From: Hydrogenophilales bacterium
Lineage (GTDB): Bacteria > Pseudomonadota > Gammaproteobacteria > Burkholderiales > Thiobacillaceae
Direction of reading: 5' to 3'
DNA: 64,000 nucleotides
Assembly: GCA_023258975.1 (NCBI GenBank)
Contig: JAHFRD010000003.1
Location: 124,001 to 188,000 of the forward strand
Below are positions 1 to 64,000 of this stretch, one piece after another; position 1 is the first letter of the stretch, and the number at the start of each line of letters is the position of its first letter. The translations under genes and the position numbers were made by a program. A model generated the notes under the pieces. It saw nothing but the letters and a program-made list of their open reading frames with translations. It searched no databases and was not told where the DNA came from.

Positions 1-106
1 GGAGGCGGTCAATCTCATCCGCTACCAGCAGGCCTACCAGGCGGCGGCGCGCGCCATCAGCGTGGCCAACACCCTGTTCAGCGAAGTCCTCGCCATCGGC
101 CGATAA
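1..106 (+). CDS. flgK: FlgK, flagellar hook-associated protein 1 (C-terminal end only)
   Basis: Only the last 34 codons are inside the window, read in the frame starting at base 2 and ending with TAA at 104-106. The peptide ends in an NLIRYQQAYQAAARAIS-type helix followed by a short hydrophobic tail, the conserved C-terminal D0 helix of FlgK that packs into the flagellar axial channel. FlgK joins the hook to FlgL and the filament. The call is supported by flgL lying immediately downstream on the same strand, the standard flgKL order. The 5' part is cut off by the window edge, so nothing can be said about the rest of the protein. Confidence 0.85.
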   Translation, partial: EAVNLIRYQQAYQAAARAISVANTLFSEVLAIGR

Positions 107-156
107 CGGACATGGCGGATGATGCCGTCCCGGAAAATGAACATCTCCCCGCCGTG

Positions 157-200
157 CCCCTTCCCTCACCCCCAGCCCCGCTCCCGCGAGGGGAGAGGGG
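157..200. repeat. GC-rich imperfect inverted repeat between flgK and flgL
   Basis: The 140-base gap between flgK and flgL contains a C-rich arm (157-168) that can pair imperfectly with a G-rich arm (188-200). The composition resembles dispersed intergenic C-tract/G-tract repeats of many proteobacterial genomes. It has no T-run, so it is not a clear intrinsic terminator. It could act as a transcript-end stabiliser after flgK or be an REP-like element. Copy number elsewhere in the genome cannot be seen from this window. Confidence 0.4.
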
Positions 201-246
201 AGCTTCAAGCGTCGCTATCGCGACGTTCACGTTGAAGGAGTGAATC

Positions 247-1200
247 ATGCGTATCAGCTCCCTGACCTATTTCACCAGCAGCCTGGGCGCCATGCAGACC
301 AACCAGGCGAACATCGCCCGTTTGAGCGAGCAGATCGCCAGCGATACCCGCATCCTCTCGCCCAAGGACGATCCGCTGGCGACCGGCAAGGCGCTCGACC
401 TGTCCAACCGCGTCGCCCTGCGCGACCAGCATCTGGCCAACCAGCAGAAGGCGGAACTGGATCTCAACTACGAAAGCACCGTGCTCAACGGAATGCGCGG
501 CGTGTTGAACAACGTCAACAAGCAATTGACCGGGATGAGTCCGAATCAGACCCAGGCACTGCGCGACCAATACGCGGCGATCGTCAACGGCGCCTATATC
601 CAGCTCAAGGAACTGGCCAACACGCGGAATCCGGAGGGAAATTACATTTTCGGCGGCTACCAGAGCGGCGTTGTGCCCTTTACCCATAGCCCAGCCTATG
701 GCACGGCGACCACCGTCAGCCCCGACACTACCTACAACGGCACGGCCTATGGTTCCGCCACCGCGCCCGCAGGCGTGCGCTCCATCGAAGTGGCTTCGGG
801 ACGCGACATCCAGGTCAACGACAATCTGGATGTAATGTTCCAGTCCGGAGCGGCCCCGGGCAAGGACGACATTCTGAGAACAGTGGATCAACTCGCGGTC
901 GATCTCAAAGCGGGAACCATCACCCAGGCTCAACTGGATACCACCATTACCAAGGTCAACACCGCCCTGACCGCGCTTGGGAGAATGGAAAGCCGTGTCG
1001 GCGCCGCCCAGGTGGAGTTGAAGGAGGTCGGCACGGCGACGCGCAGTCTGCGTCTCGCCGAACAGAGCGCGTTGAGCGGCCTGCTGCAACTCGACAAGGC
1101 CGCCGCCATCATCGAACAGCAATCGCGCCAGACCAGCCTGGAGGCCGCGCAACGCGCCTACGCGCAGACCAGCAAACTTTCGCTGTTCAGCTATCTGTGA
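247..1200 (+). CDS. flgL: FlgL, flagellar hook-filament junction protein 3
   Basis: The 317-residue protein has the flagellin-like N-terminus MRISSLTYFTSSLGAMQ and a C-terminal helix (AAQRAYAQTSKLSLFSYL) typical of FlgL. The conserved terminal coiled-coil segments form the D0/D1 core that connects FlgK to the filament. The central part (about residues 60-230) is the variable surface-exposed domain, containing the NPEGNYIFGGY segment usual in FlgL. The chosen ATG is preceded by GAAGGAG six bases upstream. The gene follows flgK and its stop codon overlaps the start of the next gene, so it is probably co-transcribed with both. Confidence 0.93.
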   Translation: MRISSLTYFTSSLGAMQTNQANIARLSEQIASDTRILSPKDDPLATGKALDLSNRVALRDQHLANQQKAELDLNYESTVLNGMRGVLNNVNKQLTGMSPNQTQALRDQYAAIVNGAYIQLKELANTRNPEGNYIFGGYQSGVVPFTHSPAYGTATTVSPDTTYNGTAYGSATAPAGVRSIEVASGRDIQVNDNLDVMFQSGAAPGKDDILRTVDQLAVDLKAGTITQAQLDTTITKVNTALTALGRMESRVGAAQVELKEVGTATRSLRLAEQSALSGLLQLDKAAAIIEQQSRQTSLEAAQRAYAQTSKLSLFSYL

Positions 1201-1514
1201 TGGCCGACTGCGTGGTGGATTCCGACGAACTCCTGCGCGCCAGGCTCAACGCGGAAACCGGGCGGCTGGGCTGGAAGGAGCTGGAGCGGCACTTCGCGCG
1301 CGGCGTGGTAATCAAGGTGGCGCCGGGCATGGATCTGGTGGAAGTGGCTCTCAGCGTCGCCCGCGACGACCAGGCCGCCATCGCCGCCTGGCTTGCCGCC
1401 GGCCGCATCCAGCGAGCTTCCAGCGAAGACGCCAGCGGCTGGCACGAATGCGACGCCCGCTTCTGGGCCGTCGTCACCGCGCCCTGGGTGCTGGCGCAGG
1501 AAATCACGGAGTAG
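1200..1514 (+). CDS. DUF2288 family protein
   Basis: A 104-residue soluble protein with features of the DUF2288 family: an ELERHFARGVVIKVAP segment followed by DLVEVAL, a WLAAGRI segment and the C-terminal FWAVVTAPWVLAQE motif. No biochemical function is established for the family. The ATG at 1200 shares its A with the flgL stop codon (TGATG), which implies translational coupling to flgL; an in-frame GTG at 1197 is an alternative start. There are no transmembrane segments or signal peptide. Placement behind flagellar genes does not by itself show a flagellar role, because the family also occurs far from flagellar loci. Confidence 0.8.
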   Translation: MADCVVDSDELLRARLNAETGRLGWKELERHFARGVVIKVAPGMDLVEVALSVARDDQAAIAAWLAAGRIQRASSEDASGWHECDARFWAVVTAPWVLAQEITE

Positions 1515-1582
1515 GAGCGGGCTTGCCCGCGAATGAAACGCTTGCCACCGGCTACCGTAATCATCGCGGGCAAGCCCGCTCC
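1514..1582. repeat. BIME/REP-like double palindrome between convergent genes
   Basis: Two 19-base arms, 1514-1532 and 1564-1582, are perfect reverse complements separated by 31 bases. Each arm is itself nearly palindromic (GCGGGC-TT-GCCCGC). This layout, two opposed copies of one palindromic unit in an intergenic space, is that of bacterial interspersed mosaic elements built from REP sequences; the core GAGCGGGCTTGCCCGCG is familiar from such repeats in Pseudomonas and relatives. It lies between the convergent DUF2288 and fccB-like genes and could end or stabilise both transcripts. The mobilising RAYT transposase is not in this window. Confidence 0.75.
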
Positions 1583-1590
1583 CACGGGAG

Positions 1591-2898
1591 TCAAAACTGG
1601 TTGGTGAAGCGGTAACTCATGGGCAGCCCCAGGGTATCGGCCCAGATGTTCCGCGCCCAGCCGCGCATGTATTCGACTTCCTTCTCGCTCTCTTCACTGG
1701 ATACGCCGCCGCCCGGCTGCACCTCCATGCTGTTGTCGGCCGGGTTGTAGCGGAACACCGTCGCCACGTGGAAGGCGGTGTGATCGGTGCTGGCGGAATA
1801 GCAGGTGCTGGTGAGCACCGGCGCCGGATCGGGCTGGCGGCCGTTGAAGATTTCCGCCAGCGCTGAGGCGCACAGCTTGCCGCTGTTGTTGGCCAGCGCG
1901 GCGGCCTTCGACAGGTTGGACAGGATGGAGTCGCCCAGGATGTGTACGTTGGGCACTTCGGTGGACTCGAAGGTGCGGTAATCGACCGGGCACCAACTCC
2001 CGTTGTCGCCGGTGCGAGCCCCGATCATGGCGGTGATGGCGGCGGCGCGCATCGGCGGCACCAGGTTGATGACGTCGGCCTTCACGTCGTCGAACTCGCT
2101 GCTCACCTTCATCGCTTTCGCGTCGATCGCGACCGGCAGATTGCCGGGACGATAGTCGATCAGGCTGTTGTCCGTGCCGTAACCGTAATGTTTCTTCCAG
2201 GCGGCCAGGAACAAAGCTTTCTTCGAGGCGATGTCCGGGTTGCCGTCGAGCAGGATGATCTTGGAGCGCGGTTTCGCCTTCTTCAGGTAATTGGCCACCA
2301 GGCTGATCCGTTCGTAGGGAGCGGGCGGACAGCGATAGGGGGTCATGGGAATCGCCATCGCGAACACCCCGCCATCCGGCATCGCCTCCAGTTGCCGGCG
2401 CAGCACGCCGGTCTGATCCGGGCTGGCCTTCCAGGCGTGCTTGATCGTTTTGCGCGCCGCCGCGTCGTAGCCCCTTATCTGGTCGAACATCAGTTCGATG
2501 CCCGCAGCCAGGATCAGGCGGTCATAGGCGAAACGCTTTCCCGCCGCCGTGATGACGCCGCGCCTGGCGGGGTCGATGGCGACCACCGTATCCGCCACGA
2601 AATGATCCACCACCGCCTTGAGGCTGTCGTAGGGGAAGGTGATGTCTTCCATCTTGTTCAACCCGGCGATGACCGTGTTGGACATGGGACAGGAAACGAA
2701 ACGCGGGTTCGGCTCGATCAAGGTGATTTCAACCCTGGGCTCCCAGAGTTTCAGATAACGCGCGCAAGCCGCGCCGCCATAACCCGCTCCGACGATGACC
2801 ACGCGCGGCCGCGCCTTGCCGGCGTCGGCAGGGCCAGTCAGGGCGAAAAAGCCGGCGGCGCTGGCGATGCGCAGAAAATCACGGCGGCGGATGGACAT
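1591..2898 (-). CDS. fccB: FccB/SoxF-like flavoprotein subunit of flavocytochrome c sulfide dehydrogenase
   Basis: A 435-residue FAD flavoprotein that should oxidise sulfide to sulfur or polysulfide in the periplasm. It starts with a twin-arginine signal (SIRRRDFLRIASAAGF), so it is exported folded with FAD bound. A Rossmann motif VVIVGAGYGGAACARYL follows, then PRFVSCPMSN, where the Cys matches the covalent FAD-linking cysteine of FCSD. YRCPPAPYE and the C-terminal STCYSAS contain the two cysteines expected for the redox disulfide. The ATG at 2898 was chosen because GAGGAG lies seven bases upstream and the Tat motif follows at once. No fccA cytochrome gene is adjacent, so the electron acceptor must be encoded elsewhere. 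It is divergent from sat. A SoxF or related orphan role is possible. Confidence 0.85.
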   Translation of the reverse strand: MSIRRRDFLRIASAAGFFALTGPADAGKARPRVVIVGAGYGGAACARYLKLWEPRVEITLIEPNPRFVSCPMSNTVIAGLNKMEDITFPYDSLKAVVDHFVADTVVAIDPARRGVITAAGKRFAYDRLILAAGIELMFDQIRGYDAAARKTIKHAWKASPDQTGVLRRQLEAMPDGGVFAMAIPMTPYRCPPAPYERISLVANYLKKAKPRSKIILLDGNPDIASKKALFLAAWKKHYGYGTDNSLIDYRPGNLPVAIDAKAMKVSSEFDDVKADVINLVPPMRAAAITAMIGARTGDNGSWCPVDYRTFESTEVPNVHILGDSILSNLSKAAALANNSGKLCASALAEIFNGRQPDPAPVLTSTCYSASTDHTAFHVATVFRYNPADNSMEVQPGGGVSSEESEKEVEYMRGWARNIWADTLGLPMSYRFTNQF

Positions 2899-3218
2899 GG
2901 CGGCTCTCCTCGGTCTGACTGGCAATGCGGCGGATGTTACGGGGGGATTTCACGCACCGGTAGCGCCGGAATTGCAAAGACGCGGCAGGAATGCCGGCGC
3001 CACACGGGCCGCGCAAAGCCCCCTTTTCCAGCGCCTTGGCGCTGGCCGCGCGGCCAGCGTGAGATGGCCGAATGAGGAATTTCCGACCTCTCAATCCCAA
3101 AAAAATTTTATTTACAAAGAAATAAGTCTGATTAGGGTGGCTCCGACCCCGGTGCTATCCTCGCCGCCCATTCGGTAGCCCAGCCTCCCCATTTCCCAAA
3201 TCCCCTTAAGGAGCGTTC
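2899..3218. promoter_or_regulatory. Divergent intergenic region between fccB and sat
   Basis: This 320-base stretch holds no convincing gene. It must carry both the fccB promoter (minus) and the sat promoter (plus). It contains a 20-base perfect palindrome at 3040-3059 (two CGCTGGCC-type half sites meeting at GCGC) and an A/T-rich tract at about 3098-3123 that stands out from the GC-rich surroundings and could serve as an UP-like or bent segment. A ribosome binding site AAGGAG lies just before the sat ATG, and GAGGAG before the fccB ATG. I could not identify unambiguous -35/-10 pairs. Confidence 0.5.
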
Positions 3219-4436
3219 ATGTCCCGTCTCGTCAAACCCCACGGTGGTGGTGAACTCAAGCCTCTTCTGCTCGAAGGCGCCGCCCGCGAAGCCGAACTGG
3301 CCCGTGCCCGGAATCTGCCCAAGGTGAAGATGTCTTCCCGCGAAACCGGCGACCTGATCATGATGGGCATCGGTGGCTTCACGCCGCTGGAAGGTTTCAT
3401 GACCCACGGCGACTGGCAGGGCGTGTGCGACGGCTACAAGATGGCCAACGGCCTGTTCTGGCCCATCCCCGTGACCCTGTCCACCGACACCCAGACCGCT
3501 GGAACGTTATCTCTGGGCCAGGACATCGCCCTGGTGAACAGCGACAGCGACGAGATCATGGGCACCATGAAAGTGACCGAGATCTACGGCATCGACAAGG
3601 GCCACGAGTGCATGATGGTCTACAAGACCACCGACATCGCCCACCCCGGCGTCAAGATGGTGATGGACCAGGGCGCCGTGAACCTGGCCGGCCCGGTCAA
3701 GGTGCTGTCCACCGGCGGCTTCAAGGAAGAGTACGGCGAGCAGTTCATGACCCCCGCCGAGACCCGCGCCGCCTTCGAGAAGGCCGGCTGGGCCAAGATC
3801 GCCGCGTTCCAGACCCGCAACCCGATGCACCGCTCGCACGAGTATCTGGCCAAGATCGCCATCGAAACCATGGACGGCGTGCTGATCCACTCCCTGCTGG
3901 GCGCCCTGAAGCCGGGCGACATCCCCGCCGAAGTGCGTTCCGAGGCCATCAGCACCCTGGTCGAGAACTACTTCGCCCCGAATACCGTGATCCAGGCCGG
4001 CTACCCCCTGGACATGCGCTATGCCGGCCCGCGCGAAGCCCTGCTGCACGCCCTGTTCCGCCAGAACTATGGCTGTTCGCACCTGATCGTCGGCCGTGAC
4101 CACGCCGGTGTGGGCGATTACTACGGCCCCTTCGACGCCCAGAAGATCTTCGACGAGATTCCCAAGGGCGCGCTGGAAACCGTCAACATGAACATCGACT
4201 GGACCTTCTGGTGCAACAAGTGCGGCGGCATGGCCTCGCAGCGCACCTGCCCGCACACCAAGGACGACCGCATCCTGCTGTCCGGCACCAAGGTGCGTTC
4301 GATGCTCTCCGAGGGCAAGGATCTGCCGGTCGAGTTCAGCCGCCCGGAAGTGGCCAAGGTGCTGCAAAAGTATTACGCCAGCCTGTCCGACGAGCAGAAC
4401 GTCAAGATCGAACTCAAGGGCCATTCGGCCGCCTGA
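3219..4436 (+). CDS. sat: Sat, dissimilatory sulfate adenylyltransferase (ATP sulfurylase)
   Basis: The 405-residue enzyme interconverts APS plus pyrophosphate with ATP plus sulfate; in sulfur oxidizers it runs towards ATP, giving substrate-level phosphorylation. The homo-oligomeric ATP-sulfurylase signature is present: [13 protein letters not shown] (QxRN and HxxH nucleotide-binding motifs, near residues 193-205) and [17 protein letters not shown] further on. A cysteine cluster (CNKCGGMAS...CPH) fits the zinc-binding C-terminal part seen in bacterial and archaeal Sat. The ATG is preceded by AAGGAG. It is followed by aprB and aprA on the same strand, the standard order for indirect sulfite oxidation via APS. 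Confidence 0.97.
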
Positions 4437-4477
4437 GCGAACGGCCGGGTTCGCCCCGGCCTCCACGAATTCGGAAT

Positions 4478-4535
4478 CGAGCCCGCCGGAAGCGGATTCG
4501 CGATACGCCCCCGGCCAAGGTTGGGCTCGGTTTTT
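4478..4535 (+). terminator. Possible partial terminator between sat and aprB
   Basis: CGAGCCC at 4478-4484 pairs with GGGCTCG at 4523-4529, with an inner GCCGG/CCGGC helix, followed by a run of five T at 4531-4535. The loop is long, so this may be a partial terminator that lowers or separates aprBA transcription relative to sat rather than a full stop. A second GC hairpin without a T-run lies just upstream at about 4443-4461. Confidence 0.45.
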
Positions 4536-4587
4536 CTGAATGGGCCGCGTGAGGAACGCGGATTGTTAGCTAACAAGGAGTGAATGA

Positions 4588-5061
4588 ATGCCAACCTTCG
4601 TCCGTACCGACAAGTGCGACGGCTGCAAGGGTCAAGACAAGACCGCCTGCATGTACATCTGCCCGCACGACCTGATGAAACTGGACCGTGATGGTTCCGA
4701 AACCGGCCACGCCATGCGCGCCTTCAACCAGGAACCCGAGCAGTGCTGGGAGTGCTATTCCTGCGTGAAGATCTGCCCGCAGCAGGCCATCGAGTGCCGC
4801 CACTACGCCGACGTCGTGCCCCTGGGCGGTTCCGTGCAGCCCCTGCGTGGTTCTGATTCCATCATGTGGACCATCAAGTTCCGTAACGGCGTACTGAAGC
4901 GCTTCAAGTTCCCGATTCGCACCACCCCCGAGGGCTCCATCGACTGCTACGGCGGCAAGCCCAGCCCGACGCTGGCCGACATCGAAATCACCGGCTCCTT
5001 CACACGCGACGTGACGGGTGGTTTCCGCTCCGGCAACCCCACCGAACTGCTCCGCAAGTAA
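4588..5061 (+). CDS. aprB: AprB, adenylylsulfate reductase beta subunit (iron-sulfur protein)
   Basis: The 157-residue protein carries two [4Fe-4S] clusters that pass electrons between the AprA flavin and an external acceptor. Two ferredoxin-type cysteine sets are visible: one near residues 10-25 (CDGCKGQDKTACMYICP) and one near residues 53-67 (CWECYSCVKICP). A family-typical beta-sheet and C-terminal tail follow, which embrace AprA. The length fits the lithotroph AprB group. It starts at an ATG preceded by AAGGAG and lies 25 bases ahead of aprA. No aprM membrane anchor gene lies next to it, so the quinone-side partner (AprM or Qmo) must be encoded elsewhere. Confidence 0.97.
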   Translation: MPTFVRTDKCDGCKGQDKTACMYICPHDLMKLDRDGSETGHAMRAFNQEPEQCWECYSCVKICPQQAIECRHYADVVPLGGSVQPLRGSDSIMWTIKFRNGVLKRFKFPIRTTPEGSIDCYGGKPSPTLADIEITGSFTRDVTGGFRSGNPTELLRK

Positions 5062-5086
5062 TCCGGTTAAACAAGAGGTAATAGAA

Positions 5087-7120
5087 ATGGCTGAATTTGG
5101 AAATCCCGATGTCATCCAGGAAGAAGTTGACATCCTGTTTATCGGCGGTGGTATGGCCTGTTGTGGCGCCGCGTATGAAGTGATGCGCTGGGCCGATGCC
5201 GCCAAGGCGGAACTGGGCATGGACCTGAAGATCAAGCTGGTCGACAAGGCCGCCATGGACCGCTCCGGCGCCGTGGCTCAAGGCCTGTCCGCCATCAACA
5301 CCTACATCGGCACCGAGCAGGATCCCGCCGATTACACCCGCATGGTCGCCAACGACCTGATGGGCATCACCCGTGACGACCTGGCCTACGACGTGGGCCG
5401 CCATGTGGACGATTCCGTGCACCTGTTTGAAGAGTGGGGCCTGCCCATTTGGAAAACCGACGCCAACGGCGAGCGTCATGACGGCGCCGCCGCCATCGGC
5501 GAAGGCCTGCCCTCCCTGAAGGACGGCGGCAAGCCCGTGCGTTCCGGCAAGTGGCAGATCATGATCAACGGCGAATCCTACAAGTGGATCGTGGCCGAAG
5601 CCGCCAAGAAAGCCCTGGGCATGGACCGCATCGAAGAGCGCATCTTCATCGTCAAGCTGGTGAACGATGCCAACGACAAGAACCGCATCGCCGGTGCCGT
5701 CGGCTTCTCCACCCGTAACCACACCCTGCATGTGTACAAGGCCAAGGCCATCCTGCTGGCCGCCGGTGGTTGCGTGAACATCTTCCGTCCCCGTTCCGTT
5801 GGTGAAGGTACCGGCCGCGCCTGGTACCCGGTCTGGAACGCCGGTTCCACCTACTCGATGGCCGCCGAAGCGGGCGCCGAGCTGACCATGATGGAAAACC
5901 GTTTCGTGCCCTGCCGCTTCAAGGACGGTTACGGCCCGGTCGGTGCCTGGTTCCTGCTGTTCAAGGCCCGCGCCACCAACGGTTATGGCGAAGACTACCT
6001 GACCAAGAACAAGGCCATGCTGGACCAGTACCCCCCGTACGGTCAGGCCGCCGTTCCCGCCTCCTGCCTGCGTAACCACGTCATGCTGAAGGAAATGAAG
6101 GAAGGCCGCGGCCCGATCTGGATGGACACCGTGACCGCCCTCGGCAAGCTGCGTGACACCCTGTCCCCGCGCGAAGTGAAGCACCTCGAAGCCGAAGCCT
6201 GGGAAGACTTCCTGGACATGTGCGTCGGCCAGTGCGGCATCTGGGTTGGTGAGAACGTCGAGCCGGAGAAGAAGAACTCCGAACTGATGCCCACCGAGCC
6301 CTACCTGCTGGGTTCCCACTCCGGCTGCTGCGGTATCTGGACCTCCGGCCCGACCGACGTCGGCGCTCCCACCACCGAACTGCACGCCGACGCCGCCAAG
6401 ATCCCCGCGCACCTGCCTTCCGGCTGGAACTGGGGCTATCGCGGCATGACCACGGTCAAGGGCCTGTTCACCGCCGGTGACGGCGTTGGCGCCGCCGGCC
6501 ACAAGTTCTCTTCCGGTTCCCACACCGAAGGCCGTCTGGCCGCCAAGGCGATGGTCAAGTACTGCATCGACAACAAGGATCTGAAGGTCGAGCTGGACAC
6601 CTCCGTGGAACAGCTGGTCGAAGACATCTATCGTCCGGTGCGTACCTACCTGGAGTTCAAGGACTACTCCACCGCGATCGACGTCAACCCCAACTACATC
6701 ACCCCCAAGATGCTGCAGTTCCGTCTGCAGAAGATCATGGACGAGTACGTTGCCGGCGTGGCCACCTACTACAACACCAACGACAAGATGTTGGAAGTTG
6801 CGGAAGACAAGCTGAACATGCTGAAAGAAGACGCCATGAAGATGCGTGCGAAAGACCTGCACGAACTCCTGCGCGCCTGGGAAAACTACCACCGGATCTT
6901 GACGGCGGAAGCCCACATGAAGCACATCCAGTTCCGTGAAGAAAGCCGTTACCCCGGCTTCTACTACCGCACCGACAAGAACTTTGTCGATGAGGAAAAC
7001 TGGAAGTGTTTCGGCAACTCCATCTACGACAAGACCACCAAGACCTGGACGAACTTCAAGCGCGCCCACGTTGACCTGGTGGACAAGTCCAAGCTGTTCA
7101 AGGCAGCCGCCCCTCACTAA
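5087..7120 (+). CDS. aprA: AprA, adenylylsulfate reductase alpha subunit (flavoprotein)
   Basis: The 677-residue FAD protein of the fumarate reductase/succinate dehydrogenase flavoprotein superfamily binds sulfite and AMP and forms APS in the oxidative direction. An N-terminal nucleotide-binding motif (ILFIGGGMACCGAAYE) is followed by the RSGAVAQGLSAINTYIG segment typical of AprA and a HKFSSGSHTEGRLAAKA flavin-domain motif near residue 470. The ATG at 5087 has AAGAGG upstream and gives the family N-terminus (MAEFGNPDVIQEEVD); a longer in-frame extension would run into aprB. A strong intrinsic terminator follows, so sat-aprBA ends here. Confidence 0.97.
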   Translation: MAEFGNPDVIQEEVDILFIGGGMACCGAAYEVMRWADAAKAELGMDLKIKLVDKAAMDRSGAVAQGLSAINTYIGTEQDPADYTRMVANDLMGITRDDLAYDVGRHVDDSVHLFEEWGLPIWKTDANGERHDGAAAIGEGLPSLKDGGKPVRSGKWQIMINGESYKWIVAEAAKKALGMDRIEERIFIVKLVNDANDKNRIAGAVGFSTRNHTLHVYKAKAILLAAGGCVNIFRPRSVGEGTGRAWYPVWNAGSTYSMAAEAGAELTMMENRFVPCRFKDGYGPVGAWFLLFKARATNGYGEDYLTKNKAMLDQYPPYGQAAVPASCLRNHVMLKEMKEGRGPIWMDTVTALGKLRDTLSPREVKHLEAEAWEDFLDMCVGQCGIWVGENVEPEKKNSELMPTEPYLLGSHSGCCGIWTSGPTDVGAPTTELHADAAKIPAHLPSGWNWGYRGMTTVKGLFTAGDGVGAAGHKFSSGSHTEGRLAAKAMVKYCIDNKDLKVELDTSVEQLVEDIYRPVRTYLEFKDYSTAIDVNPNYITPKMLQFRLQKIMDEYVAGVATYYNTNDKMLEVAEDKLNMLKEDAMKMRAKDLHELLRAWENYHRILTAEAHMKHIQFREESRYPGFYYRTDKNFVDEENWKCFGNSIYDKTTKTWTNFKRAHVDLVDKSKLFKAAAPH

Positions 7121-7142
7121 TCGGGTGCTGTAGCTGAAAAGG

Positions 7143-7172
7143 CCGGGCGCTCACAAGGCGCCCGGTTTTTTT
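7143..7172 (+). terminator. Intrinsic terminator after aprA
   Basis: CCGGGCGC (7143-7150) pairs perfectly with GCGCCCGG (7158-7165) across a seven-base loop and is followed directly by seven T residues, a textbook Rho-independent terminator. Confidence 0.9.
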
Positions 7173-7297
7173 ATTGGTGAGCCGCTTTGCGCGCCACCGG
7201 TTCACGGAATCGCCATCCGCAAGGGCAACCCCTTGCGAATGGCGCCTTCTCCCCCATATAACCGCTTCTTTCCGCACCGTATTTTCCGAGGTCGATC

Positions 7298-8248
7298 ATG
7301 GACGAAACCCAATTCAAGAACCTGGCACAGGACGCCCCTTTCGAACTGAGCCCGGTCATGCCCAACATGCTCGACGGCGACAAGGTCATCCAGTTCCGTT
7401 GCCACAAGGACGTGAAATGCTGGAACGCCTGCTGCGCCAACATCGACATCACCCTCACGCCCTACGACATCCTGCGCATGAAGAACCACCTGGGCTTGTC
7501 CTCCGGCGATTTCCTCAAGCAATACACCGTCCCCTATGAAATGGATCAGGACGGCATGCCGGGCGTCAAGCTGCGCCCGGTCGAAGGCGGAACCGCCTGC
7601 CAGTTCATGAAACCGGAAGGCTGCGGCGTCTACAGCGACCGCCCCACCGCCTGCCGCTACTACCCCATCGCCCTGCTCTCGATGCGCAATCAGGAGGAGT
7701 ACACCGACCGCGCCGTCTACGCCCTGGTGCAGGAATCGCACTGCCTTGGCCACCAGGAACCGCGCTCGCTGACCATCGAGGACTACCGCCAGGAACAGGG
7801 CGTCGCCGACTACGACGAGAAGGGCCGCGGCTGGCGGCAACTGGTGTTGAAACGGAAGTCCGCCGGCCCTGGCATCGGCAAGCCGCCGGCCGTGTCCAAC
7901 CAGTTGTTCTTCATGGCCAGCTACGACATCGACCGCTTCCGCGCCTTCATCTCCAGCGACTCCTTCAACCGCACCTACGAAATTCCTATGGACGTCATGG
8001 CCGTGCTGCTGGCGGACGACGAGGCGTTGCTGGAATTCGGCTACAACTTCCTCAAGCACGCCCTGTTCGGCGAGAAATTCCTGGCGGAACAGCCGGGCGC
8101 CTATGAAGCCCGCATGGGCCGCCTGAAGGCCAGGGCGGAGAAAATCCGCGATGAATACCTGACCAACCGGGAACAACTGGAAGAGGACAAATACAGCGAA
8201 CCCGGCCGCCCCGGCGATCTCGGTTGCGGCACCAAGGATTGCGGTTGA
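7298..8248 (+). CDS. YkgJ-type cysteine-cluster protein
   Basis: A 316-residue cytoplasmic protein with the cysteine pattern of the YkgJ/Fe-S or zinc cluster family: C-x5-C-x3-CC near residues 32-43, then C-x7-C-x8-C followed by RYYPIALL near residues 90-115. The C-terminal half, about residues 190-290, is helical with no cysteines, and the protein ends in a further CGTKDCG pair. Family members are thought to bind a metal or cluster, but the substrate is unknown. It sits 125 bases after the aprA terminator, so it probably has its own promoter, although its location suggests a link to the sulfur genes. The extra C-terminal cysteines are worth noting. Confidence 0.75.
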   Translation: MDETQFKNLAQDAPFELSPVMPNMLDGDKVIQFRCHKDVKCWNACCANIDITLTPYDILRMKNHLGLSSGDFLKQYTVPYEMDQDGMPGVKLRPVEGGTACQFMKPEGCGVYSDRPTACRYYPIALLSMRNQEEYTDRAVYALVQESHCLGHQEPRSLTIEDYRQEQGVADYDEKGRGWRQLVLKRKSAGPGIGKPPAVSNQLFFMASYDIDRFRAFISSDSFNRTYEIPMDVMAVLLADDEALLEFGYNFLKHALFGEKFLAEQPGAYEARMGRLKARAEKIRDEYLTNREQLEEDKYSEPGRPGDLGCGTKDCG

Positions 8249-8350
8249 CGCGAGTCGAAACCCCTGGCGGCACCGCCGCCAGCCGACTCATTCTCTCGGC
8301 TGGCGACTGAGGTAAATGCGCAACAGGAAGGCGCCATTAGCCGGCCACGA

Positions 8351-8364
8351 TTGACCTAAATCAA
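8351..8364. promoter_or_regulatory. FNR/ANR-like box upstream of the small exported protein gene
   Basis: TTGACCTAAATCAA matches the FNR-type dyad TTGAT-N4-ATCAA at nine of ten defined positions. It lies 105 bases before the ATG of the downstream gene. The left half also reads as a -35 hexamer (TTGACC) with a possible -10 (CATAAC) 16 bases on, so binding could either activate or block transcription. It is suggestive of oxygen-responsive control but rests on sequence match alone. Confidence 0.5.
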
Positions 8365-8405
8365 GGCTGGAACATAACCACACGCAGAGCATGGTTCGAT
8401 CTTTC

Positions 8406-8449
8406 ACCCGCCGCTGGTTTTCGGATTCCCCGGGCCCGGCGGGTTTTTT
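8406..8449 (+). terminator. Terminator-like hairpin in the leader of the small exported protein gene
   Basis: ACCCGCCG (8406-8413) pairs with CGGCGGGT (8437-8444), and six T residues follow. It ends about ten bases before the ribosome binding site of the gene at 8469. It may simply end transcription from the YkgJ-type gene, but its position between the FNR-like box and the ribosome binding site means the downstream gene's own transcript would have to read through it, as in an attenuated leader. Confidence 0.5.
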
Positions 8450-8468
8450 ACCTCGCCAGGAGATCACC

Positions 8469-8879
8469 ATGCAAAAAGTCGTAGCCGCTTCATTCGCCGC
8501 CCTGCTGCTCGCAGCCGCTCAACCCGTTATCGCCGCCCCCGCCGATGACGCCTGCGCCTCCCTCATGGAAGCGCGAGGCCATCTGGTCGCCATGATCGGT
8601 TCAACCGACAAAGCCACCCAGGACGACCTCAAAGGCAAAGTCCACGCCGCCAGCGCCAAACTCGACGGCACCCTCGCAGCCATGATGAAGAGCTACAACG
8701 CCAGCGACGAAGCCAAGGCCGCCGCCTTCAAACCCGCGTGGGAAGCCTTCAAGACCACCCGCGAAGGTGAAATCATCCCCCACGTCTACGCTGGCAAGGT
8801 TGCCGAAGCCAAAGCCATCGCCGGCGGCATCCAGGCCGAGCGCATGAAGCAGATGAAGGGCGCGATGGGCTGCAAGTAA
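8469..8879 (+). CDS. Small exported alpha-helical protein of unknown function
   Basis: A 136-residue protein with a Sec signal peptide (MQKVVAASFAALLLAAAQPVIAAPA, probable cleavage after the AxA near residue 23). The mature part is rich in Ala, Lys and Met and predicted helical by eye, roughly four amphipathic segments, resembling four-helix-bundle periplasmic sensor or cytochrome c'-like folds. It has no CxxCH heme motif. Only two cysteines are seen, near the mature N-terminus and at the C-terminus (GCK), which could form a disulfide. The ATG follows AGGAG. An FNR-like box and a hairpin precede it and a strong terminator follows it, so it forms a one-gene unit. Function unknown. Confidence 0.7.
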   Translation: MQKVVAASFAALLLAAAQPVIAAPADDACASLMEARGHLVAMIGSTDKATQDDLKGKVHAASAKLDGTLAAMMKSYNASDEAKAAAFKPAWEAFKTTREGEIIPHVYAGKVAEAKAIAGGIQAERMKQMKGAMGCK

Positions 8880-8896
8880 GCCATCCCCATCAGCCG

Positions 8897-8928
8897 AACG
8901 GCCCCCCTTGCGGGGCCGTTTTCTTTTC
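8897..8928 (+). terminator. Intrinsic terminator after the small exported protein gene
   Basis: AACGGCCCC (8897-8905) pairs with GGGGCCGTT (8912-8920) and is followed by a T-rich tract (TTTTCTTTT). Confidence 0.85.
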
Positions 8929-9007
8929 CATTGGCCATACAGGGTTGAAATGCGCCGTTACCTGAGTGACATTCCCCGGCCTTCCCATCTCTTTCCGAGT
9001 CAGCCCC

Positions 9008-9820
9008 TTGAACGCGCATACCCTCGCTCCCGAAGAGCATTTCATCGAAAAAGAACCCTATTACGAAGCCGTCGGCGATGAAATCGCCATCTTCCAGGCG
9101 GCCCATGCCAACCGTTTGCCAATCCTGTTGAAAGGGCCGACGGGCTGCGGCAAGACCCGGTTCATGGAACACATGGCGTGGCGCCTGAAGCGGCCGCTGA
9201 TCACGGTTTCCTGCCATGACGACCTGACCGCTTCCGATCTGGTGGGGCGTTATCTGGTGAAGGGGGGCGAGACGGTCTGGGTGGACGGCCCGTTGACCCG
9301 CGCGGTGCGGGTAGGTGGCATCTGCTATCTGGACGAGATCGTGGAGGCGCGCAAGGACACGATGGTGGTAATCCACCCACTGGCCGACGACCGCCGCACC
9401 CTGCCGATGGAGAAACTGGGACAGTTGCTGGAGGCCTCGGATGAGTTTTGCCTGGCCATCTCCTACAACCCCGGCTACCAGAGCGTGCTGAAAGACCTCA
9501 AGCAATCCACCCGGCAACGCTTCGTCGCCCTGGGGTTCGATTACCCGGCGCCGGATCTGGAGGCGCGTATCGTCGCCACCGAGTCCGGGGTCGATGCCGC
9601 GCTGGCCGAGCGCTTGGTGCGCTTCGCCCAGACTACCCGCAATCTCAAGGGCGCCGGCCTGGAGGAAGGGGCATCAACGCGCCTGCTGGTGCATGCCGGC
9701 AAACTGATTACCAGCGGCATCGACCCGGTGCTGGCCTGCCGGAGCGCCGTCGCCCTGGCGATTACCGATGATGCCGACATGCTGGCGGCGATTCAGGAAC
9801 TCTCGTCCTCCTTGTTTTGA
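9008..9820 (+). CDS. cbbQ: CbbQ-type MoxR AAA+ ATPase (Rubisco activase motor)
   Basis: A 270-residue AAA+ ATPase of the CbbQ/NirQ/NorQ group. The Walker A motif GPTGCGKT lies near residues 43-50 and Walker B CYLDEIVE near 107-113. The [16 protein letters not shown] segment, the sensor region [21 protein letters not shown] and a helical C-terminal lid also fit CbbQ. CbbQ hexamers with CbbO remove inhibitory sugar phosphates from Rubisco. I place the start at TTG 9008, which gives the usual short CbbQ N-terminus; a GTG at 8966 would add 14 residues. cbbO follows, but only after an inserted toxin-antitoxin pair. No Rubisco gene lies in the window. A NorQ role with NorD is the main alternative. 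Confidence 0.85.
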
Positions 9821-9841
9821 TCTTTTATATGGCCATATACT
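9812..9841 (+). promoter_or_regulatory. Promoter and palindromic operator of the phd-vapC module
   Basis: A candidate sigma-70 promoter (TTGTTT at 9812-9817, 18-base spacer, TATACT at 9836-9841) starts inside the end of cbbQ. The spacer and -10 element overlap a perfect 14-base palindrome, TATATGGCCATATA, at 9826-9839. Phd-type antitoxins typically autorepress by binding such palindromes over their promoter. The A/T-rich composition contrasts with the flanking GC-rich genes. Confidence 0.6.
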
Positions 9842-9873
9842 TGGTCAAGTAAATGATTCAATAGGAGCGCGCC

Positions 9874-10200
9874 ATGCAAACCATCAACATTCATGAAGCC
9901 AAAGCCAAGCTGTCCGAATACCTGAACGCCGTCGAGTCGGGCGAAACGGTTGTGATCTGCCGCCGCAATGTGCCGGTGGCGGAAATCGTGCCGATCCGCC
10001 AGGCGCGCAAGGAACCGCGCCCGATCGGGCTGGGGCCTTATGAGGAAGGCTACGAAATCTCCGCCGGTTTCTTCGAACCGCTGCCGGATGAGTTGCTCAA
10101 GGCGTTCAACGGTGAATTGCCCAACCCGTTGATGGACAGCTTTGCCGCCAATTCCGAACAACTCAAAGCCGCCGAGCCGGCATCGGAATACCGGAAGTGA
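9874..10200 (+). CDS. Phd/YefM-type antitoxin
   Basis: The 108-residue protein begins MQTINIHEAKAKLSEYLNAVESGETVVICRRNVPVAEIVP, the Phd/YefM DNA-binding fold that dimerises and represses its own operon. The C-terminal portion (about residues 60-108) is longer than in minimal Phd proteins and probably wraps the cognate toxin. The ATG has AGGAG seven bases upstream. The stop codon overlaps the GTG start of the PIN-domain toxin (GTGA), so the two are translationally coupled with antitoxin first, the usual type II order. The module lies between cbbQ and cbbO, which are normally adjacent, indicating insertion into an existing operon. Confidence 0.9.
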   Translation: MQTINIHEAKAKLSEYLNAVESGETVVICRRNVPVAEIVPIRQARKEPRPIGLGPYEEGYEISAGFFEPLPDELLKAFNGELPNPLMDSFAANSEQLKAAEPASEYRK

Positions 10201-10589
10201 AACTCCTGCTCGATACCTGTAGCTTCATCTGGCTGGCAACCGCACCGCACCAGCTATCCAGGGGCATGCGAGCGTTGTATGAAAACCCGGAGAACGAGGT
10301 GTACCTGTCGGCCGCCTCGGCCTGGGAGATCGCCATCAAGCATCGCAGTGGCAAGTTGCGTCTGGCTGGGGATATGCCGCCCGGTGAATTTGTTCCGGAG
10401 GCGAGGCGGCGCCACGGCATCGAGGCGCTGCCATTGCGCGAGGAAGACGGTTTTGTTCTCGGCAAGCTTCCGCCCATACACAACGACCCTTTCGACCGCA
10501 TGTTGATCTGCCAGGCCATCGCCAATCAGATGACGCTCCTCACCCCCGATCCGCTGATTACCCAGTACCCGGTACTCACTCGCTGGTGA
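10197..10589 (+). CDS. VapC-family PIN-domain toxin
   Basis: A 130-residue PIN-domain ribonuclease. The acidic active-site set is intact: Asp6 (LLLDTC), Glu44 (SAWEIAIK), Asp97 and Asp100 (HNDPFDRMLICQA), followed by the LLTPDPLITQYP segment common to this VapC subgroup. Such toxins cleave tRNA or rRNA until bound by the antitoxin. The GTG start overlaps the antitoxin stop by four bases. The gene in turn ends at 10589, just before the cbbO ATG, so cbbO translation may depend on ribosomes finishing vapC. No mutation that would obviously inactivate the toxin is visible. Confidence 0.9.
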   Translation: MKLLLDTCSFIWLATAPHQLSRGMRALYENPENEVYLSAASAWEIAIKHRSGKLRLAGDMPPGEFVPEARRRHGIEALPLREEDGFVLGKLPPIHNDPFDRMLICQAIANQMTLLTPDPLITQYPVLTRW

Positions 10590-10591
10590 GC

Positions 10592-12697
10592 ATGAACGCC
10601 GCCGCCATCACCCACCTTCTCGAAAACCTGCTGGAAGCGGAATTCTCGTTCCGCAAGGTGGGGGCGACGGCGGCGGAACTGGCCGCGCTGCCGGAATCCG
10701 ACCGGGAGTTCCTGCTCGATTGGGTGAAGCGCATCGCCAGCACCAACCTTGAGGTCGCCTGGCAATTCACGCGGCGCGCGCCGATGCTGATCGGCCACAT
10801 GGATCGCCGCCTGATGGAGGCCTGGGCCGTGGGCGCCTGCGACACTTACGACCGGCAGGGTTTGCGCCCGGCGCTGCAAGTGCTGGAAGAGGCGGATCAC
10901 TACGCCGAACGGCAACTGGAAATGACCGCCGGGGTGCTGTTCGAGGACGTAGCCGGTGTGCTGGGCAACTTCGTGCGCGGCCTTTCCGGGCGACGCCTGC
11001 GAGTGGAACAAGGCGAGAGCCTGTATACCGATACCGAAAGAATCCTGCTGCCCGGCGTGATCGCCCGCTTTCCCGTGGTGGCGGACAACTTCAAGCTGAC
11101 CAAGGCGGCGGTGGCGCTGCTCTGGGCACAGACCCGTTTCGGCACTTTCCGCGCCGATCTTGCCGCAGCCTGCGCGGGCTATCCCGACCCGGAACACGCG
11201 CTGCGGCAACTGCACGGCCTGGAAACCCTGCGCCTGTCCGCCCGCATCGCGCGCGAACTGCCGGGGCTGCACCGCGAAATGGAGCGGCTCAAGGCCCGGT
11301 TGGGTGAAGGCTTGCCCACGGGTTGGGACACCGTCGCGCGGCGCTTGGCGGAGCCGGAAGCGGATCTCGAAGACAGCCTCGGGCTGTTGGCTGACGCCGT
11401 GCATCTGGCTGATTTCACCCCCTGGTGCTATCAGGGCGAACTGAAACCCGAAGCCGTGTCCGCCGCCTTCGCCGCGCGTCGGGAAAAGGAGAAGGCGCGC
11501 CTGCGGGTGAAATTGGCCGATCTTCTGGAAGAACACACGCGCCCCCCGCCCGGGCAGCCCTCCGGCGAGGAACGCGCGGCGCCGGAATTCGCGGCCGGGA
11601 TCGACGATGAAGACGGCCGCCTGGATATGGAAATCACCCTGGACGGCGCCCCCATCGCGCCCCCCGATGACGTGAAGGCGCTGCTTTCCTCCATCTACCT
11701 CGATTTCGGCGAAATCCCGCCGGAATATCTGGTGCCGGCCGGCGCCGGCGAATATGACCCCAGCCTGCTGGGTGAACAGCGCGCCGACCCGGATTCGGTC
11801 TGGCGGGGCACTTATCACGAGGAAGGCGCGCTGTTCTACCCCGAGTGGGATATGGGCCGTGAGCACTATCGCAAGAACTGGTGCGTGGCGCGGGAAAAGG
11901 AAGTGCCGCCCGCGCATGACGGTTTTTACCGGGAAACCCTGGAGAAACACGCCGGCCTGGTGAAGCACCTGCGCAAGAGCTTCGAGGCGATGCGCGATGA
12001 AAACCGCACATTGAAACGCCAGACCGATGGCGACGAGGTGGACATCGACGCCCTGGTCGAAGCCCTCGCCGACGCCCGCGACGGCCGCGAGATGAGCGAC
12101 CGTCTGTTCGCGCGCCAGCACCGCGCGGAACGCAACATCGCGGTCGCCTTCATGGTCGACATGAGCGGTTCCACGCGCGGCTGGATCAACGAGGCCGAGC
12201 GCGAGGCGCTGCTATTGCTGTGCGAGGCGCTTGAGCGCCTGGGTGACCGCTACGCCATCTACGGATTTTCCGGCGTCACCCGGAAACGCTGCGAACTGTT
12301 CCGGATCAAAACCTTCGCCGAGTCCTACGGCGACGAGGTAAAAGCGCGCATCTCCGGCATCCGCGCCCAGGAATACACGCGCATGGGCTTCGCCATCCGC
12401 CACCTGAGCAAGCTGTTGAACGAAGTCGATGCCGCGACCAAGATCCTGATTACCCTGTCGGATGGCCGTCCGGATGACTATTTCGACGGTTATCGCGGCC
12501 AGTACGGCATCGAGGACACCCGCATGGCGCTGCTGGAAGCGCGCCGATCCGGGGTGCATCCGTTCTGCATCACCATCGACCGCGAGGCGCGCGACTACCT
12601 GCCGCACATGTATGGCGCCGCCCGCTACATCATCCTCGACGACGTGCGGCAACTGCCGTTCAAGGTGTCCGACATCTACCGTCGATTGACGCGATGA
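10592..12697 (+). CDS. cbbO: CbbO-type von Willebrand factor A protein (Rubisco activase adaptor)
   Basis: A 701-residue protein of the CbbO/NorD group. The N-terminal region (about 1-330) is helical. The C-terminal third is a VWA domain with the metal-ion-dependent adhesion site DMSGS (residues 523-527) and matching Thr/Asp loops (RMGFAIRHL, LSDGRPDDYF). In Rubisco activation, CbbO binds the CbbQ hexamer and contacts Rubisco through the VWA metal site. I chose ATG 10592, which has GGTGAG upstream; GTG 10586 overlaps the vapC stop and is an alternative. Its partner cbbQ is 772 bases away because of the inserted toxin-antitoxin genes. NorD of nitric oxide reductase is a less likely alternative. 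Confidence 0.85.
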   Translation: MNAAAITHLLENLLEAEFSFRKVGATAAELAALPESDREFLLDWVKRIASTNLEVAWQFTRRAPMLIGHMDRRLMEAWAVGACDTYDRQGLRPALQVLEEADHYAERQLEMTAGVLFEDVAGVLGNFVRGLSGRRLRVEQGESLYTDTERILLPGVIARFPVVADNFKLTKAAVALLWAQTRFGTFRADLAAACAGYPDPEHALRQLHGLETLRLSARIARELPGLHREMERLKARLGEGLPTGWDTVARRLAEPEADLEDSLGLLADAVHLADFTPWCYQGELKPEAVSAAFAARREKEKARLRVKLADLLEEHTRPPPGQPSGEERAAPEFAAGIDDEDGRLDMEITLDGAPIAPPDDVKALLSSIYLDFGEIPPEYLVPAGAGEYDPSLLGEQRADPDSVWRGTYHEEGALFYPEWDMGREHYRKNWCVAREKEVPPAHDGFYRETLEKHAGLVKHLRKSFEAMRDENRTLKRQTDGDEVDIDALVEALADARDGREMSDRLFARQHRAERNIAVAFMVDMSGSTRGWINEAEREALLLLCEALERLGDRYAIYGFSGVTRKRCELFRIKTFAESYGDEVKARISGIRAQEYTRMGFAIRHLSKLLNEVDAATKILITLSDGRPDDYFDGYRGQYGIEDTRMALLEARRSGVHPFCITIDREARDYLPHMYGAARYIILDDVRQLPFKVSDIYRRLTR

Positions 12698-12776
12698 GGC
12701 GCGACGACCCGGCCACCCGCGCGACCCTGAAGTAATATCGGGCATTCCCGTCAGACTTGTTCCCACCCCGTTTTTC

Positions 12777-15700
12777 ATGACCACCGTCACCCTGCAACAG
12801 GTTCTCAACGCCACGGTGCAAACCGTCGAAGCGGCGACGCCGCTGGTGGAGGTATGGCGGCGCATGGAAGAACGCCGCATCAGTTGTGTGGTGGTGCTCG
12901 ACGGGCGGCAGCCCGTCGGCATCTTCACCGAGCGCGACAGCGTGACGCTGGTGGCGCGCGGCGGCTGGCGGGAGGCCGACCTGATCGGCGAATTCATGCA
13001 TGAGCCGTTGCTGGTCAGCAATCCCGGCATGGACATTCATCGCGCCTATCAGGTCATGGCTGCGCGCAATGCCCGCCACCTCATTCTGGTGGACGATGCC
13101 GGCGACCTGCTGGGCCTGATTACCGAGGGCGACCTGCTGCACAGCATCGGCATGGAGCACCTGGTGCAGCCGCGCGTGGTGGATTCGGCGATGACCGGCA
13201 AGGTGGTCACCCTGAGCGAGGATGACAATCTGCTCACCGCCGCCCGCGTCATGTCGGAACGGGTGTTGAGTTGTCTGGTGGTGGCCCGCGATGGCGTTCC
13301 CACCGGGGTACTCTCGGAGCGGGACATCGTGCGCCTGTCCCGCCAGGGTGGCGACCCCGCCCGCGCGCGACTGGGCGAGGTGATGAGCCGGCCAGTACTC
13401 ACGATCCAGGCCGACGACCTCCTCGCCACGGCCATGCACCGCATGGAACAGTCCGACATCCGCCGCCTGGTGGTGGTGGATCAGGCCGGCCATCTGGCCG
13501 GTCTGATTACCCGGCATGATCTGGTCAAGGCCCTGCAGGAACATTACGTCGAGTTGTTGCAGGCCACCATTGATCGGCTGGAACAAGACCTCGACCTCAC
13601 CCGCGATCATTTGCAATCGGTGGAACACCGGCTCATGGAACGCAGTGTGATGAGCCAGGTGAACGACGCCGTCCTCGTCGTGGACATGGCCAGCGGCCGG
13701 GTGGTGGAGGCCAATGAACAGGCGGGCGATCTGCTTGGCTATAGCCTGACGGAAACCCTCGAACTTTATTGCCAGGGTTTCGCGGAGCTCTGCGGTGGCG
13801 CGGAAAGCTGGCCGACCTGGGCGGCGGCGTTCACCCGGCGCGGCATCCAGACCGAGGAGACCCGTTTGCGCCGCAAATCGGGCGAGTGGTTCCCCGTTGA
13901 AATCAGCCTGCGCCATGTATCCGGCGCGGCGCGCGCCTACATGGTCGCGGTGGTGCGCGACATCAGCCAGCGCAAGCGTCATGAAGCGCGCATTCGCCTG
14001 GATCGCGAACAGCAGAAGGCGCTGCGGGAGATTCTGGAAATCGGCATCGGCGACGGCAGCCTGAGTGAACGTTTGGAACGCTGTCTGGAGCGCCTGTTGG
14101 CGGTCTCCTGGCTTACCTTGCTACCCAAGGGCGGCATCTTCGTCATGGAGGATGGCGCATTGCGCCTGCTGGCGCAGCGCAATTTTTCCCCGGAAATCCA
14201 GGCCAGCTGCGCTCGCGTGGCATTGGGCCACTGTCTCTGCGGCCGTGTGGCCAAGTCCGGCCTTACGGAATACGCCGATTGTGTCGACCATCGCCACGAC
14301 ATCATCTATCCGGGCATGACCGATCACGGCCACTACAGCCTGCCGCTGGCGGCCAGTGGCGAGGTGCTGGGCGTGCTGGTGCTGTACCTGCCGGTGGGAC
14401 ATCCACGCATCGCGGAGGAACAGGAATTCCTGGAATCCGTGGGCAAATCCCTGGCTGGCGTGCTGCGGCGCGACCGGGTGGAGCGGACGGTGACCGCCAA
14501 GGAGGCGGAAATCCATTTACTGCTGGATTCCACGGCCGAGGCGATCTTCGGCGTGGATATCGAGTGTCGCTGCACCTTCGTCAACCACGCCTGTCTGGAA
14601 CTGCTGGGCTACGCTTCCGCCTCCGAACTGCTCGGGCAGCCAATCCATGCGCGCATCCACCACACCCATGCCGATGGCCGACCTTATCCGGAGAACGAAT
14701 GCCCGGCACTTCCCGGGGCCGACCTGCGCGCCAGGCGCCATGTCGACAATGAAGTGTTCTGGCGCAAGGATGGCGGCGCCGTGCCGGTCGAATATTGGTC
14801 GCACCCGGTAATCCAGGACGGCGTGCTGGTTGGCGCGGTGGTCACTTTCCTCGACATCAGCCAGCGCAGGGCCTCCGAGGAAAAACTGCGTCTGGCCGCC
14901 AAGGTGTTCGACAACACCCTGGAAGGCGTGATGGTGACGGACGCCGAGACCCGTATCCTGTTTGTCAACCGGGCGTTCACCACGATCACCGGCCACAGCG
15001 AGAGCGAGATCATCGGCCAGACACCGCGCTATCTCAGTTCCGGCCGCCACGACGCCGAGTTCTATCGCGAAATCTGGCGCGAGATTGCCGCGAACGGGGG
15101 CTGGCAGGGCGAAATCTGGAACCACAACAAGGCGGGCGTGGAATACCCGGAGTGGTTGTCGATCAGCGCCGTGCACGACAAGGCCGGCCATGTGGTGAAT
15201 TACGTCGGAGTCTTTGCCGACATCAGCCAGATCAAACATTCGGAGGCGCAACTCGAACATCTGGCGCATCACGACCCGCTCACCACCCTGCCTAACCGCA
15301 CCCTGTTCCAGTCGCGCCTCGCCCACGCCATCAATGTCTCGCGGCGCCACGACACCGGCCTGGGACTATTGTTCATCGACCTGGACGGTTTCAAGAACAT
15401 CAACGACAGCCTCGGCCACCCGACCGGCGACGAGTTGCTCCAGGCCATCGCCCGGCGCTTGTCCGAAAATCTGCGCACGGCGGATACCCTGGCGCGCCTG
15501 GGCGGCGACGAATTCGTGGTGCTCCTGGAAGACCTCGAAGGCCCCAGTGAAGCCGCAGTGGTGGCGCAAAACCTCCTCGCCCTGCTACGCCAGCCGTTCC
15601 ACCTGAGCGGTGGCCAGGAAGTATTCAGCGGCGCCAGCATCGGCATCAGCCTGTTCCCGGACGACGCAGACGACGCCACTCATCTGGTGCGCAACGCGGA

Positions 15701-16556
15701 TGCCGCGCTGTATCAGGCCAAATCTCAGGGGCGCGATACCTATCGCTTCTATACCGAAGCGCTCACCCGGCTTGCCAACGAACGCCTGCAACTGGAATCG
15801 CGCCTGCGCGGCGCTCTGGAGCGCGGTGAATTCGTCGTCCACTACCAGCCCCTGGTCGCCACCCACGATGGCCAACTGATCGGCGCCGAGGCGCTGGTAC
15901 GCTGGCTGACGCCGGAAGGCGAACTGGTTCCACCAGCGCGTTTCATTCCCCTGGCGGAAGAAACCGGCCTGATCCGCTCCATCGGTGAATGGGTTTTGCG
16001 CGAGGCCTGCACCCGGTTCCGCACCTGGTTCGACGCCGGCATGGCACCGCTGAGACTGTCTGTAAACCTGTCTTCACGGCAGTTTGAACAACGCGATCTG
16101 ATGGAGCGGTTGCGGATTGTGCTGCGGGAAACCGGATTCCCCGCCCACTTGTTGGAGTTGGAAATCACCGAGAGCGCCATCATGGCTCAGGGTGACCAAG
16201 CTCCCGCCGCGCTCGCCGCGCTGAAAGGACTGGGGGTGAGCCTGGCCATCGACGACTTCGGCACCGGCTATTCTTCCCTCGCTTACCTCAAGCGATTCGC
16301 GGTCGACAAACTCAAGATCGACCGCAGTTTCATGAGCGACATCCCGCAGGACACCAACGATGTGAAGATCGCCGCCACCATCATCACGATGGCGAAAAGC
16401 CTGAAACTGCATGTCCTCGCCGAAGGCGTGGAAACTGAGGAACAGCTCGCTTTTCTGCGGGCGCATGACTGCGATGCCTACCAGGGCTATTACTTCAGCC
16501 ACCCGCTGCCAGCCGAGGATTTCCTCGAACTGTGGCGGAAGCGGCAAGGTGCGTAG
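12777..16556 (+). CDS. CBS-PAS-GAF-PAS-PAS-GGDEF-EAL cyclic-di-GMP signalling protein
   Basis: A 1,259-residue cytoplasmic protein with no clear membrane segment. Four CBS motifs in two pairs occupy about residues 1-260, a short coiled coil follows, then PAS (about 285-400), GAF (422-575), PAS (576-700), PAS (702-825), GGDEF (831-1000) and EAL (1010-1255). The diguanylate cyclase motif GGDEF is intact at 909-913, with an inhibitory-site RTAD just upstream. The phosphodiesterase motif EAL is intact at 1038-1040, and DDFGTGYSSL and KIDRSF are also present. Both activities are therefore possible. CBS pairs usually sense adenine nucleotides. The gene follows cbbO by 79 bases with no clear ribosome binding site. 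Confidence 0.9.
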   Translation: MTTVTLQQVLNATVQTVEAATPLVEVWRRMEERRISCVVVLDGRQPVGIFTERDSVTLVARGGWREADLIGEFMHEPLLVSNPGMDIHRAYQVMAARNARHLILVDDAGDLLGLITEGDLLHSIGMEHLVQPRVVDSAMTGKVVTLSEDDNLLTAARVMSERVLSCLVVARDGVPTGVLSERDIVRLSRQGGDPARARLGEVMSRPVLTIQADDLLATAMHRMEQSDIRRLVVVDQAGHLAGLITRHDLVKALQEHYVELLQATIDRLEQDLDLTRDHLQSVEHRLMERSVMSQVNDAVLVVDMASGRVVEANEQAGDLLGYSLTETLELYCQGFAELCGGAESWPTWAAAFTRRGIQTEETRLRRKSGEWFPVEISLRHVSGAARAYMVAVVRDISQRKRHEARIRLDREQQKALREILEIGIGDGSLSERLERCLERLLAVSWLTLLPKGGIFVMEDGALRLLAQRNFSPEIQASCARVALGHCLCGRVAKSGLTEYADCVDHRHDIIYPGMTDHGHYSLPLAASGEVLGVLVLYLPVGHPRIAEEQEFLESVGKSLAGVLRRDRVERTVTAKEAEIHLLLDSTAEAIFGVDIECRCTFVNHACLELLGYASASELLGQPIHARIHHTHADGRPYPENECPALPGADLRARRHVDNEVFWRKDGGAVPVEYWSHPVIQDGVLVGAVVTFLDISQRRASEEKLRLAAKVFDNTLEGVMVTDAETRILFVNRAFTTITGHSESEIIGQTPRYLSSGRHDAEFYREIWREIAANGGWQGEIWNHNKAGVEYPEWLSISAVHDKAGHVVNYVGVFADISQIKHSEAQLEHLAHHDPLTTLPNRTLFQSRLAHAINVSRRHDTGLGLLFIDLDGFKNINDSLGHPTGDELLQAIARRLSENLRTADTLARLGGDEFVVLLEDLEGPSEAAVVAQNLLALLRQPFHLSGGQEVFSGASIGISLFPDDADDATHLVRNADAALYQAKSQGRDTYRFYTEALTRLANERLQLESRLRGALERGEFVVHYQPLVATHDGQLIGAEALVRWLTPEGELVPPARFIPLAEETGLIRSIGEWVLREACTRFRTWFDAGMAPLRLSVNLSSRQFEQRDLMERLRIVLRETGFPAHLLELEITESAIMAQGDQAPAALAALKGLGVSLAIDDFGTGYSSLAYLKRFAVDKLKIDRSFMSDIPQDTNDVKIAATIITMAKSLKLHVLAEGVETEEQLAFLRAHDCDAYQGYYFSHPLPAEDFLELWRKRQGA

Positions 16557-16601
16557 GCTGACCGGAATATCCCATCGACCCGAATTTCAGGAACTCAAGG
16601 C

Positions 16602-16892
16602 ATGAACTCGCAGGTCAGCATCCCTTTCGACATCTGCTCGGGAGGCTATTACAGCAATGGCTCCTATGGGCGCGCATGGGGCGTGCGCCAGGTGCTCGAC
16701 TTCTCTCTCGATGCCGAAAGCGGCGAGGAAACCGTTCGTTTCAAAGGCATCGCCGGCACCTGCCGCCGCAAAACCGGACAGTGCACCCTTGATGAATTTC
16801 GCAAATGGGCACGTTACGAAGTCGCCCTCAACGAAAACTCCTGGCAACGCATTGGCTATCACGAGGAGGTATTCCCCGAGGAGGAGCCATAG
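16602..16892 (+). CDS. Small conserved-looking hypothetical protein
   Basis: A 96-residue protein that I do not recognise. It has no signal peptide or membrane segment, an aromatic Gly-rich N-terminus (SGGYYSNGSYGRAWGVRQV), two cysteines in the middle (TCRRKTGQC) and an acidic tail (EEVFPEEEP). The coding frame has the same composition as its neighbours and starts 46 bases after the cyclic-di-GMP gene. The upstream AAGG is a weak ribosome binding site. A long bidirectional terminator follows, so it is the last gene of this rightward unit. Confidence 0.6.
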   Translation: MNSQVSIPFDICSGGYYSNGSYGRAWGVRQVLDFSLDAESGEETVRFKGIAGTCRRKTGQCTLDEFRKWARYEVALNENSWQRIGYHEEVFPEEEP

Positions 16893-16902
16893 TGGCCGCC
16901 AC

Positions 16903-16942
16903 GCCCATGAAAAACCGCCCCGAAGGGCGGTTTTTCATGGGC
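16903..16942. terminator. Bidirectional intrinsic terminator between convergent genes
   Basis: An 18-base perfect stem (arms 16903-16920 and 16925-16942) closed by a CGAA tetraloop. The arms contain A5 and T5 runs flanking a GC core, so it can terminate transcription in either direction. It lies between the small hypothetical gene (plus) and the OmpA-family gene (minus). Confidence 0.9.
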
Positions 16943-16955
16943 CGATCCGGTGGAT

Positions 16956-18506
16956 TTATTTGGCTTTGCCGATGATCTCGATTTCCACGCGCCGGTTGGG
17001 TGCGTGGCAGGCTTTCAGATCCGCGCTCGCCAAGGCCTTGTCGCACTGCGTCACCGGCTGGGTATCTCCCATGCCGCTGGTGATGATGACACCGGGCTTC
17101 ACCCCTTTGGCCACCAGGTAGGACTTGACCGATTTGGCGCGCGCCTCCGACAGCGCGCGGTTGGACTTGGCATTGCCGGTGGGGTCGGCATGGCCGACTA
17201 CCCTGATCTGCTCGATGTCGCCGATACCCTTGATCTTGGCAATCACCTCATCCAGGCGAGTCTTGCCATCCTTGGACAGGTCCTTGATGCCGGACTTGCC
17301 CGACTTGAACAGCGCATCGCCGGCCAGAATCACCTTGCTTGTTGCCAGTGCGGGCGTGGCGGCCGGGACAGCCACCGGCGCCTTGACGGCGATAACGGCG
17401 GGCGCGGGGGCGACAGGGGATTCAGCCTTGGATGCCGTCGCAATTCTGGTCGGCTCCACAGGTTTGGCGACGACAGGCGTGGCGACCGGCTCGGGCTTGG
17501 CGGTCGGAGCCGGCGCGGCAGTGACCGGCTTGGCAGCTTCGACAGGCTTGGTGGCCTCGGCGGGCTTCACCGTCTCGACGCTGGCGGGAGCCGCCTGAAT
17601 CACAGGCTTGGCGGCAGGGGCCGGGGTTGCGGAAAGTGCCGCTGCGGGCGCATAGGCCGGGGCGGGATTGAACGCGGGCGCGGCCACCGGGAAGGCTGGC
17701 ATGGCAATAGTGGGCAAACCGATATTTGGCAGCGTGGGCAGCGCGGACAGGTTTATCCCGGGAATGAAGCCGGACAGATTGCTCAACATCGCAACCGGAT
17801 CCCACATGCTGAAGCTGCCGGCGCCCTGCACGGAAGGTTGGGGGGCCCAGGTCAACCAGCTGTTGGTGCCTTGGCCGTAGGCATTGGGGTTCACAACGGC
17901 TCCCAGCATCCCGGTATAGAGGGCGGGGTTGGCCAGGGTGCCGGCCAGGTTCCAGGCACGCGGATCCAGTCCAGCCATGCCCCAGCGGATATAGGTATTG
18001 GGATTGAGCGTGGACAACATGGTATTCCACAGTTTCGCGTCCACCGGCAACATGGCCCAGCGCATCACCTTGCCCGGATCGGAAAGCTGCGTGAGCATCG
18101 CAGTGTAGAAGTTGGGATCGCCTGTCGCGGCGGCCCAGCGCAGGTAGATGTTGGGATCGGAGAACTGTACGAGATTGCGCACGGCGTCGGGGTGCGCGGC
18201 GGAATTCATCATGTTCAGCCAGCCGCCCGGATCCATCATGCCGTTCATCATGGCGACATAAAAACCGGGTTCGGTCACCGCATTGGTCCAAGGCACAAAC
18301 ATCTTGGGATCCTTGAACGCGGACAGGTTACGTGAGAAGTCGGTCATACGCGCCAACCACGCTTCCGGCGACTGCGGCACGGCGTCCTTGGCCACTGCCT
18401 TGGCGGCCGCCTGGCCGGCAAAGGTCGGGATGTCGGTGGTTCCCATCGCGGCCAGTGCCGGTGTCCCCGCCAATGCGAGTACAAGAGTAATCAGCTTCAG
18501 TTTCAT
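16956..18506 (-). CDS. OmpA-family protein with an N-terminal 12-13-residue repeat array
   Basis: A 516-residue exported protein with a Sec signal (MKLKLITLVLALAGTPALAA). Residues 66-218 form about twelve tandem 12-13-residue units of the type [D/E/N]P-x2-[Y/W/F]-x2-[W/M/L], with prolines at 67, 80, 93, 106, 118, 131, 144, 169, 182, 194 and 207. A Pro/Ala/Lys-rich linker of about 165 residues follows, then a peptidoglycan-binding OmpA C-terminal domain (VVGHADPTGNAKSNRALSEARAKSV, ending NRRVEIEI). The OmpA part should anchor it to the cell wall. No beta-barrel is evident, so the repeat domain replaces it. GAAGGA precedes the ATG. I do not know the repeat family. Confidence 0.85.
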   Translation of the reverse strand: MKLKLITLVLALAGTPALAAMGTTDIPTFAGQAAAKAVAKDAVPQSPEAWLARMTDFSRNLSAFKDPKMFVPWTNAVTEPGFYVAMMNGMMDPGGWLNMMNSAAHPDAVRNLVQFSDPNIYLRWAAATGDPNFYTAMLTQLSDPGKVMRWAMLPVDAKLWNTMLSTLNPNTYIRWGMAGLDPRAWNLAGTLANPALYTGMLGAVVNPNAYGQGTNSWLTWAPQPSVQGAGSFSMWDPVAMLSNLSGFIPGINLSALPTLPNIGLPTIAMPAFPVAAPAFNPAPAYAPAAALSATPAPAAKPVIQAAPASVETVKPAEATKPVEAAKPVTAAPAPTAKPEPVATPVVAKPVEPTRIATASKAESPVAPAPAVIAVKAPVAVPAATPALATSKVILAGDALFKSGKSGIKDLSKDGKTRLDEVIAKIKGIGDIEQIRVVGHADPTGNAKSNRALSEARAKSVKSYLVAKGVKPGVIITSGMGDTQPVTQCDKALASADLKACHAPNRRVEIEIIGKAK

Positions 18507-18688
18507 GGCATTTCCTTCTTCAGAATACTAGAAAAAACAAAGCGTTAAAGAGTTGTTGCATTCTAACAACAGCCTCTGGCCCAGGTAAACCGCAAGCACA
18601 CTGCCGTGCCATATTAGCCCGTGTCGTGTTGCGGTTGATTGAGGGAATAGCCATTGGGAGTAGCAACCGTGGCGGCACCCCACAAAAC

Positions 18689-18716
18689 AAAAAAGCCAGC
18701 TATTGCTGGCTTTTTT
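18689..18716 (-). terminator. Intrinsic terminator at the end of the ribosomal supercluster
   Basis: AAAAAAGCCAGC (18689-18700) and GCTGGCTTTTTT (18705-18716) form a 12-base stem with a TATT loop. It is read on the minus strand directly after rplQ and could also stop rightward transcription. The rest of the 18507-18732 gap shows nothing else definite besides the OmpA-gene 5' region. Confidence 0.9.
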
Positions 18717-18732
18717 GTAGGGATATGCCGTC

Positions 18733-19113
18733 TTACTCGGGGGTAACGGCCTCTTCGGCACGATCTACCAGTTCGATCAAGGCCATAGGCGCGTTGTCAC
18801 CCTGACGGAAGCCGAACTTGAGGATGCGTACATAACCACCGGGCCTCGCCTGAAAGCGGGGGCCGAGGTCATCAAACAGCTTGACCACCATCTCGCGATC
18901 ACGCAGGCGGTCAAAAGCCAGACGACGGTTCGCCAAGCTGGGTTTCTTGCCAAGCGTAATCAGCGGCTCGACTACTTTGCGCAATTCCTTGGCCTTGGGC
19001 AGCGTGGTCTTGATTGCCTCATGCTTGAGCAGGGCGTTGGACAGGTTCCGCAGCAGCGCGGCGCGGTGGCTGCTGGTGCGGTTGAGTTTGCGGTGTGCGA
19101 GACGATGGCGCAT
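18733..19113 (-). CDS. rplQ: Ribosomal protein bL17
   Basis: A 126-residue 50S protein beginning [24 protein letters not shown], the conserved bL17 N-terminus that binds 23S rRNA near the exit-tunnel side. Length matches the bacterial family (127 in E. coli). It is the last gene of the alpha operon, 20 bases after rpoA, and is followed by a strong terminator. Confidence 0.97.
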
Positions 19114-19133
19114 GTTGTTCTACCTAATAGGGA

Positions 19134-20126
19134 TCAGGGTTTCTCAAGGCCGACGGGCGGCCAGTTCTCGAGCTTCATGCCGAGAGTGAGACCACGAGCA
19201 GCCAGCACGTCCTTGATCTCGTTCAAGGATTTGCGGCCCAGGTTGGGGGTCTTGAGCAATTCGGTTTCACTGCGTTGAATCAGATCACCGATGTAATAGA
19301 TATTTTCCGCCTTCAGGCAGTTCGCGGAGCGTACCGTCAACTCCAGTTCATCGACCGGACGCAACAGGATCGGATCCACAACCGGGGAAGCGGGACTCTT
19401 GCTGCCCACCTCGGAAATGGTCGCAACCCCCTTGAGGTCGGCGAAGGACGCCAGTTGTTCGATCAACAGACGCGCGGAGTAACGAACCGCTTCCGCAGGC
19501 TCGATGACACCATTGGTTTCGATTTCGAGAATCAACTTGTCCAAGTCGGTTCGCTGTTCAACGCGAGCACTGTCGACACTGAAGCTGACTTTTCGAACCG
19601 GGCTGTAAAGCGCATCAACCATGATCACACCCACCGCCCGAGTTTCATCGGGCAGCACACGTGTGCTGGCCGGCACATAACCGCGCCCACCTTCGACCTT
19701 GATTTCCATTTCGAGTTTGCCACCTTTTGTGAGGTGAGCAATCACGTGGTCGGGGTTGAGTATCTCCACGTCATGACCAGCCTGAATATCCGCCGCTGTC
19801 ACCACACCTTCACCCGACTTGTTGATAGTCAACAAGGCGTCATCGCGGCTGTTCAATTTCACCGCCAAACCCTTCAGGTTGAGCAGGATGTCGACGACGT
19901 CTTCCTGTACGCCCTCGATTACGGAGTATTCATGCACGACACCGGCGATGCGAACCTCGGTGGGCGCGTACCCACGCATGGATGACAACAGGATGCGACG
20001 CAGGGCATTACCCAGCGTGTGGCCGTACCCGCGCTCGAAAGGCTCCAACGTGATGCGAGCCTGGCGGGGGGAAATGCTGTTGACCTCAACAATGCGCGGT
20101 TGCAGCAAATCACCGTTGTTAGACAT
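19134..20126 (-). CDS. rpoA: RNA polymerase alpha subunit
   Basis: The 330-residue alpha subunit dimerises to nucleate RNA polymerase assembly. The N-terminal assembly domain contains the conserved [16 protein letters not shown] segment. After a flexible linker near residue 235, the C-terminal domain contains [18 protein letters not shown], the helix-hairpin-helix that binds UP elements and activators. GAAGGA precedes the ATG. It lies between rpsD and rplQ, as in the alpha operon of beta- and gammaproteobacteria. Confidence 0.98.
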
Positions 20127-20154
20127 ATTTCGCTTCCTTCAGAGAACCAGGCAA

Positions 20155-20781
20155 TTACTTGGAATAAAGTTCAATCACCAAGTGCTCGTTGATGGTGGGC
20201 GGCAATTCGGCGCGTTGCGGCATTGCCTTGTATGTACCCTTGAGCGCCTTTGCGTCGACTTCCACCCATTCGGGGAAACCACGGCTGGCGGCGGCTTCGG
20301 CGGAAGCCTTGATACGCAGTTGGCCCTTGGACTTCTGGGCAACCTCGACCACGTCACCCGGCTTGACCTGGTAAGACGGAATGTTGACGCGTCTGCCATT
20401 TACCAACATGGCATTGTGGCGAACAGCCTGGCGCGCCTCGGTGCGGGAGGCACCAAAACCCATGCGGTAGGCGACGGTATCCAGGCGCGATTCCAGCATC
20501 TGCAGCAGGTTTTCACCCGTTACGCCCTTGCGCCGGTCGGCCGCAAAATAGGTAAGACGGAACTGGTGCTCAAGCACGCCGTAGATGCGACGGATCTTCT
20601 GCTTCTCGCGCAACTGACCGCCATAGTCGGACACGCGCATATTCTTGGCGCCGTGCTGGCCGGGGGCTTGGTTGCGGCGCTCGATGGCGCACTTGTCACT
20701 GAAACATTTTTCGCCCTTGATGAAGAGCTTCTCGCCTTCACGGCGGCACTGACGGCATTTGGGATCGAGGTTACGGGCCAC
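20155..20781 (-). CDS. rpsD: Ribosomal protein uS4
   Basis: A 208-residue primary 16S rRNA binding protein. The S4 RNA-binding domain starts near residue 97 ([23 protein letters not shown]). The N-terminal cysteine knot ([18 protein letters not shown]) is of the zinc-binding form rather than the cysteine-free type. It begins with GTG, preceded by AGGAG. In E. coli uS4 represses the alpha operon; whether that occurs here cannot be seen. Confidence 0.97.
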
Positions 20782-20798
20782 TTGTGCTCTCCTGTTGC

Positions 20799-21191
20799 TT
20801 AAATGCGGCGTTTCTTGGGCGGACGGCAGCCGTTGTGCGGCATGGGCGTCACGTCGGAGATGCTGGTGATCTTGTAGCCAAGGCCATTCAGCGCGCGCAC
20901 TGTGGAATCACGACCAGGGCCGGGGCCCTTGATGCGTACTTCCAGATTTTTCAAACCAAACTCCAGCGCCATCTTGCCGGCATTCTCGGCCGCAACCTGA
21001 GCCGCGAATGGCGTGCTCTTGCGCGAGCCTTTAAAGCCCGCGCCACCAGCGGTAGCCCAAGCAAGCGCATTGCCCTGACGGTCTGTAATCGTGACGATGG
21101 TGTTGTTGAAAGATGCGTGAATGTGCGCGATACCTTCGGCAACATTCTTTTTAACTTTTTTGCGCGCACGCGCTGCACTAGCCTTGGCCAT
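20799..21191 (-). CDS. rpsK: Ribosomal protein uS11
   Basis: A 130-residue 30S platform protein with the conserved [17 protein letters not shown] segment and a basic C-terminus ending in [11 protein letters not shown]. Alpha operon position between rpsM and rpsD. Confidence 0.97.
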
Positions 21192-21203
21192 GTCGTTTAC
21201 CTA

Positions 21204-21566
21204 TTACTTCTTGTTCTGCATCTGCTTGCGGGGGCCCTTGCGGGTACGAGCATTGGTGCGAGTACGCTGACCGCGCAGGGGCAGTCCCTTGCGGTGGCGC
21301 ACACCACGATAACAGCCGAGATCCATCAACCGTTTGATGTTCATCGTAATTTCACGGCGCAGGTCACCCTCCACCGTAAACTTGCCCACGCTGTCGCGGA
21401 GCTTCTCGATGTCGCCGTCCGTCAGATCCTTGATCTTCTGCGCGGGGTTCACACCCGCCTCCAGGCAGATGAGCCGCGCGCGATTACGGCCGACACCATA
21501 GATCGACGTGAGCGCGATCTCGGCATGCTTATGGTTTGGGATATTTACCCCAGCAATACGGGCCAT
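21204..21566 (-). CDS. rpsM: Ribosomal protein uS13
   Basis: A 120-residue 30S head protein with N-terminus [24 protein letters not shown] and the basic tail [18 protein letters not shown] that reaches the tRNA sites. First long gene of the alpha operon, 80 bases after rpmJ. Confidence 0.97.
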
Positions 21567-21646
21567 CTAACTAACCCCCAACAAACAAAACGAAGCATTA
21601 TAGTGAAGCAGACCGCCATTTGGCAAGCTGCAGTTGGTAAGCACCA

Positions 21647-21760
21647 TCAGCCCTGGCGCTGCTTGTGTCGCGCTTCGCTGCAAATCACGCGAACCACGCC
21701 CTTGCGGCGAACAATCTTGCACTTACGGCAAATCTTCTTTACAGAGGCTTGAACACGCAT
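21647..21760 (-). CDS. rpmJ: Ribosomal protein bL36
   Basis: A 37-residue 50S protein starting [15 protein letters not shown] and ending RHKQRQG. The zinc ribbon ligands Cys11, Cys14, Cys27 and His32 are present (C+ type), so this copy needs zinc. AAAGGAGC precedes the ATG. It occupies the usual place after infA, but infA here is decayed, so rpmJ translation no longer follows an intact neighbour. Confidence 0.96.
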
Positions 21761-21814
21761 GTTCGGCTCCTTTATCAAAAATCACTTCGCACGGCAGGCC
21801 TTACACTGACGCGA

Positions 21815-22002
21815 TTAAGCGTGCAGTGCGTGCTCGACCGTGACCTTTTCACCGGGAAGAATGCGTAGGTGATCTGTACGAATTCTTCTCGGTAACTTGT
21901 TCCGGTACTGCCACAAAGCCTTTTACAGATTGATGCAGGTAGAGGCTCTCGGCAGATTTTCCAATACTTCACCCTGTACCCAAGCGGCATCTAATCAGCC
22001 AT
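21815..22002 (-). pseudogene. infA: Decayed infA (translation initiation factor IF-1) remnant
   Basis: An ATG (22000-22002) lies five bases after the secY stop, where betaproteobacteria carry infA. After a frameshift close to the start, one frame reads VQGEVLENLPRA, then an in-frame TAA, then degenerate sequence, then LRILPGEKVTVE, and stops at 21815. Intact IF-1 proteins read QGEVLENLP near the start and YIRILPGDKVTVEL about 30 residues on, so both ends of the OB-fold are recognisable at about the right spacing. The conserved middle (LENGH...SGKMR) and the C-terminal YDLS...R tail are lost. IF-1 is essential, so an intact infA copy must exist elsewhere. An open 71-codon frame over this region is out of frame with the IF-1 similarity. 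Confidence 0.82.
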
Positions 22003-22007
22003 CGAGG

Positions 22008-23333
22008 TTACCTGGAGATGAAATTGCCGCCCTTAAAGTTGGCCTTCTTGAGCAGTGACTCATACTGGTGAGTCATGACATAAGCCTGAACCTGGGCCAT
22101 GAAATCCATGGTGACCACCACGATAATCAGCAGTGATGTGCCCCCGAAATAGAAAGGCACATTCCAGTTGACGATAAGAAACTCGGGAATCAGACAAACG
22201 AGCGTGATATAGGCGGCGCCTACCAGCGTCAATCGTGTCATGACCTTGTCTATAAATCGTGCCGTCTGCTCGCCAGGGCGATAACCGGGGACAAAAGCGC
22301 CACTCTTTTTCAGGTTATCCGCCGTTTCTCTGGGGTTGAAAACCAGCGCGGTGTAGAAGAAGCAGAAAAATACGATCGCCGTGGCATACAACAAAACGTA
22401 GATGGGCTGGCCGGGGGAAAGCGCGGAACCGAGATCTTTCAGCCAGGAGAAGCCTTCGTGGCTACCAAACCAACCAGCGATCGTCGCCGGAAAAAGAATG
22501 ATGCTGGAGGCGAAGATAGGGGGGATCACACCCGCCATGTTGAGCTTGAGCGGCAAATGCGAGCTCTGTCCGCCATACACCTTGTTTCCGACCTGACGCT
22601 TGGCGTAGTTGACGAGAATCTTGCGTTGTCCACGTTCGACGAACACGACCAATGCGGTAACCAGTAGAGCGCCGACAAAAAGCACCAGCACGAGCGGGAT
22701 GGAGAATGCACCGGTACGTGTCAACTCAAGCGTCCCGGCGATTGCGTGAGGCAATCCGGCGGCGATACCGGCAAAGATGATGATGGAGATGCCGTTACCC
22801 AAGCCGCGCTCTGTAATCTGTTCACCCAACCACATCAGGAACATCGTGCCGGCGACCAGCGTAATCATGGTCGTAAGACGGAACATGAGGCCGGCCTCAA
22901 GAACCAGTCCTGGCTGGCTCTCCAACGCGATGGAAATCCCGATGGCTTGGAAGGTAGCCAGCACAACCGTGCCATAGCGGGTGTACTGAGTAATCTTGCG
23001 TCGGCCCGCTTCGCCTTCTTTCTTTAATGCCTCTAGTTGAGGCGACACAACCGTCATCAACTGCATGATGATGGAGGCCGAGATGTACGGCATGATTCCG
23101 AGCGCGAATACCGTGAAGCGGGACAGAGCGCCGCCCGAGAACATGTTGAACATGCCGAGGATGCCGCCCTGCTGGCTGCGGAATAATTGCTCAAGTGCCG
23201 CCGGGTCGATACCTGGGACGGGGATATGCGCCCCAATCCGGTAAACAATCAGCGCACCCAGCAAGAACAGCAGGCGACTTTTCAGATCACCCATCTTGCC
23301 GGACATCTGGAGAAGGTTGGCGGCACCAGCCAA
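22008..23333 (-). CDS. secY: SecY, protein translocase channel subunit
   Basis: The 441-residue inner-membrane channel of the Sec translocon shows ten hydrophobic segments by eye. The plug/TM2 region follows [30 protein letters not shown]-type sequence near residues 55-85, and the cytoplasmic loop with [14 protein letters not shown] lies near 245. It works with SecE (encoded at 48764) and SecG. It is the last intact gene of the spc operon proper, 15 bases after rplO. Confidence 0.97.
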
Positions 23334-23348
23334 GATTCAATCCTCTTC

Positions 23349-23786
23349 TCAGGCTTCGGCCAGACTGCCGCCGGCAGCCTCGATCGCGGCACGAGCACCC
23401 TTGGTGGCCGCGATACCGACGAGTTTGATGGGTCTGTCAATCTCACCAGCCAGCATGACCTTGGCGCTGCGAGTCATCTGAGAAACCAGGCCGGATTGTT
23501 TCAGTACCAGCATGTCCACGGTATCGACCGGCAAGGCTTGGATATCCGAGAGACGCACTTCGGCTTTGAATGCCCGATCCAGAGAAATGAAGCCACGCTT
23601 GGGAAGACGACGCGCCAGAGGCATCTGACCACCCTCAAAACCGACTTTATGAAAACCGCCGGCGCGAGATTTCTGGCCCTTATGACCACGGCCACCCGTT
23701 TTACCGAGGCCGGAGCCGATACCACGTCCGGGACGCTTGCTGGAGTGGGTGCTACCCACTGCGGGCTTGATAGTATTCAGCTTCAT
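23349..23786 (-). CDS. rplO: Ribosomal protein uL15
   Basis: A 145-residue 50S protein with the glycine-rich N-terminal arm ([20 protein letters not shown]) that threads through 23S rRNA. I start at ATG 23786, which overlaps the rpmD stop by one base; a GTG one codon earlier is possible. Spc operon member. Confidence 0.95.
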
Positions 23787-23977
23787 CACGCAACCTCGAA
23801 TTTCACCAGGTAGTTGACCCGGTTGATCATGCCGCGCACGGCCGGGGTATCTTCCAGAACCTTGCTCTGGTTCATACGCTTGAGCCCAAGGCCAAGCACA
23901 CTGGCGCGGTGGGACTGAATGGTTCCGATTGGACTTCTGACCAACGTAACCTTGATCTTTCCTTTGGCCTCGCTCAT
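23786..23977 (-). CDS. rpmD: Ribosomal protein uL30
   Basis: A 63-residue 50S protein with the core [25 protein letters not shown] and ending in [14 protein letters not shown]. Its stop overlaps the rplO start; it follows rpsE by three bases. Spc operon member. Confidence 0.96.
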
Positions 23978-23980
23978 GAC

Positions 23981-24496
23981 TTACTCCAGAATTTCTGCGA
24001 CGGTCTTGCCACGCTTCGCCGCGATTTCACCGGGCGTCATCATTCGCGACAAACCGTCCAGCGTCGCGCGTACGACGTTGTAAGGATTGGTGGAGCCAAG
24101 GCACTTGGCCAGCACATTGTGCACGCCCATCACCTCGAATACCGCGCGCATCGCACCACCAGCGATAATGCCGGTACCTTCGGACGCGGGCTGGATCAGG
24201 ACACGGGAAGCGCCATGACGCCCGATGACAGCATGATGGAAGGTTCCATTCTTGAGGGATACCTTGACCATCTTGCGGCGGGCTTCGTCCATCGCTTTCG
24301 TGACGGCAACCGGCACTTCACGGGCCTTTCCTTTGCCCATGCCGACGCCGCCGTCACCGTCGCCAACCACGGTCAGCGCGGCAAAGCTGAGGATACGGCC
24401 ACCCTTCACCACCTTGGTGACACGGTTGACCGAAATCATCTTTTCCTGCAGGCCGTCGCCGCGATCTTCCTGCTGTTGCTGTTGGGGTTTCGCCAT
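23981..24496 (-). CDS. rpsE: Ribosomal protein uS5
   Basis: A 171-residue 30S protein. The double-stranded RNA-binding domain spans about residues 17-80 ([19 protein letters not shown]), and the C-terminal [20 protein letters not shown] segment is characteristic. The N-terminus has an unusual glutamine run (five Gln at residues 5-9). Spc operon member. Confidence 0.97.
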
Positions 24497-24507
24497 GATC
24501 TTCTCGC

Positions 24508-24861
24508 TTAGAACTGCAAACCGTGTTCGCGGGCTGCTTCAGCCAGTGCCTTGACACGGCCATGAAAAGCAAAACCGGCACGGTCGAAAGAAACTTTCTC
24601 GACGCCAATCGCCTTGGCTTTCTCGGCGATGAGTTGGCCAATTGCCTTGGCTGCGTCTACGTTGCCACCATTTTTCAACTGTGCGCGCACGTCCTTCTCG
24701 AGGGAGGATGCGCAAGCCAATACGTTGCCACCTGTCGCGTCGATAAGTTGCGCGTAAATGTGAGTATTGCTGCGATGCACACAAAGGCGGATCGCACCCA
24801 GCTCCGCGATCTTGGCGCGGGTTTTGCGCGCCCTGCGCAGCCGACGGAATTTCTTGTCCAT
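24508..24861 (-). CDS. rplR: Ribosomal protein uL18
   Basis: A 117-residue 5S rRNA binding protein with the basic start [18 protein letters not shown] and conserved C-terminal [21 protein letters not shown]. Length equals that of E. coli uL18. Spc operon, between rplF and rpsE. Confidence 0.97.
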
Positions 24862-24876
24862 TGCAATCGCTCCAGG

Positions 24877-25410
24877 TTATTTCTTCTTGGTCTCTTTACG
24901 GACCACGACTTCATCCGAATAACGCACACCCTTGCCCTTGTAGGGCTCCGGCTTACGGTACGCGCGCACATCCGCCGCAACCTGACCAACCACCTGCTTA
25001 TCCAGGCCTTTAATCAGAATCTCGGTCTGGGTAGGGGTCTCGACCTTGACGCCATCGGGCATCATGTGCTCGACGGGATGCGAGAAACCCAGGGTCAGAT
25101 TAAGTTTGTTGCCTTGCGCCTGAGCACGATAGCCTACGCCGACCAAAGTCAACTTACGCTCGAATCCCTTGGTTACGCCCAGGATCATGTTGGCGAGGAG
25201 AGCCCGTGTGGTACCGGACATGGCGTGCGCCTGGCGCGAATCATTGGCCGTTGCGACTCGCAACTGACCATCGGAATGGGTGACACTGATCTGCGGAACC
25301 AGCTTCTGCATCAGGGTTCCCTGAGGGCCCTTGATGGAAATTGCGTCGCCAGTGAGATTGACCTCAACACCAGACGGCACAGCGATAGGATTTTTAGCAA
25401 CGCGCGACAT
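24877..25410 (-). CDS. rplF: Ribosomal protein uL6
   Basis: A 177-residue 50S protein near the factor-binding site, made of two repeated alpha/beta domains. It contains the C-terminal signature [19 protein letters not shown] precedes the ATG. Spc operon member. Confidence 0.97.
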
Positions 25411-25418
25411 TTTTTACC

Positions 25419-25814
25419 TCACGCCACAACGCAGAGAACTTCGCCACCAACACCCAGCGACCGAGCCTTACGGTCGGTCATGACACCCTGGGACGTGGAA
25501 ACGATCGCCACTCCGAGGCCGTTCATCACGCGGGGCAATCCATCGCAGCCCTTGTAGATGCGCAGGCCCGGACGGCTGACACGTTCAATTTTTTCGATAA
25601 CAGGGCGTCCCGCGTAATAGCGTAACGCCACTTCCATTTCCGGTAGGCCACCATTCTCACGCACCTGATAATCATCGATGTAGCCTTCGTCCTTGAGGAC
25701 TTGTGCAATCGCGTTTTTCAGCTTGGAGGACGGCATTTTCACCGTAGCCTTCTCGACCATCTGACCATTACGAATCCGGGTCAGCATGTCGGCGATGGGA
25801 TCACTCATGCTCAT
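25419..25814 (-). CDS. rpsH: Ribosomal protein uS8
   Basis: A 131-residue 16S rRNA central-domain binder starting [18 protein letters not shown] and ending [16 protein letters not shown] 25808 is a possible alternative start two codons in. In E. coli uS8 represses the spc operon at the rplE region; no such structure was verified here. Confidence 0.96.
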
Positions 25815-25825
25815 ATATGCACCCC

Positions 25826-26131
25826 TTACCAGCTAGCCTTGACCACACCGGGAATCTCACCCTTCATGGCGATCTCACGGATCTTGTTGCGGCACAAGCC
25901 GAATTTGCGGAATACGCCACGTGGGCGGCCAGTCAACTGGCAACGGTTGCGCAGGCGGCTCTCACTGGCATTGCGCGGCAACGTCTGCAGCTTCAAGCGC
26001 GCATCCATACGCTCGCCATCGTCCAGCTTGACATCGTTGATGATCGCCTTGAGCGCCTGGCGCTTTGCGGCAAACTTCTTCACCGTGCGGCGACGCTTGT
26101 CTTCACGGTTGATCAGTGCGAGCTTAGCCAT
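25826..26131 (-). CDS. rpsN: Ribosomal protein uS14
   Basis: A 101-residue long-form uS14 without the CxxC zinc ribbon; the C-terminal signature [24 protein letters not shown] is intact. The ATG at 26131 ([14 protein letters not shown]) gives the family N-terminus; an upstream in-frame extension would overlap rplE. Spc operon member. Confidence 0.96.
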
Positions 26132-26138
26132 CGCAACC

Positions 26139-26678
26139 TCAATTCTTGAAAGGAAACTTGAACGCCGACAGAAGAGCCTTGGCTTCTTCATCGGTCTTGG
26201 CAGTCGTGGTAATGGTGATATTCATTCCACGCAGAGCATCAATCTTTTCGTACTCAATTTCCGGAAAAATAATCTGCTCTTTGACACCCATGTTGTAGTT
26301 GCCACGGCCGTCAAATCCCTTGCCACCAATACCACGAAAGTCGCGAATACGAGGAATTGCCACACTAATCAGGCGATCCAGGAACTCGTACATACGTTCG
26401 CGGCGCAAGGTGACCATACAACCCACCGGATAATGGTCACGGATCTTGAAGCCGGCGATCGACTTGCGAGAAAGCGTTACAACAGGCTTCTGGCCAGCAA
26501 TCTTGGACATATCACCTACTGCGTGATCCATGATTTTCTTGTCGCCAACCGCTTCACCCACACCCATATTCAGGGTGACCTTGGTAATACAAGGCACTTC
26601 CATCACCGATTTGTAGCCAAAGCGATCCATAAGCTGCTTGACCACGGTGTCCTTGTAGTAATCGTGCATACGAGCCAT
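26139..26678 (-). CDS. rplE: Ribosomal protein uL5
   Basis: A 179-residue 5S rRNA binding protein that bridges to the 30S head. The start [18 protein letters not shown] at ATG 26678 is preceded by AAGGAG and gives the standard family length; a GTG two codons upstream lies inside the ribosome binding site. It contains [13 protein letters not shown]-like and [13 protein letters not shown] motifs. Spc operon. Confidence 0.97.
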
Positions 26679-26687
26679 GACCACTCC

Positions 26688-27002
26688 TTACGCGCTCAGT
26701 ACTTCGCCATTGGATTTGAAGAAACGCACCTTGCGCCCATCTTCCAACGTTTTGATACCTACGCGATCTCCCTTACCAGTAGCGGCATTGAATACCGCTA
26801 CATTGGACAGATGAATAGGCATGTCTTTGTCCTGGAAGCCGCCAGTCGTGCCGCGCATCGGATTAGGCTTGACAGCCTTGCGTACGCGATTCACACCCTC
26901 GACAACCAGCTTCTCGTCAAGCACGCGCAGCACAGTGCCACGCTTGCCCTTATCTTTTCCCGTCAGGACGATGATTTCATCGCCTTTGCGTATCTTGCGC
27001 AT
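26688..27002 (-). CDS. rplX: Ribosomal protein uL24
   Basis: A 104-residue assembly-initiator protein of the 50S subunit with an N-terminal KOW motif ([20 protein letters not shown]). Length equals that of E. coli. Spc operon, between rplN and rplE. Confidence 0.97.
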
Positions 27003-27013
27003 GATCAGGCTCC

Positions 27014-27382
27014 TTACAGCACTTCCGGCGCCAACGAAACGATCTTCATGAATCGCTCAGTGCGCAGCTCACGGGTAACAGGGCCAAAAATACGAGTGCC
27101 GATCGGCTCAAGTTTAGTATTGAGCAATACAGCCGCATTTTTGTCGAATTTGATGAGCGAGCCGTCAGGGCGGCGCACACCTTTAGCCGTACGCACCACA
27201 ACGGCGTTATACACATCACCTTTTTTCACGCGACCACGAGGTGCAGCATCCTTGATGCTGACCTTGATGATGTCGCCTACACCGGCGTAACGCCGTTTCG
27301 AGCCACCCAACACCTTGATGCACATGACGGTGCGCGCACCGGTGTTGTCAGCCACGTCCAACGTGGATTGCATCTGGATCAT
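27014..27382 (-). CDS. rplN: Ribosomal protein uL14
   Basis: A 122-residue 50S protein beginning [21 protein letters not shown] and ending [11 protein letters not shown]. The ATG at 27382 gives the conserved N-terminus; upstream in-frame codons are not conserved. It is the first gene of the spc operon, after a 184-base gap from rpsQ. Confidence 0.97.
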
Positions 27383-27566
27383 GTTTTCTCTCCAACTTGA
27401 CCACCACATCGGGCAGACAGTTTTGGATCCCGTTCGGGTTGCGCGTTTTCACGCGAATCATGTTGCGTAACCATGACTGGTTACGAGGTTACTTCCCGCC
27501 ACGCACGTATGTGGATCAGGAAAGCCCGCCATTCTATTGGCGGGCATCGGCATAAGCAAGTCTTTT
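27383..27566 (-). promoter_or_regulatory. S10/spc operon junction between rpsQ and rplN
   Basis: This is the largest gap within the S10-spc-alpha block, at the place where E. coli has the spc promoter. It contains a hairpin GCCCGCC/GGCGGGC (27524-27530 with 27539-27545), which follows rpsQ in the transcript and has only a short T-run, and a second inverted repeat GTAACCA/TGGTTAC (27467-27484). A weak terminator plus a new promoter for rplN onward is likely, but I cannot name convincing -35/-10 boxes. Confidence 0.45.
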
Positions 27567-27839
27567 TTATACCAACTGCGCTTTCTGAATCAGGCGCGCC
27601 ACGCGCCAGGCCTTGGTTTTGGACAACGGCCGGCACTCCTCAATGACGACAAGGTCGCCCATACCGAATTCGTTGTTCTCATCGTGGGCGTGGTACTTCT
27701 TGGACAGACGAATAATCTTGCCGTAGAGCGGGTGCTTGACCTTGCGCTCCACCAGTACGGTCACGGTCTTGTTCATCTTGTCGCTGACTACGGTCCCGGT
27801 AAGGGCACGCGCGACATTTTCTGTTTGCTGTTCGCTCAT
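27567..27839 (-). CDS. rpsQ: Ribosomal protein uS17
   Basis: A 90-residue primary 16S rRNA binding protein with the OB-fold segment [23 protein letters not shown] and the [17 protein letters not shown] motif. It is the last gene of the S10 operon, 11 bases after rpmC. Confidence 0.97.
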
Positions 27840-27850
27840 GATCCTGCTCG

Positions 27851-28051
27851 TCAGTTGCCGGCCGTAAGCTTCTGTTCCCGCATGACTGTGCGCGCACGCG
27901 CGATGTCACGGCGAACCTTGCGAAGCTCGTGGGTCTTGTTGGTCTGCTGGGTGGAAAGCTGCATACGCAGGCTGAACTGTGCTCGGAGTAATTCCTTGAC
28001 TTCCTGCTTCAGTTCTTCCGTGGATTTGGCCTTGAGTTCATTCGCTTTCAT
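27851..28051 (-). CDS. rpmC: Ribosomal protein uL29
   Basis: A 66-residue two-helix protein at the polypeptide exit ([18 protein letters not shown]...[13 protein letters not shown]). The ATG at 28051 with GGGGTG upstream gives the family N-terminus; four extra codons upstream would overlap rplP. Confidence 0.96.
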
Positions 28052-28052
28052 G

Positions 28053-28469
28053 TCACACCCCAAAATGGCGAGTCACAAACGTGGTGGCGATGGGCAATTT
28101 GGCGGCCGCCAGGCGGAAAGCCTCGCGTGCCGTAACCTCATCCACGCCTTCCATCTCGTAGAGCACCTTGCCGGGCTGTATTTCCGCGACGTAGTACTCC
28201 GGGTTGCCCTTGCCGTTACCCATGCGAACTTCGGCAGGTTTTTGTGAAATCGGCTTATCCGGGAAAATGCGAATCCAGATCCGTCCACCACGCTTGATGT
28301 GGCGCGTCATCGCGCGACGAGCGGCCTCAATCTGGCGCGCGGTGATACGTCCACGCGCAATGGCTTTGAGGCCGAACTCACCGAAACTCACCTTGGCGCC
28401 GCGCGTGGCCAGGCCGGTATTGCGGCCTTTCTGCTCCTTGCGGTACTTCCTTCTGGCTGGCTGAAGCAT
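28053..28469 (-). CDS. rplP: Ribosomal protein uL16
   Basis: A 138-residue 50S protein that helps place the aminoacyl end of tRNA. It starts [19 protein letters not shown] and has the conserved [22 protein letters not shown] segment. AAGGAG precedes the ATG. S10 operon. Confidence 0.97.
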
Positions 28470-28472
28470 TTG

Positions 28473-29177
28473 TTACTCCTTTCCCGCACGCGAGGCCGGA
28501 CGGCGCGGACGACGCTCGGGTTCGGGCGCGGCTACCGGCTTCTCACCGCGAGCCAGGGCGTCACCCTTATAAACCCAAACTTTGATACCGATAATCCCAT
28601 AGGTTGTCTTGGCTTCGGAGAAGCCATAGTCAATATCGGCGCGAAGTGTATGCAACGGTACGCGACCTTCGCGGTACCACTCGGTACGCGCGATTTCGAT
28701 TCCGTTCAGACGGCCGGCGGACATGATCTTGATACCCTGGGCACCAAAACGCATGGCGTTCTGCATGGCGCGTTTCATGGCGCGGCGGAACATGATTCGC
28801 TTTTCGAGCTGATTGGCGATCGAGTCGGAAATCAACTGCGCGTCGGTCTCAGGCTTGCGTACTTCCTCGATGTTCAGCGTAACCGGTACGGACATCATGG
28901 CGTTAAGTTGACGACGCAGCGATTCGATGTCCTCACCCTTCTTGCCAATCACCACGCCAGGGCGCGATGAAAACAGGGTAATACGAGCATTCTTGGCCGG
29001 ACGCTCAATAACGATGCGGCTCAGGGAGGCATGGGCGAGCTTCTTCTTGAGAAAGTCGCGCACCTTGATGTCCTCGATCAGCGTGGTCGCATAGTTCTTG
29101 CTGTTGGCATACCACTTGGATGTCCAACCCTTGTTGACACTCAGGCGGAATCCTATCGGATGAATCTTCTGTCCCAT
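28473..29177 (-). CDS. rpsC: Ribosomal protein uS3
   Basis: A 234-residue 30S head protein starting [18 protein letters not shown]. The KH domain motif [17 protein letters not shown] lies near residues 59-75, and a basic tail ([15 protein letters not shown]) ends the protein. The ATG at 29177 has GGAAGG upstream; a longer frame is not conserved. S10 operon. Confidence 0.97.
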
Positions 29178-29187
29178 TTGCCTTCCT

Positions 29188-29517
29188 TCAGTCGCCAACC
29201 GTCACAGTGATGTGACAGGTAGGTTTGATGATGCGGTTGCCGCGGCCCTTGGCCCGCGCGGTGAAACGTTTCAGGCTGGCGCCCTGATCGACGTAGATGG
29301 TTTTCACCTTCAGTTCGTCGATATCCGCGCCTTCGTTGTGCTCCGCGTTGGCGATGGCCGATTCGAGCACTTTCTTGATCGTGAAGGCGGCCTTCTGCGG
29401 TGAGAAGGTAAGAATATTCAATGCCAGGTCGACACGCTTGCCACGCACCATGTCGGCGACCAGACGGGCCTTCTGAGAGGAAAGCCGCGTGCCACGCAGA
29501 ATTGCTGATACTTGCAT
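29188..29517 (-). CDS. rplV: Ribosomal protein uL22
   Basis: A 109-residue protein whose extended hairpin lines the exit tunnel. Conserved [18 protein letters not shown] and [18 protein letters not shown] segments are present; the latter includes the macrolide-related loop. AAGGAG precedes the ATG. S10 operon. Confidence 0.97.
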
Positions 29518-29528
29518 CGCTGCTCTCC

Positions 29529-29807
29529 TTACTTCTTCTTGGCCTTTTTGTCGGCGGCGTGACCCTTGAACGTCCGGGTCAGCGCGAATTCGCCGAGTTT
29601 GTGGCCTACCATGTTTTCCGTGACATACACGGGGATATGTTGTTTACCGTTGTGCACGGCAACCGTCAGGCCGATGAAGTCAGGCAGCACGGTAGAACGG
29701 CGCGACCAGGTCTTGATCGGCTTTTTGTCACCCACAGACAAAGCGGTCAGCACCTTTTTCATCAGGTGGCCGTCTACGAAGGGGCCTTTTTTTACGGAAC
29801 GAGCCAT
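29529..29807 (-). CDS. rpsS: Ribosomal protein uS19
   Basis: A 92-residue 30S head protein beginning [18 protein letters not shown] with the conserved [17 protein letters not shown] and [16 protein letters not shown] segments. Length equals that of E. coli. S10 operon. Confidence 0.97.
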
Positions 29808-29820
29808 TTCAACTCACCTC

Positions 29821-30645
29821 TTACGCTTTGTGACGGCGGCGCACGATCATATTATCGGTACGCTTGTTGTTACGAGTACGGTAGCCCTTGGCAGGCTGAC
29901 CCCAAGGAGAGACGGGTACGCGGCCTTCGCCGGTACGGCCTTCACCACCACCGTGCGGGTGATCGACCGGGTTCATCACGGTACCGCGAACCGTCGGGCG
30001 AACACCGCGCCAGCGCATGGCACCCGCCTTGCCGATCGAGCGCAGGTTGTGCTCTTCGTTACCGACTTCACCCAGGGTGGCACGGCAGTCCACATGAACA
30101 CGGCGGATTTCTCCAGAGCGCAGTCGTAGCTGCGCATAGCTGCCTTCACGGGCCAGGAGTTGCACGCTGGTGCCAGCGGAACGAGCTAGCTGTGCGCCCT
30201 TGCCGGGCATCATCTCGATGCAGTGAATTGTGGAACCCACCGGAATATTCCGTAACGGCATGCAATTGCCCGGCTTGATCGGCGCTTCGGCGCCACTCAT
30301 CAAGCTCGCTCCAACTTCAACACCACGCGGAGCGATGATGTAGCGGCGCTCGCCGTCGGCGAAGCACAGTAATGCGATATGCGCGCTGCGGTTGGGATCA
30401 TATTCGATACGCTCAACCTTGCTGGCGATGCCATCTTTGTTGCGCTTGAAGTCAACAATCCGGTAATGCTGCTTATGGCCACCACCCTTGTGACGCGTGG
30501 TGATATGACCATTGTTATTGCGGCCCGCCTTGCTGTTCTGCTTTTCGACCAACGAGGCGATCGGCTTGCCTTTATGCAGCCCGGGGGTAACCACCTTGAC
30601 GACTGCGCGACGACCGGCGGAGGTCGGTTTGACTTTTACCAACAT
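29821..30645 (-). CDS. rplB: Ribosomal protein uL2
   Basis: A 274-residue core 50S protein near the peptidyl transferase centre. The invariant C-terminal segment [14 protein letters not shown], including the conserved His, is present, followed by the basic [15 protein letters not shown] tail. AGGAG precedes the ATG. S10 operon. Confidence 0.98.
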
Positions 30646-30648
30646 GAC

Positions 30649-30960
30649 TTATTCTCCTGCCGCGAAGTTGAGTTCTTGACCCGGCTTCAGGCATACATAG
30701 GCCTTCTTCCAGTCAGAACGCTTGCCATTGAAACGACCAAAGCGCTTGCTCTTGCCCTTCACGTTGGTGACCTGCACACCCTTGACTTCGACCTTGAACA
30801 GCAACTCAACAGCCGCCTTGATCTCGGGCTTGGTCGCGCTGGTGGCAACACGGAAAATGACCTGCTCACGCTTGTCGGCAAGCATCGTCGCCTTTTCGGA
30901 GATGACCGGCGCCAGGATGACCTGGAGCAGGCGCTCCTCTTTCATCTGCACGGCGCTCAT
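30649..30960 (-). CDS. rplW: Ribosomal protein uL23
   Basis: A 103-residue exit-tunnel protein that docks trigger factor and SRP. The [16 protein letters not shown] and [12 protein letters not shown] segments are typical. It overlaps the rplD stop by four bases (ATGA), implying coupling. Confidence 0.97.
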
Positions 30961-31580
30961 GCGTACATCTCCTCAATAGACTTGACCGCTTCGCGTGTCA
31001 TGAGCACGCGATCAAAACGAATAAGACTGACGGGGTCGGCATGCTGTGGCTCAAGCAACAACACGTTGGGCAGGTTGCGCGAGGACAACCAAAGGTTTTC
31101 GTCAATCTCGTGGGCAATGATCAAAACACGATCAGCGATCCCCATATCCTTCAACTTGCCCGCCAGTATCCTGGTCTTGGGAGCCTCGATAACCAGGCTA
31201 TCAACCACGGACAGACGTCCATCCTGAACAAGACGCGAGAAGATCGTCGCAATTCCGGCACGGAACATTTTGCGGTTGACCTTCTGGCTGAAGTTCTCAT
31301 CCGGCTTATTCGGAAAAGCACGGCCACCTCCACGCCAGATGGGCGAGGAAGTCATACCCGCGCGAGCACGGCCAGTACCCTTCTGCTTGAACGGCTTCTT
31401 GGTGCTATGACGCACCTCGGCGCGCGTCATCTGGGCACGATCACCGGTTCTGGCATTGGCCATGTAAGCGGTAACCAACTGATGCACCAGGGCTTCGTTG
31501 TAATCGCGCGCAAAGACGGCATCGGACGCGCTAACCGCGCCCGCATCCTGCCCCTGCTCATTAATCAGCTTCAAATTCAT
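30957..31580 (-). CDS. rplD: Ribosomal protein uL4
   Basis: A 207-residue protein with the tunnel loop [20 protein letters not shown] near residues 60-80. The ATG at 31580 ([11 protein letters not shown]) overlaps the rplC stop. In E. coli uL4 represses the S10 operon through a leader hairpin; the leader here precedes rpsJ and is only 14 bases from tuf, so that mechanism is unlikely in the same form. Confidence 0.96.
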
Positions 31581-32236
31581 CACGCAACTCCCTCGAAGGC
31601 AACCTTCACGGCGGGACATACAACAACATCACCACCCTTGGGGCCGGGTACAGCACCCTTGATCAGGAGCAATTGACGATCGCCATCGACACGCACGACC
31701 TCCAGATTCTGGATCGTGCGCTGCACCGCACCCAGATGCCCCGACATCCGCTTGCCAGGAAAAACCCGACCAGGATCCTGCGCCATACCAATGGAGCCTG
31801 GAACATTATGGGAACGCGAGTTGCCATGCGAGGCACGCTGCGACTTGAAGTGGTGGCGCTTGATGGTGCCAGCAAAACCCTTGCCCTGCGTCACTCCGGA
31901 GACGTCGACCATCTGGCCCGCCCGGAAGATTTCCGCCTTGACTGCGGCACCAGGCTGGAACTCACCAACCACCTCGGAGGCGACGCGAAACTCAGCCAGA
32001 CCCAGCGCCGCTTCCACACCCGCCTTGGCCAGATGCCCGGCGACGGGCTTGGTGATACGACTGGGCTTGCGGGAACCGTAGGCGACCTGAACAGCGGAGT
32101 AACCATCCGTTGCGGCCGTCTTGACTTGACTGACGCGGTTGTTCGACACGTCCAGCACCGTCACCGGAATGGACACGCCATCCTCGGTAAAAATGCGGGT
32201 CATGCCAATCTTCCGACCGACAAGGCCTAGACTCAT
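31580..32236 (-). CDS. rplC: Ribosomal protein uL3
   Basis: A 218-residue early-assembly 50S protein with the conserved [21 protein letters not shown] segment, which contains the glutamine that PrmB methylates in E. coli's equivalent region, and the [17 protein letters not shown] loop. AAAGGA precedes the ATG. A candidate internal promoter lies in the 98-base gap upstream. Confidence 0.97.
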
Positions 32237-32298
32237 TTTTGTATCCTTTTTAAGGCGCCGACTACAATTGGCCGGCGGTTACAAATAGAAAGCGCGAG

Positions 32299-32328
32299 AG
32301 TATACACACCCTCGCGCCCGTAAGGCAA
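32299..32328 (-). promoter_or_regulatory. Candidate internal promoter before rplC
   Basis: Read on the minus strand: TTGCCT (32323-32328), an 18-base spacer and TATACT (32299-32304). The -10 box lies inside the loop of a GCGCGAG/CTCGCGC inverted repeat (32292-32317), so promoter and hairpin overlap. It would give rplC onward extra transcription independent of rpsJ. Confidence 0.4.
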
Positions 32329-32334
32329 CCCGAA

Positions 32335-32646
32335 TTACTGTAGTTTGATCTCTACGTCCACGCCAGCGGGTAGATCCAGTTTCATCAGCGCATCAACCGT
32401 TTTGTCGGTGGGATCGACAATATCCATCAGACGCTTGTGGGTGCGGATTTCGAGCTGGTCACGCGAGGATTTGTTCACGTGCGGGGAGCGCAGGATATCA
32501 AAGCGTTCGATGGAGGTAGGCAGGGGCACAGGGCCCTTGACCACGGCACCGGTACGCTTGGCGGTATCGACGATTTCCATTGCTGATTGGTCGATCAGCT
32601 TGTAATCGTAAGCCTTGAGGCGGATGCGAATTTTTTGGTTTGCCAT
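32335..32646 (-). CDS. rpsJ: Ribosomal protein uS10 / NusE
   Basis: A 103-residue 30S protein that also acts in antitermination with NusB and contacts NusG. It begins [20 protein letters not shown] with the conserved [19 protein letters not shown]. It lies only 14 bases after tuf, joining the str and S10 operons into one run. Confidence 0.98.
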
Positions 32647-32660
32647 GTCGGTAGCCTTGA

Positions 32661-33851
32661 TTACTCGATGATCTTCGCGACCACGCCGGCGCCGACGGTA
32701 CGGCCGCCTTCGCGAATCGCGAAACGCAGGCCGTCTTCCATCGCGATCGGGGCAATCAGCGCAACGGTGATGCTGATGTTGTCGCCCGGCATGACCATCT
32801 CGGTGCCGGCCGGCAGTTCGATCGAGCCAGTCACGTCAGTGGTGCGGAAGTAGAACTGGGGACGGTAGCCGTTGAAGAACGGGGTGTGACGGCCCCCTTC
32901 GTCCTTGGACAGCACGTAGATTTCGGCGGCGAACTTGGTGTGCGGGGTGATGCTGCCGGGCTTGGCCAGCACTTGGCCACGCTCGACGTCTTCACGCTTG
33001 GTGCCGCGCAGCAGGGCGCCGATGTTGTCGCCGGCCTGGCCTTGGTCGAGCAGCTTGCGGAACATTTCCACGCCGGTGCAGATGGTCTTGACCGTGGGCT
33101 TGATGCCGACGATTTCGATTTCTTCGCCAACCTTGACGATGCCACGCTCGACTCGGCCGGTGACGACGGTGCCGCGGCCGGAGATGGAGAAGACGTCTTC
33201 GACAGGCATCAGGAAGGGCTTGTCCACCGCGCGCTCAGGCATGGGGATGTAACTATCCAGGGCGTCAGCCAGCTTGAAGATGGAGGCTTCGCCGATGTCG
33301 CTGGTGTCGCCTTCGAGGGCTTTCAGGGCGGAACCGATGATGATGGGGGTGTCGTCACCCGGGAAGTCGTATTTGCTGAGTAGTTCGCGCACTTCCATTT
33401 CGACGAGTTCGAGCAGCTCGGCGTCGTCGACCATGTCGGCCTTGTTCATGTAGACGATGATGTACGGCACGCCAACCTGGCGGGCGAGCAGGATGTGCTC
33501 GCGGGTCTGCGGCATGGGGCCGTCGGCGGCGGACACAACCAGAATGGCGCCGTCCATCTGCGCGGCGCCCGTGATCATGTTCTTCACGTAGTCGGCGTGG
33601 CCGGGACAATCGACGTGCGCGTAGTGGCGGTTTTCCGTCTCGTACTCGACGTGCGCGGTATTGATGGTGATGCCGCGCGCTTTCTCTTCCGGCGCGGAGT
33701 CGATGTCGGCGTAGTTCTTGGCGGCGCCGCCAAACTTCTTCGACAGAATCGTGGTGATCGCTGCGGTCAGCGTCGTCTTGCCGTGGTCAACGTGTCCAAT
33801 CGTCCCAACGTTCACGTGCGGCTTCGTACGCTCGAATTTTTCCTTGGCCAT
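32661..33851 (-). CDS. tuf: Elongation factor Tu, copy 1 (str operon)
   Basis: The 396-residue GTPase delivers aminoacyl-tRNA to the ribosome. Motifs are intact: GHVDHGKT at residues 19-26, [16 protein letters not shown], and domains II and III with [11 protein letters not shown] and [11 protein letters not shown]. The gene follows fusA by 16 bases. It is nearly identical to the second copy at 49305: I find two silent base differences (32754 and 32838) across 1,191 bases, while the flanks diverge immediately, which points to gene conversion. Confidence 0.98.
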
Positions 33852-33867
33852 TTTCTCTAAACCTCTA

Positions 33868-35961
33868 TCACTTCTTACTGTTGATCACCGCTTCCGCGAC
33901 TGACTTGGGTGCGTCGGCATAGTGCTTGAATTCCATCGTATAGGTGGCACGACCCTGCGACATCGAGCGAACGTCCGTCGAATAGCCGAACATCTCCGCA
34001 AGCGGCACCTCGGCTTTGATCGACTTGCCTACAGGCAGATCATCCATGCCCTGAATGATGCCGCGGCGACGATTCAGGTCGCCCATGACATCACCCATAT
34101 AGTCTTCAGGAGTCTCGACTTCCACGGCCATCATCGGTTCCAGCAGCACGGGGCTGGCTTTGCGCATCCCCTCCTTGAAACCCAGGATCGCGGCCATCTT
34201 GAATGCCTGCTCGGAAGAATCGACCTCATGGTAGGAACCGTCGAACAGGGTAACTTTCACGTCAACCACCGGGAAGCCGGCCATAACGCCGTTATTAAGT
34301 GCTTCCTTCAAGCCCTTCTCGACCGCCGGGATGTACTCACGCGGCACGGTACCACCCTTGATGGCATCAACAAATTCGAAACCCTTGCCCGCTTCGTTAG
34401 GCTCCATCTTGAGCCAGACGTGCCCGTACTGACCCTTGCCACCGGACTGCTTGACGAACTTGCCTTCCTGTTCAACGGACTTGCGAATGGCTTCACGATA
34501 GGCCACCTGCGGCGCGCCAACGTTGGCCTCGACGCTGAATTCGCGCTTCATACGATCCACCAGGATTTCCAGGTGCAACTCGCCCATGCCGGAAATGATG
34601 GTCTGACCCGTCTCCTCGTCGGTACGCACCCGGAAGGAAGGATCTTCTTGGGCCAGACGGTTCAGGGCCAGGCCCATCTTCTCCTGGTCGGCCTTGGTCT
34701 TCGGCTCCACCGCGACGTGAATCACGGGCTCGGGAAAAATCATGCGCTCAAGAATGACGGGTTTGTCCAAAGCACAAATGGTATCGCCGGTAATCGCGTC
34801 TTTCAGGCCGACCGCAGCGGCGATATCGCCCGCGCAGACTTCCTTGATCTCTTCGCGGTTGTTGGCATGCATTTGCAGGATACGGCCGAGTCGATCTTTC
34901 TTGCCTTTGACCGAGTTGTAGATCGTGTCACCCGCGCTCACCGTACCTGAGTAGACACGGAAGAAGGTGAGCTGACCAACATAAGGATCGGTCATGATCT
35001 TGAAAGCCAGCGCGGAGAACGGAGCATCGTCACTGGCGGGGCGTTCGGTGGACTCGCCGTTCTCGGTTTCGCACTTGACCGGAGGAATATCAATCGGCGA
35101 AGGCATGTAGTCGATCACCGCGTCCAACATCGCCTGCACGCCTTTGTTCTTGAAGGCGGAGCCGCACAGCATGGGGACGATCTCACCGGCGATGGTGCGG
35201 GTGCGCAGCGCCTGCTTGATTTCCACTTCGGAGAGATCACCCTCTTCGAGGTACTTGTTCATCAGGTCTTCGTTGACTTCGGCGGCAACCTCGACCAACT
35301 TTTCGCGCCATTCATTACAGACATCGACGAGTTCGGCGGGGATTTCACCGTATTCGAACTTCATGCCCTGAGAGGCCTCATCCCAGATGATGGCCTTCAT
35401 CTTGACCAGATCGACCACGCCCTCGAACTTTTCCTCGGCGCCGATGGGCACCTGGATCAGCACCGGGTTGGCCTTCAGGCGGGTCTTCATCTGGTCATAG
35501 ACACGGAAGAAGTTGGCACCCTGGCGATCCATCTTGTTGACGAAAGCCAGTCGCGGCACGCCGTACTTGTTGGCCTGACGCCAAACCGTCTCGGACTGAG
35601 GCTGCACGCCACCCACCGCGCAATACACCATGCAGGCGCCATCCAGGACGCGCATGGAGCGCTCCACCTCAATGGTGAAGTCCACGTGCCCGGGCGTGTC
35701 GATGATGTTCACACGGTACTCGGGCAGCGACAGATCCATGCCCTTCCAGAAACAGGTCGTGGCGGCGGAGGTAATGGTGATACCGCGCTCTTGTTCCTGC
35801 TCCATCCAGTCCATGGTCGCGGCGCCGTCATGCACCTCGCCAATCTTGTGATTGACACCGGTATAGAACAGGACGCGCTCGGTCGTGGTGGTCTTGCCGG
35901 CGTCGATGTGCGCCGAGATGCCGATATTGCGATAGCGCTCGATAGGAGTCTTGCGTGCCAC
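33868..35961 (-). CDS. fusA: Elongation factor G
   Basis: The 697-residue translocase GTPase contains [20 protein letters not shown] (P-loop), DTPGHVDF and NKMDRQGA in domain I, then domains II-V with [18 protein letters not shown] and [20 protein letters not shown]. It starts at GTG 35961 with AAGGAA upstream. Str operon, between rpsG and tuf. Confidence 0.98.
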
Positions 35962-35976
35962 GTTGCTGTTTCCTTA

Positions 35977-36447
35977 TCAGAAGCGGAAGTGCGAGAAAGC
36001 CTTGTTGGCTTCGGCCATGCGGTGAATCTCTTCACGTTTTTTCATGGCACCGCCACGCCCCTCGGCCGCATCCAGCAACTCGCCCGCCAGACGCTGGCCC
36101 ATGGACTTCTCACCACGCTTGCGCGCGGCATCCTTGATCCAGCGCATGGCCAGCGCATTACGACGAGAAGGACGCACCTCCACGGGAACCTGATAGTTGG
36201 CGCCACCGACGCGACGAGATTTGACCTCGACCACCGGACGCACATTCGTCATGGCCTGACCAAAGACCTCCACCGGATCCTTGCCGCTCTTCTTGCTGAT
36301 CTGCTCGAAAGCGCCATACACGATGCGCTCGGCGACCGCCTTCTTGCCGCTGTTCATGACTACGTTCATGAACTTGGCCACTTCCTGGCTACCGAACTTC
36401 GGATCCGGCAGGATGATACGTTTGGGAACCTCACGACGACGGGGCAT
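35977..36447 (-). CDS. rpsG: Ribosomal protein uS7
   Basis: A 156-residue 30S head assembly protein starting [20 protein letters not shown] with the [16 protein letters not shown] segment. Length is the common 156-residue form. Str operon. Confidence 0.97.
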
Positions 36448-36467
36448 TTTTTCCTCGAACTCTCTTG

Positions 36468-36845
36468 TTAGGCCTTCTTGGCGCGCTTGGCGCCGTACTT
36501 CGAACGGCTCTGCTTACGATCCTTGACACCGGCGGTATCCAGGCTGCCACGCACGATGTGGTATCGCACACCAGGCAAATCCTTGACCCGGCCACCACGC
36601 ACCAGCACCACTGAGTGCTCCTGCAGGTTGTGACCCTCGCCACCGATGTACCCAATGACCTCGAAGCCATTGGACAAACGCACCTTGGCAACCTTCCGCA
36701 ACGCGGAGTTCGGCTTCTTCGGCGTGGTGGTATAGACACGAGTACACACGCCGCGCTTCTGCGGGCAGGCCTCCATGGCCGGTACCTTGCTCTTCTCTTG
36801 CGGGGCCTGACGAGGCTTCCGCACCAATTGGTTGATGGTCGGCAT
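36468..36845 (-). CDS. rpsL: Ribosomal protein uS12
   Basis: A 125-residue decoding-centre protein. The streptomycin-relevant loops [16 protein letters not shown] and [14 protein letters not shown] look wild type. First gene of the str operon, about 100 bases after a strong promoter. Confidence 0.98.
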
Positions 36846-36955
36846 CTAAAGCGTTCCCAACTAAATCATGAAATCTGGACAAATCAGCCCGACAGGCGGC
36901 GAGTTATTCATACACCACTCGCAACACAGTGGACTGGCCGGAAAAAAGACTGCGC

Positions 36956-36984
36956 ATAATAGGGACGATCACGAGCCCTGTCAA
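36956..36984 (-). promoter_or_regulatory. Strong sigma-70 promoter of the str operon
   Basis: On the minus strand: consensus TTGACA (36979-36984), a 17-base spacer and TATTAT (36956-36961), followed by a GC-rich discriminator (GCGC), the layout expected for stringently controlled translation genes. It lies between rpoC and rpsL, giving a leader of about 100 bases that contains a small hairpin (CCACT/AGTGG, 36915-36932). Confidence 0.85.
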
Positions 36985-37004
36985 GCCCGTAATCAAACCC
37001 ATGT

Positions 37005-41204
<4,200 letters not shown>

Positions 41205-41222
41205 TTCTGTCTCCGTGAGGAC

Positions 41223-41327
41223 GGTAGGATGCGGTTACCGAAGGGTAGAGGCATCATCAGAGGGACAAACCGCATCACGCGGCTCGTCCTTGTGTAGATG
41301 CGGTTCGCTGCGCTCACCACATCCTAC
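41223..41327. repeat. REP-like palindromic sequences between rpoB and rpoC
   Basis: Three related motifs of the form GATGCGGT or its complement ACCGCATC lie in the rpoB-rpoC gap: about 41227-41236, 41268-41277 and 41294-41327. The last is a complete unit with arms GTAGATGCGGT and ACCACATCCTAC flanking a GCGC-containing loop, and ends at the base next to the rpoB stop codon. This resembles the widely dispersed GTAGGATGCGGT...ACCGCATC REP family. Because it lies inside the rpoBC transcript, it will form hairpins in the mRNA. Confidence 0.65.
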
Positions 41328-45650
<4,323 letters not shown>

Positions 45651-45740
45651 TTGGACTCCGTCTCCAGGGGACAGGGATCAGGTATCAGAAATCGAAACCT
45701 TGGGACTCAATTTCTGGCAGCTGATTCCTGAAACGGCAAA

Positions 45741-45787
45741 AGGCTGGCGACAAATGCCGCCAGCCTGTTTTCGGGCAAAACCCGAAA
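45741..45787 (-). terminator. Attenuator-like hairpins between rplL and rpoB
   Basis: Two stem-loops lie in the 147-base rplL-rpoB gap. Read on the minus strand, the first is TTTCGGG/CCCGAAA (45769-45787) and the second a 9-base stem AGGCTGGCG/CGCCAGCCT (45741-45766) followed by four T. E. coli has a partial terminator at the same place that lowers rpoBC relative to rplJL; the short T-run here fits partial termination. Confidence 0.65.
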
Positions 45788-45797
45788 CGACACTGAA

Positions 45798-46172
45798 TTA
45801 CTTGATCTCGGCGGAGGCGCCCGCTTCGGTCAGTTGCTTCAGGATGTCGTCTGCTTCGGCCTTGGGAATGCCTTCCTTGACCGCCTTCGGCGCGCCGTCC
45901 ACCAGATCCTTGGCTTCCTTCAGGCCCAGGCCGGTGATCGCGCGAACGACCTTGATGACGTTGACCTTCTGAGCGCCGGCGGCGGTCAGGATCACGTTGA
46001 ACTCGGTCTGCTCTTCGACAACTGCGGCCGCTGCGCCGCCGCCGCCACCGCCCGCGCCGAAGGAAGCGGCGGAAACGCCGAACTTCTCTTCAAACGCCTT
46101 CACCAGGTCGTTCAACTCCATCACCGTCATGGCGCCGACGGCTTCCAGGATGTCTTCTTTGCTAATAGCCAT
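45798..46172 (-). CDS. rplL: Ribosomal protein bL12 (L7/L12)
   Basis: A 124-residue stalk protein with N-terminal dimerisation helices, an Ala/Gly hinge (residues about 39-52) and the C-terminal factor-binding domain [26 protein letters not shown] precedes the ATG. It follows rplJ by 56 bases. Confidence 0.97.
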
Positions 46173-46228
46173 GCTTCAAACTCCTAAGTCGATAGTCTTT
46201 ACAGAATGCGGTCGTGACACGTCACCGA

Positions 46229-46732
46229 TCAGGCGACGGCACCAGCTTCTTCCCGCTGTTTGGCGAGCGCCGCCACGACGCCGGCAAAACCGGACACCGG
46301 GGCCTGCATGACGCCCAACAGCTTGCCGAGCAACTCGTCGCGGCTGGGGATGCTGGCCAGCGCTTGCACGCTTGCCTGATCCAGTACCTTGCCGGCGTAG
46401 GAACCCGCTTTCAGAATCAGCTTGTCATTGGTCTTGGCGAAATCGTTCAGAACTTTCGCGGCCGCGACAGGGTCGGCGGAGATGCTGTAAATCAGCGGTC
46501 CGACCATGTGCCCGGAAAGTTCGGCGAACGGGGTATCCGCCACGGCGCGACGTACCAGAGTGTTCTTCAGCACGCGCAGGTAAACACCGGATTCCCGGGC
46601 TTTCTTGCGCAAATGCGTCAGGTTCACCACCTGTACACCACGGTACTCGGCCACGACGATGGTCTGGGCATTGGCGACTTGCGCCGATACCTCAGCCACT
46701 ACGGCCTTCTTGTCATCCAGATTAAGACTCAT
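46229..46732 (-). CDS. rplJ: Ribosomal protein uL10
   Basis: A 167-residue stalk-base protein starting [20 protein letters not shown]. The ATG at 46732 has AAGGAG upstream; the longer frame begins in the leader. It binds bL12 dimers through its C-terminal helix and autoregulates through the upstream leader in other proteobacteria. Confidence 0.97.
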
Positions 46733-47006
46733 AAGGTCTCTTCTCCTTTCAAGTCCACACACGGCGGAAATTCCGCCGCACCCACGGCGACCTGACCAGG
46801 AGTCATGCCGACCGGAATCGACTGCTTATCCTGTTCGGGAACACCGTCTGCGCAGGTTGTGAAGCAAGCCTCACGATTAAGCTTCCGGCTGCGTACAGCC
46901 TGCCGTGGGCACCTGCGGTCTTTGACGATCCCTCGCATTTCCTCGCGGAGCCGCGACGGCCCAAAGTTCCGTCCCACCAACAAACACGGTGGGATCCAGC
47001 AATCCA
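46733..47006 (-). ncRNA. Probable L10 leader (autoregulatory 5' region of rplJL)
   Basis: The 274 bases between rplA and rplJ contain no gene. Transcribed leftward, they start with a TCCCACC/GGTGGGA hairpin near 46974-46994 and include the segment AAAGACCGCAGGTGCC, which I associate with the uL10-binding leader of proteobacterial rplJ transcripts, as well as several other paired segments. Position, size and this motif fit the L10 leader, where uL10-bL12 binding represses translation. I could not fold it computationally. Confidence 0.6.
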
Positions 47007-47702
47007 TTACTGCGCGGCCAGGCTCGCCTGATCGACACGCACGCCGACTCCCATGGTGCTGGAAATCGACACTTTCTTCATATACACACCCTTGCTCGCG
47101 GCGGGCTTGGCCTTGTTCAGCGCTTCCAGCAGCGCGGTCAGGTTCTCGCGCAGGGCAGCCGGTTCGAAGGAGGCGCGACCGATGGTGGCGTGGATGATGC
47201 CGGACTTGTCGGTACGGTACTGAACCTGACCGGCCTTGGCGTTCTTCACGGCCTCGGCGACGTTCGGGGTCACGGTGCCGACCTTGGGGTTGGGCATCAG
47301 GCCGCGCGGGCCGAGGATCTGGCCCAGTTGTCCCACCACGCGCATTGCGTCGGGTGTAGCAATCACCACATCGAAATCCATCTTGCCGGCCTTCACGTCG
47401 GCGGCGAGATCATCGAAGCCGACGATGTCGGCACCGGCGGCCTTGGCGATCTCGACATTGGCGCCCTGGGCGAACACCGCGACCCGGACGGTCTTGCCGA
47501 TGCCGCGCGGCATCACCACGGAACCGCGCACCACCTGGTCGGATTTACGCGGATCGACGCCCAGATTGATGGCGGCGTCGATGGATTCGTCAAACTTGGC
47601 GGTGGCGGCTTCCTTGACCAGGGCCAGCGCTTCGTCAACGGGATAATTCTTGGTGCGTTCGATCTTGGCCTTCAAAGCCTGAATACGTTTGGAAGCGGAC
47701 AT
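47007..47702 (-). CDS. rplA: Ribosomal protein uL1
   Basis: A 231-residue L1-stalk protein with the signature [24 protein letters not shown]. The ATG at 47702 ([14 protein letters not shown]) starts one base after the rplK stop. In E. coli it represses rplKA by binding the mRNA. Confidence 0.97.
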
Positions 47703-47703
47703 G

Positions 47704-48135
47704 TCACACACCCTCCACATTGAGACCCATGCTGCGCGCGCTACCGGCGATGGTGCGCACGGCGGCGTCCATGTCGGCTGCGGTCAGGTCAGGCATTTTG
47801 GCTGTGGCGATTTCTTCAAGTTGGGCGCGGGTAATCACGCCCACCTTGTCGCTGTGCGGCTTGGCGCTGCCCTTGGTGATTCCAGCGGCCTTCTTGATCA
47901 GGATGGTCGCCGGCGGCGTCTTCATGATGAAGGTGAAGGATTTGTCCGCATAGGCGGTGATCACCACGGGAATCGGCAGGCCCGGCTCCAGACCCTGGGT
48001 CTGCGCGTTGAACGCCTTGCAGAATTCCATGATGTTCAAACCGCGCTGACCCAGAGCGGGGCCGATGGGCGGCGAGGGATTGGCCTTGCCAGCTGGCACT
48101 TGCAGCTTGACGTAGCCGGTAATTTTCTTGGCCAT
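47704..48135 (-). CDS. rplK: Ribosomal protein uL11
   Basis: A 143-residue GTPase-centre protein starting [23 protein letters not shown], with [19 protein letters not shown] and the C-terminal rRNA-binding [14 protein letters not shown]-type segment. AGGAG precedes the ATG. The 95-base gap before it holds GC hairpins but no T-run. Confidence 0.97.
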
Positions 48136-48230
48136 TCATTCACTCCTGAAATTGAGTTCCAGCGCACCCCGAAGGGCGCTCCTCGTGCCGGGCCATCCCG
48201 GCGCAGACCGCATCGACACAACCCCGGAGG

Positions 48231-48764
48231 TCAGGCCTTCTCGATCTGGGAAAAGTCCAGTTCCACCGGTGTGGCGCGGCCGAAAATGGTGACCGAAACG
48301 CGAAGCTTGTTCTTCTCGTAATTGACTTCTTCCACCATGCCGTTGAAATCATTGAACGGCCCATCCACCACGCGCACCACCTCGCCAATCTCGAAGATGA
48401 CTTTGTGCTTGGGCTTTTCCACGCCGTCCTGCATCTGCCGCAGAATGGACTGCACTTCCTTCTCGCTGATCGGAGCCGGCTTGTTGGCGGTTCCGCCGAC
48501 GAAGCCGGTCACCTTGGCGGTGCTCTTCACAAGGTGCCAGGAGTCATCGTCCATTTCCATCTGCACCAGCACATAGCCCGGAAAGAACTTGCGCTCGGTG
48601 GTCATCTTCTTGCCGCCCTTCATTTCGACGACTTCTTCCACCGGCACCAGAATCTCGCCGAACTTGTCCTGCATGCCGGAGCGTTCCACGCGCTCCTTGA
48701 GCGCGCGCATCACGCTCTTTTCGAAACCGGAATAGGCATGGACCACATACCACTGCATCGCCAT
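48231..48764 (-). CDS. nusG: NusG, transcription elongation/antitermination factor
   Basis: A 177-residue factor. The NGN domain starts [24 protein letters not shown] and includes the [14 protein letters not shown] segment; the C-terminal KOW domain is [20 protein letters not shown]. It couples RNA polymerase to Rho or to uS10. Its ATG overlaps the secE stop by one base. Confidence 0.97.
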
Positions 48765-49111
48765 TACTCAGCCCTGCCCATGAGAAGTTTCACCAGCCAC
48801 AAGAGAACGCCGTCAACCATCCACAGGAACAAGGCCATGACGATGACGAACGCCACCACCACGCCGGTCATCTGCAGCGTTTCCTTGCGCGTGGGCCATA
48901 CGACCTTGCGCGCCTCGGTGACCGACTCCTGGCTGAACGCAAAAAAACGTTGCCCGACCGTGGTGTACCAGGCCACGGCAAACGCCGCGCCCATCCCCCC
49001 CAGCACGGAGAGAACACGGACCACGGTGGGGCTGTCCGCAAAATAATAAAAACCGGCGATGCCAGCCGCTATCAGCAGGCCCGCAGCCAGTAGTTTGATG
49101 TTGTCAGCCAT
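48764..49111 (-). CDS. secE: SecE, translocase subunit
   Basis: A 115-residue three-helix form of SecE: hydrophobic segments at about residues 5-22, 28-48 and 85-112. The conserved cytoplasmic amphipathic segment [24 protein letters not shown] precedes the last helix, which clamps SecY. The ATG at 49111 gives [13 protein letters not shown]; an upstream in-frame stretch runs into tRNA-Trp. Paired with nusG as usual. Confidence 0.95.
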
Positions 49112-49174
49112 GAGGTAGGTGTGACTCCGACCGGCATTACGCAATACGCGCGCACGTCGGACAGTTTTATGTTG

Positions 49175-49250
49175 TGGCAGGCCAGGAGGGTGTCGAACCC
49201 CCAACCTTCGGTTTTGGAGACCGACGCTCTGCCAATTGAGCTACTGGCCT
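49175..49250 (-). tRNA. tRNA-Trp (CCA anticodon)
   Basis: 76 bases including encoded CCA. Acceptor stem AGGCCAG/CTGGCCT, T-arm GGGGGTTCGACACCCTC and anticodon loop CTCCAAA give anticodon CCA. It lies between tuf copy 2 and secE, as in many proteobacteria. Confidence 0.97.
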
Positions 49251-49263
49251 GTACTTGCCGATA

Positions 49264-49286
49264 GAAAAAGGCGGTTCGCACCGCCT
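49264..49286 (-). terminator. Terminator after tuf copy 2
   Basis: On the minus strand, AGGCGG/CCGCCT with a six-base loop is followed by a run of T (TTTTTC). It lies between tuf and tRNA-Trp; with a 6-base stem it may be leaky, letting tRNA-Trp-secE-nusG be read. Confidence 0.6.
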
Positions 49287-49304
49287 CTCCATCGGGTCTT
49301 GCTC

Positions 49305-50495
49305 TTACTCGATGATCTTCGCGACCACGCCGGCGCCGACGGTACGGCCGCCTTCGCGAATCGCGAAACGCAGGCCGTCTTCCATCGCGATCGGGGCGAT
49401 CAGCGCAACGGTGATGCTGATGTTGTCGCCCGGCATGACCATCTCGGTGCCGGCCGGCAGTTCGATCGAGCCAGTCACGTCGGTGGTGCGGAAGTAGAAC
49501 TGGGGACGGTAGCCGTTGAAGAACGGGGTGTGACGGCCCCCTTCGTCCTTGGACAGCACGTAGATTTCGGCGGCGAACTTGGTGTGCGGGGTGATGCTGC
49601 CGGGCTTGGCCAGCACTTGGCCACGCTCGACGTCTTCACGCTTGGTGCCGCGCAGCAGGGCGCCGATGTTGTCGCCGGCCTGGCCTTGGTCGAGCAGCTT
49701 GCGGAACATTTCCACGCCGGTGCAGATGGTCTTGACCGTGGGCTTGATGCCGACGATTTCGATTTCTTCGCCAACCTTGACGATGCCACGCTCGACTCGG
49801 CCGGTGACGACGGTGCCGCGGCCGGAGATGGAGAAGACGTCTTCGACAGGCATCAGGAAGGGCTTGTCCACCGCGCGCTCAGGCATGGGGATGTAACTAT
49901 CCAGGGCGTCAGCCAGCTTGAAGATGGAGGCTTCGCCGATGTCGCTGGTGTCGCCTTCGAGGGCTTTCAGGGCGGAACCGATGATGATGGGGGTGTCGTC
50001 ACCCGGGAAGTCGTATTTGCTGAGTAGTTCGCGCACTTCCATTTCGACGAGTTCGAGCAGCTCGGCGTCGTCGACCATGTCGGCCTTGTTCATGTAGACG
50101 ATGATGTACGGCACGCCAACCTGGCGGGCGAGCAGGATGTGCTCGCGGGTCTGCGGCATGGGGCCGTCGGCGGCGGACACAACCAGAATGGCGCCGTCCA
50201 TCTGCGCGGCGCCCGTGATCATGTTCTTCACGTAGTCGGCGTGGCCGGGACAATCGACGTGCGCGTAGTGGCGGTTTTCCGTCTCGTACTCGACGTGCGC
50301 GGTATTGATGGTGATGCCGCGCGCTTTCTCTTCCGGCGCGGAGTCGATGTCGGCGTAGTTCTTGGCGGCGCCGCCAAACTTCTTCGACAGAATCGTGGTG
50401 ATCGCTGCGGTCAGCGTCGTCTTGCCGTGGTCAACGTGTCCAATCGTCCCAACGTTCACGTGCGGCTTCGTACGCTCGAATTTTTCCTTGGCCAT
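49305..50495 (-). CDS. tuf: Elongation factor Tu, copy 2 (tRNA-tuf operon)
   Basis: The 396-residue protein is identical in sequence to the copy at 32661. The reading frame differs from it at two silent positions only (49398 and 49482). Immediately outside the start and stop codons the flanking sequences are unrelated. It sits downstream of tRNA-Tyr, tRNA-Gly and tRNA-Thr and probably shares their promoter at 50915-50943, as tufB does in E. coli. Confidence 0.98.
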
Positions 50496-50555
50496 CGTCT
50501 ATCCCCTAGCAAAATATCGGATCAACAAAATTCATCAACAAAAACAAAGATTAAC

Positions 50556-50630
<75 letters not shown>

Positions 50631-50666
50631 GAAACCTGTACCGTGCCCAACAACCTGTTTCCAAAC

Positions 50667-50740
<74 letters not shown>

Positions 50741-50816
50741 CTCGTTTACCGCCTCGTTTACCTATCTCACCGCCGGCCCTCGGGTTGAGCGATGAAGCAA
50801 AGGCCGGGCTGAAACC

Positions 50817-50901
50817 TGGTGGTGGGGGAAGGATTCGAACCTTCGAAGGCAGTGCCGTCAGATTTACAGTCTGATCCCTTTGACCGCTCGGGAACCCCAC
50901 C
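50817..50901 (-). tRNA. tRNA-Tyr (GTA anticodon)
   Basis: 85 bases including CCA, with the long variable arm of a class II tRNA. Acceptor stem GGTGGGG/CCCCACC, anticodon loop CTGTAAA (GTA). First gene after the operon promoter. Confidence 0.97.
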
Positions 50902-50914
50902 GGGAAAGCGCGGC

Positions 50915-50943
50915 ATTATTCCGATGTTCGACCACCTTGTCAA
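50915..50943 (-). promoter_or_regulatory. Strong sigma-70 promoter of the tRNA-tuf operon
   Basis: On the minus strand: consensus TTGACA (50938-50943), a 17-base spacer and AATAAT (50915-50920), then a GC-rich discriminator (GCCGCGC). The start of transcription would fall about seven bases before tRNA-Tyr. The -35 box abuts the ychF stop codon. GC-rich discriminators are typical of stringently controlled stable-RNA promoters. Confidence 0.88.
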
Positions 50944-52035
50944 TCACACATTGAACAAGAAATTCAGAACATCGCCATCCTTCACCACATATTCCTTGCC
51001 TTCCGAACGCATCTTGCCGGCCTCCTTGGCGCCCTGCTCGCCCTTGAACGCGATGAAGTCCTCGAAGGCGATGGTCTGCGCGCGAATGAAACCGCGCTCG
51101 AAGTCGGTGTGGATGACTCCCGCCGCTTTCGGCGCGGTATCGCCCTTGTGGATGGTCCAGGCACGCACCTCCTTCACGCCAGCCGTGAAGTAGGTTTGCA
51201 GCCCAAGCAGGTCATAGCCGGCGCGAATGAGGCGGTCGAGGCCGGGTTCGTGCAACCCCATCGACTCCAGAAACTCGACTTTGTCGGCGTCGTCGAGCGC
51301 GGCGATTTCCGACTCGATGGCGGCGCACACCGCCACCACCGGCGCGCCCTCGGCATCCGCGATCTGATGCAGGCGATCCAGGTGGGGATTGTTCTCGAAA
51401 CCGTCTTCGGCCACGTTGGCCACGTACATCGCGGGTTTGATGGTCATCAGACAGAGCGGCGCGAGCATGGCCTTCTCGTCCTCGGACAGATTCAGGCTGC
51501 GTACCGGTTTTGCCTCGTTCAGGTGCGGCAACAGCTTGTCATAGAGCGCGATCAGCTTGATGGCGTCCTTGTCGCCGGCGCGGGCTTTCTTGTTGTCGCG
51601 GTGATGCGCTTTCTCGACCGTGGTCAGGTCGGCCAGAGCCAGCTCGGTGATGATTACCTCGATATCGGAGATCGGGTCGATGCGGCCGGCGACGTGGACC
51701 ACGTTCTCATCCTCGAAGCAGCGCACCACATTAACGATGGCATCGGTCTCGCGGATGTTGGCGAGAAACTGGTTGCCCAGGCCCTCGCCCTTGGAAGCGC
51801 CCGCCACCAGCCCGGCGATGTCGACGAATTCGACAATGGCCGGAACCATGCGCTGCGGTTTGACGATTTCGGACAGTTGTTGCATGCGCGGATCCGGCAC
51901 TTCGACGATGCCGACATTGGGCTCGATGGTGCAGAAGGGATAGTTTTCGGCCGCGATGCCCGCCTTGGTAAGGGCGTTGAACAGGGTGGATTTGCCGACG
52001 TTGGGCAGGCCGACGATGCCGCATTTCAGACTCAT
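50944..52035 (-). CDS. ychF: YchF, Obg-family ATPase
   Basis: A 363-residue P-loop protein starting [22 protein letters not shown]. The G4 position reads NVAE instead of NKxD, which explains the family's preference for ATP. A coiled-coil segment occupies the middle and a TGS domain the C-terminus (about residue 280 on). YchF is linked to ribosomes and oxidative-stress response. GGAG precedes the ATG; pth lies upstream in the usual pth-ychF order. Confidence 0.97.
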
Positions 52036-52055
52036 GGCTTCTCCGAGAGAGCGGG

Positions 52056-52661
52056 TTAAGGGGCGTTTTTGCCGGGTTTGGTGTTGGCGCGCTGGGTGGC
52101 CGCAGTCCAGTCGCCCTTGGCGATCAGCGGCCAGGCCAGCAGGGCGCGATCCAGGGCGCGGTCGATCAGTTCCCGCTCTTCCCGACGCGGTGGCTTGAGC
52201 ACGAAATTCGCCACTTCAGTTCGGTCGCCCGGGTGGCCGATGCCGACGCGCAGGCGCCAGTAATCCTGGGTACCCAGATGCGCGGTAATGTCCTTGAGGC
52301 CGTTGTGGCCGCCCAGGCCGCCGCCGAATTTGAGCCTGAGCTCGCCCGGAGGAATATCCAGTTCGTCATGGATCACCAGCATTTCGGCGGGCTGGATACG
52401 ATGAAAGCGTGTGAAAGCGCCGACCGACTGGCCGGAACGATTCATGAAAGTCTGCGGCTGCAATAGCCAGACACCCGCCGGCCAGACACCCGCCGCCCTG
52501 GCCTGCGCCACGCGACCATGAAAACGCGACTCGACGGCGAAATGGGTTTCGAGTTCGCGCGCCAGGCGTTCACAAAACCAAAACCCGGCGTTGTGCCGGG
52601 TTTCGGAATATTCGGCGCCGGGATTGCCGAGACCGACGATCAGGCGCGGAGGAGTCTGCAC
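52056..52661 (-). CDS. pth: Peptidyl-tRNA hydrolase
   Basis: A 201-residue enzyme that frees peptidyl-tRNAs dropped by the ribosome. Conserved motifs are [22 protein letters not shown] with the catalytic His, [20 protein letters not shown] with the catalytic Asp, and GGHNGLKDI. The start appears to be GTG 52661, as no ATG lies nearby; the ribosome binding site is weak. Sits between rplY and ychF. Confidence 0.95.
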
Positions 52662-52681
52662 GACTCTGCCTCAAACCGCTC

Positions 52682-53287
52682 TCAGGCGGCGGGCGCCTCG
52701 CCGGCCGCTTCCGCCGCCTCGGTCTTGGAGCCGAGGATGGTGGCCACGGTGGGGTCTTCGCCGTGCAGGCCGGAGAGTTCCACGCCCTTGGGCAGCTTCA
52801 GGTGCGACATGTGGATGGCATGATCGGAAGCCAGTTCCATCAGATCCACCTCGATGAACTCGGGCAGATCGGCCGGCAGACAGGTCACATCCACTTCCGT
52901 GTAGAGGTGGCTGACCACGCCGCCGGACTTCTTCACGCTGGGAGAGGTGTCGGCGTTGAGGAAGTGCAGGGGCACCTTGACATGCACCTTGTGGGTGGCA
53001 TCGACGCGCTGGAAGTCGACGTGCTGAACGAAGGGCTTGTAGGGGTGCATCTGGAAGTCGCGCAGCAGCACGGATTCCTGGGCGCCATCCAGATTGAGCG
53101 TCAGCACGGAGGAATGGAAAGCCTCGTTCTTGAGGGCGAAATAGAGTTCCTTGTGGTCGAAGTCCACGGACTGGGCATCTTTGCCGGCCCCGTAAACGAT
53201 GCCGGGAACCCGGCCGGCGCGACGCAGGCGGCGGCTCGCTCCGGTGCCCTGGGTGTCACGCTTGGTGGCGTTGATTTCGATTTGCAT
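52682..53287 (-). CDS. rplY: Ribosomal protein bL25, CTC form
   Basis: A 201-residue two-domain bL25 (general stress protein Ctc type). The N-terminal 5S rRNA-binding domain contains GTGASRRLRRAGRVPGIVYG and a C-terminal beta domain extends to about residue 185, ending in an Ala-rich tail. This is about twice the size of the E. coli one-domain protein. It follows the prs terminator by about 20 bases. Confidence 0.96.
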   Translation of the reverse strand: MQIEINATKRDTQGTGASRRLRRAGRVPGIVYGAGKDAQSVDFDHKELYFALKNEAFHSSVLTLNLDGAQESVLLRDFQMHPYKPFVQHVDFQRVDATHKVHVKVPLHFLNADTSPSVKKSGGVVSHLYTEVDVTCLPADLPEFIEVDLMELASDHAIHMSHLKLPKGVELSGLHGEDPTVATILGSKTEAAEAAGEAPAA

Positions 53288-53305
53288 GTCTTGCTCCTTG
53301 AGGTG

Positions 53306-53335
53306 AAAAAAGGGCCGCCCGCGACCAGGCGGCCC
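53306..53335 (-). terminator. Intrinsic terminator between prs and rplY
   Basis: On the minus strand, GGGCCGCC/GGCGGCCC with an eight-base loop followed by six T. It ends the prs transcript just before the rplY ribosome binding site; rplY-pth-ychF therefore needs read-through or a promoter I could not identify. Confidence 0.85.
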
Positions 53336-53350
53336 GGTTTGCGTGGCTCG

Positions 53351-54301
53351 CTATTCGCTGAACAGCGAACTCACGGAATCTTCGTCGCTGATGCGGCGGA
53401 TGGTTTCCGCCATCAGGTTGGCGACCGACAACTGGCGAATGCGCGAACTGGCCTTGGCGTCGTCGCGCAGGGGAATGGTGTCGGTCACGACCAGTTCGTC
53501 GAGCGCCGAATTGCTGACGCGCTCCACCGCGCTGCCGGACAGCACCGCGTGCGTGCAGTAGGCGATGACCCGCTTGGCGCCATTGGCCTTGAGGGCGTTG
53601 GCGGCTTCACAGAGCGTGTTCGCGGTATCGACCATGTCGTCCATGATCAGGCAGGTGCGGTCTTTCACATCACCGATGATGTTCATCACCTTGGCGACAT
53701 TGGGCTTGGGGCGGCGCTTGTCGATGATGGCGAGTTCGCATTCCAGGCGTTTGGCGACGGCGCGCGCGCGCACCACCCCGCCCACGTCGGGCGAAACCAC
53801 CATCAGATCGTCGTAGTTCTGCTTCCAGATGTCGCCCATCAGGATGGGCGTGGAATAGATGTTGTCCACCGGAATGTCGAAGAACCCCTGGATCTGGTCG
53901 GAGTGCAAGTCCATCGTCAGCACCCGGTTGACCCCGACCACGGTGAGCATGTCGGCGACCACGCGCGCCGTGATGGGCACGCGCGCGGAGCGCACGCGGC
54001 GATCCTGGCGGGCATAACCGAGATACGGGATGGCGGCGGTGATGCGGCCGGCGGAGGCGCGGCGCAGCGCATCCACCATCAGCATGATTTCCATCAAGCT
54101 GTCATTGGTGGGCGAACAGGTGGACTGGAGCACGAACACGTCCTTGCCGCGCACGTTCTCCAGAATTTCAACATTCACTTCACCATCGGAAAAGCGGCCG
54201 ACGGTCGCGCGTCCCATGCTGATATTGAGATGGCGCACCACATCCTCGGCAAGCTTGGGATGCGAATTGCCGGTGAATACCATCAAGCTGTCATATGCCA
54301 T
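53351..54301 (-). CDS. prs: Ribose-phosphate pyrophosphokinase (PRPP synthase)
   Basis: A 316-residue class I PRPP synthase that makes PRPP from ATP and ribose 5-phosphate. Motifs: [17 protein letters not shown], the flexible-loop region [16 protein letters not shown] and the PRPP-binding loop [16 protein letters not shown] 54301 gives the conserved [15 protein letters not shown] start. It lies downstream of tRNA-Gln in the classic ispE-tRNA-Gln-prs order. Confidence 0.97.
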
Positions 54302-54441
54302 CAGCAAACCCCGCCATCAGCAACTTCCGCCATGAGCGCCCCACGGCGCTCATGCTCGGATCAACAAAGAAAAAAAGCGTGCAGCCCGCGCTGCACGCCC
54401 CGTTTGTCCACCGGAGCGAAAGCTTCCTGGCGAACCTGATC

Positions 54442-54516
54442 TGGCTGGGGAGGTAGGGATCGAACCTACGAATGCCGGAATCAAAATCCGGTGCCTTACC
54501 ACTTGGCGACTCCCCA
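54442..54516 (-). tRNA. tRNA-Gln (TTG anticodon)
   Basis: 75 bases including CCA; acceptor stem TGGGGAG/CTCCCCA, anticodon loop TTTTGAT (TTG), T-arm GTAGGTTCGATCCCTAC. It lies between ispE and prs. Confidence 0.97.
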
Positions 54517-54533
54517 ATTTCAACCGATGCGCC

Positions 54534-55424
54534 TCAATCAGCAAAAGCATGAAGCGGATGCTGATCCATGCCATCGGCAACGAAACCGTCCACCTGGCTA
54601 CCGTGTTCAGCGCGGATACCGGCCAACGCCGCTTCCGCCTGAACCCGCTCGGGAAACGCCACGAATACACAGGCGCCCGAACCGGTCATACGCGCATCCC
54701 CGTAGAGTTTCAGCCAACCGAGATACTCGGCGACCTCGGGGTAGCGCGCGCAGGCTATCGGCTCAAGATCGTTGTGCCCATAGCCATCCAAGAGGGCCGC
54801 GATTCTGACGGAGGGCGTATTTCGTGTCAATGCCGGATCGGCAAAGATACTCGGGGTGGAGACATGCAGCGGCGGAATCAACACCAGGTAGGAAGCGGGC
54901 GCCGGGAGCCAGGGGGTAAGGATTTCACCCACCCCCTCGGCAAAGGCGGAACGGCCGAACACGAACACCGGCACATCGGCGCCCAGACGCAAGCCGAGTT
55001 CCCGCAAGGTCTTGCGCGGTAGATCGAGATGCCAGAGCCGGTTCAACGCCAGCAGCACGGTGGCCGCGTCGGAACTGCCGCCACCGAGGCCGCCCCCCAG
55101 GGGCAGGCGCTTGTTCAGACGAATATCCGCGCCGAGGCGACAGCCGCTGTGCTGTTGCAACAGGCGCGCGGCGCGCCAGCACAAATCCTGTTCCGGCGCG
55201 ACGCCGGGAAGGGGAGTGAGCAGGCGAATCCCGGCATCGTCACGCGCCTGGATTTCCAGCGTGTCGCCGTAATCGAGAAAGCGAAACACGCTTTGCAGCA
55301 GGTGATAACCGTCCCGCCGCCGCCCCACCACGTGCAAAAACAGGTTCAGCTTGGCCGGAGCCGGGTAAGTGGAAACCGAGCTGGAAACCGAGCTGGAAAC
55401 CGCACTGGAAACCGGGCGCGTCAT
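54534..55424 (-). CDS. ispE: 4-diphosphocytidyl-2-C-methyl-D-erythritol kinase
   Basis: A 296-residue GHMP kinase of the MEP isoprenoid pathway. APAKLNLFLHVVGRRRDGYH holds the substrate-binding start and LPLGGGLGGGSSDAAT is the ATP-binding glycine loop; a C-terminal GHMP domain follows. The ATG at 55424 overlaps the lolB stop (ATGA). The first 20 residues (TRPVSSAVSSSVSSSVSTYP) are low-complexity and encoded by four copies of a 12-base repeat, placed before the conserved core. Confidence 0.96.
   Translation of the reverse strand: MTRPVSSAVSSSVSSSVSTYPAPAKLNLFLHVVGRRRDGYHLLQSVFRFLDYGDTLEIQARDDAGIRLLTPLPGVAPEQDLCWRAARLLQQHSGCRLGADIRLNKRLPLGGGLGGGSSDAATVLLALNRLWHLDLPRKTLRELGLRLGADVPVFVFGRSAFAEGVGEILTPWLPAPASYLVLIPPLHVSTPSIFADPALTRNTPSVRIAALLDGYGHNDLEPIACARYPEVAEYLGWLKLYGDARMTGSGACVFVAFPERVQAEAALAGIRAEHGSQVDGFVADGMDQHPLHAFAD
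55369..55416. repeat. Four tandem 12-base repeats inside the 5' end of ispE
   Basis: Units at 55369, 55381, 55393 and 55405, each close to CTGGAAACCGAG on the plus strand, with one to three differences between units. Because 12 is a multiple of three, copy-number change would add or remove four residues without breaking the frame. They encode the Ser/Val-rich extension of IspE. Confidence 0.85.
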
Positions 55425-56026
55425 GGCAACTCCTGGCCGGGTTCCCATTTATCCACCACGAGGCGGATTTCCAGGTCGTCGCCGCGACGCGCCACCAGCT
55501 TGCCGGGAAAGATGCGGCCGCCGACCTGAGCATAACGGGAGAATTCAATGCGCCAGCCATCCTGGCTCAACACCGCCAGGCGACCGTCACCATCCGGTTC
55601 CGCCTGGTAGGGCTCACCCGGCCGCGGATTGCCGGTCACCCACCAGGCCAGGCCCTTGAGCGGCATGGTCACGCCCAGTGCCTGGCGCACCAGGTCTTCC
55701 GCGTCCACGGCCCGGCGCAGACGGCCTTCTGCATCACGCAACTCGACGCCCTGTTCATCACCGCGCAACTCGGCCACGCCCTGCCCAAGTGGGGAACTCA
55801 GCAGCAGTTCCTGCCGCCCGGCGGCGTGGCGCCAGGTCATGCCGCCGGAAAAGGATTCCTCATTGGCCTTGAGCGATACCCGCCCTTCCAGGCGAAAGTC
55901 GCTGAGTGGCGCGGGCAGGACAAGCGCCGAAGCTGGCGCACCGAAGCCAGGCAAGTGGGCCGACAACTGGGCGCAGGCCGCAAGCGAGCCCGCCAACAGC
56001 AGAAGCAGGCCACGCTTGAGGCTCAA
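55421..56026 (-). CDS. lolB: LolB, outer-membrane lipoprotein receptor
   Basis: A 201-residue lipoprotein that receives lipoproteins from LolA and inserts them into the outer membrane. The signal peptide ends in the lipobox LAAC (Cys18). The mature part shows LolB features: FRLEGRVSLKANEESFSGGMTWRH, GLAWWVTGNP and a C-terminal RLVVDKWE. It overlaps the upstream TPR gene by four bases and ispE downstream by four bases, so the three are coupled. Confidence 0.93.
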   Translation of the reverse strand: MSLKRGLLLLLAGSLAACAQLSAHLPGFGAPASALVLPAPLSDFRLEGRVSLKANEESFSGGMTWRHAAGRQELLLSSPLGQGVAELRGDEQGVELRDAEGRLRRAVDAEDLVRQALGVTMPLKGLAWWVTGNPRPGEPYQAEPDGDGRLAVLSQDGWRIEFSRYAQVGGRIFPGKLVARRGDDLEIRLVVDKWEPGQELP

Positions 56027-57729
56027 GGCATCAGGCGCGTGACGACCTCGCGCAGACTCTCATTATCGGGATGAACCTTGAGCGAGCCTTGCCAGAGGCG
56101 ACGCGCCTCGTCGCGGTCGCCCTTGCCGTTCTTCATCCAGAGCACTTCGCCCAGGTGCGCGGCGATCTCCGGATCGGGCTTGCCGTTGTAGGCGCGGCGG
56201 AGATGGTCGGCGGCTTCCGGCAAACGCTTGAGCTTGAACAGCGCCCACCCCATGCTGTCCAGAATGTAGGCGTCATCCGGCGAGAGTTTCAGCGCCTGAT
56301 TCAGCAGATCGACCGCCTCCGAGTAACGATTGGTGCGATCCGCCAGGGTGTAGCCGAGGGCGTTGTAGGCATGGGCATGATCCGGTTTGAGCTTGATCAG
56401 GCGGCGCAAATCCTGCTCCAGGACATCCAGTCGATTGATTTTTTCCGCCGCCATCGCCCGGTCATACAGCAACTCCAGGGAATCCGGCATCTTTTCCAGA
56501 GCGCGACCGAGCAGATCGAACACCGCCGGGTAGTTTTTGGCATCGCGCAGGATCAGGGCTTCGGCCTGCACCAACTGGACGCGTTCGGCATCGTCCTGGG
56601 GGGTCTGAGCGGCCAGCCACTCGCGCGCTTCCTTCACCCGGCCAAGACGGCCCAGCATGGCGGCGACGCGCAACTGGGCATCGAAACGCCGGCGCCCGTC
56701 ATTGACCTGCTGATACCACTTCAACGCGTCCTCAAACCGTTTCTCCGCCTCATCCAGTTGCCCAAGGTAGTAGCGCACGGTGTCGGCATCGGGATGCCCG
56801 AGTTCGAGCGCCTTGAGAAAGGCGCCGCGCGCGCTGACCAGATCATTGGTCTGCATGGCGATCAAGCCCAGGGTGAAATGCGCCTCCGGATTGTTCGGCG
56901 CATCCCGCGTCAGGCGCTCGAATTCAATACGCGACTCGGCAAAACGGCCACCACGCGCCAGTTGCTTGGCATAAGCCAGGCGCACCTCGCTCGCGGCGGG
57001 ATTGGCTTTCAGAAAATCGACCAGAAATGCCTGCGCGGCACCCTCCCCGTCCTTGCTCAACAGCGCCTGGGCCTTGAACAAGGCAGCGGTCTCCCATTGC
57101 GGCCGCAGAAGCAGCACCTCATCCAGCGCGGCCAAGGCGCGCGGCAACTGGCCCGCCTGCATGGCGACCTGCGCGACGGCGAAACGCGCCTCGGGCAGCG
57201 CGGGATAGGCTGCGGCCAGATCGGAAACCAGATCCAGCGCGGCCTGCTTGTCCTTCTGGCGCGCGAACAGCGCATGCAGTTGGGTGAAGACTTCCTCGCT
57301 ACTGCCGGCCTTCAACCAGGCCGCCAGATGCGGCTTGGCCTCCTTGATCCGGCCATTGCTCAACAACAGCGAGGCCAGGGTCTGCATGGCCTTCACCGAG
57401 TCCGGCTCCAGGTCTCGCCAGAGCCTGGCGTTGCGCAGGGCCAGCGCGGGCTGGCGCGCATACTGCGCCAGATCGACGGCGCGTTGCGCCACGCGAGCGT
57501 CCCGCGTCTTGCTCGCCAAATCCGCGTAGGCCTCGGCGGACAAGCGCAACTCACCGCGTTGACTGGCGATCTCGCCAAGCAATATCTGATACAGCACCTG
57601 GCTGGTCAGGCCCGGGCTCGATGGCTTGGCCGTGACGGGAACCGGCACCGGCTCCAGCACGACCTGTGACTGAGCGCAGGCGGAGAGCGAAACGGCAATG
57701 AGGGCGGCGAACAGGGGTTTCAGATTCAT
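56023..57729 (-). CDS. TPR-repeat lipoprotein
   Basis: A 568-residue lipoprotein with signal peptide and lipobox LSAC (Cys18). Most of the protein consists of tetratricopeptide repeats, clearest at about residues 215-330 and 425-540 (for example NPEAHFTLGLIAMQTNDLVSA and HAYNALGYTLADRTNRYSEA). Such genes commonly lie directly upstream of lolB in betaproteobacteria, suggesting a role in outer-membrane biogenesis, but the specific function is unknown. The start at 57729 gives MNLKPLFAALIAVSLSACA. It is divergent from mutM across 91 bases. Confidence 0.88.
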   Translation of the reverse strand: MNLKPLFAALIAVSLSACAQSQVVLEPVPVPVTAKPSSPGLTSQVLYQILLGEIASQRGELRLSAEAYADLASKTRDARVAQRAVDLAQYARQPALALRNARLWRDLEPDSVKAMQTLASLLLSNGRIKEAKPHLAAWLKAGSSEEVFTQLHALFARQKDKQAALDLVSDLAAAYPALPEARFAVAQVAMQAGQLPRALAALDEVLLLRPQWETAALFKAQALLSKDGEGAAQAFLVDFLKANPAASEVRLAYAKQLARGGRFAESRIEFERLTRDAPNNPEAHFTLGLIAMQTNDLVSARGAFLKALELGHPDADTVRYYLGQLDEAEKRFEDALKWYQQVNDGRRRFDAQLRVAAMLGRLGRVKEAREWLAAQTPQDDAERVQLVQAEALILRDAKNYPAVFDLLGRALEKMPDSLELLYDRAMAAEKINRLDVLEQDLRRLIKLKPDHAHAYNALGYTLADRTNRYSEAVDLLNQALKLSPDDAYILDSMGWALFKLKRLPEAADHLRRAYNGKPDPEIAAHLGEVLWMKNGKGDRDEARRLWQGSLKVHPDNESLREVVTRLMP

Positions 57730-57820
57730 GGCAAAGCATCCGGAGGACTTCGATACATTATGCTGGCCCCGGATAATATGGGCAAAGCGATCCACTCCCC
57801 GACCCCCGCCAACACGCGCC

Positions 57821-58636
57821 ATGCCCGAACTACCCGAAGTCGAAACCGTGCGGCGCGGCCTTGCGCCATCCCTGATCGGGCACCGCCTGGGCGCCGTCGT
57901 CATTCGTGAATCCCGGCTGCGCTGGCCGGTGCCGGCCGACCTGGAAGCGCGCGCGAGGGGCCGCCGGATACTCGACCTGCGACGGCGCGGAAAATATCTG
58001 CTCATGCGACTGGACGATGGCTGGCTCATCTGCCACCTGGGCATGTCCGGCAATTTGCGCCTGATGCCGGCCGACACCCCCTTGCTGAAACACGACCACA
58101 TCGACCTGTTTCTGGATGACGGCCAGGTGTTGCGCTACCGCGATCCGCGCCGCTTCGGCGCCTTGTTATGGACGGCGGACCCCGCCAGCCACCCGCTCAT
58201 CGCCTCACTGGGCGTGGAGCCCCTGTCCGACGACTTCGACGGCCCCCATCTGCACGCCCTCTGCCGAGGCCGTTCCAGCGCGATCAAGCAGGTCATCATG
58301 GATGCCCACCTGCTGGTGGGCGTGGGCAACATCTATGCCAATGAAGCGCTGTTCCATGCCGGCATCGACCCGCGCGCCCAAGCCGGCCGCCTGTCTCGGC
58401 CACGCTGCGCGCGTCTGGCCGCCGCCATCAAGGAAATACTCGCGCGCGCCATCGAGGCCGGCGGCAGCACGCTGCGCGACTTTGTGGACGGACACGGCAA
58501 CCCCGGCTGGTTCCAGCAAACCTATCGCGTCTACGGCCGCGCCGGACAACCCTGCGCCATTTGCGGCGGCCCCATCCACACCCTGCGCCAGGGCGCGCGA
58601 ACCACTTGCTACTGCCCACACTGCCAACGTCGTTGA
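57821..58636 (+). CDS. mutM: MutM (Fpg), formamidopyrimidine-DNA glycosylase
   Basis: A 271-residue DNA repair glycosylase/AP lyase that removes 8-oxoguanine. The catalytic Pro2-Glu3 start PELPEVETVRRGL is intact, the beta-hairpin lysine lies in RRRGKYLL near residue 58, the helix-two-turn-helix follows in GVGNIYANEALF, and the C-terminal zinc finger has CAIC...CPHC ligands. ATG 57821 was chosen because the N-terminal proline must follow the initiator. Confidence 0.97.
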   Translation: MPELPEVETVRRGLAPSLIGHRLGAVVIRESRLRWPVPADLEARARGRRILDLRRRGKYLLMRLDDGWLICHLGMSGNLRLMPADTPLLKHDHIDLFLDDGQVLRYRDPRRFGALLWTADPASHPLIASLGVEPLSDDFDGPHLHALCRGRSSAIKQVIMDAHLLVGVGNIYANEALFHAGIDPRAQAGRLSRPRCARLAAAIKEILARAIEAGGSTLRDFVDGHGNPGWFQQTYRVYGRAGQPCAICGGPIHTLRQGARTTCYCPHCQRR

Positions 58637-58750
58637 ACGCCCGCGTACCCACTGGGAAACAGGGGGTTTTATGCTAGAGTGCCCGGCGGAATTCGCAGTC
58701 AGACAAGCTGGAAAAGACGTCGACCAAAAGTACCCCTGGAGGAATACCAA

Positions 58751-60715
58751 ATGAGTACCGCTTCGCTCGCCACGGATTTCGAAGCCTACAGCCAATGGCG
58801 TGAAGATCTCTCGCGACGCATCGCCGACTATCGGCAATGGCTGAATCGGGAAGACCTCAACGACTCGCAGCGCGATCTGCGCCTGCTGCAACTGATTGAT
58901 CGTCTCGCGGAAGACAAACTTCATGTCGCCTTCGTCGCCGAGTTCTCGCGCGGCAAGTCCGAGTTGATCAACGCCATTTTCCTGTCCGACCTCAAGCAAC
59001 GGCTGCTGCCTTCCACCGCCGGGCGCACCACCATGTGCCCCACGGAACTGCTCTACGACGCCGGCCGGCCGCCCCGAATCGAACTCCTGCCGATCGACAC
59101 CCGCGCCGCCAGCGCCACCATCGCGGAATACAAGAATTACGCGGAAGAATGGACCCACATCGGCATCGACCCCAAATCGGCCGATAGCGTCACCCAGGCC
59201 ATGCTGGAAGTGTGCCGGGTCAAGAACGTCTCCATCGAGGACGCCATCAAATACGGCCTCTTCGACCCGAACGACCGGGATCCCGGAAACGGCCTCAACG
59301 AGGACGGCACGGTCACCATCCCCGCCTGGCGCCACGCCATCATCAACTTCCCGCACCCCTTCCTGGAAAAAGGCCTGGTGGTCTATGACACGCCGGGCCT
59401 CAACGCCATCGGCGTGGAGCCCGAACTGACCTTCAACCTGCTGCCCAACGCCCATGCCGTCCTCTTCGTGCTGGCGGCGGACACCGGCGTCACCAAATCC
59501 GATATCGAAGTCTGGCGCAACCACATTTATGCCCGCGGCAAGAATCGCGGCCGCCTGGTGGCGCTCAACAAGATCGACGGCCTCTGGGACGACCTCAAGA
59601 ACGAAGCCCAGATCAACGCGGAAATCGACGCCCAGGTGAAGTCCTGCGCCGACCTGCTCGGCGTCGAACAATCGCAGATATTCCCGGTATCCGCGCAAAA
59701 AGGCCTGCTCGCGAAAATCAACGGCGACAGCGCCCTGCTGGAGAGAAGCCGGCTGGCCGCCCTGGAAAAGGCGCTGTCCGAAGAATTGATTTCCTCCAAG
59801 CAATCCATCGTGCGCGACCAGACCGATGCCGAGCTGTCCGACCTGCTCGACTCCAGCGATGCGCTGCTGGAAGCGCGCCGCCGCGGCATCGAGGAACAAC
59901 TCACCGAACTGCGCGGCCTGCAAGGAAAAAACCAGGATGTGGTGGAACACATCATGCTCAAGATCTCCGGCGACAAGGAAACCTTTGAACGCGGGCTGCA
60001 ACAATTCCAGGCACTGCGCTCCATCTTCTCGCAGCAGAGCATCAAGCTGTTCTCCCAGATCGGCATGGACATTCTGCGCAACGAAGTCCGCGACGCCCGC
60101 GAAGCGATGGTGCAGAGCCGCTTCACCAAAGGCATCCGCGATGCCATGAGCAGCTTCTTCCAGCATGTCGACTCCCACCTCGACTTGGCCAACGGCCAGA
60201 TCGACGAAATCAACAAGATGATGGACGCCATGTACCAGAAGCTGAACCGCGAACACGGCATCAACCTGGTCGCCATCCCCCCCTTCTCGATCCTGCGCTA
60301 CCGCAAGGAAATCCAGCGCCTGGAGTCCGCCTACAACCAGCAGTTCAACACTTTCTACACCTTCCTCACCACCGAGCAGTACACCCTCACCTCGCGCTTT
60401 TTCGAAACGCTGGCCTCGCGCGTCGTGCAGGTATTCGAAGTGCTCAACAAGGATGTGGACAGCTGGCTCAAGGCCGTGATGTCGCCAATGGAAGGACAGG
60501 TACGCGAACACCAGATGCAGCTTCGGCGCCGCCTGGAAAGCGTCAAGCGCATCCACAAGGCCGCAGACACCCTGGAAGACCGCATCGGCGAACTCGACCA
60601 GATGCACATCGAAGTCGCCCGCCAGATCGAGGAACTCGATAACCTGGCGCAGCTCATTCGCGGCTTGCTCGTGGAGCACTCCGGCGAAACACGGGAACTC
60701 GCCGAAGCCGCCTGA
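58751..60715 (+). CDS. Bacterial dynamin-like GTPase
   Basis: A 654-residue dynamin-family protein. The GTPase domain contains the P-loop AEFSRGKS (residues 63-70, with Ala in place of the first Gly), switch threonines in TAGRTTMCPTE, DTPG at 213-216 and NKID at 273-276. Long coiled-coil helices follow, from about residue 345 to the end. No clear transmembrane hairpin is seen, so membrane contact would be through the helical tip near residues 500-530. GGAGG precedes the ATG. It is a single gene, not the tandem pair common for bacterial dynamins. Its role (membrane remodelling or defence) is unknown. Confidence 0.88.
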   Translation: MSTASLATDFEAYSQWREDLSRRIADYRQWLNREDLNDSQRDLRLLQLIDRLAEDKLHVAFVAEFSRGKSELINAIFLSDLKQRLLPSTAGRTTMCPTELLYDAGRPPRIELLPIDTRAASATIAEYKNYAEEWTHIGIDPKSADSVTQAMLEVCRVKNVSIEDAIKYGLFDPNDRDPGNGLNEDGTVTIPAWRHAIINFPHPFLEKGLVVYDTPGLNAIGVEPELTFNLLPNAHAVLFVLAADTGVTKSDIEVWRNHIYARGKNRGRLVALNKIDGLWDDLKNEAQINAEIDAQVKSCADLLGVEQSQIFPVSAQKGLLAKINGDSALLERSRLAALEKALSEELISSKQSIVRDQTDAELSDLLDSSDALLEARRRGIEEQLTELRGLQGKNQDVVEHIMLKISGDKETFERGLQQFQALRSIFSQQSIKLFSQIGMDILRNEVRDAREAMVQSRFTKGIRDAMSSFFQHVDSHLDLANGQIDEINKMMDAMYQKLNREHGINLVAIPPFSILRYRKEIQRLESAYNQQFNTFYTFLTTEQYTLTSRFFETLASRVVQVFEVLNKDVDSWLKAVMSPMEGQVREHQMQLRRRLESVKRIHKAADTLEDRIGELDQMHIEVARQIEELDNLAQLIRGLLVEHSGETRELAEAA

Positions 60716-60852
60716 GCCGCGCAGTCCGAATCACCAGACCCCGCTGGCCAAGATCAGGCTGTAGCGCCGAAAACGGTAACGCCAACCCCACGCGGCCTCA
60801 CGAAGGCCAAGGAGCGGTCAACCGCCGTTTCCGGGTTGAAACAGCCAAAACA

Positions 60853-60869
60853 GCCGGCTGGAAGCCGGC
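60853..60869. repeat. REP-like palindrome between convergent dynamin-like and moaE genes
   Basis: GCCGGCT-GGA-AGCCGGC forms a perfect 7-base stem with a 3-base loop in the 217-base gap between convergent genes. Similar GCCGGCTGGAAGCCGGC units are common dispersed repeats in beta- and gammaproteobacteria. It may stabilise or end both transcripts. I see no gene in the rest of the gap. Confidence 0.55.
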
Positions 60870-60932
60870 ACCACAAAAACCGGTGTGCTCGCGTGGCAGG
60901 ACGGTGACACGCCTCGGTGACATGCCTTCCCC

Positions 60933-61385
60933 TCAACGTCCCCAGCGCGCCGCCGCGTGATCGTCGCTTTCGCGCGCGTCCACCCAGTGCTCGCCTTCGG
61001 GTGTGGCTTCCTTCTTCCAGAACGGGGCGCGGGTTTTCAGGTAATCCATGATGAATTCGCAGGCGGCGAAGGCGTCGCCACGGTGGACGGAGGCGACGGC
61101 CACCAGGACGATGGGGTCGGTTGGACGCAGGGCGCCGACGCGGTGGATGACGCTGGCGTCGAGCACTTCCCAGCGTTGCCGGGCGTCCTCGACGATTTGC
61201 GCCAGGGCTTTCTCGGTCATGCCGGGGTAATGTTCCAGGCTCAGGGTGGAGACGCCTTGGCCCTCGTTGATGTCGCGTACCAGGCCGAGGAAGCTGGCAA
61301 CGGCGCCGACTTTCGGATTGGCCTGGTAGAGGGCGACGACTTCGGCGTTGAGGTCGAAAGCTTCGGTCTGGACGGCGATTTTCAT
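60933..61385 (-). CDS. moaE: MoaE, molybdopterin synthase catalytic subunit
   Basis: A 150-residue large subunit that transfers sulfur from MoaD thiocarboxylate to cyclic pyranopterin monophosphate. Conserved ASFLGLVRDINEG, LSLEHYPGMTEKAL, IHRVGALRPTD and FWKKEATPEGEHWVDAR, which contains the active-site Lys, are present. The ATG at 61385 has GAGGAA upstream. It is the last gene of mobB-moeA-moaD-moaE, 13 bases after moaD. Confidence 0.97.
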   Translation of the reverse strand: MKIAVQTEAFDLNAEVVALYQANPKVGAVASFLGLVRDINEGQGVSTLSLEHYPGMTEKALAQIVEDARQRWEVLDASVIHRVGALRPTDPIVLVAVASVHRGDAFAACEFIMDYLKTRAPFWKKEATPEGEHWVDARESDDHAAARWGR

Positions 61386-61398
61386 GCGGCTTCCTCGG

Positions 61399-61656
61399 TC
61401 AGCCACCGGTGACCGGCGGAAAGATGGCGACTTCGTCGTTTTCATGCAGCGCGGCATCACGCTCGACCAGATCCTGATTGACGGCGACCCGATAGGCGCG
61501 GCCGACCGCCAACTCCTCGGCCCAGACGCCGCCACGTTGCCGTAGCCAGTCCAGCAGGTCGGCCAGGGTTTGCACGTTGGCCGGCGTTTCCGGCGTTTCC
61601 TGGGCGGTGGCGAAGACCTCGCGCAGACGGGCGAAATAGAGCAACCGGACTTTCAT
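61399..61656 (-). CDS. moaD: MoaD, molybdopterin synthase sulfur-carrier subunit
   Basis: An 85-residue ubiquitin-fold protein starting MKVRLLYFARLREVF and ending in the essential Gly-Gly (FPPVTGG) that becomes a thiocarboxylate. Its ATG overlaps the moeA stop by four bases. Confidence 0.97.
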   Translation of the reverse strand: MKVRLLYFARLREVFATAQETPETPANVQTLADLLDWLRQRGGVWAEELAVGRAYRVAVNQDLVERDAALHENDEVAIFPPVTGG

Positions 61657-62876
61657 TTGAGCAACTCCGACAAGGGGATGAAGCGCACCGTATCGCCGTT
61701 CTCGACGCTGGCCCCGGCTTCGATGTCAATCAGGCCGTCGGCCCAGGCAAGCGAGGTGAGCACGCCGGAACTCTGGTTGGGATAGAGCATGGCCCAGCCA
61801 TCCTCCAGGCGCGCGCGCAGGAATTCACGGCGCTTGCCCGCTGCCTTGCCAATACCGGGCCAGTCGAATCCGGCCGATACGGAGAAAGCGGCGGCGGGCG
61901 GCGCGTCGGCGCCCATGCGGCGCAGCAGGAAGGGATGCACGAACAGGCAGAACACCACGAACGCGGACACGGGGTTGCCGGGCAAGCCGAGAAAATCGGC
62001 CTTGCCGACCCGGCCGTAGACCAGCGGCTTGCCGGGCTTCATCGCCACTTTCCACATCTCGATGCGGCCGAGTTTCTCGACGGCGGCCTTGATGTGGTCC
62101 TCCTCGCCCACCGAGACGCCACCGCTGGTGATGACCACATCGGCGACTTGGGCCGCATGCTCCAGGGTGGCGATGGTGGCGTCCAGGCGATCCGGCACCT
62201 GGCCGAGGTCGATGATTTCGATGCCCATCCGGGCAAGCAGGGCGATCAGGGTGGCGCGGTTCGAGTTGTAGATGCGGCCGGGCGCCAGCGGCTGGCCGGG
62301 CAGCACGATTTCATCGCCGGTGAAGAACACGGCGGCCTTCAGGCGGCGCACGACGCCAAGTTCGGTCGCGCCCACCGAGGCGGCCACGCCCAGTTGCGCC
62401 GGGCCGAGGCGAGTGCCGGCTTCCAGCACGGTCTGTCCGGCGTGGATGTCTTCACCGGCGCGGCGGATGTGGCTGCCGGCCCTGGGGGCGGTGGTGAGGC
62501 GCACCTTGCCGTCCCGGGCTTCGCAATCCTCCTGCATCACCACGCAATCGGCGCCGGGCGGCACCGGCGCGCCGGTGAATATGCGCGCCGCCGTGCCGGG
62601 CGCCAGCTCGCCGCCCAGCGTGCCGGCGGGTATGCGCTGCGAGATGGGCAACCACGCGGTCAACCACGCATCGGCACTCCAGTCGGCCACACGCAGGGCG
62701 TAGCCGTCCATCGCCGCGTTGTCGAGCGGCGGCACGGTGACCTCGGCAACCAGAGGCGTGGCCAGGACGCGCCCCAGGGCAACTTCGGCCGGACAGGCCT
62801 CGTGATCGGAAATCGGCACGGCGGCGGTGAGCAGGTTCGCCAGGGCGGCGTCGACGGAAAGCGGGGATTCACTCAT
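61653..62876 (-). CDS. moeA: MoeA, molybdopterin molybdenumtransferase
   Basis: A 407-residue enzyme that inserts molybdate into adenylated molybdopterin. PPLDNAAMDGYALR near residues 49-62 and the MPT-binding domain with TSGGVSVGEEDHIK and GLPGNPVSAFVVF are typical. It overlaps mobB upstream and moaD downstream by four bases each, so the four genes form a tightly coupled operon. Confidence 0.97.
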   Translation of the reverse strand: MSESPLSVDAALANLLTAAVPISDHEACPAEVALGRVLATPLVAEVTVPPLDNAAMDGYALRVADWSADAWLTAWLPISQRIPAGTLGGELAPGTAARIFTGAPVPPGADCVVMQEDCEARDGKVRLTTAPRAGSHIRRAGEDIHAGQTVLEAGTRLGPAQLGVAASVGATELGVVRRLKAAVFFTGDEIVLPGQPLAPGRIYNSNRATLIALLARMGIEIIDLGQVPDRLDATIATLEHAAQVADVVITSGGVSVGEEDHIKAAVEKLGRIEMWKVAMKPGKPLVYGRVGKADFLGLPGNPVSAFVVFCLFVHPFLLRRMGADAPPAAAFSVSAGFDWPGIGKAAGKRREFLRARLEDGWAMLYPNQSSGVLTSLAWADGLIDIEAGASVENGDTVRFIPLSELLK

Positions 62877-63361
62877 TTCGCGTACTCAAGAATGAAGGCC
62901 AGGATGGCCTCGGTGTCGTCAATGGGAAGGTGTTTGATCTTGCCAGGCGGCGGCTGATCCGCCGCCACGGCGATGAAATTCGCGTCATCCGGATGCAGCC
63001 AGGGCCGCGAGTTGGCGCCGCGCCAGACTTCCAGCTTGGGAATATCGGCGTGCTTGTAGCCTTCCACCAGCACCAGATCGCAGGGTGACAGGCGCCGCAG
63101 ATGCGCGTTCAACTCCGGCTCCGGCGCTCCGCGCAGTTCGTTCACCAGCATCCAGCGATGCGGCGAGGTCAGCAGCACTTCCTGGGCGCCCGCCGCGCGA
63201 TGCCGCCAGGAATCCTTGCCCGGCACATCGACTTCGAAATCGTGATGGCTCTGCTTGAGCACGGAGACACGCAGGCCGGCCGCGCATAGCCGGGGCAGGA
63301 GTTTTTCGATCAGGGTGGTCTTGCCGCCGCCGCTGTATCCGGCGATGCCGAGTACTTTCAT
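62873..63361 (-). CDS. mobB: MobB, molybdopterin-guanine dinucleotide biosynthesis adaptor
   Basis: A 162-residue P-loop GTPase starting MKVLGIAGYSGGGKTTLIEKL, with SHHDFEVDVPGKDSWRHRAAGAQEVL and a DLVLVEGYKHADIPKLEV segment. It assists MobA in making the bis-MGD form of the cofactor, so this organism probably has DMSO-reductase-family enzymes. First gene of its operon, divergent from moaA. Confidence 0.95.
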   Translation of the reverse strand: MKVLGIAGYSGGGKTTLIEKLLPRLCAAGLRVSVLKQSHHDFEVDVPGKDSWRHRAAGAQEVLLTSPHRWMLVNELRGAPEPELNAHLRRLSPCDLVLVEGYKHADIPKLEVWRGANSRPWLHPDDANFIAVAADQPPPGKIKHLPIDDTEAILAFILEYAK

Positions 63362-63396
63362 GGCTGGATTTTCCGGCGCGGCAGGACGGCTGTTTC

Positions 63397-63410
63397 ATGA
63401 CCAAAGTCAA
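63397..63410. promoter_or_regulatory. Weak FNR-like dyad between mobB and moaA
   Basis: ATGACCAAAGTCAA contains the perfect TGAC-N4-GTCA dyad and matches TTGAT-N4-ATCAA at seven of ten positions. The 154-base region must hold promoters for both the mobB operon and moaA. FNR control of moa genes is known in E. coli, but this match is weak. Confidence 0.3.
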
Positions 63411-63515
63411 GGTTTACGCCAGTTGGAACCATGATGATGCGCCGCATTGCACCTCCGGAAATTCACGAGTGCTATATTCTGCCGCACATAACGCTTTTTG
63501 GGCACGATTGCCACC

Positions 63516-64000
63516 ATGACCCTGAACCCGCTTGTCGATCGCTTCGGACGCACCATCGAATACCTGCGGCTTTCCGTGACGGATCGCTGCGATCTGCGTT
63601 GCGCTTATTGCATTCCGGAAGGTTTCAAGGACTTCGAGGAGCCGGAACACTGGCTCAATTTCGATGAACTGGAGCGCCTGCTCGGCCTGTTCGCCGGCCT
63701 GGGCATGAAGCGCGTGCGCCTGACCGGCGGGGAACCGCTGCTGCGCCGCAATGTGGTCGATCTGTGCGGGCGCATCGCCGCCTTGCCGGGCATCGAGGAT
63801 CTCTCGTTGTCCAGCAACGCCACGCAGCTGGACAAGATGGCCGGCGCGCTCAAGCAGGCCGGCGTCACCCGCCTGAACATCAGCCTCGACTCCCTGCGGC
63901 CGGAGCAGGTGGAGAAGATCAATGGCCGTCCGGTGCTAAACAAGATGCTGGCCGGGCTGGAAGCCGCTCGCGCGGCCGGTTTCGCGCCGATCAAGGTCAA
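63516..64000 (+). CDS. moaA: MoaA, GTP 3',8-cyclase (5' part, cut by window end)
   Basis: The first 161 codons of a radical-SAM enzyme that starts molybdenum cofactor synthesis from GTP. It begins MTLNPLVDRFGRTIEYLRLSV. The CDLRCAYC motif (CxxxCxxC) for the S-adenosylmethionine cluster lies near residue 25, followed by RVRLTGGEPLLRR, LSSNATQL and RLNISLDSL. The frame stays open to the last base. It is divergent from mobB. Confidence 0.97.
   Translation, partial: MTLNPLVDRFGRTIEYLRLSVTDRCDLRCAYCIPEGFKDFEEPEHWLNFDELERLLGLFAGLGMKRVRLTGGEPLLRRNVVDLCGRIAALPGIEDLSLSSNATQLDKMAGALKQAGVTRLNISLDSLRPEQVEKINGRPVLNKMLAGLEAARAAGFAPIKV

What the first reader, a model, noticed from the sequence alone, without database searches (positions are those of the whole stretch)
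21815..22002. infA (IF-1) is a pseudogene at its normal place between secY and rpmJ
The region five bases after the secY stop keeps an ATG and two well-spaced IF-1 blocks (QGEVLENLP and LRILPGEKVTVE), but has a frameshift near the start, an in-frame TAA, a scrambled central segment and a lost C-terminus. IF-1 is essential, so a second infA must have taken over. Decay inside the most conserved operon block of the genome shows gene replacement caught in progress, and it leaves rpmJ without its normal coupled neighbour.
Basis: partly seen in the sequence, partly recalled or inferred. Interest (0 to 1): 0.78.

Follow-up and report, generated by a model that had tools for sequence, protein, structure and literature searches.

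The report
Old infA pseudogene between secY and rpmJ
In this bacterium the usual copy of the gene for translation factor IF-1 has decayed inside the ribosomal-protein operon while a second, older copy elsewhere in the genome stays intact; relatives show the same loss, and its mirror image, at several stages.

Summary
Between secY and rpmJ (minus strand, 22002 down to about 21782) lies a full-length but broken infA, aligning to a congener's intact infA far above shuffled controls. Congeners carry different lesions at the same place, so assembly error is not the explanation. The only infA found in the genome is a second type (infA2), about 136 kb away: 91 codons with a basic C-terminal tail. Of 23 genomes of the genus, 7 keep the operon copy, 1 has an open but drifting copy, 6 have remnants, 4 have lost nearly all of it, 5 cannot be assessed. 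Of 68 family genomes at least 90% complete: 40 both copies, 7 infA1 only, 20 infA2 without a sound infA1, 1 neither (score-based). Known parallels: rpmJ1/rpmJ2 in the spc operon and chloroplast infA. A new example of a known kind, with an unusually complete series of stages and reciprocal losses.

The parts
22008..23333 (-). secY, upstream neighbour
   Evidence: SecY relatives
21782..22002 (-). infA1 pseudogene, whole alignable remnant
   Evidence: aligned end to end with intact infA of G012 and other congeners
22000..22002 (-). former start codon ATG, in-frame TAG at codon 4 (21991-21993)
21950..21976 (-). remnant block reading QGEVLENLP
21923..21925 (-). TAA stop in the frame of the QGEVLENLP block
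21833..21868 (-). remnant block reading LRILPGEKVTVE
21838..21853 (-). 16-base stretch more conserved among seven decayed copies than the rest of the remnant
   Evidence: column mean 0.86; 4 of 2000 column shuffles reach it
21767..21773 (-). AAAGGAG, likely ribosome-binding site of rpmJ, kept in the remnant species
21647..21760 (-). rpmJ (L36), intact downstream neighbour

Best explanation
The feature is the dead operon copy (infA1) of a duplicated essential gene. Ancestors of this family carried two IF-1 genes: infA1 in the spc operon between secY and rpmJ, and infA2 elsewhere, coding an IF-1 with an extra basic C-terminal tail. Because either one can supply IF-1, selection on one copy can lapse. 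In or soon after the ancestor of a group of 12 congeners the need for infA1 lapsed; it then decayed separately in each lineage, as a full-length, nearly neutral remnant in one subgroup (this window) and by deletion in the other. IF1-2 is now the only IF-1 found in these species. Shown: broken frame, single intact infA2, pattern in relatives, near-neutral change of the remnants. Inferred: that IF1-2 performs the essential step in initiation, that redundancy was the cause, and when selection lapsed.
For: One PF01176 match in the own genome (100% complete), G000:C5:9615-9806, 81.4 bits, no stop inside; it encodes 91 aa, matches TIGR00008 infA at 101.6 bits, cut-off 61.15, and aligns without gaps over 72 residues to solved IF-1 chains 9fco_I and 1ah9_A (E. 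coli by recall). The locus in 23 genomes of the genus: 7 intact, 1 open but diverged, 6 remnants, 4 nearly deleted (40-121 bp between secY and rpmJ), 5 not assessable. All 11 without a sound infA1 at a readable locus have infA2 (G006's copy is cut by a contig end). On a quick LG+G4 tree of 15 spc/alpha proteins (33 rows) the group of 12 species (G009 with its locus cut off) has SH-aLRT 82, its two subgroups 100 and 100, and joins G012, which has both copies, at 97. Codon-position differences: intact pairs in the genus 0.047, 0.024, 0.424; remnant pairs 0.332, 0.367, 0.480. Fourfold sites of flanking genes differ by 0.451, first and second positions by 0.041. IF1-1 and IF1-2 separate with SH-aLRT 98 in a tree of 73 of the 76 sequences I had; the partial G006 and the decayed G018 and G023 rows were left out. 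Within sole-copy subgroups IF1-2 changes slowly relative to spc proteins (ratios 0.22 and 0.10) against 0.66, 0.75 and 1.38 in two-copy sets.
Against: No expression, essentiality or complementation data. Lesions are mostly not shared: only one derived base is shared by at least five of seven (codon 24), so several separate lapses inside the group fit as well. Remnants keep some excess at third positions (ratio 0.73, not 1), so they were not neutral for the whole time since the group split. The copy of G018 that I call decaying still scores 92.7 bits with TIGR00008, above the cut-off; the judgement rests on its codon pattern and lost stop. The 12-species group has moderate support (82), and G009 and G014 have under 40% of the columns. 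The surviving infA2 is of another subtype than that of the sister species G012, so it may have been exchanged. Over all sole-copy pairs of both subgroups the IF1-2 ratio is 0.53 and between the subgroups 0.66, about that of IF1-1 (0.55) and of two-copy IF1-2 sets. One relative, G028 (91% complete, 190 contigs), shows neither copy.
Confidence: 0.93

Rival explanations
1. The infA2 now in use was acquired horizontally, and its arrival, not an old redundancy, freed infA1.
For: IF1-2 of the loss group clusters with that of G010 (SH-aLRT 93), while the sister species G012 and also G015, G016 and G021 have IF1-2 of a group that branches apart with SH-aLRT 99. The neighbourhood of infA2 differs between species: a surA-type gene beside it in G000 and 7 others, no such hit in the other 34 stretches compared, some of them short (neighbours of five others).
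Against: So short a protein gives a poorly resolved tree (44 of 67 inner branches open). G010, which keeps infA1, has the loss group's subtype, and genus g2 lost infA1 with the other subtype, so the subtype does not determine the loss.
Confidence: 0.2
2. The 220-base stretch is kept for another function: a spacer or cis-acting RNA or DNA element ahead of rpmJ, or a new small gene (71-codon frame 21775-21990).
For: The secY-rpmJ interval of the six remnant species is still 231-247 bp against 249-260 in seven intact congeners. One 16-base block (21838-21853) is more conserved than the rest, 4 of 2000 column shuffles. The last about 45 columns before rpmJ are conserved.
Against: The 71-codon frame is not beyond chance (P 0.073 in 300 shuffles), the longest frames of relatives are in other frames and do not resemble it, and it matches no NCBIfam model at E 0.1. 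No Rfam match at gathering scores in 19000-32500 and no promoter- or terminator-like site in 21600-22100. Four congeners manage with 40-121 bp. The block is the former GDKVT codons and could simply have lost constraint later.
Confidence: 0.06
3. Sequencing or assembly error in an intact gene.
For: Single assembly; no reads were available.
Against: About a third of aligned positions differ from the intact infA of G012 (143 of 213 identical, 14 gap positions inside the gene), with secY and rpmJ intact on both sides, and five other congeners show comparable decay.
Confidence: 0.01

Closest known systems
rpmJ1/rpmJ2 and rpsN1/rpsN2: deletion of a spc-operon gene where an old duplicate exists outside the operon (PMC8046335)
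   Same: A core translation gene lost from the conserved operon, rpmJ in three separate events, with a divergent paralogue elsewhere that predates the loss (passages read).
   Different: The deletions analysed in the passages I saw are of rpmJ, rplJL, rpsN and secY; infA appears once, as present in the spc operon of the ancestor of Proteobacteria. Here full-length remnants in several species show intermediate stages, and the opposite loss (infA2) also occurs.
Parallel losses of chloroplast infA with transfer to the nucleus (Millen et al. 2001, seen only as cited in PMC4918201)
   Same: infA lost repeatedly from its place, with another copy supplying the factor.
   Different: There the working copy is in the nucleus; here it is an old bacterial paralogue in the same genome, and either copy may be the one lost.
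infA2 of Cupriavidus metallidurans (PMC2864759) and of Bordetella pertussis (PMC7742992)
   Same: A second IF-1 gene in Betaproteobacteria is already annotated (passages).
   Different: In the Bordetella paper's table the name infA2 stands between secY and rpmJ; neither set of passages reports loss of the operon copy.

Membership tests
infA pseudogene | Homology to infA at the syntenic place | tested here: met
infA pseudogene | No intact IF-1 frame | tested here: met
   TAG at codon 4, frame change, TAA at 21923-21925; PF01176 does not find the locus in G000
infA pseudogene | Loss of codon-position constraint in related copies | tested here: met
   ratio of first/second to third positions 0.73 in six remnants against 0.08 in seven intact congeners; not fully 1
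infA pseudogene | No product made | not testable with these tools
   needs RNA and protein data
IF-1 (TIGR00008) for the surviving gene infA2 | Score above the curated cut-off over the full model | tested here: met
   101.6 bits against 61.15, residues 3-71, model 1-69 of 69
IF-1 (TIGR00008) for the surviving gene infA2 | Essential function in initiation | not testable with these tools
   inferred from being the only match found
Deletion of an operon gene backed by a pre-existing paralogue | Paralogue older than the loss | tested here: met
   two separate groups with SH-aLRT 98; sister species and other genera carry both

The most novel reading that the evidence does not exclude
Two IF-1 paralogues are fully interchangeable in vivo and are lost reciprocally and repeatedly among close relatives, and in this lineage a piece of the dead infA1 (16-base block 21838-21853) has been kept as a cis-acting element for the downstream rpmJ-rplQ genes.
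Probability: 0.07. Interest if true: 0.55.

Novelty: new member of a known kind. Interest (0 to 1): 0.4.

Why it matters
IF-1 is usually taken as a fixed essential gene (general knowledge). One genus here holds species with infA1 only, infA2 only and both, plus an open but drifting copy (G018), so whether two divergent IF-1s (36-44 of 72 residues identical, one with a basic tail) are interchangeable can be tested by simple swaps. It also warns annotation and essential-gene pipelines that the operon copy may be dead and the working one elsewhere.

Tried and rejected
New small gene in the 71-codon frame: rejected. Structured RNA, promoter or terminator in the remnant: none found at the thresholds used. 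Loss of rpmJ coupling: the leader AAAGGAG is kept. Reading absence in G002, G004, G005, G007, G029 and G035 as gene loss: rejected, because neither SecY nor S13 was found there; G009's contig ends just after secY. G066 (only an rpmJ-side match) and G070 (no match) were tried by DNA alone and left as unknown. In the order-wide survey 7 of 120 genomes had only weak-scoring infA (best E 6.5e-23 to 5.7e-20: G000, G008, G040, G046, G125, G140, G174) and G120 none; of these only the loci of G000, G008 and G040 were read (a DNA search for G046's found nothing), so the others are candidates only, and the match list of that call was cut off.

Named host: not established. G036's contig C34 and G039's contig C6 have the same lengths as named records (Thiobacillus sp. 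QR_Bin.5, Limnobacter litoralis), which places the family near Thiobacillus and the order among Betaproteobacteria by inference only. The 80 named loci were used for titles and lengths alone.

Full report
What is there. The spc/alpha genes run on the minus strand. After secY (22008-23333) the sequence holds a start codon at 22000-22002, a stop at codon 4, two recognisable IF-1 blocks in another frame, a stop between them in that frame, and a 3' part that still aligns to the last codons of infA; then come the AAAGGAG leader and rpmJ (21647-21760). Aligned to the intact infA of congener G012 it scores 66, against a mean of -43.9 (sd 10.7) for 200 shuffled copies. The remnant is about 21782-22002, longer than first reported.

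The working copy. PF01176 finds one match in the own genome, at G000:C5:9615-9806, 81.4 bits, without stops. The window is C5:124001-188000, so this lies about 136 kb from the remnant. The gene codes 91 residues: a 72-residue IF-1 that aligns without gaps to solved IF-1 chains and a tail ending QFRRR. NCBIfam names it infA, 101.6 bits against a cut-off of 61.15. It stands beside a SurA-type gene.

Relatives at the same place. I examined the genus (own genome and 22 relatives). Intact infA1: G001, G003, G010, G012, G015, G016, G021 (7 of 23). Open but diverged, with a lost stop codon: G018. Remnants: G000, G006, G008, G011, G017, G020. Short gap: G013 (121 bp), G014 (40), G019 (41), G022 (40). 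Not assessable because the gene cluster was not found or is cut: G002, G004, G005, G007, G009. G001 and G003 have only infA1, the mirror image of the window's genome (G003 is 100%, G001 89% complete).

Family and order. Of the 20, 9 are remnants (G000, G006, G008, G011, G017, G020, G023, G034, G065), 1 is open but drifting (G018), 5 are deleted (G022, and in genus g6 G073, G082, G083, G087 with 94-107 bp) and 5 have no readable locus (G004, G007, G035, G066, G070). In genus g2, G063 and G064 are intact; G065 is broken but less decayed, its last 20 codons still reading as in G064; G023 and G034 are more decayed. G040, a one-contig genome of another family, has 238 bp without an IF-1 frame there and one infA2-like gene. 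By parsimony on the tree the state changes at least 3 times over 31 rows (G009 and G018 not counted). The g6 and G040 losses are not on that tree; their relatives with infA1 suggest that they are further events.

How it decayed. In the genus, intact copies differ by 0.047, 0.024 and 0.424 at the three codon positions; remnants by 0.332, 0.367 and 0.480. G018 differs from the remnants by 0.269, 0.332 and 0.392, so its open frame drifts much like a dead gene; against intact copies third positions still dominate (ratio 0.25; 0.45 for G000), as expected if constraint ended late. Flanking genes differ by 0.451 at fourfold sites and 0.041 at first and second positions. The decay is thus old and near neutral, though the ratio of 0.73 in remnants says that some constraint lasted after the species began to part. 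Derived bases are mostly private: at 17 positions where G018 differs from a column invariant in seven intact congeners, 13 are shared with at most one of six remnants and 1 with four or more; only one derived base is common to at least five of the seven. This fits a lapse of selection near the base of the group or several separate lapses.

The two IF-1s. IF1-1 (72 residues) and IF1-2 (86-93 residues where complete) are 36-44 of 72 identical within 15 two-copy genomes compared, and separate with SH-aLRT 98. Within the two sole-copy subgroups (6 and 4 species) IF1-2 varies little: ratios to spc-protein change 0.22 and 0.10, against 0.75, 1.38 and 0.66 in three two-copy sets. Between the two subgroups the ratio is 0.66, and over all their pairs 0.53, about the 0.55 of IF1-1. 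Pairs are not independent, so this is a hint at tighter constraint within the subgroups, not a test.

Mechanism. Two genes can each supply IF-1, so mutations that disable one are tolerated. The operon copy can lose its frame without disturbing neighbours because secY ends before it and rpmJ has its own ribosome-binding site. Redundancy as the cause, and IF1-2 doing the whole job, are inferences.

What is known. PMC8046335 (passages) describes spc-operon losses backed by old paralogues for rpmJ and rpsN and places infA in the spc operon of the ancestor of Proteobacteria. Second infA genes are annotated in Cupriavidus and Bordetella (passages). Chloroplast infA losses are well known (passages of PMC4918201). 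PMC13030852 (passages) calls IF1 one of three essential initiation factors and shows that inserts in mitochondrial IF2 can stand in for it in E. coli. PMC9514032 was seen in passages and adds little. The listings of searches showed no paper that by title or abstract deals with loss of infA from the spc operon in this group; the lists were capped and the library holds open-licence papers only.

Verdict. Real, correctly recognised, older and more ordinary than thought, with a graded and reciprocal series in relatives that makes it a good test case.

Noticed in passing
G000:C5 near 9549-9824 (L062) and infA2 loci of relatives: IF1-2 subtypes do not follow the species tree (G012, G015, G016, G021 against G010 and the loss group), and the neighbours of infA2 change between species.
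   Followed up: partly
window 21838-21853: GGTGA-AAGGTCACGG stretch is the best conserved 16 columns of seven decayed copies outside the rpmJ leader (4 of 2000 shuffles reach it); by eye it has partial dyad symmetry in some species, without supporting paired changes.
   Followed up: partly
L069 (G028): secY and rpmJ only 18 bp apart and no infA of either type found in a 91% complete 1.4 Mb genome of 190 contigs.
   Followed up: no
L246, L247, L248, L249 (G087, G073, G082, G083): infA-less secY-rpmJ intervals share a hairpin-like TTCGG...GCCGA stretch and GAATGGAGAGAACC before rpmJ.
   Followed up: no
L238 (G038): Operon infA has no ATG at the usual place and odd residues in conserved positions; perhaps another early decay.
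   Followed up: no
L062 11070-17147: 2025-codon open frame with LEPRILFDGAA near its start, beside infA2; looks like a large surface or secreted repeat protein (motif recalled, not searched).
   Followed up: no
window 9874-10589: Two small adjacent genes that look like an antitoxin-toxin pair of the Phd/VapC kind (from the translations, not searched).
   Followed up: no
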